Source: an uncultured delta proteobacterium (GTDB lineage: Bacteria > Myxococcota_A > Polyangia > Polyangiales > Polyangiaceae). From it: DNA of 49,121 nt. The number at the start of each line of letters is the position of its first letter. Positions within the stretch are counted from its first letter, which is position 1. Made by a program: the position numbers and the translations under genes. A model generated the notes under the pieces. The model saw only the letters and a list, made by a program, of their open reading frames with translations, was not told the DNA's origin and did not search any database. Positions 1 to 49,121 of the stretch are shown here, piece after piece. The stretch is from positions 1-49,121 of the forward strand of contig CAIVJW010000357.1 in the NCBI GenBank assembly GCA_903906315.1. Reading direction: 5' to 3'.

Positions 1-161
1 CCGCCCTTCGCGATGTCCGCGTACGAGATGGCCTTGGCGAGGTTCTTCTTCGACTGCACCTTGACGATGGCGGCCGTCAGCGTGGTCTTGCCATGGTCGA
101 TGTGACCGATGGTGCCGACGTTGACGTGGGGCTTCGTCCTGCTGAACTTCTCCTTGGCCAT
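1..161 (-). CDS. tuf: Elongation factor EF-Tu, N-terminal fragment
   Basis: Only the first 53 codons are inside the window; the gene continues past base 1. EF-Tu carries aminoacyl-tRNA to the ribosome as a GTP complex. The reverse-strand start reads [19 protein letters not shown] and runs into GHIDHGKTT, the G1 P-loop of translational GTPases, with Ile where most EF-Tu proteins have Val. An AGGGAG Shine-Dalgarno lies about 8 bases before the ATG. The gene follows four tRNA genes on the same strand, the arrangement known from the thrU-tyrU-glyT-thrT-tufB operon of Escherichia coli, so it corresponds to the tufB-type locus. It is probably co-transcribed with the tRNAs from the promoter near 817-845. 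A second tuf copy elsewhere is likely but not visible here. Confidence 0.97.
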
Positions 162-207
162 CTCCCGACTCCCTGGTTGACGATGCGTAGTTCGCGGTGC
201 TGCGGGG

Positions 208-280
208 AGCCCACCATCGGGATCGAACCGACGACCTCGTCCTTACCAAGGACGTGCTCTACCGACTGAGCTAGGTGGGC
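208..280 (-). tRNA. tRNA-Thr (anticodon GGT)
   Basis: The reverse strand folds as a cloverleaf with a GCCCACC/GGTGGGC acceptor stem, anticodon stem CGTCC/GGACG and loop TTGGTAA, giving anticodon GGT. The TTCGATC T-loop is present. No CCA is encoded. It is the last tRNA of the cluster, 46 bases before the tuf start. Confidence 0.97.
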
Positions 281-292
281 AAGATTTCGCGG

Positions 293-365
293 AGCGGGCG
301 ACCGGGTTCGAACCGGCGACGTTCAGCTTGGAAGGCTGACGCTCTACCAACTGAGCTACGCCCGC
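293..365 (-). tRNA. tRNA-Gly (anticodon TCC)
   Basis: The reverse strand has acceptor stem GCGGGCG/CGCCCGC, anticodon stem TCAGC/GCTGA and loop CTTCCAA, giving anticodon TCC. The T-arm contains GGTTCGAACCC. No CCA is encoded. It lies 12 bases upstream of tRNA-Thr(GGT); a spacer of about 130 bases with no recognisable feature separates it from tRNA-Tyr. Confidence 0.97.
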
Positions 366-496
366 AAGTGCTGTCCGCCGTGTTCGCCGGTGGGCCTTCT
401 CCGAGGACGAGGTGAACGGATGTCCCGTTGCGCCTCCGATGAACCGCTTGCCCCGTCGGGCCGCACGGCGTTCGTTTGAGTTATTGAGACAGAACC

Positions 497-582
497 TGGT
501 GGAGGGTGATGGATTCGAACCATCGAAGGCATAAGCCGGCAGATTTACAGTCTGCTCCCTTTGGCCGCTCGGGCAACCCTCC
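497..582 (-). tRNA. tRNA-Tyr (anticodon GTA)
   Basis: This is a class II tRNA with a long variable arm. The acceptor stem is GGAGGGT/ACCCTCC, and the anticodon loop around CTGTAAA gives anticodon GTA. Unlike its three neighbours it encodes the 3' ACCA end (bases 500-497), so the boundary includes CCA. Confidence 0.97.
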
Positions 583-643
583 GTAGGTACTTCTAATTCT
601 CCGCTACTGCCGCTTTGCTTCGACTTCCCCGCCTGCTCCGAAG

Positions 644-716
644 AGCTGACGAGGGGACTCGAACCCCTAACCCCCTGCTTACAAGGCAGGTGCTCTACCG
701 ATTGAGCTACGCCAGC
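644..716 (-). tRNA. tRNA-Thr (anticodon TGT)
   Basis: This is the first tRNA of the operon. The acceptor stem is GCTGGCG/CGTCAGC with one G-U pair, the anticodon stem CCTGC/GCAGG, and the loop CTTGTAA gives anticodon TGT. No CCA is encoded. It starts about 100 bases downstream of the promoter at 817-845. Confidence 0.97.
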
Positions 717-1107
717 CTGAACCCGAGGTCTCTCCGTGGCGCCGGGGGCCGGGCCGACGGAGTGGGCACGGCCCCGAGCGACGCGTCGATAGACGAGCGC
801 CGACAAGGGGAGCAGGCTCTTAGCCCCCTGCAAGAGACGTGTCAAGCGCCGGCGATCGACTTTTCGTCCCGGCGGGTTGTCTTGGCTGATTCCGGGGCGT
901 TCGCAAGGGGATTCCTGCCATTCGCCGAACGCCGGCGCCAACTCGTCGTGGCACCTGGCCCGCTCGTACGTGCGTGCTTCATGCCCGTGGGCACACGAGG
1001 CGCCCGCGTTCGCTGAATACGCTGTTATGCTGCGCGCGGCCTGCGGGCGGCTATCGGTCCGCGGCGCGAGCTCACTCCCTTCGAGCGTAAGGTTGAGGTT
1101 CGATCGC
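717..1107. other. Divergent intergenic region between tRNA operon and kinase
   Basis: These 391 bases hold the leader and promoter of the tRNA-tuf operon (to 845). The remaining 260 bases lie upstream of the kinase gene. A TATGCT at 1026-1031 could be a -10 for the kinase but has no convincing -35. No further gene is supported here. Confidence 0.5.
817..845 (-). promoter_or_regulatory. Sigma-70-like promoter of the tRNA-tuf operon
   Basis: Read on the minus strand there is a perfect TTGACA (bases 845-840), a 17-base spacer and TAAGAG (822-817) as the -10 hexamer. The following bases (CCTGCTCCCC) form a GC-rich discriminator, usual for stable-RNA promoters under stringent control. It sits about 100 bases upstream of the first tRNA. 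It is the only near-consensus -35/-10 pair I found in the window. Confidence 0.8.
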
Positions 1108-2853
1108 ATGGACTGCATCGCGTGTCACGCGCCGCTCAAAGACGGCGCCCGCTTCTGCGAAAAATGCGGTGCGCCGCAGCCGGTCTCCACGGAGGAGAAC
1201 GACCCGCTCATCAACACGATCGTGGGCGGCCGCTTCCGCATCACGGGGGTGCTCGGCGAGGGCGGCATGGGCCGCGTCTACACGGCCGAACAGCAGATGG
1301 GCACCACCGTGCGCAGGGCGGCGGTGAAGACGCTGCTCTCGCAATACGCCAAGGACAAGGAGGTCCACGCACGCTTCATGCGGGAGTGCGGGACGGTCGC
1401 GGAGCTCGAGCACCCCAACACCATCAAGGTGTACGACTTCGGGCAGACGCCGACGGGGGAGCTCTACATCGCGATGGAGCTGCTCACGGGTGAGTCGCTC
1501 GAGGCGACGCTCGAGAAGGGCGGCGCGCTCTCGCCCGAGCGCGTCGATCGGATCACGGGGCAGGTCTGCGGCTCGCTGCAGGAAGCGCACGAAAAGGGCA
1601 TCATCCACCGCGACCTGAAGCCCGCGAACATCTACCTGACGACGCGCGGCGCCGAGACCGACATCGTCAAGGTGCTCGACTTCGGCATCGCGAAGCGCGG
1701 TGGCGCAGCGTCCAAGACCGAAGCGAAGCTCACGCAGCAGGGCAAGATCCTCGGAACCCCGCCGTACATGAGCCCAGAGCAGTTCAAGGGCTCCGAGCTC
1801 GATGCTCGCAGCGACGTTTACTCGCTCGGCGTGCTCACCTACGAGATGCTCACCGGACGGCTGCCGTTCGAGGCCGACACGCCGTGGGCGTGGGCGACGC
1901 AGCACATGACCGCGCAGCCCTTTCCGTTCGAAACGGCGCCGCTCGGCGCGCAGGTGCCCGAGAAGATGAAGGCGGCCGTGATGCGGGCGCTCTCGAAGGA
2001 GCGCGACCACCGACAGCCCACCGTGGCCGATTACCACGAGGAGCTGACGATCGGCACCGCCGCACCGCGGCTGTCGGCGGTGCGCATGACGGCGCCGGGC
2101 GTCTCGAACCCGGGCGGCGGCACCGCGATGATGAGCGCGCCGTCGAGCGGGGCGAGCGCAGGCAAGACGCAGATGGGCGAGCCCCTGTTTCCCGGGGCTG
2201 GCGCGGGCGGCGGAGCCACGCCGATGCGCACCGTGCTCGACGCGCCCGCGATGGGAGGAGTGCCCGGCGGGCCCGGCGGATCGATGGGCGCCCCCACCGG
2301 CGGCGGTCCGGCGGCGCCCGCGCTGCCTGCGGCCAAGCAGGGCGGCAACATGGTCCCGCTGATCGTGGTCGGTGCGGTGCTGCTCGTCGGCGTCGTCGGC
2401 GGTGGCATCTACGTGGCGGGGCGGTCCAAGCCCCCTGCCGACGGCGACGGACAGATCGCGCTCCCCGATGCCGGCAGCACGGTGGTGGGTAGCGATAGCG
2501 CGAGCCCCGCGGACTCGGGCGCGCCCGTTGCGTCGGCCGCGCCGAACGCGAGCGTCGTGCCCCAACCCCACGTGCCGGCCACGACGACGGGCGCGGCGAA
2601 GGTCGACTCGAAGGCCGACGCCGAGTGCGAGCAAGCGCAGAAGCTGGCGCAGATCGGGCAGACAGGCGCGGCGGTCGCGCGGTTCCGCGGGTGCTCTGGA
2701 CCCAAGCGCGGTGCGGCGCTCGGGGCGATCGATCAGAGCGCGAAGAGCCAGGTCGCGCGGCAAGGATGCGCGGCGAAAGCCGACGCGCAGTCCGCCGACA
2801 GCGTCGGCGCGCGGAGCGGGATGGCCGCCATCCGCGCGAAGCGCTGCCCGTGA
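1108..2853 (+). CDS. Zinc-ribbon Ser/Thr protein kinase, membrane-anchored
   Basis: A Hanks-type kinase of 581 residues. The start is the ATG opening a treble-clef or zinc-ribbon motif (CIAC at 3-6, CEKC at 17-20); longer in-frame starts would add unrelated sequence. Kinase features in order are LGEGGMGRVY (about 49-58), the ATP lysine in AVK (about 74), HRDLKPAN with catalytic D (168-175), DFG (191-193) and SPE in place of APE (222-224). A Pro/Gly/Ala-rich linker leads to one transmembrane helix at about 415-437, then a roughly 140-residue extracytoplasmic tail with no recognised sensor domain and a few cysteines. The kinase domain should be cytoplasmic. The substrate is unknown. A modest GAGG-type Shine-Dalgarno precedes the ATG. 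Kinases with an N-terminal zinc ribbon are common in myxobacteria. Confidence 0.93.
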   Translation: MDCIACHAPLKDGARFCEKCGAPQPVSTEENDPLINTIVGGRFRITGVLGEGGMGRVYTAEQQMGTTVRRAAVKTLLSQYAKDKEVHARFMRECGTVAELEHPNTIKVYDFGQTPTGELYIAMELLTGESLEATLEKGGALSPERVDRITGQVCGSLQEAHEKGIIHRDLKPANIYLTTRGAETDIVKVLDFGIAKRGGAASKTEAKLTQQGKILGTPPYMSPEQFKGSELDARSDVYSLGVLTYEMLTGRLPFEADTPWAWATQHMTAQPFPFETAPLGAQVPEKMKAAVMRALSKERDHRQPTVADYHEELTIGTAAPRLSAVRMTAPGVSNPGGGTAMMSAPSSGASAGKTQMGEPLFPGAGAGGGATPMRTVLDAPAMGGVPGGPGGSMGAPTGGGPAAPALPAAKQGGNMVPLIVVGAVLLVGVVGGGIYVAGRSKPPADGDGQIALPDAGSTVVGSDSASPADSGAPVASAAPNASVVPQPHVPATTTGAAKVDSKADAECEQAQKLAQIGQTGAAVARFRGCSGPKRGAALGAIDQSAKSQVARQGCAAKADAQSADSVGARSGMAAIRAKRCP

Positions 2854-3122
2854 GGGGAGCGCGACGGTGGCCGGTGGCCGGCTTGACGGGCGATTTCGCC
2901 TGGTGGTAGATCCGCGTTTGGACAGTGAGCAGCTCGCTCCGTTGCCCGCTCGGTCACCCCTGGGGTGAGAGAGGCGAGTCAGCGACCGAGCTGCGAGCTC
3001 ACCTCGACCACCGGGCGCAGCGCTCTCGAGGCGGCGCGCCAGTCCCCGCCGTTCTCGGCGTCGTCATCGAATCGTGGTCGAGGCAGCTCTCGCTGAAGCC
3101 GGGGGAGAAGGTCTGCGGAGGA

Positions 3123-3416
3123 ATGGGCAGTACGAGCTTTTCGAGTGTTCGTCGGTCGTGGTCGGAGATCGCTCGGTCGCGCGAGTACCAGGGTCGCTGG
3201 GTGGCGCTCGACGGCGTGAGATACGAGGCCGGGACCTCGCGGCCGGCCGAGGCGGAGGTCGTCGACTCGGACGAGGATCTCGCGGACTTGTGCGCACGCA
3301 TGCGCGAGGCTGACCACACGAGCTGCGCGATCGTCTTCTGCGAGGCCGAGTCGTTCCTCGCGGCAAGCGTACGCAGGCCGGAAGCGCTGCCCGGCGATCG
3401 AGCCGCGACGCACTGA
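3123..3416 (+). CDS. Small DUF5678-like protein
   Basis: A 97-residue protein whose centre (EYQGRWVALDG, then an acidic stretch, a helix rich in Leu/Arg and a hydrophobic strand AIVFCEAE) follows the pattern of DUF5678 domains: Y-x-G-x-W-V-A, a short strand, then a helix and a closing strand. The function of that family is unknown. I place the start at ATG 3123, just after GGAGGA and near GGGGGAGAAGG; in-frame starts upstream (for example GTG 2925) would add low-quality sequence. A TTGACG/TAGATC pair with an 18-base spacer at 2883-2912 could be its promoter. The stop is followed by 146 bases that appear empty before the convergent gene. The gene is real with moderate certainty; the family match is from memory of the pattern. 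Confidence 0.55.
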   Translation: MGSTSFSSVRRSWSEIARSREYQGRWVALDGVRYEAGTSRPAEAEVVDSDEDLADLCARMREADHTSCAIVFCEAESFLAASVRRPEALPGDRAATH

Positions 3417-3562
3417 CCGAGCGAGGGTCGCGGCGAACGGCCCGCTTCGGCCGGCACCTTGGCGGCGGCTCCGCGCGCTGGCTCGCCGCCCGCGAGATAT
3501 CCGTGCGCCCACGGAGCCGGCGGAGCTCCGCCACGGTGGGGCCGCTCGCCGCCCCCGCTTGG

Positions 3563-5215
3563 TTACCGCACGATGGGCTTGAGCGTGGCCTTGCCGTCCT
3601 TGACGACCACCTCGAAGTCGACGCGCTTGCCCGAGTGCGAGGCCTTGAGCTTGGCCTCCTGGGCGCGGAGGCTCTGAGCGAGCCGCTCGAACGTCACACC
3701 CGCGGTCGACTCGTTGGTCGATCGCTTCGCGTCCATGTACCTCGTGTAGACCTGACGCATCCGCTGCTCGTCGAGCGAGCCGTCATCGCGGGCCGACGAC
3801 CGCGCGGCGGACGCTTCGCGCGCGGCCGCGGCGACGTTGGCGGCGGCGGCCCGCGCTTGCTGCGCGGGGTCGGGGACGCTTGGTGGCGGCGGCGCGACCC
3901 GTCCGTCGACGGAAGGCGGGGGTAGCGGGCGAGCGCCGCTGAGCGGTCGATTGGCGAGGCCGGCGAAGGCCTGCACGGGCCGCGCGGCCTGCGTCACGAG
4001 CGGCCGTGGGACCGAGGGCGCAGAGTCGGGCGGCGGCGGCAGACGTGGCTGCGCGGTCATCGGCGAGCTTGCCTGCGGACGCGGTGAGAGGGGCGGCGGC
4101 GGGCTGGTCGGCGCAGGGAGACGCGCGAACGACCCGGGCGGCTGGACTGGCCCCGAGGGCGGCGGCTGCCCTGGCCCCGGACCGCGCATCGAGGGCGAGT
4201 ACGGCGTCGGCGCGCTGAGGGGGAAGGGAGGCCCAGCGCGCCGTGCGCCAGGAGCGCCGAGCTCGAGGTCGAGCCGCCCGGAGCTCGCCTCGCTCGGTGG
4301 CCCGCCCTGCGGTCGGCGCCCCTGCGCGGCGAGCTCCGCGAGGCGGCGGCGCACGGCGTCGGGGTCCATCGGCCCGAGGGCAAGGTCCGGTCGCGAGGGG
4401 CGCGGCATCGGGGGTGAGCCCGGGCGACCGGGCGCCGAGCCCGCGGCCGGCGGAAGCGGCCAGCCGCGTAGCGGCTGCGGGGCGCGCGGGCTGCCCGGCG
4501 TCGGAGAGCTCTCCGTGACGGACGGCGAGGGACGGGAAAGCCCGGTTGCAGGGAGCGCGCTCACGCGGCCCGTGTCGGCGTCGAGCGCGTCGTAGTCGGA
4601 CTCGACGCCCGGGGTCGGGCCGAAGTCGAGCTCCATTCGAGCCGCGTACGCCGCGGCGGCGCGGGACCGCTCCGCGCTCACGGGCGCGCCAGCCCCCATC
4701 GGCAGCTCGACGCGGCGCGAAGGCGGCGTCGGCGCGTCGTCGTCGAAGTCCTCGAGCTCGGCGTCGTAGTCCTCGAGCGCCTCGATCTGGTCCTCGTCGA
4801 TCGCGCTCGCTCGCTGGCGCCGCAGGGCTTGGTCCTTCTCTTGCGCCTCGGCGAGGACGGCGTACTGAGCCGCCTTCTTCTTGCCGAGCATCGTCAGCGC
4901 GTCCTTCGCGCCGAAGCGCTTCGCCGCGCGGAGGACGTCACGCTTGTACGTGCCGGTCTCGATCTCGCGGACGGTGCGCTGCCAGTACTGCTGGAACGTG
5001 TTGAACCGCTGGATGACGGTCTGAAACTTGAAGCGCACGCCCGTGTTGCGGATCTGCTCCTTGCGGAGGATCCAAATGCGGCGCTCGACGTCCTTGCGCT
5101 GGACCTGGGGCTCGATCTTCTCGATGCCCATGAAGTACTGGTCGTACAGCGCGCGGAGCCGCTCGATGCGCAGCTCGAGCTCCTCGACCTCCCTCTGTTG
5201 CTGGTCCGATTCCAT
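3563..5215 (-). CDS. Coiled-coil, Pro-rich protein (MXAN_5187-like)
   Basis: A 550-residue cytoplasmic protein in three parts. Residues 1 to about 140 are charged and helical (heptad-like EELELRIERLRALYDQ, then a block rich in Arg and Gln with FNTFQQYWQRT). About 150-470 is a Pro/Ala/Ser/Gly-rich, probably disordered linker. About 475-550 is a compact conserved end with QVYTRYMDAKR and a final Lys-rich strand region. The N- and C-terminal blocks resemble myxobacterial proteins named after Myxococcus xanthus MXAN_5187; I recall this only by pattern. No enzymatic motif, signal peptide or membrane segment is visible. It starts 4 bases after the stop of the lipoprotein gene upstream, so the two form an operon. 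The function is unknown, and a scaffold role is only a guess from the architecture. Confidence 0.85.
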   Translation of the reverse strand: MESDQQQREVEELELRIERLRALYDQYFMGIEKIEPQVQRKDVERRIWILRKEQIRNTGVRFKFQTVIQRFNTFQQYWQRTVREIETGTYKRDVLRAAKRFGAKDALTMLGKKKAAQYAVLAEAQEKDQALRRQRASAIDEDQIEALEDYDAELEDFDDDAPTPPSRRVELPMGAGAPVSAERSRAAAAYAARMELDFGPTPGVESDYDALDADTGRVSALPATGLSRPSPSVTESSPTPGSPRAPQPLRGWPLPPAAGSAPGRPGSPPMPRPSRPDLALGPMDPDAVRRRLAELAAQGRRPQGGPPSEASSGRLDLELGAPGARRAGPPFPLSAPTPYSPSMRGPGPGQPPPSGPVQPPGSFARLPAPTSPPPPLSPRPQASSPMTAQPRLPPPPDSAPSVPRPLVTQAARPVQAFAGLANRPLSGARPLPPPSVDGRVAPPPPSVPDPAQQARAAAANVAAAAREASAARSSARDDGSLDEQRMRQVYTRYMDAKRSTNESTAGVTFERLAQSLRAQEAKLKASHSGKRVDFEVVVKDGKATLKPIVR

Positions 5216-5219
5216 GGCG

Positions 5220-5975
5220 TCAGAGCGGCGTCACTCGCACGTTGTCGAAGCACACCGGCGCGTCCCACTCGTTGAAGCCGACGTGATCGTGGCCCGCGCC
5301 CGCGAGGGGGTCCGCGTCGACGAAGCGAAAGAAGACGGCACCGTTGACGGACCACTCGACGGTCCGCCCGTCGACGCGCTCGATCTTGAAGTGGTAGCCC
5401 TGGCCGACCTCGACCGGGCGCGCGCGCTCGTCGTCGCTGCCGGGCTCGACGTCGAGCTCGAGCCGGTCGGCGCCGTGCTCGTCGAGGCGAGCGAGGACGT
5501 GCTTGGAGTTCTTCCAGCCGCCGAGGACCGCGAGGTAGCTCGTCGCGTTGGTGTAGCTGGTCCCGGTCGCGCCGCTCGCGCCGTCGCCCCAGAGCTCGGC
5601 CTTGAGGTCGCCTTCGGCGGACTCGGCGTACGCGTCGAACTCGAGGCGCGCGTTGGTGGGGATCGCGCGCTTCAGCCAGATGCCGCGGTTGCGCACGCCG
5701 CGCGCGCACAGCCGGCCGTTCTGGATGCGCCATTTCGGGCTCAGCGCGTTCCACTCGGGGCCGATCTCGGCGCGATCGAATGCGTCCTCGAAGACGCCGG
5801 TCGCTGCGGCCAGCGGGCCGGGCCCGTCGTTCGGCCGGGCGGACGCGGCCGGCGCCGTCGCCTTCACGGGTGCGGGACGGGCGTCGCCGGTCGAGGGCCC
5901 CTCGGGCACGCAAGCGGCCGCGAAGGTGCCGACGATGACCGCCGACACCACGAAGAAGCTCCGACGACCGCGCAC
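5220..5975 (-). CDS. Lipoprotein with lectin-like jelly-roll fold
   Basis: A 251-residue predicted lipoprotein. It has Arg-rich MRGRRS, a hydrophobic stretch and a lipobox ending AAAC near residue 22. After a Pro/Ala linker, residues 62 to 251 look like a concanavalin-type beta sandwich: FEDAFDRAEIGPEWN, W-R-I-Q-N-G-R-L, LEFDAYAESAEGDLKAELWG, YHFKIERVDGRTVEWSVNG and a final FDNVRVTPL are typical of laminin-G-like or sugar-binding domains of unknown ligand. The GTG start lies exactly 6 bases after a TAGCAT hexamer (5987-5982) and has no Shine-Dalgarno, which fits a leaderless start. It leads an operon with the coiled-coil gene. Maturation would need Lgt, encoded divergently next door. Confidence 0.85.
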   Translation of the reverse strand: MRGRRSFFVVSAVIVGTFAAACVPEGPSTGDARPAPVKATAPAASARPNDGPGPLAAATGVFEDAFDRAEIGPEWNALSPKWRIQNGRLCARGVRNRGIWLKRAIPTNARLEFDAYAESAEGDLKAELWGDGASGATGTSYTNATSYLAVLGGWKNSKHVLARLDEHGADRLELDVEPGSDDERARPVEVGQGYHFKIERVDGRTVEWSVNGAVFFRFVDADPLAGAGHDHVGFNEWDAPVCFDNVRVTPL

Positions 5976-5981
5976 GGCCCG

Positions 5982-5987
5982 ATGCTA
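5982..5987 (-). promoter_or_regulatory. -10 hexamer, leaderless start of the lipoprotein gene
   Basis: On the minus strand TAGCAT is followed by CGGGCC and then the GTG start codon. A 6-base gap puts the transcription start at the codon itself. No good -35 is seen. Confidence 0.5.
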
Positions 5988-6120
5988 GCAGCGCGCCGCG
6001 CGTGCGGGGCCGACGAAATCGACCGAGGTGCCCCGGCTCTACGACGAGCGGAACGCCCGGCGCCCCTCGCCGCGCACACGCTTGCCCGTCCCACGGGCCG
6101 AGCGTAAGGAGAGCGCCGCC

Positions 6121-7689
6121 ATGCACCCCATCCTCTTCCGGATCCCGCTGCCGCGGACCGAGCTCAACCTGCTCTGGGTCTTCCTGGCGGCCGCCGGCCT
6201 CGCCCTCCTCGTCGCGGCGTTCCAGCTCGTCGTGAAGAAGGACAAGAAGGCCGCGCTCTCCGCGGCGCTGTGGGCCGGCGGCATCGTGGCGCTGCGCTTC
6301 GTGGTGAAGTCCGCGATGGGCGGCGCCGAGACGTGGTCGATGGCTCCCGTGCCGATCTACAGCTACGGCGTCATGCTCGGCCTGTCGCTGGTGGTCGGCT
6401 GGTACTTGACGCTCGGGCTGTGCGAGCGGGACGGGATGCCGAAGGAGACGATGGCGAACACCTACGTGGTGACCGCCATCGCGGCCGTGGTCGGCTCGCG
6501 CATCCTCTACATCCTCACCAACCTCGAGGAGTTCGACTCCGTCGGCGCGCTCTTCGCGATGCGCCGCGGCGGGCTCGTGGCCTACGGCGGCTTCCTCGGC
6601 GGCCTGGCGGGGTCGCTCTTCTACCTGCTCTACGTGCAGAAGTTCTCCTTCTCGGGCTTCCTCGCGTGGGCCGACGCGGCCGTGCCGAGCCTCGGCTCGG
6701 GCCTCATGATCACGCGCATCGGCTGCTACCTCTTCGGCTGCGACTTCGGCAAGCCGCTCTGCGACGTGCAGGGCGGGCAGTGCGCGTCGACGTGGGCGCC
6801 CGAGTGGCTGCGAACGCTCGGCACCTTCCCGCACTGGGTCGAGGGCACGCTCGAGCAAGGCAGCGGCTCGCCGGCCTGGAAGGAGCACGTCGATCACCTC
6901 GGGCTCGCGCGCTCGGCCGAGCACTCGTTCCCGGTGCACCCCACGCAGCTCTACGAGTCGCTGGTCGGCCTCGCGTTGCTCGCGCTGATGCTGCTCTCGC
7001 GCCGCCGGCAGAAGTTCCGCGGCCAGATCCTGCTGCTGTTCTGGTTCGCCTACGGGGTCGCGCGCTTTCTTCTCGAGATCCTGCGCGACGACCGCGAGCG
7101 CGGCTGGATTCCGCCGTCGCTCTCCGAGCACGTGCTCATCCCCGGCTGCCTCGCGATCTTCGCGATCGGCTACGTGGTCGGCTTCTCGAAGGTCATCCGC
7201 AGCCAGGCCGTGCAGCGCGTGACGCAAATCCTCGCGTTCGTGCCGGCGATCGCGCTCTACCTCGTCCTCAAGCCCGACACGTTCGCGTCCTCGGTCACGA
7301 CGCAGCTCTCGACGTCGCAGTTCGTCGGCATCACGACGGGCGTGGGCGCGGCGCTTCTGTTCTCGCTGCTGTACAAGGCCGCGCTCGAGCACCCGGAGCT
7401 CGCGATGGCGATCCGGATGGCGCAACCCGCGCCCGCGGGCGGCCCCTCCGTCGGCGCCGCGGCAGACGAGGAAATCGACGACGAGGACGACGACGACGAC
7501 GACAATCGCGAGGACGACGACGAGGACCGCGCAGCGCTCCGCCGCCGCAAGCGCATCCTCGCGGCGGCAGGCGCCGGCACGCCCAAGGCGAAGGCCAAGG
7601 CGACCGCGCCGACGAAGAAGGAGCCGAAGCCCGCCGGCGAGGCAGGCGAGGGCGACGACGGCGACCCGGACGAGAAGAAGGACGGCTGA
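6121..7689 (+). CDS. lgt: Prolipoprotein diacylglyceryl transferase, enlarged
   Basis: Lgt transfers diacylglycerol from phosphatidylglycerol to the lipobox cysteine of prolipoproteins in the inner membrane. The core is recognisable: [33 protein letters not shown], the arginine/glycine signature [12 protein letters not shown] and HPTQLYES near the end. The ATG follows AAGGAG by 8 bases. At 522 residues it is far longer than the usual 260-300. An extra hydrophobic pair precedes the core (about 15-65), another follows it (about 375-430), and the last 70 residues are an Asp/Glu tract followed by Lys/Ala/Pro-rich sequence that should lie in the cytoplasm. The many lipoproteins in this window are its expected substrates. 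hisIE begins 2 bases after its stop. Confidence 0.93.
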
Positions 7690-7691
7690 CC

Positions 7692-8351
7692 GTGGAGCTC
7701 GCGTGGGGCGAGGACGGGCTGATCCCGGCCATCGTGCAGGACCGCCTCACGGGGCAGGTGCGCATGCTCGCGTACGTCAGCCGCGAGTCGCTCGCGCGGA
7801 CGCTCGAGAGCGGGCGCGCGACCTTCTGGAGCCGGTCGCGGGGCGAGCTCTGGGAGAAGGGCGCGACCAGCGGGAACGGGCTCGCGGTCGTGGCCGTCCA
7901 TGCGGACTGCGACGCCGACGCGCTGCTCTTCTCGACCGATCCCGCAGGGCCGACGTGTCACACCGGAAGCCCGAGCTGCTTCTTCCGGCGCGTGGGAGCC
8001 GACGGCGCGCTCGAGGACGCGCCTCGCGACGCGACCGCGTTCCTCGAGGATCTCGAGCGCGAGCTCGTGGCGCGCAAGCACGCGACGGCGGGCTCGAGCT
8101 ACACGCGGTCGCTCTACGACGGCGGCGCGCCGATGATCGGCGGGAAGATTCGAGAGGAGGCCGACGAGCTCGCGCGGGCGATCGCGGGCGAGAGCGACGA
8201 GCGCGTGGCGGCGGAGGCGGCCGACGTCGTCTATCACGTGCTCGTAGGGATCGCGTCGCGGGGGCTCGGGCTGCGCGACGTGACGGCCGTGCTCGCGGCG
8301 CGCGCGGGCGTCAGCGGCCACGCGGAGAAGGCCGGGCGCGGTTCGACCTGA
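7692..8351 (+). CDS. hisIE: Bifunctional HisIE (PR-AMP cyclohydrolase / PR-ATP pyrophosphatase)
   Basis: Catalyses steps 2 and 3 of histidine biosynthesis in the cytoplasm. The HisI domain (about 1-115) has [13 protein letters not shown], the metal site DCDAD at 72-76 and the zinc cysteines in [13 protein letters not shown]. The HisE domain (about 118-219) has [10 protein letters not shown], the acidic EEADELARA and EAADVVYH metal-binding helices. The 219-residue length matches fused HisIE. The GTG start is 2 bases after the lgt stop, so it should be translated from the same message. No other his gene is nearby, which is an odd context for a pathway enzyme. The final residues are rich in Ala, Gly and Arg. 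Confidence 0.95.
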
Positions 8352-8529
8352 GGGGCGAGCACCGCCGGCTCCGCGGCGGCGTCCATCGCGTCCTCGACCG
8401 TCTGCGCCGCCGCCGCAGACGCGGCTTCGGCGGACATCGGAGCGGCCCTCGGTCGCGCATGCAGGACCGCAGAGGGCCGTGGTAGCTTCGACGGGCTCGG
8501 GGCTTCTCCCCCGACGCGGGGGGCTCGCG

Positions 8530-10491
8530 ATGCGCACACTCTCGGTGGGAACCACGATCGCGCTCGCAACAGGCTCGATCCTGCTCGGGTTCGCGTGCGC
8601 GCCGGCTCCGGCCGCGACCGAGGGCGGCAGCACGTTCACGACCGCCGGGGCGGGTGGCAGTGCGGGCCAGGGTGCCGGCGGCGCGGGCGCGGGCGGCGCG
8701 CTGTTCGACGCGGGGCTGCCCGGCGAGTGCACGGACCCTGCGGACCCGGATGGCGATCTGGTCGCGAGCTCGCTCGAGGGGCCCGCCGGCAAGGACTCCG
8801 ACGGCGATGGCAAGCCGGACGCGCTCGACGACGACAGCGACGGCGACGGGTACGGCGACGCGGAGGAGGCGGTGAACGGGCTGCTCGACCCGAGCTTCCC
8901 CGGGCAAGCGCGCGCCGACGCCTGCGCCCCGCTCGCGGACACCGACGGCGACGGGACGCCGGACGTGCGCGACCTCGACAGCGACAACGACGGAGTCCCC
9001 GATCAGGCCGAGGCGGCGTTCGACCCGGATCACGGCAAGCATTGCCGCGTGCTCGTCGATTGCGACGGCGACGGGGTCATCGACCTCATCGAGGTGGCGG
9101 CAGGGTCCAGCCCGACCGACGCGGCGTCGAAGCCGGCGGACCCGGGCCTCTACTTCGTCTTGCCGTACGGGAGCGGCGAGCAGACCAAGGACTTCGTGTT
9201 CTCGGCCGGCGTGGCCCGCGCAGACATCTACTTCCTCGTCGACACGACCGCGTCGATGCAGCCCGCGATCGACGCGCTGGAGGCCTCGCTCGCGTCGACG
9301 ATCCTCCCGACGATCCTGAACGGCGACCTCTCGGCGAAGCCGCCGATCCCGCCGATCGACGACGCCTGGATCGGCATCGGCACCGTGCGCGATCTGCCCT
9401 GGCCTCCGTACGGGCAGCCGGGCGACGACGCGTACCGCAACGCCTTCGATCTCGGGGGTGCCCGGGTGCTCGGCGACGTGGCGCCGCCCGTGAAGCAGAA
9501 CGGCGCCTGGGCGCCGCCGACGAGCGTGGCCACGATCCTCGCGTCGCTCACGGCGTCCGGTGGCGGCGACGGCCCCGAGGCGATGACGCAGGCGCTGTGG
9601 CTGGCGGCCGCGAACCAGCCCTTCGCCGCCGTCGGGCCGAGCGACTTCTGGAACCCGGCGGCGGCGTGGTCGAACGGCTCGCCGACGCCGCCCTACCCCG
9701 CGACGTGCGCTGCCCCTGGGGCGCGCGGGGTGCCGTGCTTCCGACCGCAGTCGCTGCCGATCTTCGTGCTCGTGTCGGACGCGGCGCTGCACGCGGGCCC
9801 GAAGCCTGGCAACGACTACGGCGCGGACACGACCGGCACGAGGACGTACGCCGAGGCCGTGGCCTCGCTGAAGGCGATCGACGCGAAGGTCGTCGGGGTG
9901 CCCGTCGCCGGCGGCAACCCGGGCGCGGCCCGCGCCGACATGAAGGACCTCGCCGAAAAGACGGGCAGCCTCTACCACGACGCGAGCTTCGGCGGCGCCG
10001 ACCTGCCGCTCGTGCCGAGCGACGACGTCACGAACGGCGCCGTGTCGAAGGAGGTCGTACGTCAGCTGGGGCTGCTCGCGGGCGCGGGGCTGCACGACGT
10101 GACGACCACGCGCGCGAGCTACGACTGCGCCGGCGGGGTCGACTGCAACGACGACGGGCAGGTCGACCTCGAGTACCACAACCCCAAGCTCGGGCCGGGC
10201 GCCGCTCCGTTCGATGCGTCCACGCTGATCACCGCGGTGGCGACCGTCGCGAGCGCGAAGAGCCCGCTGCCCTACGCGAGCCTCGACGCGACCTCGTTCT
10301 ACGGCGTCCGCGGCGCCGCCGAGGTCACGTTCCGGGTGCACGCGCGCAACGACGTGCTCAAGCCGCCGTCGCTGGTGGTGCTGCGCGCGCTCATCCGTGT
10401 GCAGACGCCGACCGGGCAGCTTCTCGGCGGCAAGGGCGGCGTGCGGCTCGTCTACTTCGTCGTGCCGCAACACCTCGAGGTCCCGAAGTAG
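8530..10491 (+). CDS. vWA lipoprotein with thrombospondin-3-type Ca-binding repeats
   Basis: A 653-residue surface lipoprotein. The ATG at 8530 follows a G-rich Shine-Dalgarno and gives a signal peptide ending LLGFAC; an upstream GTG in frame would spoil the signal. A Gly-rich stalk (TAGAGGSAGQGAGG) follows. Residues 65-200 carry repeated DSDGDGKPD, DDSDGDGYGD, DTDGDGTPD, DSDNDGVPD and DCDGDGVID, the calcium-binding loops of thrombospondin type 3 repeats. From about 225 a von Willebrand factor A fold begins with the MIDAS motif DTTAS after a hydrophobic strand DIYFLV. Late parts (about 440-520) keep vWA-like strands (PIFVLVSDAALH, KVVGVPVAGG). It is likely an outer-surface adhesion or protein-binding factor; the partner is unknown. 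Confidence 0.88.
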   Translation: MRTLSVGTTIALATGSILLGFACAPAPAATEGGSTFTTAGAGGSAGQGAGGAGAGGALFDAGLPGECTDPADPDGDLVASSLEGPAGKDSDGDGKPDALDDDSDGDGYGDAEEAVNGLLDPSFPGQARADACAPLADTDGDGTPDVRDLDSDNDGVPDQAEAAFDPDHGKHCRVLVDCDGDGVIDLIEVAAGSSPTDAASKPADPGLYFVLPYGSGEQTKDFVFSAGVARADIYFLVDTTASMQPAIDALEASLASTILPTILNGDLSAKPPIPPIDDAWIGIGTVRDLPWPPYGQPGDDAYRNAFDLGGARVLGDVAPPVKQNGAWAPPTSVATILASLTASGGGDGPEAMTQALWLAAANQPFAAVGPSDFWNPAAAWSNGSPTPPYPATCAAPGARGVPCFRPQSLPIFVLVSDAALHAGPKPGNDYGADTTGTRTYAEAVASLKAIDAKVVGVPVAGGNPGAARADMKDLAEKTGSLYHDASFGGADLPLVPSDDVTNGAVSKEVVRQLGLLAGAGLHDVTTTRASYDCAGGVDCNDDGQVDLEYHNPKLGPGAAPFDASTLITAVATVASAKSPLPYASLDATSFYGVRGAAEVTFRVHARNDVLKPPSLVVLRALIRVQTPTGQLLGGKGGVRLVYFVVPQHLEVPK

Positions 10492-10520
10492 ACCGCGATA
10501 CGCGCCGGCGCCGAGCTTGC

Positions 10521-10526
10521 TAGGCT
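10521..10526 (+). promoter_or_regulatory. -10 hexamer, leaderless start of the BamA-like gene
   Basis: TAGGCT, then TCGCCC, then the GTG start at 10533. The 6-base gap and the lack of a Shine-Dalgarno fit leaderless transcription. Confidence 0.5.
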
Positions 10527-10532
10527 TCGCCC

Positions 10533-12137
10533 GTGGGCGACCGCAGGCGGGGCACCGCGATCCTCGGGCTCGCGCTCGCCCTGGCGCTGCCCACGCGGGC
10601 CGCCGCCGCCGAGCCCGACGACCCGTACGACGACGGGACCCCGAGCCCCGCGCCGCCGAGCTCCCCCGCCGCGCCGAGCCTGCCACCGCCGAAGGCCGTC
10701 GATCCCGCACCGCCGCGCGATCCCGAGCCCCCCGCGCGGCCGGTGGATCCGCCCGGCAAGACGCGCATCCGCTACACGCTCGAGGGCATCGAGCTGCGCG
10801 GCAACCAGCGGACGTCAGGCCGCGTGGTGCTCCGGTACGTCCGATTCCGCGCGGGCGACGTGCTCGACGTCGACGACCCCGAGCTCGAGCTCACGCGCTA
10901 TCGCCTGCTCGGTACCGGCTTCTTCGCGTCGGTCGAGCTGTCGCTCCGCAAGGGCGGGCGGCGCGGCGCCGCGGTGCTCGTGATCGAGGTCGTCGAACGC
11001 AACACGTTCGTGCTCCAGAACCTGTCGCTCGGGCTCGCCGCCGACGAGGACACCGCGGGCAACTCGAAGCCGCTCTCCGCCTTCGTGGGCGTCGAGGCCG
11101 CCGAGACGAACCTCGCGGGCACCGGGATCACGCTCGGCGCGGGCATCGGGCTCGCCGCCGACCAGCTCGCGCTGCGCGCACGCTTCGCGGACCCGGCGCT
11201 CGCGGGCACCGGCTGGTCGGCGTCGGCGACCCTCCTCTACAACGACGCGCTCGACTTCTTCGGCAACCGCGCGGTCGCGTTCGAGGCGCCGTCGCTCGTG
11301 CAACGCGAGGTCACCGACTACGCGGTCGTGTCCTACCGCCGGTTCGGCGGCACGCTCGGCACGGGGCACGATCTGACGCTGTCGACGCAGTTTCAGCTCG
11401 ACTACCACCTCGAGCAGATCGACGCGACCGTGCCCACGGTGGCGTCGCACATCCGCGGCGAGACGCGCGAGCCCATCGCGTTCGACATCCTCGGCGGCAA
11501 GAGCGTGCTCTCGACGTTGCACGCGGGGCTGCTGCACGACACGCGCGACGCCCCGTTCCTGACCACGCGCGGCACGCTCGCGTCCGCCTCGGTCACGCTC
11601 GGCTTGCCGCCGCTCGGGTCGAGCTACGGCTTCCAGAAGGTCGAGCTCGCCCTGCGCCACTGGTTCCGGCTGCCGTGGGGCCACGTCGCGAGGATCGGCG
11701 CCTTCGGCGGTGGGATCGCGGGCGACGCGCCGTTCTTCGAGAAGTTCTACGTCGGGGACTTCACGGACCTGCTGCCCGACAGGGTGCTCGATCTCGCTCC
11801 CGATCGACGGCAGCCGCCAAACCTCCTGGGCACCGACATCGGCGAGGTCCGGTACGGCGACTTCGCGGCCAAGATCGACACGGAGTACCGGGTCCCGGTC
11901 TACACCGGACGCGGCGCCGTCTACGGCGTCGACGTCTTCGCCACGGCCGGCGTGTACGGCGTCGCGACGCGACGCGAGCTCACCGACCCCCCGACCGGCT
12001 ACGCGGGCGCGCGGCGCATCCCGGTCGATCTCACGTTCAACCTCGGCGTGCGCGTCGACACCAAGGTGGGCGGCATCACGCTCGCGTTCTCGAACCTGCT
12101 CGGGCTGCTCCCCGCGCGTCACGGAGAGCGTCCGTGA
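10533..12137 (+). CDS. BamA/TamA-like outer-membrane protein with one POTRA
   Basis: A 534-residue Omp85-family protein. The GTG start gives a signal peptide (LGLALALALPTRAAAA), then a Pro-rich segment to about residue 70. One POTRA-like domain follows (about 73-150): YTLEGIELRGNQRTSGRVVLRYVRF, ELTRYRLLGTGFFASVELSL and a closing VVERNTFVLQNLSLG. The rest is a beta-barrel (D15/bacterial surface antigen) with alternating strands, for example DLTLSTQFQLDYHLEQID, RLPWGHVARIGAFGGGIAGD, and a C-terminal hydrophobic strand VGGITLAFSNLLG. BamA itself has five POTRAs, so this is a short paralogue, perhaps for export or assembly of surface proteins such as those in this block. It overlaps the next gene by GTGA. 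Confidence 0.85.
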   Translation: MGDRRRGTAILGLALALALPTRAAAAEPDDPYDDGTPSPAPPSSPAAPSLPPPKAVDPAPPRDPEPPARPVDPPGKTRIRYTLEGIELRGNQRTSGRVVLRYVRFRAGDVLDVDDPELELTRYRLLGTGFFASVELSLRKGGRRGAAVLVIEVVERNTFVLQNLSLGLAADEDTAGNSKPLSAFVGVEAAETNLAGTGITLGAGIGLAADQLALRARFADPALAGTGWSASATLLYNDALDFFGNRAVAFEAPSLVQREVTDYAVVSYRRFGGTLGTGHDLTLSTQFQLDYHLEQIDATVPTVASHIRGETREPIAFDILGGKSVLSTLHAGLLHDTRDAPFLTTRGTLASASVTLGLPPLGSSYGFQKVELALRHWFRLPWGHVARIGAFGGGIAGDAPFFEKFYVGDFTDLLPDRVLDLAPDRRQPPNLLGTDIGEVRYGDFAAKIDTEYRVPVYTGRGAVYGVDVFATAGVYGVATRRELTDPPTGYAGARRIPVDLTFNLGVRVDTKVGGITLAFSNLLGLLPARHGERP

Positions 12138-12838
12138 GCACGAGGCGAGGCCGCCTCGGCGCCGCGGCCGCGATCGCCGCCGGCCTCGCGATCTCCGCGT
12201 GGGCCGCCCGCGCGAACGCACAGGCGCCGCCGCCGAAGTCACCGCTCGCGCTGCCGATCCGCACGGCCGTGCTCGCCCACGACGGCCGCGTGGTCACGAT
12301 CACCGTGCCGTTCCGCGACGCGGTCGACGCCGAGGTCGTCAAGAAGCTCACGAGCGGGCTGCCTACCGTCATCGCGACGCGCGGATACCTCTTCCGCGAG
12401 GCCGGCGGCGATCCGCTGGCCCTCACCGCGAAGAGCTGCCGCATCGCGTACGACCTCTGGGACGAGGTCTTCCGGATCCAGCTCACGCAGCCCGGCGGCA
12501 CGGCCTCGAGCCTCGTCGCGGTCAACGTGGAGGGCGTCCTGCGCATCTGCGCCGAGGCGCGGGCACTGCCGCTCGTCGAGCCGGGCGTCCTGCGAGACGG
12601 CGAGCGCTATTTCGTGGCCACGCTCGTCGAGGTGAACCCCCTCTCCGCCGAGATGCTCGAGCGCATCCGGCGCTGGGTGACGCGGCCGAACGGATCGGCC
12701 GCGATCGGGCCAGGCGACTCGCTCTTCGGCTCGTTCGTGGGCCTGTTCGTGACGCGCGTGGGCGACGCCGACCGGAGGCTCGCGTTCCGCACGCAGAGCT
12801 TCACCCCGCCGCCTCCGCCGCCTCCGAAGAGCCCTTGA
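12134..12838 (+). CDS. Exported DUF4390-like protein
   Basis: A 234-residue protein translationally coupled to the BamA-like gene (GTGA overlap). An N-terminal signal peptide (LGAAAAIAAGLAISAWAARANA) predicts export to the periplasm. The mature part contains VVTITVPFRDAVDAEVVKKL, then GLPTVIATRGYLF, AYDLWDEVFRIQL and a later RYFVATLVEVNPLS. This order of strands, an active-looking F-x-D-A stretch and the Y-D-L-W-D-E motif resemble DUF4390 proteins, whose function is not known. The C-terminus is a run of prolines. Coupling suggests it works with the barrel protein in the periplasm. The family assignment is tentative; the gene itself is well supported. Confidence 0.75.
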   Translation: MSTRRGRLGAAAAIAAGLAISAWAARANAQAPPPKSPLALPIRTAVLAHDGRVVTITVPFRDAVDAEVVKKLTSGLPTVIATRGYLFREAGGDPLALTAKSCRIAYDLWDEVFRIQLTQPGGTASSLVAVNVEGVLRICAEARALPLVEPGVLRDGERYFVATLVEVNPLSAEMLERIRRWVTRPNGSAAIGPGDSLFGSFVGLFVTRVGDADRRLAFRTQSFTPPPPPPPKSP

Positions 12839-12881
12839 CCGCGTACCCGGCGACGGCGGCGACGGCCCCGGCAGCCTCCGG

Positions 12882-12887
12882 TATGAT
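12882..12887 (+). promoter_or_regulatory. -10 hexamer, leaderless start of the second kinase
   Basis: TATGAT, then CGGCGC, then the GTG start at 12894. This is the best -10 of the leaderless set, one base off TATAAT. Confidence 0.55.
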
Positions 12888-12893
12888 CGGCGC

Positions 12894-14471
12894 GTGGCGG
12901 AGGACGCAGACCTCGGTCGGCTCGTCGCCCAGCGGTACCGCCTGATCGCGAGGCTCGGCTCCGGTGGGATGGCGACGGTGTACCTCGCGCGCCACGTGCT
13001 CATCGAGCGGCTCAGCGCGCTGAAGGTGCTGTCTCCCCAGCTGGCCCACGACCCGCTGCACAAGGCGCGTTTCCTCCGCGAGGCGCGCGCCGTCAACCGG
13101 ATCAACCACCCGAACATCGTCGAGATCACCGACTACGGCGAGGACCGCGGGCTCGTCTACCTCGTGATGGAGTACGTCCCCGGCGAGACCCTCGCGCGCG
13201 TCCTCGCGCGGGCGCCGATCGGCTGGTGGCGCGCCGCGCACGTCGGCCTGCAGGTCGCCGCGGCGCTCGGGCGCGCTCACGAGATGGGCGTCATCCACCG
13301 CGACCTCAAGCCCGCAAACGTGCTGATCGTGCCGCGCCGGGACGGTGCCGACCGCGTCAAGCTCACCGACTTCGGTGTGGCGAAGATGCTCGACGCGCGC
13401 ACGATCACCTCGTCGACGGTCGCCATGGGCACTCCCGGCTACGTCGCTCCCGAGTACGGCGCGTTCGGACACCTCGACGGGCGAAGCGACCTCTACTCGC
13501 TCGGCGTGCTGCTTTACGAGGCCACCGCGGGCGGGCTGCCGTACGTCGCGCCTCCGCTCGCGACGGACGGGCCGCGCAACGCACCGATGCTGCGGCGCCT
13601 CTCCGCGCACGCGCCGGACGTGCCGGCCTTCTTCGACGAGGTGGTGATGACCTTGCTCGCGCGCGACCCCGACGATCGGCCGCGCGACGGCTTCGAGGCG
13701 TTCGACCTCCTGCGCCGTGCGATCGAGCGCGACGACGGCGCGAGCTCCGTCCCCACCGGCCCGAGCTCCGCCGAGGAAATGGACCTCGTGGGGGAGACGC
13801 GCCCGCCAGAGCCGCCACGGTTGACCCTCGAGGTCGCGCCCGGCGGCCGCGCCCGGGGTCCCCACCTCGCGACGGCACCGCCCGAGGAGCTGTTCCCCAT
13901 CTGCGCGCGCGCGCTCGCGGAGCTCGAGGACCTCGCAGCGCGGTCCGGCGCGTTGACGCCCGGATCGGGCGCTGCGCTGGCGGCGGCCCAACGCACGGTG
14001 GCGGCCGTGGCCGAAATCGGACGGCTCGTGCGCGACGACGGCGGCGCGGTCCAGATGCTCGAGACGGCGAGCCGCGCCCTCCGAGCGGAGCTCGGGCGGC
14101 GGATCGACGCGCTGGCGCTCGCGCGGTCGCGGGCCTTGGGGTGGGCGGGCACCCTGGCCGCGCGCAGCGAGCACGTGCGCTCCAGAAGGGACTCGGGCAC
14201 CCACTCCGTCCCCACGATGGACGTGATGACGTGGGAGCAGGCCGCCCTTCAAGAGGAGGAGGAGCGCGCGCGCAGCCGAGCATCGGACGTCGCGGCGCGC
14301 ATGACGGAGCTCCGCGACGAGCTGGGGCGCGAGAACGAGCGGATCGAAGGCGAAATGCTGATCGCAACGGCGAAGCTCGAGGGCCACGTCGCGGCCTTGC
14401 GCGCGGTGGCGGTCGAGGCCTGGGACGCTCTCGAGGAGGGCCAGCGACGGCTCGGTGGAACGCTCGGGTGA
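12894..14471 (+). CDS. Soluble Ser/Thr protein kinase with C-terminal coiled coil
   Basis: A 525-residue Hanks-type kinase. Catalytic features are LGSGGMATVY (21-30), ATP lysine 44 in LKV, HRDLKPAN (135-142), DFG (159-161), an activation loop rich in Thr/Ser (TITSSTVAMGT) and APE (185-187). The domain ends near 290. After a Pro/Gly-rich linker, residues 340-525 are helical with heptads and many Glu/Arg (ERARSRASDVAARMTELRDE, then RENERIEGEM), a probable coiled coil. No transmembrane segment is visible, unlike the kinase at 1108. The GTG start is 6 bases from TATGAT with no Shine-Dalgarno. Target and signal are unknown. Confidence 0.93.
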   Translation: MAEDADLGRLVAQRYRLIARLGSGGMATVYLARHVLIERLSALKVLSPQLAHDPLHKARFLREARAVNRINHPNIVEITDYGEDRGLVYLVMEYVPGETLARVLARAPIGWWRAAHVGLQVAAALGRAHEMGVIHRDLKPANVLIVPRRDGADRVKLTDFGVAKMLDARTITSSTVAMGTPGYVAPEYGAFGHLDGRSDLYSLGVLLYEATAGGLPYVAPPLATDGPRNAPMLRRLSAHAPDVPAFFDEVVMTLLARDPDDRPRDGFEAFDLLRRAIERDDGASSVPTGPSSAEEMDLVGETRPPEPPRLTLEVAPGGRARGPHLATAPPEELFPICARALAELEDLAARSGALTPGSGAALAAAQRTVAAVAEIGRLVRDDGGAVQMLETASRALRAELGRRIDALALARSRALGWAGTLAARSEHVRSRRDSGTHSVPTMDVMTWEQAALQEEEERARSRASDVAARMTELRDELGRENERIEGEMLIATAKLEGHVAALRAVAVEAWDALEEGQRRLGGTLG

Positions 14472-14503
14472 CCGGGCGCACGGCTCGACGTCGAGCATGA
14501 CCC

Positions 14504-14531
14504 TTGTGTGAACGCGGGGTTGGGGTTTATC
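14504..14531 (+). promoter_or_regulatory. Possible promoter of the TPR/PEGA gene
   Basis: TTGTGT (14504-14509), a 16-base spacer and TTTATC (14526-14531) lie about 57 bases before the start codon. The leader that follows contains a clear GAGGAGG. Both hexamers are imperfect. Confidence 0.3.
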
Positions 14532-14587
14532 TGGCGGGGCGCACGGGCGTGGAGCTGCTTCGCACCCGCATTGAGGAGGACTTACGT

Positions 14588-15802
14588 ATGCGATCGAGAT
14601 CGGGCCAGCTGGCGTTCTCCACCACGGCCGCGGCGGTGCTGTCGGGTCTCTTGGTGCTCGGGGGCGCCGACGCGGCGTTCGCGCAGGGCAAAGGCGGCGG
14701 CAAGCCGCCAGTGAAACCGGCCGCCGCCGCCGCCGCGACCAAGCCCGCGGTCAAGCCCGCGGTCAAGCCGGCTGCCGCTCCCGCGGCCAAGCCCGCAGCT
14801 GAAGCCGCAGCCAAGCCGGCCGCCGCGAAGCCGGCCGCCGGTCCGGCGAAGCCGAAGCTCAGCGACAAGCAGAAGAAGGACGCCGCAAAGAAGACGTTCG
14901 GCGAGGCGAAAGAGAAATTCGAAAAGGGCGACTACGCCGGCGCGCTGCCGCTTTATCAGCAGGCCGACGAGCTCGTTCCGGGCGCGCGGCCCAAGTACCA
15001 GGCCGCCATCTGCTTCGACAAGACGGGGCAGGCCGTGGACGCGGTCGGCGCGTACCAGAAGTTCCTCGACTCGAGCCCGGACGCCGACAAGTACAAGGCC
15101 GAGATCCCCGAGGCGAAGGCCCGGATCGACGCGCTGAAGGCGACCCCGGCCAAGGTCCTCGTCGCCACCGACCCGCCGGGCATCCCCGGCTTGAAGCTCG
15201 CGCTCGACGGCGCCGCGCAGCCCGGCACCGAGCTGTCCGTGCTCCCCGGCAAGCACACCGTCGTGGCGACGGCCGCCGGCTACGACAGCGCTACGCAGAC
15301 CGTCGAGGTCACCTTCGCCGAGAAGAAGGACCTCACGATCGCGATGAAGAAGGGGGCACCCCCCGTGATCGCCGTCGCGTCGCCGCCGGTTGCGAAGCCG
15401 ACTCCCGCGACGACGGCCGCCACGACCGAGCCCGCCAAGGGGCCGCAGAAGCGCTCGCGCATCCCCGCGTACGTGACGCTCGGCCTCGCAGGCGCCGGCG
15501 CCGTCCTCGGGACCGTGTTCGGCGTGCAGGCGCTCTCGTCGAAGAGCGACTTCAACAAGGCGCCGACGTCGGACCTCGCGGACAAGACGGACCGCAACGC
15601 GCTCATCGCGGACATGTCCTTCGCGGTCGCGCTCACGTTCGGCGTCACCGGCGCCGTGCTTCTGCTCAGCGGCGGCGGCGACGAGAAGGCCGCCCCGGCT
15701 CCGGGCGCCGCGCCCCCGCCGAAGAAGACGAGCTTCGTGCCGACCATCACGCCCTTCGTCGGCTCCAAGGCCGGCGGCGCGGCCGCCATGCTTCAGTTCT
15801 AG
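14588..15802 (+). CDS. Exported TPR and PEGA-domain protein
   Basis: A 404-residue envelope protein. GAGGAGG 9 bases upstream fixes the ATG. A signal peptide (about 1-33, ending AAFA) is followed by a Lys/Ala/Pro-rich spacer of about 55 residues that may span peptidoglycan. Residues 95-205 form TPR-like helices (FGEAKEKFEKGDYAGALPLY, then AVDAVGAYQKFLDSSP). Residues 212-275 resemble a PEGA domain (KVLVATDPPGIPGLKLALDG, LPGKHTVVATAAGY). Two hydrophobic helices follow at about 297-318 and 343-363, and then a short tail. TPR plus PEGA proteins of this shape are numerous in myxobacteria and usually lack assigned functions. It sits 14 bases upstream of the Cys-rich lipoprotein, so the two are probably co-transcribed. 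Confidence 0.88.
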   Translation: MRSRSGQLAFSTTAAAVLSGLLVLGGADAAFAQGKGGGKPPVKPAAAAAATKPAVKPAVKPAAAPAAKPAAEAAAKPAAAKPAAGPAKPKLSDKQKKDAAKKTFGEAKEKFEKGDYAGALPLYQQADELVPGARPKYQAAICFDKTGQAVDAVGAYQKFLDSSPDADKYKAEIPEAKARIDALKATPAKVLVATDPPGIPGLKLALDGAAQPGTELSVLPGKHTVVATAAGYDSATQTVEVTFAEKKDLTIAMKKGAPPVIAVASPPVAKPTPATTAATTEPAKGPQKRSRIPAYVTLGLAGAGAVLGTVFGVQALSSKSDFNKAPTSDLADKTDRNALIADMSFAVALTFGVTGAVLLLSGGGDEKAAPAPGAAPPPKKTSFVPTITPFVGSKAGGAAAMLQF

Positions 15803-15816
15803 AGAGGGACTTCGGG

Positions 15817-18606
<2,790 letters not shown>

Positions 18607-18629
18607 CCGGACGACCGGCTCGAACGCGC

Positions 18630-18668
18630 GAAGGCGCTCGGGGATCCCCCGGGCGCCTTCGGCGTTTT
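18630..18668 (+). terminator. Rho-independent terminator after the Cys-rich lipoprotein
   Basis: GAAGGCGC (18630-18637) pairs with GCGCCTTC (18653-18660), with an inner GGGG/CCCC pair. GGCGTTTTG follows as a short T-run. It lies 24 bases after the stop codon and in front of the convergent hflX end. Confidence 0.75.
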
Positions 18669-18701
18669 GTGGGCTTCGATCGGGCCAGGGCCCGCGACGC
18701 G

Positions 18702-20552
18702 CTACGAAGACGCGGTGACCGCGCCGCGGCGACGACGGCCGCCCATGAGGTCCGCGAGCGTAGTCAGCTCAGGCTCCGGCGCCTCGAGCGGGCCCGGATC
18801 GGCGTCGTCCGCGACCGCCTGCTCCTCCTCGTACTCGGGCACCATCGCGGCCTTCGACCAGCGATCGCGCAGCCTCTCCGCGATGCGCGCGAGCAGCGGG
18901 CGCGTCGACTCGCGGTCGTTCGCCGAGGCGAGGAGCGCGTCGCGATGGCCGAGCAGCAGCCGGCGACGCTCGTCGGCGCCGAGGAGATCCACCTTGTTGA
19001 AGACGAGGATGCGCGGGAGGCGCTCGAGGTCGAGCTCGGCGAGGAGGCCCTCGGTCGTCTCGATGTGGTGGTCGTACGCCGGGTCGCTCGCGTCGACGAC
19101 GTGCAGGAGCAGGTCCGCGTCGGCGGCCTCCTCGAAGGTCGCTCGGAACGCGGCGAAGAGGTCCCGCGGCAGCTCGCGGATGAAGCCCACGGTGTCGGTG
19201 ATCACGACCTCGCGCTCCTCGGGGAAGCGCAGGCGCCTCGACCGCGTGTCGAGCGTCGCGAAGAGCCTGTTCTCGGCGAGGACGTCGGCCCCCGTCAGCG
19301 AGTTGAGGAGCGTGCTCTTGCCGGCGTTGGTGTAGCCGACGATCGAGACGACGGGGACCGCGAGCCGCGTGCGGCGCCGACGCCTCTGCTCGCGCTGCTT
19401 CGCGAGCTTCTTCAGCTGCTGCTCGAGGAACGAAACGCGCTCCTTCGCGCGGCGCTTGCCGATCTCGAGCTTGGTCTCGCCGGGGCCGCGCCCGCCGATG
19501 CCGCCCGTGAGGCGCGACAGCGAGTCGTCCTTCTGGCCGAGGCGCGGGAGCGTGTACTTGAGCTGCGCGAGCTCGACCTGGAGCTTGCCGTCGGCCGACT
19601 CGGCGCGCTGCGCGAAGATGTCGAGGATGAGCTGGGACCGGTCGATGATCTTGAGATCGGAGTGCTTGGCGATCGCGGACGCCTGCGACGGGGTCAGATC
19701 GCGGTCGAAGACGAGCGTCTCGGCGTCGAGCTCGGCGGCGCGCAGCACGACCTCGTCGAGCTTGCCCTTGCCGAGCACGAGCTTCGGGTCGATCCGGTCA
19801 CGGAGCTGGAGGACGGTGTCCATCACCTCGACGCCCGCGGTGCGGGCCAGCTCCGACAGCTCGCGCAGGCGCTCCTCGGCCAGCAGGACGGGCGAGTCCC
19901 CAGCACCGCCCGCGCCGCGGCCGCTCGACTTCTCGGCGACGTGCACGAGGATCGCGCGGCCGTCCTTGGCGCGGACCGCGTGCGTCCGTGACTGCTTGGC
20001 GAACTCGTCCTCGAGCGCCTTGATGAGCTCGCCGAAGTCGACCTCGTCGCGGCCGATTTGCAGTGGACCGACCTGCCGATACGGGCCCGCCTCGACGCGG
20101 CGCTCGCAGTCGACGGCCGGCGCGGAGCCGCCGGGCACGTTGTACGCGTAGTGGATCGTGCGCGGATCGCCGCTCGGTGCGAGCTGGATCGCCGCCACGA
20201 GATCGAGGCGGAGGCGCACGAGGTCGACGATGTCGTCGCGCGTCAGCGCCTCGCCGAAGAGGTGCGTGTGCACGAGCCGCAAACCGCGAAACCGGCCCTG
20301 CGCCGCGCGGAGACGCCCGATGTCGGGGAGCATGAGGCGCGTCGCGTCGCCGACGACGACGTAGTCGACCTCGCCCGAGCGGTGCACGAGCGCGCCGACC
20401 TGCCGGCCCGTCTCGTGCGAGGCTTCGCCGAGCGATTTCAGGAGCTCCGCGGTGGCGATGTGATCGATCGGGACCTTGCGCCGGTAGATGCGCTCGAGGA
20501 TCTTCTGGGCGTGCGGGCTGAGCCCGGTGGTGTTTCCGTGGAGGGTGGGCAT
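18702..20552 (-). CDS. hflX: GTPase HflX with JAMM-like N-terminal extension
   Basis: HflX is a ribosome-associated GTPase involved in splitting or rescuing stalled ribosomes. This one has 616 residues against about 430 in Escherichia coli. The standard part (about 215-616) has LGKGKLDEV, the Gly-rich [11 protein letters not shown]1 [10 protein letters not shown]3 DTVGFI and G4 NKVD. The extra first 180 residues contain [14 protein letters not shown] (94-107), with an upstream HETGRQVG and a VDYVVVGD strand. That order (Glu, strands, then H-x-H followed by Thr/Ser-x-x-Asp) resembles JAB/MPN (JAMM) metal sites. Such an extension occurs in other deltaproteobacterial HflX proteins as I remember them. 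The ATG at 20552 has no obvious Shine-Dalgarno. The gene is monocistronic and convergent with the lipoprotein. Confidence 0.95.
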
Positions 20553-20661
20553 TCGGTCGCGGGCGCGAGGCGCGGGCGAGCTTCAGGCCCCCCGATGGGG
20601 CGCGGGCGGGACCGACGGCGTGCGCTCGAGCTTCTTTGCATAGTGCACGGGACGCGGCTTG

Positions 20662-20679
20662 GCGACCCTCGAGGGTCGC
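20662..20679. promoter_or_regulatory. Perfect 18-bp palindrome between hflX and homoserine kinase
   Basis: GCGACCCTCGAGGGTCGC reads the same on both strands. It lies in the 186-base divergent region, 110 bases before the hflX start and about 47 before the -10 of the kinase gene. It looks like an operator for a dimeric regulator; the regulator is unknown. Confidence 0.4.
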
Positions 20680-20725
20680 GAGCCGGCGGCCGCACGTCGG
20701 ACGCCCGACGTCGCCCCGACCGCGG

Positions 20726-20731
20726 TAACCT
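20726..20731 (+). promoter_or_regulatory. -10 hexamer, leaderless start of homoserine kinase
   Basis: TAACCT, then 7 bases (CGCCCCG), then the ATG at 20739, with no Shine-Dalgarno. Confidence 0.45.
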
Positions 20732-20738
20732 CGCCCCG

Positions 20739-21704
20739 ATGGCGCTCCTCACGCCGCTGACGCTCGACGCCGCCCGCCTCCTCGGCGCCCGCTACGGCCT
20801 CGAGGTGACGTCCGTCACGCCGATCCTCGCCGGCAGCGTCAACTCGAACTTCAGCCTCTCGCTCGCGAAGGGCGAACGGGCGTTTCTCCGCGTCTACGAG
20901 GAGCAGGGCGACAGCGCGGCTCGCGGCGAAGCGCGCTTGCTCGACCACCTCGCCTCGCGCGGCGTGCCCAGCCCGCGGCCGCGGCGCCTCGCAGCAGAGC
21001 GCGGCTTCATCGGCGACCACGCGGGCAAGCCGGTCGCCGTCTTCCCATGGTGCGACGGCGAAGCCCGGTGCCAGCGCGGCGTCGACGCGGCCTCCGCGCG
21101 CGAGGTCGGCGCGGCCCTGGCGCGCGTACACGTCGCGGGGGCCTCGTACGCGGACGCGGCGCCTTCGCGCTTCGGGCCTGACGCGCTCGGCCGACGGCTC
21201 GTCGGCCTCGAAGGCGCGGCGCTGCCCGACGACCTCCGCCGCACGCTCGCGGGCCTCGGCGAGCGCCTCGCCGCGCTCGCCGAGCGCCCGGCGGCCCCCG
21301 AGATCGGCGTCATCCACGGCGATCTCTTCCGCGACAACGTGCTCTGGAGCGGCGGCGCGATCGCCGCGCTGCTCGACTTCGAGAGCGCCTCGCGCGGCAG
21401 CGCGCCGTTCGACCTCGCCGTCACCATGCTCGCCTGGTGCTTCGGCGATGCGTTCGAGGAGCCGCTCGCGCGCGCGATGGCTGCGGGCTACGCCTCCGTC
21501 CGCCCGCTCGACGACGCCGAGCGCAGCGCGTTCTACGACGAGGCTCGCTTCGCAGCGCTGCGCTTCTCCATCACGCGCATCACCGACTTCGAGCTGCGCC
21601 CCGCGGGCACCGGCGTTCACAAGGACTACCGCCGCTTCGTCGCGCGGCTCGAGGCGCTCGAGCGCCTGGGCCCGCGCGGCGTCGGCGCGCTCCTCGAGGG
21701 CTGA
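20739..21704 (+). CDS. thrB: Homoserine kinase, aminoglycoside-phosphotransferase fold
   Basis: Predicted to phosphorylate homoserine with ATP in threonine synthesis. The 321-residue length and motifs fit the ThrB2/APH-type kinases: AGSVNSNFSL for the nucleotide loop, FLRVYEEQG with the lysine-equivalent strand, GVIHGDLFRDNVLW (Brenner-type catalytic Asp, about 190-203), ALLDFESAS with the metal Asp, and FDLAVTMLAWCF. The last 100 residues are helical with an FSITRITDFEL segment seen in this family. Other APH-fold kinases (choline or methylthioribose kinases) share the catalytic motifs, so the substrate is likely but not certain. The ATG is 7 bases from a TAACCT hexamer. No other threonine gene is adjacent. 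Confidence 0.75.
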   Translation: MALLTPLTLDAARLLGARYGLEVTSVTPILAGSVNSNFSLSLAKGERAFLRVYEEQGDSAARGEARLLDHLASRGVPSPRPRRLAAERGFIGDHAGKPVAVFPWCDGEARCQRGVDAASAREVGAALARVHVAGASYADAAPSRFGPDALGRRLVGLEGAALPDDLRRTLAGLGERLAALAERPAAPEIGVIHGDLFRDNVLWSGGAIAALLDFESASRGSAPFDLAVTMLAWCFGDAFEEPLARAMAAGYASVRPLDDAERSAFYDEARFAALRFSITRITDFELRPAGTGVHKDYRRFVARLEALERLGPRGVGALLEG

Positions 21705-21779
21705 CCCGCGGCGCGCCAGGGAGCGCAAACACGCGGCGCGGCGGGTCGATTCCCGCGCCTGCTTTTCGTGGGGGCAGCG

Positions 21780-21808
21780 TTGCGCGCCCGGGAGGCGGCC
21801 GTTACCTT
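21780..21808 (+). promoter_or_regulatory. Promoter of the M48 peptidase gene, leaderless
   Basis: TTGCGC (21780-21785), a 17-base spacer, TACCTT (21803-21808), then 6 bases and the ATG at 21815. It is the only member of the leaderless set with a passable -35. Confidence 0.5.
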
Positions 21809-21814
21809 GCCCGA

Positions 21815-22708
21815 ATGGCTCAGCTCGGGTCGCTCGATTTCAGGGGATTCGTCGACGGTCGAAGGCACCAGCGGGCAGGCGGCGCCGAGGGCAGCGGGCA
21901 CGCGTACGCGTACGTCTCGGACCGGACGACGCGCCTGGCGTTCGATCGGATCAAGCCCGTCGAGCTCGCGGTCACGGCCGCGGTCCGCATGTTCAAGGCC
22001 GTCTCGAAGAACGAGCTCCTGGGCCACGCCGTGAAGGTCGGGCCAAAGCAGTTCCCGCGCGTGCACAACCTCGTCGTCCGCTGCGCCGAGACGCTCGGCA
22101 TCGCGACGCCCACCGTCTACATCCGCAACGCGCCGACGCTCAACGCGGCGACGTACGGCACGAACGACGACTCGTTCATCATCGTCCACTCGGCCCTCGT
22201 CGATCACTTCACCGACGAGGAGCTCCTCAGCGTGATCGGCCACGAGTGCGGGCACATCCACAACAGCCACGTCGTGTACCTGACGACGCTGCATTACCTC
22301 ACGACGATGGCGTCCATCTTCGTGCAGTGGGCGGTGCAGCCTGCGGTGCTCGCGCTCAATGGCTGGTCGCGCCGCGCGGAGGTCACCTGCGACCGCGCGG
22401 GCCTGATGTGCTCGAGGAGCCTCGACACCTCCACGCGCGCGCTCGCCAAGCTCGCCCTCGGATCGACCAAGCTCTACGAGCAGCTCAACCTCGAGGCGTT
22501 CCTCGACCAGTACCAGGAGGGGCAGGACGGCGTCGGCCGGTACGTCGAGCTCCGGGCCAGCCACCCGTGGCTGCCGAAGCGGGTGCTTGCGCTGCGCGTG
22601 TTCGCCGAGAGCGAGCTGTTCCGCAAGCACGCGAGCCTCGGTGAGGGCGGCCTGCCGATGACCGACGTCGACGACAAGGTGCACGACATCATCAAGGTGC
22701 TGGGTTAG
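21815..22708 (+). CDS. M48-family zinc metallopeptidase
   Basis: A 297-residue peptidase. The zinc motif HECGH (about 144-148) follows LLSVIG in an active-site helix, and the third ligand is probably the Glu in RAEVTCDRAG (about 188-197). Before it, LGIATPTVYIRNAPTLNA and TYGTNDDSFIIVHSALVD match the substrate-binding strands of HtpX/Ste24/OMA1-type enzymes. There is no signal peptide. One hydrophobic stretch between the two metal motifs (YLTTLHYLTTMASIFVQWAV and on) could sit in or on the membrane. The C-terminal part, with RASHPWLPKRVLALRVF, is typical of the family. The start is 6 bases from TACCTT. The stop is only 8 bases before the dynamin-like gene, so the two are co-transcribed. Its substrate may be that neighbour. 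Confidence 0.92.
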   Translation: MAQLGSLDFRGFVDGRRHQRAGGAEGSGHAYAYVSDRTTRLAFDRIKPVELAVTAAVRMFKAVSKNELLGHAVKVGPKQFPRVHNLVVRCAETLGIATPTVYIRNAPTLNAATYGTNDDSFIIVHSALVDHFTDEELLSVIGHECGHIHNSHVVYLTTLHYLTTMASIFVQWAVQPAVLALNGWSRRAEVTCDRAGLMCSRSLDTSTRALAKLALGSTKLYEQLNLEAFLDQYQEGQDGVGRYVELRASHPWLPKRVLALRVFAESELFRKHASLGEGGLPMTDVDDKVHDIIKVLG

Positions 22709-22716
22709 GAGCCGCC

Positions 22717-24531
22717 ATGCTCGAGAGCTTCCACGGCAAGAAGAGCGACGTCACCTCGGCGCTGCGCGGCCTCTCCGGCCTCGCGGAGAAGGTCGGCGCC
22801 AAGAGCCTCGCGGCGCGGATCGAGGTCGACCTCGTGCAAAAGCTCGAGGCCGATCGGTTCCACCTGGTCGTCGTCGGCGAGTTCAACCACGGCAAGACCA
22901 CATTCGTGAACGCGCTGCTCGGCGCGTCGATCCTGCCGGTCGGCGTGACGCCGACGACGGCCGTCATCCACCACCTCGAGCACGCCGACAGCCCGCGGGC
23001 CGAGCTCGTGTACGCCAACGGCGATCGCGCTCCCCTGCCCTTCGAGGAGGTGAAGACGTTCGCCGTCGGCGGCTCGCACGGCGACGATGGGCGCGAGGTC
23101 AAGCACCTCGAGGTCGGCTACCCGGCGGAGCTCCTGCGCGAGCGCATCGTGCTGGTCGACACGCCAGGGGTGAACGACCTGTCGCTCCAGCGCGCGGACA
23201 TCACCTACAGCTACATCCCGCGATCGGACGCCGTGCTCTTCCTGCTCGACGCCGGTCAGCCGCTGAAGGAGAGCGAGCGCGTCTTCCTGCAGGAGAAGCT
23301 GCTCGCGCAGTCGCGCGACAAGATCCTCTTCGTCGTGACCAAGCGCGACATCTGGAGCGACGACGAGCGCGACGAGGCCCTGCGCTACATCCAGCGCGAG
23401 CTCGGCAAGCTCGTGCGCACGCCGATGGTCTTCCCCGTCTCGGCACAGCAGGCGCTCGAGGGTCACCCGGATCAGAGCGGGATGCCCGAGCTCCTCGCGC
23501 ACCTCACGCGGTTCCTCGCCGAGGAACGCGGCCGGATCCTGCTCGACAACGCCCTCGGCGAGGGCCTCGAGGCGGGCAAGCTGCTCCGCCGCGGCGTCGA
23601 CGCGCGCCGACGCGCCGTCGCGATGTCGACCGAGGAGCTCACGCGCCGCATCGACCTCATCGAGAAGGACCTCGCCGGTCAGTCGCGCACGATCGACGAG
23701 CGGCGCGCCGGCATCCGCGAAGAGGTCGCCGCGGTCCGGGCCTGGGTGCGGCGGGATCTCGACCGCTTCTGCGACGACGCCGTCCGCCAGTTGCCGGCGA
23801 TGATCGACGCCGCGACGACCGAGGAGCTGAAGCTGCACCTGGGCCCGTTCCTCGAAAAGACGGTCACCGAGTGGGCGCAGGCCGAGACGACCGAGATCGC
23901 CGGCGCCCTCGAGGCGCTGGCAGAGAAGACGATCGCCCTCGTGCGCGACGACGCGCACGACGTCGCGAAGCGGGTCGGCGAGGCGCTCGGCGGCGACGTG
24001 CGAGCCCCGAACGTCGAGGTCGACACGTTCGGCTACGACGTGGGCGTGTTCGCGCTGTTCACGATCGGCCTCGGCGTGATGCTGTCGAACGCCCTGCTCG
24101 GAGGCCTGCTCACGCTCGCCGCGCCGGTGCTGGCGGTCTATGTCAAGGAGAAGGTCGAGGTCGAGACGCGCAAGAAGGCCAAGGAGCTCGCCCCCGCAGC
24201 GCTGCGCGAGACGGCCGCCCGCGTGGGGCCCAAGCTCGACGAGATGATCCAGGAGTTCGCCAAGCGACTCGATGCGTGGGTCGTCACCGCGGGCGAGGAG
24301 CTGCACCGCGAGGTCATCGAGGTGCTCGAGGCCGCGCGCGCGGAGCGCGGCGAGACGCAGCCGGCCGCCGAAACCGCCCTCGCGACGTGCGAGGCGGAGC
24401 TCGAGGTGCTGAGCTCCCTGCAAGCGCAGCTCGAGGGGCTCCGCAGCGCGCTGTGGACGCCGTCGAACGGTGAGTCGACTCACAAGCCGACGCGCCCGAC
24501 GGAGCCGAACGCGCCAGGCGGCACCGCGTAG
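22717..24531 (+). CDS. Dynamin-like large GTPase
   Basis: A 604-residue bacterial dynamin-family protein. The GTPase domain has G1 GEFNHGKTT (54-62), G2 Thr in GVTPTTA (76-82), G3 DTPG (about 148-151) and G4 TKRD (about 208-211). A long helical region follows (about 300-430, then 475-600), and between them lie two hydrophobic segments (VGVFALFTIGLGVMLSNALL and GGLLTLAAPVLAVYV, about 441-475), the likely membrane-inserting paddle. Relatives remodel or repair membranes in bacteria, and mitofusins and OPA1 do so in eukaryotes. The last 20 residues are Thr/Pro-rich and disordered. Placed between an M48 peptidase and an MglA-like GTPase, it may act in stress-linked membrane repair or polarity; that is inference. 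Confidence 0.92.
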   Translation: MLESFHGKKSDVTSALRGLSGLAEKVGAKSLAARIEVDLVQKLEADRFHLVVVGEFNHGKTTFVNALLGASILPVGVTPTTAVIHHLEHADSPRAELVYANGDRAPLPFEEVKTFAVGGSHGDDGREVKHLEVGYPAELLRERIVLVDTPGVNDLSLQRADITYSYIPRSDAVLFLLDAGQPLKESERVFLQEKLLAQSRDKILFVVTKRDIWSDDERDEALRYIQRELGKLVRTPMVFPVSAQQALEGHPDQSGMPELLAHLTRFLAEERGRILLDNALGEGLEAGKLLRRGVDARRRAVAMSTEELTRRIDLIEKDLAGQSRTIDERRAGIREEVAAVRAWVRRDLDRFCDDAVRQLPAMIDAATTEELKLHLGPFLEKTVTEWAQAETTEIAGALEALAEKTIALVRDDAHDVAKRVGEALGGDVRAPNVEVDTFGYDVGVFALFTIGLGVMLSNALLGGLLTLAAPVLAVYVKEKVEVETRKKAKELAPAALRETAARVGPKLDEMIQEFAKRLDAWVVTAGEELHREVIEVLEAARAERGETQPAAETALATCEAELEVLSSLQAQLEGLRSALWTPSNGESTHKPTRPTEPNAPGGTA

Positions 24532-24599
24532 GCCACGCTTGGGCCCGCCACGGCCGCTTTTCCGCGCGGCACGCGGTGGCTCCGTGCCAGTATGCGGCT

Positions 24600-25325
24600 G
24601 TGCAGCTCGACTTCGCGGCGCGCGAGGTGACGATCAAGCTCGTCTACTACGGCCCTGCGCTCAGCGGGAAGACGACGAACCTCGTCGCGCTCCACCGCCA
24701 GGCGGGTACGGACGCGCGCGGACGCCTGATGACGCTCGAGACGCAGGACGATCGCACGCTGTTCTTCGACCTCCTGCCGCTGACGTTCCGGGCGAAGGAC
24801 GGCGACGTCTCGCTGCGCATCAAGCTCTTCACCGTCCCCGGCCAGCCCGTCCACTCGGCCACGCGCAAGCTCGTGCTCCAGGGAGCGGACGGCGTCGCGC
24901 TCATCGCCGACTCGCAGCTGTCGGCCACGCAGCGCAACGCGGAGAGCTTCTTCGACCTTCGACAGAACCTGAAGGACAACGGGCTCGAGCTCGGGAAGAT
25001 GCCGCTCGTCATCCAGTTCAACAAGCGCGATCTGCCCGACATCCGCACCGAGGAGGAGCTGGAGCGGCTCGCGACGCGCGGCAAGGAGCCCGTCTTCAGC
25101 GCGATCGCGACGCGCGGCGCCGGGACGGTCGAGACCTTCCTCGGCCTCCTCCAGCTCACCTGGCAAACCCTCGACCGCACCCACCAGCTCTCGCGCCGCA
25201 TGTCGCTCGACGGCGAGGAGCTCATCGAGGGCGCAGCTCGCCAGCTCGGCGCGACCGTGCCCGTGCGCGAGCTACTCGCCCGCAACTTGGGCCTCCCCGA
25301 GCCGGGGCCGCGGGGAGCACCGTGA
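24600..25325 (+). CDS. MglA-like small Ras-family GTPase
   Basis: A 241-residue GTPase related to MglA, the polarity switch of myxobacterial motility. I start it at GTG 24600 because VQLDFAAREVTIKLVYYGP lines up with the usual MglA beginning; ATG 24576 would add an unmatched MAPCQYAA. G1 is GPALSGKTTN (18-27). The MglA hallmark TVPGQ (78-82) replaces the Ras DTAGQ and is followed by SATRKLVLQGADGVALIADS. G4 is NKRD. The C-terminus extends about 45 residues past the fold, with SRRMSLDGEELIEGAARQLG. No MglB (roadblock) partner lies next to it. It overlaps the histidine kinase by GTGA, so the two are translationally coupled. Confidence 0.9.
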   Translation: MQLDFAAREVTIKLVYYGPALSGKTTNLVALHRQAGTDARGRLMTLETQDDRTLFFDLLPLTFRAKDGDVSLRIKLFTVPGQPVHSATRKLVLQGADGVALIADSQLSATQRNAESFFDLRQNLKDNGLELGKMPLVIQFNKRDLPDIRTEEELERLATRGKEPVFSAIATRGAGTVETFLGLLQLTWQTLDRTHQLSRRMSLDGEELIEGAARQLGATVPVRELLARNLGLPEPGPRGAP

Positions 25326-26797
25326 GCCAGGCGACGGGAGCGGCGGGCGCGACCACGGAGGACCTGGGGCTCGCCGCGCCGCACCTGGAGGACCTCGTCG
25401 ATCGCGACGCGCTGCGGGAGGTGGCCGTCTCGTTCGAGCGCCTGATCGGCGTGCCGATCCGCTTCGTGTCGGCGGCCGGGTCATTGCTCGCGGAGGCGGG
25501 GTCGGCATCGCCGATCTGCGCCCTCGTCGGCGAGAGCGCGCAGGGCCGGCATGCGTGCGGGGACGTGGTCGAGGAGATCAAGCGCAAGGGGCTCCGCGCC
25601 AGCGCAACGATCGACCACGCCTGCTTCACGAGCGCCCGCTACCGCGTCGTGCCGCTCGTCTACGACGGGAGCGTGCTCGGTCGGGTCGTCGTCGGACCGT
25701 TCCGCGACGCCGCGAGCTCGCAGCAGACCGTCGAGCCATCGCGGTCGCTGCTCGACGCAGCTCCAGGGATCGACCCGCCACGCGCGCTCGCTGCGCTCGA
25801 CCGGATGCCCGCCTTCGACGCAGACGACCTCGCGCGGATCGAGGAGCACCTCCGGTCCGTGCTCTCGCTCATCTTGTTCAGCGGGCACAAGGCCCTGCTG
25901 ACTTCGACCATGCACGTCGCGTCCATCCGCGAGAGCTACCGCGCGCTCACGGAGAAGAACGCCGCGCTCGAGGAGGCGTACCAGAAGCTGCGCGACCTGG
26001 ACCGGCTGAAGTCGAACTTCCTCGCGACGATCTCCCACGAGCTCCGCACGCCGCTCACGTCGATCATGGGCTACGGCGAGATGCTCGCCGAGGGCATCGG
26101 CGGGCGGCTCAGCGCCGAGCAGGCCGACTTCGTCCAGACCATTCGGCAGAAGAGCGAGCAGCTGCTCGAGCTCATCATGAGCCTGCTCGACCTTTCCAAG
26201 CTCGAGAGCGGCACGACCCTGATGCGGCGGTCGAACATCGAGCTCCGGACGCTGCTCGCCGACACGGCGTCGACGCTGGTGCCCGCCGCGGCGCGCAAGG
26301 GCATCACCCTCTCGTGGGCGGTGGAGCCCGACATGCCCCCCGTCTACGCCGACGGACAGCGCCTCCGGCAGGTGTTCGTCAACCTGGCCGACAACGCGAT
26401 CAAGTTCACGCCGCCCGGCGGGACAGTGACCCTGCACGCTCGCCTGGCGCTCGCCTCCGCCGAGGACGAGCCGGGCCTCGTGCTCGTGGCGCCCGTCCGC
26501 AAGTGCGTCGAGATCCGCTTCCTCGACACCGGCCCGGGGATCCCGGTGGCCGAGCGCGTGCGCATCTTCGACCCGTTCTACCAGGTCGACCAGTCGTCGA
26601 CCCGCGAGCACGGCGGCGCAGGTCTCGGCCTCGCGATCGCCCAGCGCCTCGTCGACGCCCACTTCGGCACGATCCACGTCGAGGCGAACACCCCGACGGG
26701 CGCGGTGTTCGTCGTCACGATGCCGCTCGTGCGCGCGTCGTCGATGCCCGCGACGGGCGAGCTCGACGTGCAGGCCTTCGAGCTCGGTCGACGATGA
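25322..26797 (+). CDS. PocR-domain sensor histidine kinase
   Basis: A 491-residue cytosolic histidine kinase. Residues 20-165 look like a PocR ligand-binding domain, with cysteines at the usual places (SPICALV, HACGDVV and DHACFTSARYRVVPLVYDG) that could bind a metal or a small hydrocarbon-like ligand. A helical linker (REsyralteknaaleeayqk-type heptads) leads to the HisKA box ISHELRTPL with phospho-accepting His 239. The HATPase part has the N box DNAIKF, G1 DTGPGIP and G2 GGAGLGLAI. No transmembrane helix is visible. It overlaps the MglA-like gene upstream (GTGA) and thiL downstream (ATGA). No response regulator is adjacent, so its partner is elsewhere or it signals to the GTPase; the latter is speculation. 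Confidence 0.93.
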   Translation: MSQATGAAGATTEDLGLAAPHLEDLVDRDALREVAVSFERLIGVPIRFVSAAGSLLAEAGSASPICALVGESAQGRHACGDVVEEIKRKGLRASATIDHACFTSARYRVVPLVYDGSVLGRVVVGPFRDAASSQQTVEPSRSLLDAAPGIDPPRALAALDRMPAFDADDLARIEEHLRSVLSLILFSGHKALLTSTMHVASIRESYRALTEKNAALEEAYQKLRDLDRLKSNFLATISHELRTPLTSIMGYGEMLAEGIGGRLSAEQADFVQTIRQKSEQLLELIMSLLDLSKLESGTTLMRRSNIELRTLLADTASTLVPAAARKGITLSWAVEPDMPPVYADGQRLRQVFVNLADNAIKFTPPGGTVTLHARLALASAEDEPGLVLVAPVRKCVEIRFLDTGPGIPVAERVRIFDPFYQVDQSSTREHGGAGLGLAIAQRLVDAHFGTIHVEANTPTGAVFVVTMPLVRASSMPATGELDVQAFELGRR

Positions 26798-27759
26798 CCG
26801 CGGCGCGCGGCTCGGAGCTCGCGCGCATCGAGCTGCTGAGCGCGGTCCTCGGGGGCGGGGCCTCGGCCGACGTGCTGGTCGGCATCGGCGACGACTGCGC
26901 GGTGCTGCGCCCGGTGACCGAACCGCTGGTGTGGACCCTGGACGCTGCGGTCGAAGGCGTGCACTTCCGTCGCGATCTGCTTTCGCTCGAGGACCTCGGC
27001 TGGCGCGCGACGATGGCGGCAGCGAGCGACCTCGCGGCCATGGGCGCGCGGCCGCTCGGGCTGCTCGCGGGGCTCTGCCTGCCGCGCTGGGTGTCCGACG
27101 ACGACCTCACGGCGCTCGCGCGCGGGCAGCGCGCGGCGGCCGACGCGATCGGGACCTCGATCGCCGGGGGCAACCTCGCGCGGGCCGGCGAGCTCACGGT
27201 CACGACGACCGCGATCGGCACCGCGGAGCGGCCGTTCCCACGAGGCGGCGCGCGGGCGGGCGACGCGATCTTCCTCGCGGGCCCGGTGGGCCTCGCGGGC
27301 GCCGGCTTCCGGCTGCTCGATCGAGGCCTCCTCGCTACCAGCGCAGCAGCGATCGCCGCCGTGGCCGCCTTCCGCCGACCGATCGCCCGCATCGAGGCCG
27401 GCCTCGCGGCCCGCGTCTACGCCACGGCCGCGATCGACGTCTCCGACGGCCTCGCGTGCGATCTCGCCCACCTCGCGCGAGCGAGCGGCGTCACGGCGGT
27501 CCTGGATCCAACGACGTTCGTCGATCCGACGCTCGTCGAGGTCGCGGCCGAGCTCGGCGTCCACCCGCTCGACCTCGCGCTCTACGGCGGGGAAGACTAC
27601 GCCGTCATCGTCGCGGCGCCTCCTCGCGCCTACCTCCCCGGCTACGTCCGCATCGGCGGCTGCGAGCCCGCGAACGCGGAGCTCGGCGAGGTGGCGCTGG
27701 TCGACGCGCGCGGGGGCCTCACGCCGGTGGCCCCCCGCGGCTTCGATCACTTCGGCTAG
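26794..27759 (+). CDS. thiL: Thiamine-monophosphate kinase
   Basis: ThiL makes thiamine pyrophosphate from thiamine monophosphate and ATP. The 321 residues show GIGDDCAVL with the metal Asp pair, DAAVEGVHF, ATMAAASDLAAMGARP, GGNLARAG, IDVSDGLACDLAHL and GGEDYAVI near the end, the full set for the AIR-synthase-like fold. Its ATG overlaps the stop of the histidine kinase (ATGA). There is no other thiamine gene here; its position at the end of a signalling operon is unexpected. The stop lies 28 bases from the convergent lipoprotein gene. Confidence 0.95.
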   Translation: MTAARGSELARIELLSAVLGGGASADVLVGIGDDCAVLRPVTEPLVWTLDAAVEGVHFRRDLLSLEDLGWRATMAAASDLAAMGARPLGLLAGLCLPRWVSDDDLTALARGQRAAADAIGTSIAGGNLARAGELTVTTTAIGTAERPFPRGGARAGDAIFLAGPVGLAGAGFRLLDRGLLATSAAAIAAVAAFRRPIARIEAGLAARVYATAAIDVSDGLACDLAHLARASGVTAVLDPTTFVDPTLVEVAAELGVHPLDLALYGGEDYAVIVAAPPRAYLPGYVRIGGCEPANAELGEVALVDARGGLTPVAPRGFDHFG

Positions 27760-27787
27760 GCCGCGCGCGGGCCGGCCGACCCGCTCG

Positions 27788-28195
27788 CTAGTTGCACTCG
27801 GGCGGGATCGTGGTGCCCGCGAGGCCCGACTTCACCTGCGTGAGCGCGGACGCGCGCGTCGTGGCGCCCGACCTGACCTTCGGCGCGATGCCCGAGCACA
27901 CGCCGGCCTGCGTCGTGAGCTTGCCCTTCGCGACCGGGTCCTTGCTCGACTTCGCCGCGCTCGCGAGGGCGCTGCAGCACGAGTCGATCGACTGATTCTG
28001 CACGACCGTCGTGGTGACGGGCGGCGCGTGCGTCGGGGTGGGCGCCGGCGCGGCCGTGGCCTGCACGGGGGGCGGCGCAGCGGAGGCCGCCGCGCTCGTG
28101 TCCGCCGCTTCCTCCTTCTTGGAGCAACCAGCGACGAGGAGGCTGGCCGAGGCCAGCACTGCGATCACGGAGATTCGGATGGTCATGCGGCTCAT
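27788..28195 (-). CDS. Small lipoprotein with CC motif
   Basis: A 135-residue predicted lipoprotein. The signal peptide ISVIAVLASASLLVAGC has a clear lipobox with Cys 24. KKEE and an Ala/Pro/Thr-rich linker of about 40 residues follow, then a small folded domain with SIDSCCSALASAAK, TQAGVCSGIAPKV and a terminal PPECN. The four cysteines of the domain could form two disulfides. I do not recognise the family. The ATG at 28195 gives MSRMTIR; a second ATG three codons in is possible. It lies downstream of nrdJ on the same strand but behind a hairpin (28265-28294), so it may have its own promoter. Confidence 0.8.
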   Translation of the reverse strand: MSRMTIRISVIAVLASASLLVAGCSKKEEAADTSAAASAAPPPVQATAAPAPTPTHAPPVTTTVVQNQSIDSCCSALASAAKSSKDPVAKGKLTTQAGVCSGIAPKVRSGATTRASALTQVKSGLAGTTIPPECN

Positions 28196-28264
28196 GGTTG
28201 GCTTTCTATCAAAAGCCCTGCCCGCCGACCAGAAGCGCGCAGGCTTCGGGGCCCGATGCGACGA

Positions 28265-28294
28265 AGCCCCCGCCTCGCGAGGAGGTCGGGGGCT
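28265..28294 (-). terminator. Probable terminator of nrdJ
   Basis: AGCCCCCG pairs with CGGGGGCT and an inner CCTC pairs with GAGG, making one strong stem about 40 bases past the nrdJ stop. On the minus strand only a weak TTCGTC follows, so intrinsic termination is likely rather than certain. Confidence 0.5.
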
Positions 28295-28335
28295 CCCGCG
28301 GACGGACATGCCGCCGCGCGTCGCGAGCGCAGCGG

Positions 28336-31300
28336 CTAGCTGCAGCCCATGCTGTTGCCGCAATTCAGGCACTTGTAGCAGGCGCCGTTGCGGACCGTGA
28401 TGTGACCGCACCCGTCGCAGACGGGCGCGTCGCCCATCATGTCCTCGAGCTGCGCGTCGAGCGCGCTCGCCGGAGCCCGCTCGGCGACGAACGGCGGGAG
28501 CAGCGAGTTGGCCAGCGCGTTCGCGCCCTCCTGCTGCCGGGACTCGGCCGGGTCCTGGATCGTGGCCGAGGGCACGACGTGGGCGAGGTCGTAGCGACCC
28601 TGGTATTCGACGCCGAGCACGCGGAACACGTAGTCGACGATCGAGGTCGAGAGCTTGATGTTCTCGTGCCCCTCGACGACGCCCTGGGGCTCGAAGCGCG
28701 TGAACGTGAACTGCTCGACGAAGGTCTCGAGCGGCACGCCGTACTGCAGGCCGACCGACACGGCCATCGAGAAGCAGTTCATCAGCGACCGGAAGGCGGC
28801 GCCCTCCTTGTGCATGTCGATGAAGATCTCGCCGAGCGTGCCGTCCATGTACTCGCCCGTGCGCAGGAAGATCTTGTGGCCGCCGACGCGGGCCTCCTGC
28901 GTGAAGCCACGGCGCTTCTTGGGCAACCGCGCGCGCACGCCCGTCGGGCGCTGCAGCTGCACCACCGCGGTCGGCGGCGCGTCGCTCGAGGCGGCGTCCG
29001 ACTTGCGGTCCGACGTCGCCGAGAGCGGCTGCGAGGCCTTGGATCCGTCGCGATAGAGCGCGATCGCCTTGAGGCCGAGGCGGAAGCCCTCTTCGTAGAT
29101 CTTCTGCACGTCGTCGAGCGTGGCCTCGTTGGGCAGGTTCACGGTCTTCGAGATCGCGCCCGAGAGGAAGGGCTGCGCGGCCGCCATCATCCTCACGTGC
29201 GACATCGGGGCGAGGTAGCGGCGGCCCGTCTTGCCGCAGCGGTTCGCGCAGTCGAACACCGCGTAGTGCTCGATGCGGAGGTGCGGCGCCCCCTCGATCG
29301 TCATGCGGCCGACGATGACGTCGTTGGCCTCCTCGACCTCGGCCGCGGAGAAGCCGAGGTGACCGAGCAGCGCGCGCCCCGATCGCTTCTCGCTCGAGAC
29401 GCCGAGGCGATCGTAGACCTCCTCGCCGAGGATCCACGGCGCGAACGCGAGGTCGAGCTCGAAGACGCCAGGGATCGCAGCCTCGATCTTCGCGAGCTCG
29501 TCGTTCGTGAGGCCGCGCTGCCGGAGCGCCGCGCGGTTGACGTGCGGCGCGGCGAGCAGCGTGTTCGTGCCGGAGACGTAGGCGACGATCTCCTGCACCT
29601 CGTGCTCGGCGTAGCCGAGGCGGCGAAGCGCCTCGGGCACCGACTGGTTCACGATCTTGAAGTAGCCGCCGCCCGCGAGCTTCTTGAACTTCACCAGCGC
29701 GAAGTCGGGCTCGATGCCCGTCGTGTCGCAGTCCATGAGCAGGCCGATCGTGCCCGTCGGCGCGAGGACCGTCGCCTGCGCGTTGCGGTAGCCGTGCTCC
29801 TGGCCGAGGCGGAGCGCGTCGTCCCAGTCGGCCACGGCGGCGCGCCAGAGCGGCTCCGGGCAGCGATCGCGATCGAGGGCGTACGCGGCCTCGCGGTGCA
29901 GGCTCATCACGCGGAGCATGGGCTCGCGGTTCTTCGCGTAGCCGGCGAACGGGCCCTTCACGGCGGCCAGATCGGCCGAGACTTTGTACGCGTGACCGCA
30001 CATCACCGACGTGAGCGCGCCGGCGATCGATCGGCCCTCGTCCGAGTCGTACGGGACGCCGAGCAGCATGAGCAGCGTGCCGAGGTTGGCGAAGCCGAGG
30101 CCGAGCGGGCGGTAGTCGTGCGAGTTCTTCGCGATGTTCTTCGTCGGGTACGACGAGAAATCGACGAGGATCTCCTGCGCGACGAAGAAGACGCGCACCG
30201 CGTGGCGGTACCCCTCGATGTCGAACGAGCCGTCCGTGCGGAGGAACTTCGTGAGGTTCAGGCTCGACAGGTTGCAGGCCGAGTCGTCGAGGAACATGTA
30301 CTCGGAGCACGGGTTCGACGCGTTGATGCGAGCCGTGTTCGGGCACGTGTGCCAGCGGTTGATGGTCGTGTCGAACTGCACGCCGGGATCCGCGCAGCCC
30401 CACGCGGCCTCGCCGATCTGACGCCAGAGGTCGCGAGCGTTGAACGTCTCGACGACCTCGCCGTTCGTTCGTGCGCGCGTCTGCCACGAGCCGCCGGTCT
30501 GCACGGCGCGCATGAAGTCGTCGCTGATGCGGACCGAGTTGTTGGAGTTCTGGCCGCTGATCGTGTGGTAGGCCTCGCCGTTGAAGTCCGACGGGTAGCC
30601 GGCCGCGATGAGCGCGTGCGCCTTCTTCTCCTCGCGGACTTTCCAGCCGATGAAATCGGCGATCTCGGGGTGGTCCATGTTGAGGCAGACCATCTTGGCC
30701 GCGCGGCGCGTCGTGCCGCCGCTCTTGGTCGCGCCGGCCGCGCGATCGAAGACCTCGAGGAAGCTCATCAGGCCCGAGCTCGTACCGCCGCCCGACAGCT
30801 TCTCCTGGCGACCGCGGATCGAGCTGAAGTTCGTGCCGGTGCCCGACCCGTACTTGAAGAGGCGCGCCTCGCTCTTGACGAGGTCGTAGATCGACATGAG
30901 GTCGTCGCCGACCGACTGGATGAAGCACGCCGAGCACTGCGGGCGCTCGTAGGCGTTGTCGATCTCGCCGATCTCCTCGGGCGAGTCGGCCTTCGCGCCC
31001 GGGACCCAGGCGAACTGGCCGCCGGTGCCCTTGATGCCGTACCGGTGCCACAGGCCGCAGTTGAACCAGACGGGCGAGTTGAAAGCGCCGTACTGGTTCA
31101 CGAGCAGGAAGGAGAGCTCGGCCTCGAACGTCTCGGCGTCCTTGCTCGACGCGAAGTAGCCGCCGAAGTGCTCGCCGGCCTCGCGGATCGTGTGGGCGAG
31201 GCGGTGGACGACCTGCCGCACGCTCGTCTCGGCCGACTCCTTGCGACCGAAGAGGCCCGCCTTGCGGAAGTACTTCGAGACGACGATGTCGGTCGCGAGC

Positions 31301-31620
31301 TGCGACCAGCCGGCCGGGATCTCGGCGCCCTCCATCTTGAAGACGACCGAGCCGTCGGGGTTCGTGATGATGCTCGTGCGGCGCTCCCACGTCACCGCGT
31401 CGAGCGGGTCGGTCCCGCGCTCGGTGAAGCGCCGATCGAACGCGACGCCGCGCGGCCGCGACGGTCCCTTCTTGGGGGACGTCTCCTTGGCAGCAGCCCG
31501 GGCCGAGTCCTTCGCCGAGTCCTTCGCCAAACGCTTGGCCGTCACTTCTTTCCGCGCCGAAGCCTTGCTCGTGCTCGCCATCTTGTCGCCATCCCCCGTG
31601 ATCGCAGGCCCTTGCGCCAT
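28336..31620 (-). CDS. nrdJ: Class II (B12-dependent) ribonucleotide reductase
   Basis: Reduces ribonucleotides to deoxyribonucleotides using adenosylcobalamin, with or without oxygen. The 1094-residue protein starts at an ATG 6 bases after GGAGGAG; a later ATG (MASTSKAS) is possible. An N-terminal Lys/Ala/Ser tail of about 60 residues precedes the core. Core signs are [34 protein letters not shown], the finger-loop [16 protein letters not shown] and [16 protein letters not shown]. After about residue 900 comes a second conserved block ([12 protein letters not shown], then [19 protein letters not shown]). The C-terminus has a zinc-finger-like CDGCG and [14 protein letters not shown]. No NrdA or NrdB is in the window. 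No cobalamin riboswitch or NrdR box was recognised upstream. Confidence 0.96.
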
Positions 31621-32464
31621 CGTCTCCTCCACCACCGTCGACTCGATCCGTACGCCTCGCCGCCCGCGCACACCTTCACCTCGCGCACGCCGCCCGTGGC
31701 ACGGAGCGCGCGACGCGCCCGCAAGGGCGCCGCGGGAGATCACCCGCGCTGGTCGTTCTGGTGAGCGAAAGACAACCCACCGGGCGCCTTCGCCCGGACG
31801 TCCACCTCGATGAAGCCCACACGCCCGGCGCCCCCGCGCCGCCCCTCACCCACGACGCCGCAGGCGGGCTCCAGTCCTCATGGAGCGGCCGACCCGCGGA
31901 GCCTCGAGCGATTCCCCCCGACAGAAGCGAGTCTCACGGACAGAAGCCCGTGGACCCAGCAAGCTCGACGCATGCTCAGTGGAACAACGGAGCAGTCTCC
32001 GTCGCAACCAGGAGCGCAGTGGTACCCCAACCTGTGGGGCCCGAGCAATCAAAAAGCACAACATGTAGGGAAACGCGCGGACTCATTGAGCAACTTGGTC
32101 GCCATCGCTGAACGCACGCACCGGAGACACAAGTTCGGCAGAACAAGCGGACAGCTTGCCCCCAGGTTGTCCGCAGGCGGCGCCCTCGCGGCCTGCGGCG
32201 AGGCGTGCGCGTCGGTCCGCTCCGCGCGTTCCGCAACGCCCCTCCTCGAGGCGCGACGGGGGCGGGCGGCCGCGGCGGCGGTCGCGGAGCGCGGGGCGGC
32301 CGACGGACCGGCGCGCGAAGTCGTGGGCGCGATCGAGGGGATCGAGGGGATCGAGGGGATCGACCCGGTCGCGATCGCGGGCGCGGCGACGGGCCGGGAC
32401 GGCAAGGCGGGCTCGCGACGATCTCGGCCTGCCCCGACGCCGGCTCGGACTACACTCCGCCGCC
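31621..32464. other. Long intergenic region with hairpins, relatively AT-richer
   Basis: This 844-base divergent region between nrdJ and RNase J holds no supported gene. From about 31880 to 32160 the base composition is clearly less GC-rich than elsewhere. Hairpins are CCGGGCG/CGCCCGG (31780-31797), CACGG/CCGTG (31935-31952), CGGAG/CTCCG (31988-32001) and CCCC/GGGG (32025-32039). GACAGAAGC is repeated at 31920 and 31939. At 32332-32360 ATCGAGGGG is repeated three times in tandem. It must contain both promoters and may hold an untranslated leader or small RNA. Confidence 0.5.
32451..32456 (+). promoter_or_regulatory. -10 hexamer before RNase J
   Basis: TACACT, then 8 bases (CCGCCGCC), then the GTG at 32465. 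No Shine-Dalgarno is present. Confidence 0.4.
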
Positions 32465-34180
32465 GTGACGGACCCTTCGACGACCGAGCGCCCTTCGCGC
32501 CGCGCCCCCCCCCGCGGCGCGCTGCGCCTCACCGCCCTCGGCGGGCTCGGCGAGATCGGGATGAACTGCCTCGCGCTCGAGCAGGACGGCGAGGTCGTCC
32601 TCATCGACTGCGGCGTGACGTTCCCGTCGTCCGACCTCGGGATCGACGTCTTCCACCCGCGGTTCGACCATGTGCTCGCCGATCGCGACCGCCTCCGCGG
32701 CGTCGTGATCACCCACGGGCACGAGGATCACATCGGCGCGCTGCCGTATCTCCTCGCGCACGTCGATGTGCCCGTGTGGGGGCCGCGCCACGCGCTCGAG
32801 CTCGTGCGACACCGGCTCGCCGAGCACGGGCTCGAGGGCGTGGACGTCGACCTGCGACCGACCGCCGTGGGGGAGGAGCACCGCATCGGGCCGTTCTCGT
32901 TCGAGCCCATCCGCGTCACGCACTCGATCGCGGACGCGACGGCGCTCGCGATCCGGACGGCCGCCGGGCTCGTGGTGCACACGGGCGATTTCAAGCTCGA
33001 TCCGACGCCGATCGACGGCGAGGTGACGGACGAGGCGCGCTTCGAGGCGCTCGGCGACGAGGGCGTGCGGCTGCTGCTCTCGGACAGCACCAACGTCGAC
33101 TCGCTCGGGCACTCGGGCAGCGAGCGATCCGTCGGGGACGCGCTCGGCGGGCTCATCGAGAACGCGCGCGGGCGCGTCGTGATCGGCCTCTTCGCCTCGA
33201 ACGTGCAGCGCCTGCGCGCCCTCGGCGAGATCGCGGTGCGCACGCGACGACGCATCTGCCTGCTCGGCCGCAGCGTGAACAACCACGCGCGGGCGGCCCA
33301 GGCCGTCGGGCGCCTCGACTGGCCGAGCGACCTGCTCGTGCCGCCCGACCTCGCGGGGTCGCTGCCCCGCGACCGCCTGCTCGTCCTGGCGAGCGGCACG
33401 CAGGCCGAGCGCATGTCGGCGCTGACGCGGCTCGCGGCCGGGACGCACCCCGCGATGCGGATCGACGAGGGCGACCTCGTCGTGATGTCGAGCCGCATCA
33501 TCCCGGGCAACGACCGGCCCGTGTACGACCTCGTCGCGAGCTTCCTGCGCCTGGGGGTCGAGCTCGTGACGCGCATGACCGATCCGCGCGTGCACGCGAG
33601 CGGGCACGCCCACCGAGACGAGCAGCGAAGGATGATCGACCTCGTGCGGCCGGAGACGTTCCTCCCCGTGCACGGGACGCTCCACCACCTGATGCGGCAC
33701 GCGGCCGTCGCGCGCGAGGCGGGCGTCGGTGAGATCGTCGTCGTCGAGAACGGCGAGATCGTCGAGATCGCCCCGGGATCGCCGGCCGCCAAGGTCGGGC
33801 GCGTGCCCGTCGGGCGCGTGGCCACCTTCGACGGCGAGGAGGTCACCGACGAGGTGCTCAAGGAGCGCGCGCAGCTCGGGCGCGCCGGCGTCGTGTTCGT
33901 GTCGGTCGTGCTCGACCGGCGCGGCGGCATCGCCTCGACACCCCAGGTCATCGCGCGCGGCGTGCTCGACGCCTCGGACGCGGACGTGCTGCACAAGGCT
34001 TCGCTGGCGGTGGCTCGAGCGGTCGGCGAGGTCTCGTCGCGGTCGCGCGACCACGCCTCGGCGGCGGGGGACGACGAGATCGCCGACGCGGCGCGGCTCG
34101 CAGCGCGGCGCACGGTCGAGGCGCGCACGGGCAAGCGACCGCTCGTCAACGTCGCGCTCTCGCGGATCGACCGGCCGTGA
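32465..34180 (+). CDS. rnj: Ribonuclease J family metallo-beta-lactamase nuclease
   Basis: RNase J is a 5'-exonuclease and endonuclease for mRNA turnover and rRNA processing. The 571-residue protein has the metallo-beta-lactamase motif HGHEDHIG (84-91), HSIAD and HTGDFKLD for later metal ligands, then the beta-CASP parts (SDSTNVDSLGHSGSE, IGLFASNVQRL, ASGTQAER, SSRIIPGN) and HASGHAHRDEQ with PVHGTLHHL. The last 120 residues are the RNase J C-terminal domain (VFVSVVLDRRGG). The first 20 residues are a basic Pro-rich extension that includes a run of nine C bases in the DNA. It probably initiates without a leader. It overlaps the CHAD gene by GTGA. Confidence 0.93.
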   Translation: MTDPSTTERPSRRAPPRGALRLTALGGLGEIGMNCLALEQDGEVVLIDCGVTFPSSDLGIDVFHPRFDHVLADRDRLRGVVITHGHEDHIGALPYLLAHVDVPVWGPRHALELVRHRLAEHGLEGVDVDLRPTAVGEEHRIGPFSFEPIRVTHSIADATALAIRTAAGLVVHTGDFKLDPTPIDGEVTDEARFEALGDEGVRLLLSDSTNVDSLGHSGSERSVGDALGGLIENARGRVVIGLFASNVQRLRALGEIAVRTRRRICLLGRSVNNHARAAQAVGRLDWPSDLLVPPDLAGSLPRDRLLVLASGTQAERMSALTRLAAGTHPAMRIDEGDLVVMSSRIIPGNDRPVYDLVASFLRLGVELVTRMTDPRVHASGHAHRDEQRRMIDLVRPETFLPVHGTLHHLMRHAAVAREAGVGEIVVVENGEIVEIAPGSPAAKVGRVPVGRVATFDGEEVTDEVLKERAQLGRAGVVFVSVVLDRRGGIASTPQVIARGVLDASDADVLHKASLAVARAVGEVSSRSRDHASAAGDDEIADAARLAARRTVEARTGKRPLVNVALSRIDRP

Positions 34181-35202
34181 GCGAGCTTGCGCACGAGCTG
34201 CTGAGACGCGTGCTGTCCGGACTCGCGGCCGACGTGCGCGAGAGCCGCCTGCGGGTGATCCGGGGCGGCGAGGAGGGCGGCGTCCCCGACGAGGAGGCGG
34301 TGCACGACTTCCGCGTGACGCTGCGGCGCCTCCGCACGCTGCTGCGCATCGGTCGACCGCTCTACGGGGAGCGCGGCACGCGATCGATCGGCGACGACCT
34401 CGGCCGGATCGCGGACGCCACGGGCGCCCTGCGCGAGGGCGAGGTCCTCCGGCAGACGCTGGCCGACCTCGAGCTCGGCGACGCGACGCGCGCCGCGCTC
34501 ACCGCCTTCGACGAGCGGCGGCGCCGAGCCGAGCACGAGAGCCGGACGGCGGTCGTGGCGCTGCTTCGCGGCGACGCGCCCGCGGGCCAGGACGGATCGG
34601 TCGCGGGCCCCGGGGACGCGCAGGCCACGGGGGTCGGATCCTCGATCGAGGCGTCACTCGCCGCCCTCGATCGCCGGCTCGCCCGGGGGCTCTCGCGGCG
34701 CGCGGCGGCCCGCCCCCCGCAGAGCGACCGCGAGCTTGCCCACGCCTCGCTGCGCCGCGCGCTCGCCGACGTGGACGCGCGCGCGCAGGGCGACGTCGGC
34801 GACGTCGACGGGATGCACGAGCTCCGGATCCGCTTCAAAAGGCTGCGCTACACGGCCGAGCTCTTCGCGCCGATCGTCGGCGATCGCGCAACGGCGGCCG
34901 CGAAGGCGGCGACGCGCATGCAGAAGCGGCTCGGCGAGCTGCACGACCTCGACGAGGCCCTCGTGAAGGTCGTGGCCGCGCGCGGGCTCCCCGGGGCGAT
35001 CCGTCGCGAGGTGGTGGCCGCGCTCCGCCTGGCGCGCGCGAAGTCGGCCGTCCGCTGCCTCGAGGAGCTCGCCTCCGCCGAGCACGCGCTCGCCCGCCTC
35101 GCCCCCGACCTCGCCGATCCCCTGGGCCGCGATCGGGCCTCGTCGACCGGCGACGTCGACGGCGCGCGCCTCGCCGGGCCGCGACCGCGCGTGATACGCT
35201 GA
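34177..35202 (+). CDS. CHAD-domain protein
   Basis: A 341-residue alpha-helical protein with the conserved His-rich CHAD pattern: AVHDFRVTLRRLRTLLR (about 42-58) and later GMHELRIRFKRLRYTAELF (about 212-230), followed by LGELHDLDEALV. Each half supplies a His plus a set of Arg/Lys in a helix, which in known CHAD proteins makes a basic groove that binds polyphosphate. No fused CYTH/triphosphatase domain is present. It begins inside the RNase J stop codon, so it is translationally coupled. If it binds polyphosphate, the pair might link polyphosphate and RNA turnover; that is inference. Confidence 0.9.
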   Translation: MSELAHELLRRVLSGLAADVRESRLRVIRGGEEGGVPDEEAVHDFRVTLRRLRTLLRIGRPLYGERGTRSIGDDLGRIADATGALREGEVLRQTLADLELGDATRAALTAFDERRRRAEHESRTAVVALLRGDAPAGQDGSVAGPGDAQATGVGSSIEASLAALDRRLARGLSRRAAARPPQSDRELAHASLRRALADVDARAQGDVGDVDGMHELRIRFKRLRYTAELFAPIVGDRATAAAKAATRMQKRLGELHDLDEALVKVVAARGLPGAIRREVVAALRLARAKSAVRCLEELASAEHALARLAPDLADPLGRDRASSTGDVDGARLAGPRPRVIR

Positions 35203-35284
35203 CGGGGTCGGCGGGGCGCTCTTCGGCGCCCGATCGCGCGCATCTCGTCGCGGCGCCCGCCCACGAACCAAGGAGAAGCCCCCT

Positions 35285-36472
35285 GTGCATCGGCTGTTCC
35301 CCGTCACGCTGACCGGCGCGCTCCTGCTCGGCTGCACCCAGGACTTCGACCAGTTCGCGCCGGTGGCCGGGTCGGGCACCACGACGCCCACCACGACGAG
35401 CGGCGGCGGCGGCGGCACGACGACGGGCAGCGGCGGCGCCGGCGGCGCGCAAGGCACGGGCGGCCAGGGCACCGGGGGCCAGGGCACCGGCGGCGTCGGC
35501 GGGCAGTCGACGGGCGGCAGCGGCGGGCAGGGCCTGGGCGGCGCGGCGCCGGACGCGGGCGGTGTCGAGGACTGCACGAACGGCAAGGACGACGACGGGG
35601 ACGGCAAGACCGACTGCGCCGATCCGAAGTGCAACGCCGGCTTCACGTGCGCGCCGGTGGCCCCGGCGGGCGGCTGGTCCGGCCCCGCGTGGCTGTTCGA
35701 CGGCGCGACGGCGAGCGCCCCCTCGTGCGCCGGCGCCTTCGGGGCGAAGGCCTACGAGGGCTTCCGCGACATGGCGCAGGTCCCGGCGCTGTGCGGCCAG
35801 TGCGCGTGCGAGGCGGCGACGGGCACGTGCGCCCCCGGGTCGCTGTTCGCGTACGACGACGCGGCGTGCTCGCAGCAGGGCGGCGGTCACGGCCAGACGC
35901 CGGCGAGCCAGTGCGTGGACCTCTCGGCGCCGCTGACCACGTCCTCGTACAAGGCGGCGCCGCCGGTGTTCTCGAACGGTAGCTGCAAGGCGAACAAGCC
36001 GGGATCGAGCAAGCCGGCCCCGACGTGGGCGACGACGGGCCTCGTGTGCGGCGGGCCGACGCCGGGCGGCGGCTGCGACGCGCAGGGCGAGGTCTGCGCG
36101 CCCCGCCCCGCCCCGCCGTTCGGCGCGAGCCTGTGCATCTGGGGGGCGGGCGCGAAGGACTGCCCCGCCGCCTACCCGCAGAAGCACACGTTCTGGGACG
36201 GCGCGACCGACGGGCGCGAGTGCTCGCCGTGCGCGTGCGGCGTCGCCGCCGGATCGTGCACGGCGACGACGACGGTCTACGAGAAGAGCTGCCAGAACCA
36301 GAACGTGATCGGCGTGGTGCCGAACGACGGAGCGTGCCACGCCTTCGACGGCAGCCCCGCGCGGCTCCAGGTCGACGTGCAGGCGAGCGGCGCGTGCCCG
36401 GCGAGCGGTGGTCAGGCGACGGGCACGGTGGTCGAGGGGCCGGGCTCGACCACGGTCTGCTGCGCGCCCTAG
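35285..36472 (+). CDS. Lipoprotein with Gly/Thr-rich stalk and Cys-rich head
   Basis: A 395-residue surface lipoprotein. The GTG start follows AAGGAG by 9 bases. The signal peptide is short and ends LLLGC (about residue 17). A stalk of TGG and GGQGTGG repeats runs from about 33 to 90. Then comes NGKDDDGDGKTDCADPKCN, an acidic calcium-loop-like motif common in myxobacterial surface proteins. The head (about 115-395) has about 20 cysteines and aromatic strands (GPAWLFDGATA, CGQCACEAATGTC, HTFWDGATDGRECSPCACG, RLQVDVQASGAC). The two halves of the head share the CxxCACxxxxGxC pattern, so it may be an internal duplication. The function is unknown. Confidence 0.85.
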   Translation: MHRLFPVTLTGALLLGCTQDFDQFAPVAGSGTTTPTTTSGGGGGTTTGSGGAGGAQGTGGQGTGGQGTGGVGGQSTGGSGGQGLGGAAPDAGGVEDCTNGKDDDGDGKTDCADPKCNAGFTCAPVAPAGGWSGPAWLFDGATASAPSCAGAFGAKAYEGFRDMAQVPALCGQCACEAATGTCAPGSLFAYDDAACSQQGGGHGQTPASQCVDLSAPLTTSSYKAAPPVFSNGSCKANKPGSSKPAPTWATTGLVCGGPTPGGGCDAQGEVCAPRPAPPFGASLCIWGAGAKDCPAAYPQKHTFWDGATDGRECSPCACGVAAGSCTATTTVYEKSCQNQNVIGVVPNDGACHAFDGSPARLQVDVQASGACPASGGQATGTVVEGPGSTTVCCAP

Positions 36473-36497
36473 CGGGGCCGACGGGGCGCACGCGGCG

Positions 36498-36507
36498 CCC
36501 CCCCCCC
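36498..36507. repeat. Run of ten C bases between convergent genes
   Basis: A homopolymer of ten C lies in the 45-base gap between the lipoprotein and cyclophilin stop codons. It is prone to sequencing error and to slippage, but lies outside both genes. Confidence 0.9.
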
Positions 36508-36517
36508 GCAGCCGCCG

Positions 36518-37087
36518 CTACTGCCGGAAGATCTCGACCGTCTGGACCAGGATGTCCTGGTTCGGGCGGTCGCGCGTCGCGGGCGCGGTGGCGATCGCGT
36601 GCACGACGTCGAGGCCGCTCACGACGCGGCCGAAGACGCTGTGGCGCCGGTCGAGGTGCGGCGTCGGGCCCTCGGTGATGAACCACTGCGCGCCGTTGGT
36701 GTTGGGGCCGGAGTTGGCCATCGACAGGACGCCCGAGGCGTCGTGGGAGAGCTCCGGGTGGAACTCGTCCTCGAAGCGGTAGCCCGGGTTGCCGCGCCCC
36801 CACTGCGCCGCCGCGTCGGCGTGGCGCGAGTAGGGGTCGCCGCACTGGATCATGAAGCCCGGGATCACGCGGTGGAAGCGGACGCCGTCGTAGAGCGGCG
36901 TGCCCGTCATCGACGCGCCGGTCTTCGGGTCCGTCCAGGCGATCGTGCCCTGGGCGAGGCCGACGAAGTTGGCGACCGTGTTCGGCACGCGCTGCTCCTC
37001 GAGGCGCAGGACGATGACGCCGAGGGTGGTGGTGAGGCGCGCGTGCAGCTGCCCCGCGCCGGGGACCTGGATGGGGGGGAATTGCAT
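36518..37087 (-). CDS. Cyclophilin-type peptidyl-prolyl isomerase
   Basis: A 189-residue cyclophilin that catalyses cis-trans isomerisation of prolyl bonds. The catalytic Arg is in VRFHRVIPGFMIQCGDP, then FEDEF, GVLSMANSGPNTNGAQWFIT and HSVFGRVVSGLDVV. Most active-site residues are present; the position of the usual Trp near HSVFG is Leu (PHLDRRHS). There is no signal peptide, so it should be cytoplasmic. The ATG lies exactly 6 bases from TATGTC and the preceding G-rich block is too far off for a Shine-Dalgarno. It is transcribed divergently from the FHA gene. Confidence 0.93.
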   Translation of the reverse strand: MQFPPIQVPGAGQLHARLTTTLGVIVLRLEEQRVPNTVANFVGLAQGTIAWTDPKTGASMTGTPLYDGVRFHRVIPGFMIQCGDPYSRHADAAAQWGRGNPGYRFEDEFHPELSHDASGVLSMANSGPNTNGAQWFITEGPTPHLDRRHSVFGRVVSGLDVVHAIATAPATRDRPNQDILVQTVEIFRQ

Positions 37088-37093
37088 CGGGTC

Positions 37094-37099
37094 GACATA
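37094..37099 (-). promoter_or_regulatory. -10 hexamer, leaderless start of the cyclophilin gene
   Basis: On the minus strand TATGTC, then GACCCG, then ATG at 37087. The gap is 6 bases. Confidence 0.45.
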
Positions 37100-37228
37100 C
37101 CACGGCTCCCCCGGTCCCGGATCCAGCGAGCAGGGGTCTCCCGCCTCGGAGCCGGCGGTGGGGAGGACCGCAGAGGGCGCCGGGAACCGTTGCGGCCGGG
37201 CGAAAGGGCCGCGACAGTGTCTCCCGCC

Positions 37229-38599
37229 ATGACGACCCCGAACTCCACCTTGCGTCCCCTCGCGCTGCGCGTGGCCAAGTCCCTGCGCGAGAAGGGCAAG
37301 ACCTCCGAGGCGGTCCTCCTGCTGTCGGCGTGGGCCGCGGCCGGCCCGAACGACGCCGAGGGGCAGGCGCTGCTCGCCGAGGCGCTGCGGATCGAGCCCG
37401 GCAGCCCGGTCGCGAAGCTCGCCTTCGAGCGCATGGAGGGCATGGGCGGCGACTACGCGACGCTCGACGAAGCGCGCGCGCGGTGGTCGGCCGAGGAGCT
37501 CGATCGCCTCGACCGCGAGGCGGCGCGGCCCGCGTTCCAGAGCGCGCAGGTCGGGTTCAACAACAACCTGAACTACCGCGGCCGGCCGTACCACGTGCAG
37601 ACCGAGGACTCCGGCCTCGCGAAGCCGCACGTCATCACGCACCTCTTCTCCGACGGCGGCCGCATCCTCAAGAGCCACAAGCGCACGTACGCGGCGGAGG
37701 TCGACCGGCCGGACGTCGCCCCCTTCGTGCGCGCGCTGATGAAGGCGCAGCACATGGAGATGGTCGCGCTCCTGCGCGAGGGGAAGTTCGACCTCGTCAT
37801 CGAGGGACGCGAGGTCGGGGGGATTCAGGTGCTCGAGCACCCGCCGATCGTCAACGTCGAGCTCGTCGGCGGGCGACAGCAGGGCGAGAAGGCCAAGCCC
37901 GCGCCGACGGTACCGCGGCCCGCGGCGCGGGAGCCCGCGCGCTTCACGCTCCACGTCGAGCGCAGCCTGCACGGCGGGCCCGAGCGCTACGACCCGCGCG
38001 GCGACATCGTCGTCCTCGGCAAGAAGGGCGCGGTCGCGCTCGAGGGCGAGCCGTTCTGCCACCCCGAGGAGGCGGCCATCTCGTTCGAGGGCGGCAAGCT
38101 CTGGCTCGAGGACCTCGAGGACGGCAACGGCGTCTTCCTGCGCATCCGGTCGCGCGTGGAGGTCCCGATCGGCACCGAGTTCGTGATCGGCGATCAGCTG
38201 CTGCGGCTCGAGAAGAACCCGGAGGTCGACGACGGGCCGGGCGAAGGGCCGACGTACTTCCTGTCGTCGCCGAAGGGCGAGTCGGCCTTCCGCGTCGTGC
38301 AGCTCCTCGAGGGGGGCGGCGTCTGCGCGTGCGCGATGGCGCGCGAGAACCTGCTGCAGATCGGCGGCAAGCAGGAGTTCGCCAACGACCTCGTCGTCCG
38401 CGGCGACCCGCTCGTCGCCAAGTACCACTGCGTGATCGAGGAGCAGGCCGAGGCGCACGTCCTGACGGACCTCGGCCTCGACGGCGGCACGACCACGGGG
38501 GTGTTCGTGCGCGTCCTGGGCCGGCGGGAGATCAAGGACGGCGACGAGCTGCTCATCGGCCGCACGCGCCTGCGGCTCGAGACGGTGCAGCCGAGCTGA
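37229..38599 (+). CDS. FHA-domain protein with N-terminal TPR-like helices
   Basis: A 456-residue cytoplasmic protein. Residues 1-75 are helical and TPR-like (ALRVAKSLREKGKTSEAVLL). A middle block of about 100-215 contains FNNNLNYRGRPYHVQTED and ITHLFSDGGRILKSHKRTY, a pattern I have seen in myxobacterial FHA proteins without a known role. Two FHA-like units follow: one at about 258-335 (IVVLGKKGAVAL, then HPEEAAISFEGGKLWLED) and one at about 365-450 (LLQIGGKQEFANDLVVRGD, KYHCVIEE and LTDLGLDGGTTTGVFV). FHA domains bind phosphothreonine, so it is a candidate reader of the Ser/Thr kinases in this window. The canonical Arg-Ser-His set is only partly kept, so phospho-binding is not assured. Confidence 0.85.
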   Translation: MTTPNSTLRPLALRVAKSLREKGKTSEAVLLLSAWAAAGPNDAEGQALLAEALRIEPGSPVAKLAFERMEGMGGDYATLDEARARWSAEELDRLDREAARPAFQSAQVGFNNNLNYRGRPYHVQTEDSGLAKPHVITHLFSDGGRILKSHKRTYAAEVDRPDVAPFVRALMKAQHMEMVALLREGKFDLVIEGREVGGIQVLEHPPIVNVELVGGRQQGEKAKPAPTVPRPAAREPARFTLHVERSLHGGPERYDPRGDIVVLGKKGAVALEGEPFCHPEEAAISFEGGKLWLEDLEDGNGVFLRIRSRVEVPIGTEFVIGDQLLRLEKNPEVDDGPGEGPTYFLSSPKGESAFRVVQLLEGGGVCACAMARENLLQIGGKQEFANDLVVRGDPLVAKYHCVIEEQAEAHVLTDLGLDGGTTTGVFVRVLGRREIKDGDELLIGRTRLRLETVQPS

Positions 38600-38605
38600 G
38601 GCCGG

Positions 38606-39817
<1,212 letters not shown>

Positions 39818-39823
39818 CGGCCC

Positions 39824-39829
39824 TGCTTA
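39824..39829 (-). promoter_or_regulatory. -10 hexamer, leaderless start of the thiolase gene
   Basis: On the minus strand TAAGCA, then GGGCCG, then ATG at 39817. The last base of the hexamer is A rather than T. Confidence 0.35.
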
Positions 39830-39910
39830 CCACCACGCGCGGCGGGCCGTGAAGAGGCGCCGAGAATCCACCCCGAACGCCCCGGAGCCACAGACGAATT
39901 GATTGAAATC

Positions 39911-39955
39911 CTCCGTGCCCTCTGCGCCCTCTGCGCCCTCTGCGCCTCCGTGGTG
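39911..39955. repeat. Short tandem repeat of CTCTGCGCC type
   Basis: CTCCGTGCC is followed by three copies of a 9-base unit (CTCTGCGCC) and CTCCGTGGTG. It lies in the 186-base gap between the thiolase and MerR genes. Similar CTCCGTG/CTCTGCG strings occur between genes in several unrelated bacteria as I recall; the origin is unclear. Confidence 0.7.
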
Positions 39956-40003
39956 CCCCCCTCCTCAGCTCCCGGCGTGCGCGGCTGGCCCGCGGGCGCG
40001 CCG

Positions 40004-40471
40004 TCAGGGCTGGACGTACGTCGCCAGGATCTCGCGCGCGACGCGCAGCGCCTCCGGGTCGGCGTCGGCGCGCACCACGAGCTCGACGCCCGGGCAGATC
40101 GCGAGGTGCTCGAAGATCGCGCGGCCCGCGGCGGCGGGGCGGTAGGGGCCGAGGCGCCCGCCGGGCGCGGCCGAGGCGAGGTCCACGGCCGGCACGGCCG
40201 GCGCGGCCGGCGCGGCCGGCTCGAGGCCGGCGAGGCGCAGCAGCTCCGCGGGCGACGAGCTCGCGAAGATCCGGCGGATCTCGGCGAGGCGCAGGTGGCG
40301 TTCGAGGCGAAGCTTGCGGGCCGCGAGGAGGCGCACGCGCGCGTCCTCGCCGTACCTGGTGGCCGGACCGTGCAGCCCGGGCGACGCCAGCAAGCCGCGG
40401 CCCACGTAGTACTGGATGCCACGCGGCGTGTAGCCGGTGGCCTCGGCGAGCGCGTGGATCGAGTAGCTCAT
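40004..40471 (-). CDS. MerR-family transcriptional regulator
   Basis: A 155-residue regulator. The N-terminus (SYSIHALAEATGYTPRGIQYY) is the winged helix-turn-helix of MerR proteins, then VGRGLLASPG and RYGEDARVRLLAARKLR, and a dimerisation helix to about residue 85. An Ala/Pro spacer and a short C-terminal domain (GRAIFEHLAICPGVELVVR) follow; this has no metal-binding cysteines of the MerR or CueR kind and is not one I recognise. A GGAG precedes the ATG at 40471. Two copies of a 14-base repeat lie upstream (40508 and 40592), so it probably controls itself. The thiolase downstream on the same strand could be a target. Confidence 0.88.
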   Translation of the reverse strand: MSYSIHALAEATGYTPRGIQYYVGRGLLASPGLHGPATRYGEDARVRLLAARKLRLERHLRLAEIRRIFASSSPAELLRLAGLEPAAPAAPAVPAVDLASAAPGGRLGPYRPAAAGRAIFEHLAICPGVELVVRADADPEALRVAREILATYVQP

Positions 40472-40507
40472 GAGGCGCTCCGGGGGCGGGGGAGAGGGGT
40501 TCGAGGC

Positions 40508-40605
40508 GTGATCACCGCACCCGAAGGCCCACGGTGGGATGATCGCCGGGGCAACCGTGCAGATCGCGCGAGCAACGTAGCATAATACGGAGTGATCACC
40601 GCACC
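40508..40605. promoter_or_regulatory. Two operator-like direct repeats around the merR promoter
   Basis: GTGATCACCGCACC occurs at 40508-40521 and again at 40592-40605, 84 bases apart, or about eight helical turns. Each begins with the palindrome GTGATCAC. A TATTAT on the minus strand (40588-40583) is a possible merR -10 lying between them; its -35 is poor. The stretch is relatively AT-rich for this genome. Confidence 0.6.
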
Positions 40606-40744
40606 TTCGTCTTGCCTCATCGCACCGACGCCAGGGATCCCCCCACGGGCGAACCACTTCACGGCACGAATCCCGGCGATCCCCACAGTGACCGCGCGGT
40701 CGCCCGCCCTCCCCGCCTCGCCGGGCCGGGCGCGGCCCGCGTGA

Positions 40745-40750
40745 TAAGGT
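40745..40750 (+). promoter_or_regulatory. -10 hexamer, leaderless start of DAHP synthase
   Basis: TAAGGT, then 7 bases (CCGGGCG), then the ATG at 40758, with no Shine-Dalgarno. Confidence 0.45.
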
Positions 40751-40757
40751 CCGGGCG

Positions 40758-41771
40758 ATGCTGATCCTGATGCGATCCGGCGCCACGCCGGAGCAGATCG
40801 AGGCCGCGTGCCAGGCCGTGCGCGATCTCGGGCTCACTCCCCACCCCATCCCCGGCGCGATGCGGACCGCGATCGGCATCACGGGCAACCGCGGCGCGCT
40901 CGAGCCGTCGCTGTTCACGCGGCTCGACGGCGTCGCGGACGCCGTGCCCGTCTCGCAGCCCTACAAGCTCGTGAGCCGCGAGGTGAAGCCCGAGGACACG
41001 ATCATCGAGGTCGGCCCCGCGCGCCTCGGCGGCGGGTCGCTCTGCGTGATGGCCGGCCCGTGCTCGGTCGAGACGCGCGATCAGGTGCTCACGACCGCGG
41101 CGTACGTGAAGGCGGGCGGCGCGACCATGCTCCGCGGCGGCGCGTTCAAGCCGCGCACGAGCCCCTACGAGTTCCAGGGCCTGCGCGAGGAGGGGCTCGA
41201 GCTGCTCGCCGAGGCGCGCGAGGCGACGGGCCTGCCGATCATCACCGAGGTCAAGGACACCGAGTCGCTCGCGCTCGTGGCGCGCTACGCGGACGTGCTG
41301 CAGGTCGGCGCGCGCAACATGCAGAACTTCTCGCTGCTCGAGCGGCTCGGCGACCTCGACAAGCCGGTGATGCTGAAGCGCGGGCTCGCGTCGACGGTCA
41401 AGGAGTGGCTGATGGCCGCCGAATACATCGTCTCGCGCGGCAACCGCCGGGTGATCCTGTGCGAGCGCGGCATTCGCACCTTCGAGACCGCGACGCGCAA
41501 CACGCTCGACCTCGGCATCGTGCCGCTCCTGCGCGCGCAGACGCACCTGCCGATCGTGGTCGACCCGTCGCACGGCACCGGGTACGCGGCCGGCGTGACG
41601 CCGATGGCGCGCGCCGCGGTCGCGACCGGCGTCGACGGGATCATGATCGAGGTGCACCCGGACCCGTGCAAGGCGCTGTCGGACGGGCCGCAGGCGCTCA
41701 CGTTCGCGATGTTCGACGCGCTGATGGTCGACGTGCGCGCGATCGCGGCGGTCATGAAGCAGCGCGTCTAG
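40758..41771 (+). CDS. aroF: DAHP synthase, type I-beta (3-deoxy-7-phosphoheptulonate synthase)
   Basis: Condenses phosphoenolpyruvate and erythrose-4-phosphate, the first step of the shikimate pathway. The 337 residues comprise an N-terminal ferredoxin-like regulatory domain (about 1-70, [20 protein letters not shown]) and a TIM barrel with [40 protein letters not shown] and VVDPSHGTG. This is the Thermotoga/Bacillus-like type with no chorismate mutase fused. The FL domain in relatives allows feedback inhibition by aromatic amino acids. It stands alone, with no other aro gene in the window. The ATG is 7 bases from TAAGGT. Confidence 0.95.
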
Positions 41772-41865
41772 CGCGCGGCGCCTCCCCGGGCGCGCCGGCG
41801 GCGGCGGTGTCGGCGGACAGGCGGCGTGGACGTGCGCCGGCCGCCCCCGTATCGTTTCGACCATC

Positions 41866-44800
41866 ATGCCCTCTCTCGCCTTCGGGCTCGATGCGCGCTC
41901 TCGGCGGTCTGTGATCCGCGTCCTGTCGGCCGCCCTCGTGGCCGCGGCGGCGCTGGTCGCCGCGCGGCCGGCGGCGGCGCACTGCGCGGTCACGGTCAGC
42001 GACCTCGCCAACGTGAGCGGCTGCGCGGGCTGCCACAGCGGGGGCGCCGTGCCCGCCGTGGCCGTCACGCCGGCGTCGAGCTGCGCGCAGACCGGGCAGA
42101 AGATCAACCTGACGGGCACGATCGCGAGCGTCAACGGCGGCAACGTCGGCTTCGGCCTGACGACCTCGAGCGGCACGCTGCTCGCCCAGGACGCGAAGAC
42201 CGTGGTCGTCGGGGCGGGCCTCGGCCACGCCTGCGGGCAGAGCCCGACCTCGTTCTCGTTCGGGCTGACCGCCGGGGCCGTGGGCGCGACGACGCTCACG
42301 CTGCTCGGGCTCTCGTCGAACGGCAACGGCGGCGCGAGCGGCGACGGCTACGCGGCCGCGACGGCCACCGTGACGGTGTGCGCGCAGCCCTGCGCGACCT
42401 TCTACCGGGACCTGGACGGCGACGGCTTCGGCGACGCCGCGGTCAAGGTCGTCGGCTGCGCGGCGCCCCCCGGCTACGTCGCGAACGCGACCGACTGCGA
42501 CGACGGCAAGGCCGCGAGATACCCCGGCGCGGCCGAGATCTGCGACGGCCTCGACAACGACTGCAACGCGCAGATCGACGAGGGCAACCCGGGCGGAGGC
42601 GCCGCGTGCGCGACGGGCAAGCTCGGCGTGTGCTCGCCGGGCACGACGGCGTGCGCGGGCGGGGCGATCGCGTGCAACCAGAACGTCCAGCCGAGCGCCG
42701 AGGTCTGCGACGGGTTGACCGACGAGAACTGCAGCGGCGTCGTCGACGAGGGCTGCGGCTGCGTGAACGGCGCGACGGCGCCCTGCTACTCCGGATCGCC
42801 GCCGACCGAGAACGTCGGGATCTGCCACGGCGGGACGAAGACCTGCGTCGCGGGCGCCTACGGGGCGTGCGCGGGCGAGGTGCTGCCGAAGGCCGAGACG
42901 TGCAACGCGCAGGACGACGACTGCGACGGCGTCGCCGACGACGGCGACCCGGGCGGCGGCGTCGCGTGCGCGACGGGCAAGCCGGGCGCGTGCGCCACGG
43001 GCAAGACGACGTGCCTCGGCGGCGCGATCGGCTGCAAGCAGGACGCGCAGCCGGGCCCCGAGACGTGCAACGGGAAGGACGACGACTGCAACGGCACCGT
43101 CGACGACGGCGACCCCGGCGGCGGCGCCGCGTGCGCGACGGGCAAGCCCGGCGTGTGCGCGGCGGGCACGTCGGCGTGCAGCGCGGGCGCGGTCGTGTGC
43201 AACGCGAAGTCGAAGCCGATCGCGGAGACGTGCAACGGGCAGGACGACGACTGCAACGGCGCGACCGACGAGGGCACGACGCGATCGTGCTACCCCGGGC
43301 CGGGCGGCACCGACGGCGTCGGCGCGTGCCACGCGGGCTGGCAAGCGTGCGTCGGCGCGGCCGGCTTCGGGGCGTGCGTGGGCGCGGCGCTGCCCGTCGC
43401 CGAGGCGTGCAACGGCAAGGACGACGACTGCGACGGCACCGTCGACGACGGCGACCCCGGCGGCGGCGCGCCCTGCGACACGGGCAAGGCCGGCGCGTGC
43501 CGGGCGGGCACGACGACCTGCCAGAACGGTGGCGTCGCGTGCGCCGGCAAGATCGCCGTCGCCGAAGCCTGCGACGGCGTCGACGACGACTGCGACGGCG
43601 TGGTCGACAACGGCTGCCCGGACGCCGACGGCGACGGCGTATCCGACGGCTACGAGGCGGTCCTCGGCACCGACCCGCACGACCCCGACAGCGACGACGA
43701 CGGCCTCTTCGACGGGACCGAGGTCGGCCTCGCCTGCGACAACCCGAAGACGGACCTCGCGCTCGGGAGCTGCCGGCCGGACGCCGACCAGGGCGCGACG
43801 GTGACCGACCCGCTCGACGCGGACACGGACCACGGCGGCGCGAGCGACGGATCGGAGGACGCGAACCTGAACGGGCGCCGCGACCCCGGCGAGGCGGACC
43901 CGACGATGGCGCACGGCGACGACGACGCGGACGCGCACGACGCGGACGGCGACGGGCTCTCCGACGCGCTCGAGGGCTTCCTGCACACCGACCCGCTCGA
44001 CGCGGACACCGACGACGACGGCGTCCTCGACGGCGCGGAGCCGAACCCGAGCGCGGACGGCGACCGCGACGGCCTGACGTCGGCGCTCGACCCCGACAGC
44101 GACGACGACGGCCTGCTCGACGGGACCGAGCTCGGCCGGGACTGCCTCGATCCGGCGACCGACACGCGCCTTCATCACTGCCGGCCCGACGCCGACCACG
44201 GCGCGACGACGACCGACCCGCTCGCCGCCGACACGGACGGCGGCGGTTCGCGCGACGGGTCGGAGGACGCGAACCTGAACGGGCGCGTCGACCCGGGCGA
44301 GGGCGACCCGACGAAGGCGCACCACGGCGACGACGCGAAGCTCGCGGACACGGACGGCGACGGCCTCTCGGACGCGCTCGAAGCGACGCTGCGGAGCGAC
44401 CCGAAGGACGCCGACACGGACGACGACGGCGTGCCGGACGGCCTCGAGCCGAACCCGAGCGCGGACCTCGACCACGACGGGCTCGTGTCCGTGCTCGACG
44501 CGGACAGCGACGACGACGGCCTGTTCGACGGGACCGAGCTCGGCCGCGACTGCGCAGCGAAGGGGACCGACCCGGCGAAGAAGGCGTGCGTCGCGGACGC
44601 CGACCACGGGGTGACGAAGACCTCGGCCGCGCTGCGCGACACGGACCGCGGCGGGGCGTCGGACGGCTCCGAGGACGCGAACCTGAACGGCGCCGTCGAC
44701 GCGGGCGAGGGCGACCCCGGCGCGGGGCACGCGGGCGACGACGATCAGAGCCCGGACGGCGACGGCGACGGCCTCTCGGACGCGCTCGAGGCGAAGCTCG

Positions 44801-45519
44801 GCTGCGACCCGAAGGACGCCGACACGGACGACGACGGCGTGCCCGACGGCCACGAGGCGAACCCGAGCGCGGACCCGGACGGCGACGGGAAGATCGACGT
44901 CCTCGACGCGGACAGCGACGGAGACGGGCTGTTCGATGGGACGGAGGCGGGGCTCGACTGCGGGCTGCCCGCGACCGACGCGAGCAAGAAGGCCTGCGTC
45001 GCGGACGCGGACCTCGGCGCGACGGTGACCTCGCCGGTCGACCCGGACACCGATCACGGCGGCGTGAAGGACGGGGCCGAGGACGCGGACCACGACGGCG
45101 CCGTCGGCGCGGGGGAGTCGGACCCCACCGCGGGCCGCGGCGAGGACGACGCGGCGAAGAAGCCCTGCGCGAGGGACGCGGACTGCGGCGACGCGACGAG
45201 CGGGCAGGTGTGCCACGCGGACACGGGCGCCTGCCACGACGGCTGCCGCGGCGTGAACGGGAGCGGCTGCCCGGCCGGGCTCGCGTGCAGCTCGATCGAC
45301 GAGTCGGCGGGGACGTGCGCGGCGGCGGCGGCGTACGCGGAGGCGCCGGCCGCCGAACAGAGCGGCGGGTGCGCGGTGCGATCGGCCGGCGATCGGGGCG
45401 GCGCCGCGGCCTGGGTCGCGATCGCGGCGATCGGGCTTTCGGCCGCGCGCAGGCGGCGACGCGCGGCGCGGCGGGACGCGATCGGACGCGGCGTCGCGGG
45501 CCCCTCGGCGGCCGGCTAG
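41866..45519 (+). CDS. Giant MopE-like / Asp-rich repeat surface protein, MYXO-CTERM-like
   Basis: A 1217-residue exported protein. A signal peptide (about 15-38, ending PAAAHC) is followed by a single CAGCH (53-57), a CxxCH heme-type motif, in a beta-rich domain to about 175. Residues 185-590 carry seven MopE-like units with CNGxDDDCDGxxDDG, in tandem with CATGKxGxC spacers. Residues 608-1100 hold thrombospondin-3-like Asp-rich calcium loops in a super-repeat of 136 residues with three full and one partial copies. The end has a Cys-rich segment, then GGCAVRSAGDRGG, a hydrophobic helix (AAAWVAIAAIGLSAA) and RRRRR, the shape of a MYXO-CTERM sorting signal, although about 20 more residues follow the arginines. 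It probably sits on the surface or is released. The function is unknown; the repeats suggest calcium and possibly metal binding. Confidence 0.9.
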   Translation: MPSLAFGLDARSRRSVIRVLSAALVAAAALVAARPAAAHCAVTVSDLANVSGCAGCHSGGAVPAVAVTPASSCAQTGQKINLTGTIASVNGGNVGFGLTTSSGTLLAQDAKTVVVGAGLGHACGQSPTSFSFGLTAGAVGATTLTLLGLSSNGNGGASGDGYAAATATVTVCAQPCATFYRDLDGDGFGDAAVKVVGCAAPPGYVANATDCDDGKAARYPGAAEICDGLDNDCNAQIDEGNPGGGAACATGKLGVCSPGTTACAGGAIACNQNVQPSAEVCDGLTDENCSGVVDEGCGCVNGATAPCYSGSPPTENVGICHGGTKTCVAGAYGACAGEVLPKAETCNAQDDDCDGVADDGDPGGGVACATGKPGACATGKTTCLGGAIGCKQDAQPGPETCNGKDDDCNGTVDDGDPGGGAACATGKPGVCAAGTSACSAGAVVCNAKSKPIAETCNGQDDDCNGATDEGTTRSCYPGPGGTDGVGACHAGWQACVGAAGFGACVGAALPVAEACNGKDDDCDGTVDDGDPGGGAPCDTGKAGACRAGTTTCQNGGVACAGKIAVAEACDGVDDDCDGVVDNGCPDADGDGVSDGYEAVLGTDPHDPDSDDDGLFDGTEVGLACDNPKTDLALGSCRPDADQGATVTDPLDADTDHGGASDGSEDANLNGRRDPGEADPTMAHGDDDADAHDADGDGLSDALEGFLHTDPLDADTDDDGVLDGAEPNPSADGDRDGLTSALDPDSDDDGLLDGTELGRDCLDPATDTRLHHCRPDADHGATTTDPLAADTDGGGSRDGSEDANLNGRVDPGEGDPTKAHHGDDAKLADTDGDGLSDALEATLRSDPKDADTDDDGVPDGLEPNPSADLDHDGLVSVLDADSDDDGLFDGTELGRDCAAKGTDPAKKACVADADHGVTKTSAALRDTDRGGASDGSEDANLNGAVDAGEGDPGAGHAGDDDQSPDGDGDGLSDALEAKLGCDPKDADTDDDGVPDGHEANPSADPDGDGKIDVLDADSDGDGLFDGTEAGLDCGLPATDASKKACVADADLGATVTSPVDPDTDHGGVKDGAEDADHDGAVGAGESDPTAGRGEDDAAKKPCARDADCGDATSGQVCHADTGACHDGCRGVNGSGCPAGLACSSIDESAGTCAAAAAYAEAPAAEQSGGCAVRSAGDRGGAAAWVAIAAIGLSAARRRRRAARRDAIGRGVAGPSAAG
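43687..45165 (+). repeat. 408-bp tandem super-repeat coding for Asp-rich loops
   Basis: GACAGCGACG-type starts (DSDDDGLFDGTE and variants) fall at 43687, 44095, 44503 and 44911, each exactly 408 bases or 136 codons apart. Each unit repeats SEDANLNG, LSDALE, DTDDDGV and EPNPSAD at fixed places. The fourth copy is cut short after about 85 codons. Confidence 0.9.
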
Positions 45520-45854
45520 ACCCTCGCCGAATAGCGCTGCCGCCTTGGCGACCGACCAAGAGCCCTGATTTTCACCACGGTGGCCCGGAATCCCCGCGCG
45601 AGGTTGCTGCAAATCCTTCTCGGCGAGGGTCCGGCTGGCGCCGCGGCGGGCGAGGCGCGCCACGAAGGACGGGCGACGGCGGCCAACTGCTCGCGGCCGG
45701 TGGCCCCGGCCAGGCGGGGGGCGCACGGGCGCGGAGAAGCGAGTCCCTCCGCCACCCTGCGCGAGGCGCCGCGCCGTGGGTCCGTCCACCGTGAAGCACC
45801 GACCGTGCGGACGGGACGCTTGACGGAGGCGCGAGGTCGACGGCCCAATGCCGC
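45520..45854. other. Intergenic region before the last lipoprotein gene
   Basis: This 335-base stretch shows no convincing gene. A TTGACG at 45820-45825 is a possible -35, but the -10 position (GCCCAA) is poor. No terminator with a T-run was found after the preceding gene. Confidence 0.4.
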
Positions 45855-48800
45855 ATGCGGATCCTCCCCCCTTCAAGTGTGCGAGCCCTCACCGGCTTCG
45901 CTGAGAACCCACGGCTCGCGCTCCCTCGCTGGGTAGCGCTCGCGCTTTCCCTCGCCGCCGCCGGATGCGGCGGAGGCGAGGCGGCGCTGCTCTCCGCCAG
46001 CACGGGCGGCGACACGACCTCGACCACCACGACGCTGACCGGCAGCGGCGGCGCGGGTGGCGCCACCGGATCGGGCGGCCAGGGCGGCAGCACGGCGACC
46101 TGCACGGGCGGCACGACCGAGTGCGGCGGCGTGTGCATCGATCTGTCGAAGGACCCGAAGCACTGCGGCGGCTGCGCCACGTCGTGCAAGGAGGGCGCAG
46201 CCTGCGAGAAGGGTCAGTGCACCGTGGTGTGCAAGGACCCGCAGGTGAAGTGCGGCGACGCCTGCGTCGACCTCCAGACGAGCAGCACGAGCTGCGGCGC
46301 GTGTGACAAGGCGTGCGCCGCCGGCGAGGCGTGCGAAAAGGGCGCCTGCGTCGTCGCGTGCACGGGCGGCCTCTCGAAGTGCGGCGACGCATGCGCCGAC
46401 CTCGCGAAGGACCCGACCAACTGCGGCGAGTGCGGCAAGGCGTGCGCCGCGGGCGAGGTCTGCTCCAACGGCAGCTGTGCCCTCTCCTGCCAGGCGAGCC
46501 TCACGGAGTGCGGCGGCTTGTGCGTCAACCTGCAGACCGACGTCGTCAACTGCGGCGCGTGCGAGATCGGCTGCGCCGCCGGTGAGGTCTGCTCGGGCGG
46601 CGTCTGCGGCCTCTCCTGCCAGGCCGGCCTCGAGAACTGCGCGGGCACCTGCGTCAACCTCGGCAACGACATCGGCAACTGCGGCACCTGCGGCACCGCG
46701 TGCGCCGCGGGCGAGGTGTGCTCGAACGGGGTCTGCTCGGTCTCGTGCCAGCAGAGCCTCACGCTGTGCAACGGAGTCTGCGCCAACCTGCAGAGCGACA
46801 TCGCGAACTGCGGCAAGTGCGGCGCGGAGTGCGCGCTCGGCGAGGTCTGCTCGGGCGGCGTCTGCGGCCTCTCGTGCCAGCAGGGGCTGACCATCTGCAA
46901 CGGCCTGTGCGTGAACGTGCAGACCGACATCGCCAACTGCGGCAACTGCGGCACGACGTGCGCGGCCGGCGAGGTGTGCTCGAACGGCGCCTGCGCGCTC
47001 TCCTGCCAGAACAGCCTCGATAACTGCAGCGGCGTCTGCGTCAACCTGCAGACCGACCTCGCGAACTGCGGCAAGTGCGCGAGCCCGTGCGCGGCCGGCC
47101 AGGTGTGCTCGAACGGCGCCTGCGCGCTGTCGTGCCAGCAGAGCCTCGACAACTGCAACGGTCAGTGCGTCAACCTGCAGAGCGACCTCGCGAACTGCGG
47201 CAAGTGCGGCACGACGTGCGCGGCCGGCCAGGTGTGCTCGAAGGGCGCCTGCTCCGTCTCGTGCCAGCAGGGCCTCACGCTCTGCGACGGCATCTGCGTC
47301 AACCTCCAGTCCGACATCGGCGCCTGCGGCGCGTGCGGCAAGGCCTGCGCGGCCGGTGAGGTTTGCACCAAGGGTGCCTGCACGCTCTCGTGCCAGGCGG
47401 GCCTCACGAGCTGCGGCGGCGTCTGCACGAACCTCGACACCGACCTCGCGAACTGCGGCGCCTGCGCCAAGACCTGCAACGCCGGAGAGGTCTGCTCGAA
47501 GGGCGCCTGCGCGGTCTCCTGCCAGGCGGGCCTGACCAACTGCTTCGGCATCTGCGTCGACCTCAAGACGGACGACGCGAACTGCGGCAAGTGCTCCGCG
47601 AACTGCGGCGCCGGCCAGGTGTGCACGGGCGGCGCTTGCGTCGTCTCGTGCCAGGCCGGGCTCACCAACTGCAGCGGCCTCTGCGTGAACATGAAGAGCG
47701 ATCTGGCCAACTGCGGCGCGTGCGGCGTGACCTGCTCGGCGGGCCAGGCCTGCGCGAACGGCGTCTGCTCGCTCACCTGCCAGGCCGGCCTGACGAACTG
47801 CAACGGCTCCTGCGCGAACCTGCTGACCGACAACGTGAACTGCGGCGCCTGCGCCAAGACGTGCGGCGCGGGCCAGGTTTGCACGAACGGCACCTGCGCG
47901 CTCACGTGCCAGCAGGGGCTCACGGCGTGCAACGGCGTCTGCGCCAACCTGCTCTCCGACAACGGCAACTGCGGCGCGTGCGGCAAGACCTGCGGCGGCG
48001 GCGAGGTGTGCTCGAACGGCGTGTGCGCGCTGTCGTGCCAGGCGGGGCTCACCTCGTGCAACGGCGTCTGCGTCAACCTCACGACCGACAGCACCAACTG
48101 CGGCGCGTGCGGCAAGGGCTGCGGAGCGGGCCAGATCTGCTCGGCCGGCTTGTGCGCGGTGTCGTGCCAGCAGGGCCTCAACAACTGCAACGGCGTCTGC
48201 GCCAACCTCCAGACCGACAGCGCGAACTGCGGCGCGTGCGCGAAGGTCTGCGCGGCGGGCCAGACGTGCTCGGCCGGCGCTTGCTCGCTGACGTGCCAGG
48301 CGGGCCTCACGATCTGCAACGGCGTCTGCGTCAACCTCCAGAGCGACGGCGCCAACTGCGGCGGCTGCAACAAGCCGTGCGCGGCCGGTCAGGTCTGCTC
48401 GGGCGGCGTCTGCGGCCTCACCTGCCAGCAGGGGCTCACCAACTGCAGCGGCGTGTGCACCAACCCGAAGTTCGACCCCTCGAACTGCGGCCAGTGCGGC
48501 GTCACGTGCCCGAACCAGAACGGCATCGGCCTCTGCGGTAACGGCTCGTGCCTCGGCATCTCGTGCAACAACGGCTTCGCCAACTGCGACAACGTCCTGG
48601 CGACCGGCTGCGAGGCCAACCTCCAGACGTCGAACGCGAACTGCGGCTCGTGCGGCAAGGTGTGCGGGGCCAACGAGGCCTGCACGGCGGGCGTCTGCAA
48701 GGCGCTCTGCGGCCCGCTCAACGGCTCGCAGACGTTCGCCTACTCGGGCGCGCAGCAGGCCTTCACCGTCCCGGCCTGCGTCACGAAGATCAAGATCGAG

Positions 48801-49121
48801 ACCTGGGGCGGCCAGGGCGGCACGCCGACCAGCAACTCGGGCTGCGGCGGCAACCCGGACGTCGGCGGCAAGGGCGGCTACGCGTACGGCGAGCTCGCCG
48901 TGACGCCCGGCGAGACCCTGGAGATCTGGGTCGGCGGCGGCGGCGGCACGGGCAACGCGCCCGGCTTCAACGGCGGCGGCGGCAGCTGCTCGACGGCGTC
49001 CACGTGCTCCGGCGGCGGCGGCGCGTCGGACGTCCGGCGCGGCGCGGGCCTCGCGGCGCGCGTCATCGTGGCAGGCGGCGGCGGCGGCGCCGAGTACTCC
49101 TGCGGCGGCCAGGGCGGCGGC
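45855..49121 (+). CDS. Lipoprotein with Stig1-like Cys repeats and ALK-like Gly-rich domain (3' end missing)
   Basis: The reading frame is open for 1089 codons to the window edge. The start at ATG 45855 (MRILPPSSVRALTG) is the upstream option; GTG 45879 is an alternative. No Shine-Dalgarno is seen. A signal peptide (RWVALALSLAAAGC) gives a lipobox with Cys 38. A Thr/Gly stalk (TTSTTTTLTGSGGAGG) follows. About twenty tandem repeats of about 43 residues (residues 82-948) each have eight cysteines, as in CNGVCVNLQTD, NCGACGKTC, AAGEVCSNGVC; the spacing recalls plant Stig1 proteins. From about residue 955 a glycine-rich domain begins: FAYSGAQQAFTVPACVTKIK, ETWGGQGG, GGKGGYAYGELAVTPGE, WVGGGGGTG and VIVAGGGGGAEY. 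This matches the pattern of the glycine-rich domain of the animal ALK receptor. The protein is extracellular and probably adhesive or structural. Confidence 0.88.
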   Translation, partial: MRILPPSSVRALTGFAENPRLALPRWVALALSLAAAGCGGGEAALLSASTGGDTTSTTTTLTGSGGAGGATGSGGQGGSTATCTGGTTECGGVCIDLSKDPKHCGGCATSCKEGAACEKGQCTVVCKDPQVKCGDACVDLQTSSTSCGACDKACAAGEACEKGACVVACTGGLSKCGDACADLAKDPTNCGECGKACAAGEVCSNGSCALSCQASLTECGGLCVNLQTDVVNCGACEIGCAAGEVCSGGVCGLSCQAGLENCAGTCVNLGNDIGNCGTCGTACAAGEVCSNGVCSVSCQQSLTLCNGVCANLQSDIANCGKCGAECALGEVCSGGVCGLSCQQGLTICNGLCVNVQTDIANCGNCGTTCAAGEVCSNGACALSCQNSLDNCSGVCVNLQTDLANCGKCASPCAAGQVCSNGACALSCQQSLDNCNGQCVNLQSDLANCGKCGTTCAAGQVCSKGACSVSCQQGLTLCDGICVNLQSDIGACGACGKACAAGEVCTKGACTLSCQAGLTSCGGVCTNLDTDLANCGACAKTCNAGEVCSKGACAVSCQAGLTNCFGICVDLKTDDANCGKCSANCGAGQVCTGGACVVSCQAGLTNCSGLCVNMKSDLANCGACGVTCSAGQACANGVCSLTCQAGLTNCNGSCANLLTDNVNCGACAKTCGAGQVCTNGTCALTCQQGLTACNGVCANLLSDNGNCGACGKTCGGGEVCSNGVCALSCQAGLTSCNGVCVNLTTDSTNCGACGKGCGAGQICSAGLCAVSCQQGLNNCNGVCANLQTDSANCGACAKVCAAGQTCSAGACSLTCQAGLTICNGVCVNLQSDGANCGGCNKPCAAGQVCSGGVCGLTCQQGLTNCSGVCTNPKFDPSNCGQCGVTCPNQNGIGLCGNGSCLGISCNNGFANCDNVLATGCEANLQTSNANCGSCGKVCGANEACTAGVCKALCGPLNGSQTFAYSGAQQAFTVPACVTKIKIETWGGQGGTPTSNSGCGGNPDVGGKGGYAYGELAVTPGETLEIWVGGGGGTGNAPGFNGGGGSCSTASTCSGGGGASDVRRGAGLAARVIVAGGGGGAEYSCGGQGGG
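46098..48698 (+). repeat. About twenty 129-bp tandem repeats of eight-Cys modules
   Basis: Each unit is about 43 codons, with cysteine spacing C-x6-C-x3-C-x9-C-x2-C-x3-C-x5-C-x4-C. The first three units are the most diverged, the central units are very similar, and the last two are longer (extra residues in CPNQNGIGLCGNG and CDNVLATGCEAN). Units keep frame throughout. Confidence 0.9.

Follow-up and report, generated by a model that had tools for sequence, protein, structure and literature searches.

A gene for a peptidase family M48 protein and a gene for a dynamin-like protein (DLP) of the BDLP/mitofusin type lie 8 bases apart on the forward strand of a 49,121-nucleotide stretch of Polyangiaceae DNA (the window), and the same pairing is found in five or more bacterial phyla. 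We judge it somewhat more probable than an even chance (about 0.55) that the M48 protein is a dedicated partner that docks on and regulates the DLP, with proteolysis ancestral but dispensable. The locus contains the following features.

21815..22708, forward strand: M48 metallopeptidase-family gene, 297 aa (Pfam PF01435 Peptidase_M48, E=4e-26)
21833..21865, forward strand: N-terminal motif of the M48 protein, a candidate docking segment (codons 7-17, here LDFRGFVDGRR)
22241..22255, forward strand: HECGH zinc-binding/catalytic motif, residues 143-147, intact (sequence and alignment)
22379..22381, forward strand: E189, predicted third zinc ligand, within AEVTCDRAG (alignment)
22708..22711, forward strand: GGAG, Shine-Dalgarno-like, overlapping the M48 stop codon TAG at 22706-22708 (sequence)
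22717..24531, forward strand: DLP gene, BDLP/mitofusin type, 604 aa (Pfam PF00350 Dynamin_N, E=2.5e-28)
22876..22899, forward strand: DLP P-loop GEFNHGKT, residues 54-61, with G54 and G59 invariant in the alignment
24022..24162, forward strand: hydrophobic paddle-like region of the DLP, residues about 436-482, with hydropathy peaks at 442 and 464
24600..25325, forward strand: MglA-like small GTPase gene (PDB MglA, E=4.5e-48; no Pfam hit)

The M48 protein scores 92.3 bits against PF01435 (curated cut-off 20.3), and the HExxH and third-ligand residues H143, E144, H147 and E189 are all present. The start chosen for the gene is backed by the conserved N-termini of homologues, and the AlphaFold2 model has a mean pLDDT of 87.5. 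Hydropathy shows no N-terminal transmembrane helix and a single weak internal stretch (1.31). With these residues in place the protein is probably a competent zinc peptidase, as in most lineages. Only one other M48 match, a weak one (4e-4; G000:C132:107003-107614), was found in the same genome, and a canonical HtpX was not found in this 8.8 Mb assembly.

The DLP has the G1, G3 and G4 motifs of the dynamin superfamily (GEFNHGKT, DTPG and TKRD). Its AlphaFold2 model (mean pLDDT 81.5, the paddle-like region being the low-confidence part) matches Mfn1 (Z 27.5), IniA (Z 24.5) and BDLP (Z 22.9, 533 residues aligned), as well as Fzo1, and a profile search of the PDB returns BDLP (1e-56) and Mfn2 (2e-22). 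The nearest solved relatives are BDLP, Cj-DLP, IniA and the mitofusins, and the helical trunk and paddle, with BDLP and mitofusin as the closest structures, place the protein in the BDLP/mitofusin type. OPA1/Mgm1 is absent from the 60 PDB profile matches listed, which is not proof of absence, and hydropathy shows no hydrophobic N-terminal stretch of the OPA1 type. The open reading frames, Pfam matches and motifs agree with the preliminary description of an M48 protein with HECGH encoded 8 bases upstream of a same-strand dynamin GTPase, and the two paddle-like segments that it reported correspond to hydrophobic stretches starting at residues 442 and 464. The single upstream promoter of that description was not recovered by a sigma-70 scan, a result that says little in a GC-rich region. 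An MglA-like gene also occurs near the pair in Polyangiaceae relatives, either downstream or divergently upstream, and none was seen outside the order in the loci inspected; it is a frequent neighbour in close relatives only, outside the conserved core.

Among the sampled Myxococcota, 79 of 83 orthologous M48 genes have a DLP directly downstream on the same strand; of the four exceptions, three (G018, G180 and G290) are compatible with truncation at a contig end. When all 90 phylum-wide M48 hits are scored (59 relatives pooled with a 284-genome phylum sample), the same arrangement is found in 79, with a median gap of 76 bases; the remaining 11 comprise seven that are other M48 types or have other DLPs, three cases consistent with contig ends and one true separation (G082). 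The genes are also present and absent together. An M48 orthologue (E at most 1e-79) occurs in 38 of the 59 relatives and is accompanied by a DLP orthologue in 37, the exception being G018, where the M48 gene is at a contig end, while all 21 relatives lacking the M48 orthologue also lack the DLP. Two genomes with a DLP (G224 and G274) carry an adjoining M48 gene that is catalytically dead and falls below the M48 hit threshold, and a third (G234) has a DLP with no M48 nearby. The adjacency is far beyond chance, and the pair reaches well beyond this genome. Its closest kin are in Polyangiaceae, as judged from the named relatives Sorangium and Polyangium.

The spacing of the genes varies. Stop-start overlaps of M48 and DLP appear in several loci, approximately, as homologue starts were chosen by rule. 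In one Myxococcota family (f27; L085-L095 and L119) 20 to 1,400 bases of unexplained sequence separate the two genes. Both genes are present and held apart in G082 (L100) and G340 (L295), one of which has a dead M48, so the pair can work without being linked. Loci from other orders of the class (L081, L082, L084, L160, L161 and L166) have another, distinct DLP within a few kb downstream of the pair; both active and dead M48 proteins occur among them.

A scan of 84,980 species genomes yielded 80 named loci, 44 of which have a DLP in the same locus as the M48 gene. The linked M48 genes derive from Myxococcota, Cyanobacteriota (Vasconcelosia and Nostocaceae), Bacillota, Fibrobacterota, Chloroflexota and a metagenome-assembled genome labelled Pseudomonadota. 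DLP-M48-DLP is the usual order in the other phyla and also in two families of Myxococcota (L112 and L113). In the DLP tree, several deep joins of which are unsure, the DLPs encoded upstream of the M48 gene in these arrays and those encoded downstream fall into two distinct groups, each with support, and the downstream DLP of Myxococcota makes up another. This separation by position makes the arrangement look old. In the M48 tree linkage requires one change, with linked M48s on one side of a single branch and four odd cases unscored. Generic M48s of Actinomycetota and other groups, which lack an adjacent DLP, are placed apart from the linked group in the tree; two M48s of the linked clade from outside Myxococcota (L130 and L178) have no DLP within the stretch fetched.

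Further conserved genes in the arrays outside Myxococcota amount to just two small three-locus families. In one Bacillota group (L177:2543-4246, with homologues in L168 and L183) a helical protein of ~570 aa with no recognised GTPase domain is encoded between M48 and DLP, followed by a small membrane-like protein. A link to PspA has been suggested for Actinomycetota relatives of the M48 protein (PMC11237479); no conserved PspA-like neighbour was recognised in 14 loci, and this association was set aside. Plasmid carriage was likewise rejected, as plasmid M48 and DLP matches are all under 60% identity and the pair is in none of the four regions opened. An earlier paper mentions a conserved context for some DLPs of cyanobacteria, without naming any peptidase in its main text (PMC5827413).

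The catalytic residues of the M48 protein are less uniformly conserved than its position. Among 88 M48 sequences in a tree built without the four scored catalytic columns, 24 are dead, with HExxH or the third ligand altered. The altered motifs are HHCGH, HQLGH, HALGH, RECGR, RECGH, RECAH, QQCGH, RQLGH, RGLGH, RALGH, RLLGH, RTLGY, RTLAY, RQFGK and GAFGH. Mapping these states onto the tree takes 9 changes; strongly supported branches (SH-aLRT at least 95) require no fewer than 6 of them. A single origin is rejected when all dead sequences are held together (p-AU 4e-5), as is holding together the class-level dead sequences (p-AU 2e-63), values that are strong and not exact given quick-search trees and groups named after the states seen. 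Conversion to a pseudopeptidase has occurred in at least six lineages and probably in nine or more. A DLP lies downstream of 21 of the 24 dead genes in the DNA fetched; of the other three, two (L110 and L253) stop close to the end of a contig and one, in G340 (L295), has its DLP on another contig.

Six residues that are invariant in active members (Q79, N110, H143, E144, E189 and H250) are lost in dead ones. E189 is invariant in active M48s both linked and unlinked, and is replaced by A, D, N, V, Q or L in many dead ones. Most linked M48s retain the complete active site (HExxH, E189, N110 and H250), which indicates that catalysis is clearly under selection in most lineages.

The dead copies are themselves under purifying selection. 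Three close pairs of dead M48s from one family (f14) give dN/dS of 0.024-0.028, and five other dead pairs 0.11-0.49, compared with 0.03-0.32 for active pairs (NG86). Dead M48s keep W184, T191, D193, R194, A195, F263, G279 and D286, together with the N-terminal segment. The family consensus of this segment is F-D-F-x-x-Y-[VI]-x-x-[RK]-[RK], and the motif is limited to DLP-linked M48s. Its information content per column is 3.33 bits in dead M48s, 2.66 in active linked Myxococcota, 1.95 in linked M48s of other phyla and 1.05 in unlinked M48s. AlphaFold2 models the segment as a helix, with low confidence. This distribution points to a putative docking site for the DLP, and the motif could instead serve membrane binding. 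On the partner side, the P-loop and DTPG are kept in all nine DLPs of dead M48s that were checked, and a simple pattern finds a G4-like motif in all except that of L081.

Present across phyla, and surviving even where the peptidase has repeatedly lost its active site, the pairing looks like an old partnership resting on binding more than on cutting. The M48 protein would be co-translated with a BDLP/mitofusin-type dynamin as its dedicated partner and would probably dock on the DLP or its membrane site through the conserved N-terminal segment; once docked, it would control the assembly or state of the DLP at the membrane. In most lineages, including that of the window, an active M48 may also act as a protease on the DLP or on its membrane clients, trimming or removing them. 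The partnership has persisted in pseudopeptidase lineages after the loss of catalysis, which suggests that binding and regulation are the conserved core function. We infer that the M48 protein physically binds the DLP and that this binding sets DLP assembly at the membrane. Points against this reading are the full active site kept by most members, the separated genes of G082 and G340, the DLP of G234 that lacks a nearby M48, and the two linked-clade M48s L130 and L178. The wider proposal of a widespread module, in which an M48-fold protein regulates a mitofusin-like dynamin stoichiometrically and by binding, whether or not it is catalytically active, is suggested by the repeated conversion to pseudopeptidases; we place it slightly short of even odds.

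The first alternative is a proteolytic switch, in which the M48 peptidase would cut the DLP under membrane stress and turn its activity on or off, functionally as OMA1 acts on OPA1. The intact active site of most linked M48s and the tight gene coupling are in keeping with such a switch, and, as no N-terminal transmembrane helix is predicted for either protein, both may act on the cytoplasmic side. However, 24 members from several lineages lack the catalytic machinery and most of these are still linked, the DLP has no N-terminal anchor to release, and a conserved cleavage site was not identified. We regard this switch as unlikely. Cutting of the GTPase by the M48 protein, as the preliminary description had proposed, cannot be a universal function, since catalytic residues have been lost repeatedly in proteins usually encoded beside a DLP; active members may cut the DLP.

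Less probable still is parallel action, with an HtpX-like quality-control peptidase working on other proteins while tethering or repair of that same membrane, once damaged, falls to the DLP, with co-expression the only link between them. HtpX is the nearest E. coli relative of the M48 protein, the genome has just the one other, weak M48 match, and DynA of B. subtilis acts in membrane surveillance (PMC8844932). However, once its active site was gone, a peptidase that served other clients would not be expected to remain beside a DLP and under selection, and the M48 protein is without the strong transmembrane helices of HtpX. It is very improbable that the pair is a mobile module for phage defence or conflict, comparable to Leo or DynA: the DLP has a weak PADLOC match to LeoA and B. 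subtilis DynA delays phage lysis (PMC8844932), but the M48 protein has no PADLOC match, most genomes have one ortholog, the pattern follows genome relatedness, and the four plasmid regions opened did not contain the pair. The DLP scores 31 bits against the NCBIfam LeoA model (cut-off 325).

In mitochondria the M48 enzyme OMA1 cuts the dynamin OPA1 from its long to its short form under stress. Here too an M48-family protein is associated with a membrane-remodelling dynamin, and in this respect the parallel drawn in the preliminary description is partly supported: the pairing is real, conserved and old. The components differ, however, as the M48 protein is HtpX-like and often catalytically dead, and the DLP resembles BDLP and the mitofusins and has no N-terminal membrane anchor, so the long-to-short cut of OPA1 has no counterpart. 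Strict homology with the OMA1-OPA1 pair is rejected for the DLP and unsupported for the M48 protein.

Profile comparison (hhalign) places the M48 group nearer to E. coli HtpX (1e-16) than to LoiP (1e-10) or BepA (2e-7), the latter two used as stand-ins for the subfamily of OMA1. BepA and LoiP branch apart in the tree, on long branches. Structure search leaves the subfamilies unseparated, with a Geobacter M48, ZMPSTE24 and BepA tied at Z of about 11. The closest of the three E. coli M48s, HtpX (M48B), shares the HExxH and SHP motifs with the M48 group. Unlike HtpX, the window's protein has only its one weak hydrophobic stretch, compared with four strong ones, and carries the N-terminal motif found only in linked members; its best score is 53.7 bits against an NCBIfam HtpX equivalog cut-off of 341.

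BDLP, Campylobacter Cj-DLP1/2, B. subtilis DynA and IniA have the same GTPase and trunk fold as the DLP described here. DLP genes often occur side by side in bacteria (PMC6104087); in contrast to those systems, an M48 gene is an integral part of the present module. DynA illustrates what a bacterial DLP can do, at damaged membranes and in phage lysis (PMC8844932). The rhomboid pseudoproteases (iRhom) and YqgP keep a protease fold for binding, after or independently of catalysis, as proposed here. YqgP, a bacterial rhomboid that combines protease and pseudoprotease-adaptor roles and is an adaptor of FtsH, offers a precedent for a double function of the M48 protein in cutting and binding (PMC7231995). 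These cases involve a different protease family and partner, whereas in the present gene pair the loss has happened many times over. In open-licence PubMed Central, where absence is not absence everywhere, no description of the M48-DLP pair was found, and none of the relevant bacterial papers retrieved names M48 and dynamin together.

To our knowledge, the regulation of bacterial dynamins is largely unknown. An operon partner conserved in at least five phyla is a concrete candidate for a dynamin regulator. The arrangement can also be compared, as an independent case, with the way proteases control mitochondrial fusion dynamins, although nothing indicates that the two share an ancestor. With both active and dead M48 partners available in nature, whether regulation is by binding or by cutting can be put to a direct test, and if the proposal is true, the M48 regulator would represent a new way of controlling dynamins.

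Follow-up and report, generated by a model that had tools for sequence, protein, structure and literature searches.

The TG fold, in which a TNF-like sandwich is combined with a glycine-rich bundle, has been solved in animal receptors and in phage tips. In the animal receptors ALK and LTK it belongs to Pfam family PF12810, ALK_LTK_GRD (structures 7nx1, 7nwz, 7mzy, 7lir and others), and, to judge from the titles of the solved ALK:ALKAL complexes among our structure matches, ALK and LTK bind ligand with this domain. For gp24 of the cyanophage Pam3, the authors of the structural account propose that the host receptor is bound by variable distal loops, which a conserved stem of glycines carries (PMC9608196). 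A parallel of another kind is offered by the myxobacterial recognition receptor TraA, which bears a head together with Cys-rich repeats, the latter proposed to serve as a rigid stalk (PMC3325183). Here the TG fold is tied, by sequence and structure searches, to a cellular bacterial protein in which it sits at the end of a stalk of Cys modules.

The window, by which we mean the whole stretch of DNA analysed (49,121 nucleotides), is the complete contig C357 of an 8.79 Mb genome in 455 contigs, and because it is the whole contig, the tip domain is truncated at its end. The coding sequence of the stalk-plus-tip protein (45855..49121, forward strand) gives the first 1089 residues, with the frame open to the contig end; 109 more lie on the reverse strand of contig C233. 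This second contig end came up when the C-terminal half of the domain from a relative was searched in the same genome, and its reverse strand starts, in frame, with the last 27 bases of the window (49095..49121, forward strand), a stretch common to the two contig ends that joins the gene halves. Genome-wide, the 27-mer occurs twice, both times at a contig end. The first 27 bases of the window are also common to another contig end, C356, and shared 27-base ends therefore appear to be a feature of this assembly. The joined protein has 1198 residues and ends ...GNGQITLTW, with the stop at the domain end. The initial annotation had pointed past position 49121 for the remainder of the domain, and it is indeed there: C233 completes the domain, which forms the C-terminal end of the protein. 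The upstream neighbour (41866-45516, forward strand; 1217 residues) has a choice-of-anchor V domain (48 bits, cut-off 42) and a partial likeness to CglD below the cut-off (155.9 versus 400); by eye, Asp-rich repeats of the calcium type and an Arg-rich, MYXO-CTERM-like end are also apparent.

The stalk-plus-tip protein begins with a putative signal peptide (45855..45968, forward strand), recognised by inspection and a regular expression. Its lipobox-like end, ...LSLAAAG followed by C, has Ala, not Leu, at position -3, and the predicted lipid-bearing Cys is encoded at 45966-45968. On this reading of the sequence the protein is probably lipid-anchored, a putative lipoprotein. A Ser/Thr/Gly-rich linker, placed by inspection at approximately 45969..46094 (forward strand), leads from the lipid Cys to the first Cys module. 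The stalk itself (46095..48710, forward strand, limits approximate) comprises, by profiles and spacing, 20 Cys modules with a 43-residue period, of the NCBIfam C_rich_MXAN6577 and Pfam Stig1 kinds. The count of twenty modules made in the initial annotation is exact: the pattern xCGxCxxxC has 20 matches in the joined protein, spaced by 43 residues 18 times and by 52 once. With 1212.8 bits in 16 stretches against a cut-off of 100, the protein is a member of NF041328 (C_rich_MXAN6577), and Pfam Stig1 matches 19 stretches of the stalk.

Residues 955-1089 (48717..49121, forward strand) form the N-terminal part of an ALK_LTK_GRD (PF12810; TNF-like/glycine-rich) tip of about 244 residues. The motifs from which an ALK-like glycine-rich domain had been suspected, FTVPACVTKIK, TWGGQGG, KGGYAYGELAVTPGE, GGGGGTGN, GGGGASDVRRG and VIVAGGGGGAEY, are all in frame where the initial annotation had placed them. 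PF12810 matches residues 980-1089 of the window part with 45.9 bits (E 9.2e-12; Pfam cut-off 24.5) and the joined domain with 67.8 bits (E 1.9e-18), the latter match ending at profile position 203 of 243. Glycine makes up 36% of the domain (87 of 245 residues). Because none of eight scrambled controls (seven shuffles and one reversal of the same letters) gives a Pfam match, composition alone does not explain the ALK_LTK_GRD match. The reverse search points the same way. A profile of bacterial domains only (16 domains including the window part, 239 positions) was searched against 177,635 PDB sequences, and all nine matches at E <= 10 belong to ALK, LTK or SCD-2, the homologue from worms; their E values run from 9.3e-14 to 3.4e-6, with large HMMER bias terms, and the best match spans profile positions 15-238 of 239. 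Used as a single phmmer query against the PDB, the window part missed ALK, and its only two matches, at E 0.93 and 1.3, are of chance level. The tip has four Cys (in GCGG, GGSC, STC and YSC in the window) that are kept in its nearest relatives L032, L033 and L097, with one shifted in L090, and that may form two disulfides in the loops.

The predicted structures lead to the same family. The model of the truncated window part has a pLDDT of 87.5 and a pTM of 0.82; ranks 1-15 of its Foldseek matches are all ALK, LTK or SCD-2 and the Pam3 fibre is at rank 16, with a best E that is modest (0.015). The complete-domain fold was modelled on a homologue from Nannocystis poenicansa, which shares 68% identity with the window part. 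Its best model reaches pLDDT 90.3 and pTM 0.90, and three of the five models have a mean pLDDT of 77-83. Foldseek finds 24 chains at E <= 0.001 for this homologue: 21 are of ALK, LTK or SCD-2, and the remaining three come from phages, two from the tail tip of mycobacteriophage Bxb1 and one from the fibre of cyanophage Pam3. A second aligner gives Z scores of 17.3-15.1 for the ALK family and 10.8-10.1 for the phage tips, the next row standing at 4.1. The rmsd is about 9-12 Å in the long Foldseek alignments (ALK rows) and 2.7-3.5 Å over 179-191 residues in the second aligner. From these two models, the tip is predicted to be a TNF-like sandwich with a glycine-rich bundle, that is, a TG fold. The ALK likeness first noticed by motif order is thus borne out by the Pfam search, in the window part and in the joined domain, by the PDB reverse search and by two structure models, for both of which ALK/LTK is the best match. 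The initial annotation had also said what would undo it, namely low-complexity matches only and no ordered fold; the shuffles are blank and the models ordered.

Since PF12810 matches many bacteria, to meet the domain in a bacterium is not in itself surprising. Within the order, 12 of 144 genomes carry ALK_LTK_GRD, as do 48 of 377 across the phylum Myxococcota, against none of 14 control genomes in either survey, and a scan of genome contigs gave 23 loci from Myxococcota, Bacteroidota, Bacillota, Eremiobacterota, Spirochaetaceae, Actinoplanes and others. The terminal position of the tip recurs: the chain stops no more than 15 residues past the domain in 28 of the 41 homologous domains whose 3' end is complete, and several Bacteroidota have the domain near the N terminus instead. 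The part that precedes it varies, being Stig1/MXAN6577 in the window protein and in L002, L003 and L007, DUF4215/myxo_disulf_rpt in Nannocystis, Dicty_CTDC in L092 and hexapeptide repeats in L084. A fibrinogen-like stretch with a YCDM motif stands directly before the domain in L080, L084, L086 and L089, which may carry two animal-like heads in tandem; Fibrinogen_C was not called by Pfam in L084, the one of these four that was scanned. Separately, a Myxococcota family with small genomes (f45; L075-L079, L081, L088 and L091) has up to seven matches to the domain per genome, the best with 187 bits over profile positions 2-242, most of them lying in open frames that are some 1000-1400 residues long and contain few Cys.

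A tree was built from 43 domains. L038 and L041 were dropped because they duplicate L002 and L005, L011 had no match to the profile, and L007 was left out, its domain match ending below the limit set. Eleven of the 40 inner branches are well supported. The window tip groups with two Nannocystis tips and with L090 and L097 (DUF4215-like repeats) at 99/99, and the L002 and L003 tips, which sit on the same stalk type as the window tip, fall in another part of the tree. A constrained tree that holds the window tip together with L002 and L003 is 19 log units worse and is not rejected (p-AU 0.268). Given the 99/99 grouping on the one hand and this p-AU on the other, these sequences make exchange of tips between stalks likely, not proven, and two separate joinings of stalk and tip are not claimed. 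The tip domain may or may not have a recent phage origin. PHROGs matches comprise several families of unknown function, and a search of a phage collection gave a single record, Brevibacillus phage MRSA107, covering 48% of the query. In this unannotated record (KY038360.1), positions 16513-16884 encode a segment that shares 52-54% identity with the tip domain.

The stalk, for its part, belongs to a large family in the same genome, in which NF041328 matches 125 places. Twenty regions were fetched (e.g. L055-L074), yielding 21 frames with at least three modules, and 10 tails were scanned. Five tails have matches above cut-off: two to Fibrinogen_C, one to a DDR1-2 discoidin-like domain, one to Kelch and TIG, and one to propeller families (and Stig1). 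No match above a cut-off was seen in the remaining five of the 10. The stalk is thus a shared mount on which different heads sit, and several of these heads are of kinds known to bind ligands.

We propose that this is a secreted, probably lipid-anchored surface protein whose Cys stalk presents the TNF-like/glycine-rich head as an adhesin or recognition tip, a reading to which we assign a probability of roughly 0.7. The place of the tip on the stalk suggests a binding role, and the case for binding at the surface draws by analogy on three parallels: ligand binding by ALK/LTK, the Pam3 gp24 tip and the head-on-stalk arrangement of TraA. In the proposed arrangement, the 20 disulfide-rich modules would form a long, stiff stalk on the outer surface, which would hold the C-terminal TNF-like/glycine-rich domain away from the cell. 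The conserved glycine lattice would serve as a scaffold, while protein or glycan would be bound by the variable loops that separate the runs of glycine. The tip would most likely be an adhesin or recognition head, and its partner could lie on kin, prey or matrix. The initial annotation had likewise suggested that the domain may mediate cell-cell contact.

Glycine-rich proteins can be structural too, and the high Cys and Gly content would also fit a matrix protein in which Cys-rich rods and glycine-rich ends self-assemble, with no specific partner, into an extracellular or spore-coat layer. The 125 stalk-family places in one genome would suit a bulk material, as would the genomes with many tip copies (up to seven matches). 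We nevertheless consider such a layer unlikely, because the tip is a single, unrepeated, ordered domain at the chain end with the fold of ligand-binding heads, and because paralogous stalks bear diverse heads. A slightly lower probability still attaches to a signal receptor or co-receptor whose tip, like that of ALK, senses a soluble ligand and relays the signal via a partner membrane protein. The same domain in ALK binds a secreted ligand, as the titles of the solved ALK:ALKAL complexes indicate, but here the chain stops at the tip and no transmembrane or kinase part was found, and a protein held solely by lipid cannot signal alone. The genome also has no match to ALKAL (PF15129), though the control genomes are silent too. 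Finally, a glycine-rich tail that lacks order and is similar to ALK in composition alone, for which the 36% Gly and the large bias terms might speak, is refuted by the blank shuffles, the bacterial-profile search that finds only ALK-family chains in the PDB and the confident models, with the well supported tree branches alongside, and deserves hardly any weight.

We found no account of the stalk-plus-ALK_LTK_GRD architecture in the literature searched, which was mostly without subscription papers, so it is possibly published. The novelty lies in the architecture, in its being complete and recurring on different stalks, and in a fold search linking a cellular bacterial domain both to ALK and to phage tips. 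A myxobacterial stalk family is also named, and its heads may control encounters with kin or prey. Much more tentatively, myxobacteria might run a modular surface-recognition system of interchangeable Cys-rich stalks and heads, one head being the ALK ligand-binding module; if so, the animal ALK module would have functioning relatives in bacteria and phages, by which other cells are recognised apart from, and perhaps before, animal signalling. If binding is shown, the protein would offer a testable bacterial setting for the function of the glycine lattice and the origin of the ALK module.

Set beside the known systems, the tip resembles the ALK/LTK TG domain in profile searches both ways, in motif order and in overall fold. 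Its domain of about 244 residues is some tens shorter than the ALK stretch aligned by the bacterial profile, and, unlike the receptor domains, it sits on a bacterial Cys-repeat stalk; EGF-like, transmembrane and kinase parts were not found in the Pfam scan of the 1089 residues, and the stop codon comes directly after the domain. Like Pam3 gp24 and the Bxb1 tail tip (Z 10.8 and 10.2), the protein carries a TNF-like and glycine-rich fold distally, but gp24 is a trimer with an alpha-helical shaft and a chaperone, whereas the window protein has Cys modules before its tip and no known chaperone. The closest tips in the contig scan, those of Nannocystis (L032 and L033; 68% identical over the window part), share the C-terminal place and the lipobox-like start; theirs is a DUF4215/myxo_disulf_rpt stalk, in contrast to the MXAN6577/Stig1 modules of the window. 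The Sandaracinaceae proteins (L038/L002/L003, and L007) combine the same stalk family and the same kind of tip in one protein, with four to eight modules rather than 20. Like TraA of Myxococcus (PMC3325183, PMC3820747), the protein would place a binding head on Cys-rich repeats at a myxobacterial surface. TraA has an N-terminal PA14 head, TIGR04201 repeats and a C-terminal MYXO-CTERM anchor, whereas no PA14 was found by Pfam among the 1089 residues encoded in the window and the chain ends at the glycine-rich domain, without MYXO-CTERM. The window protein is thus neither an ALK receptor nor a TraA, and is a member of both PF12810 and the MXAN_6577 stalk family.
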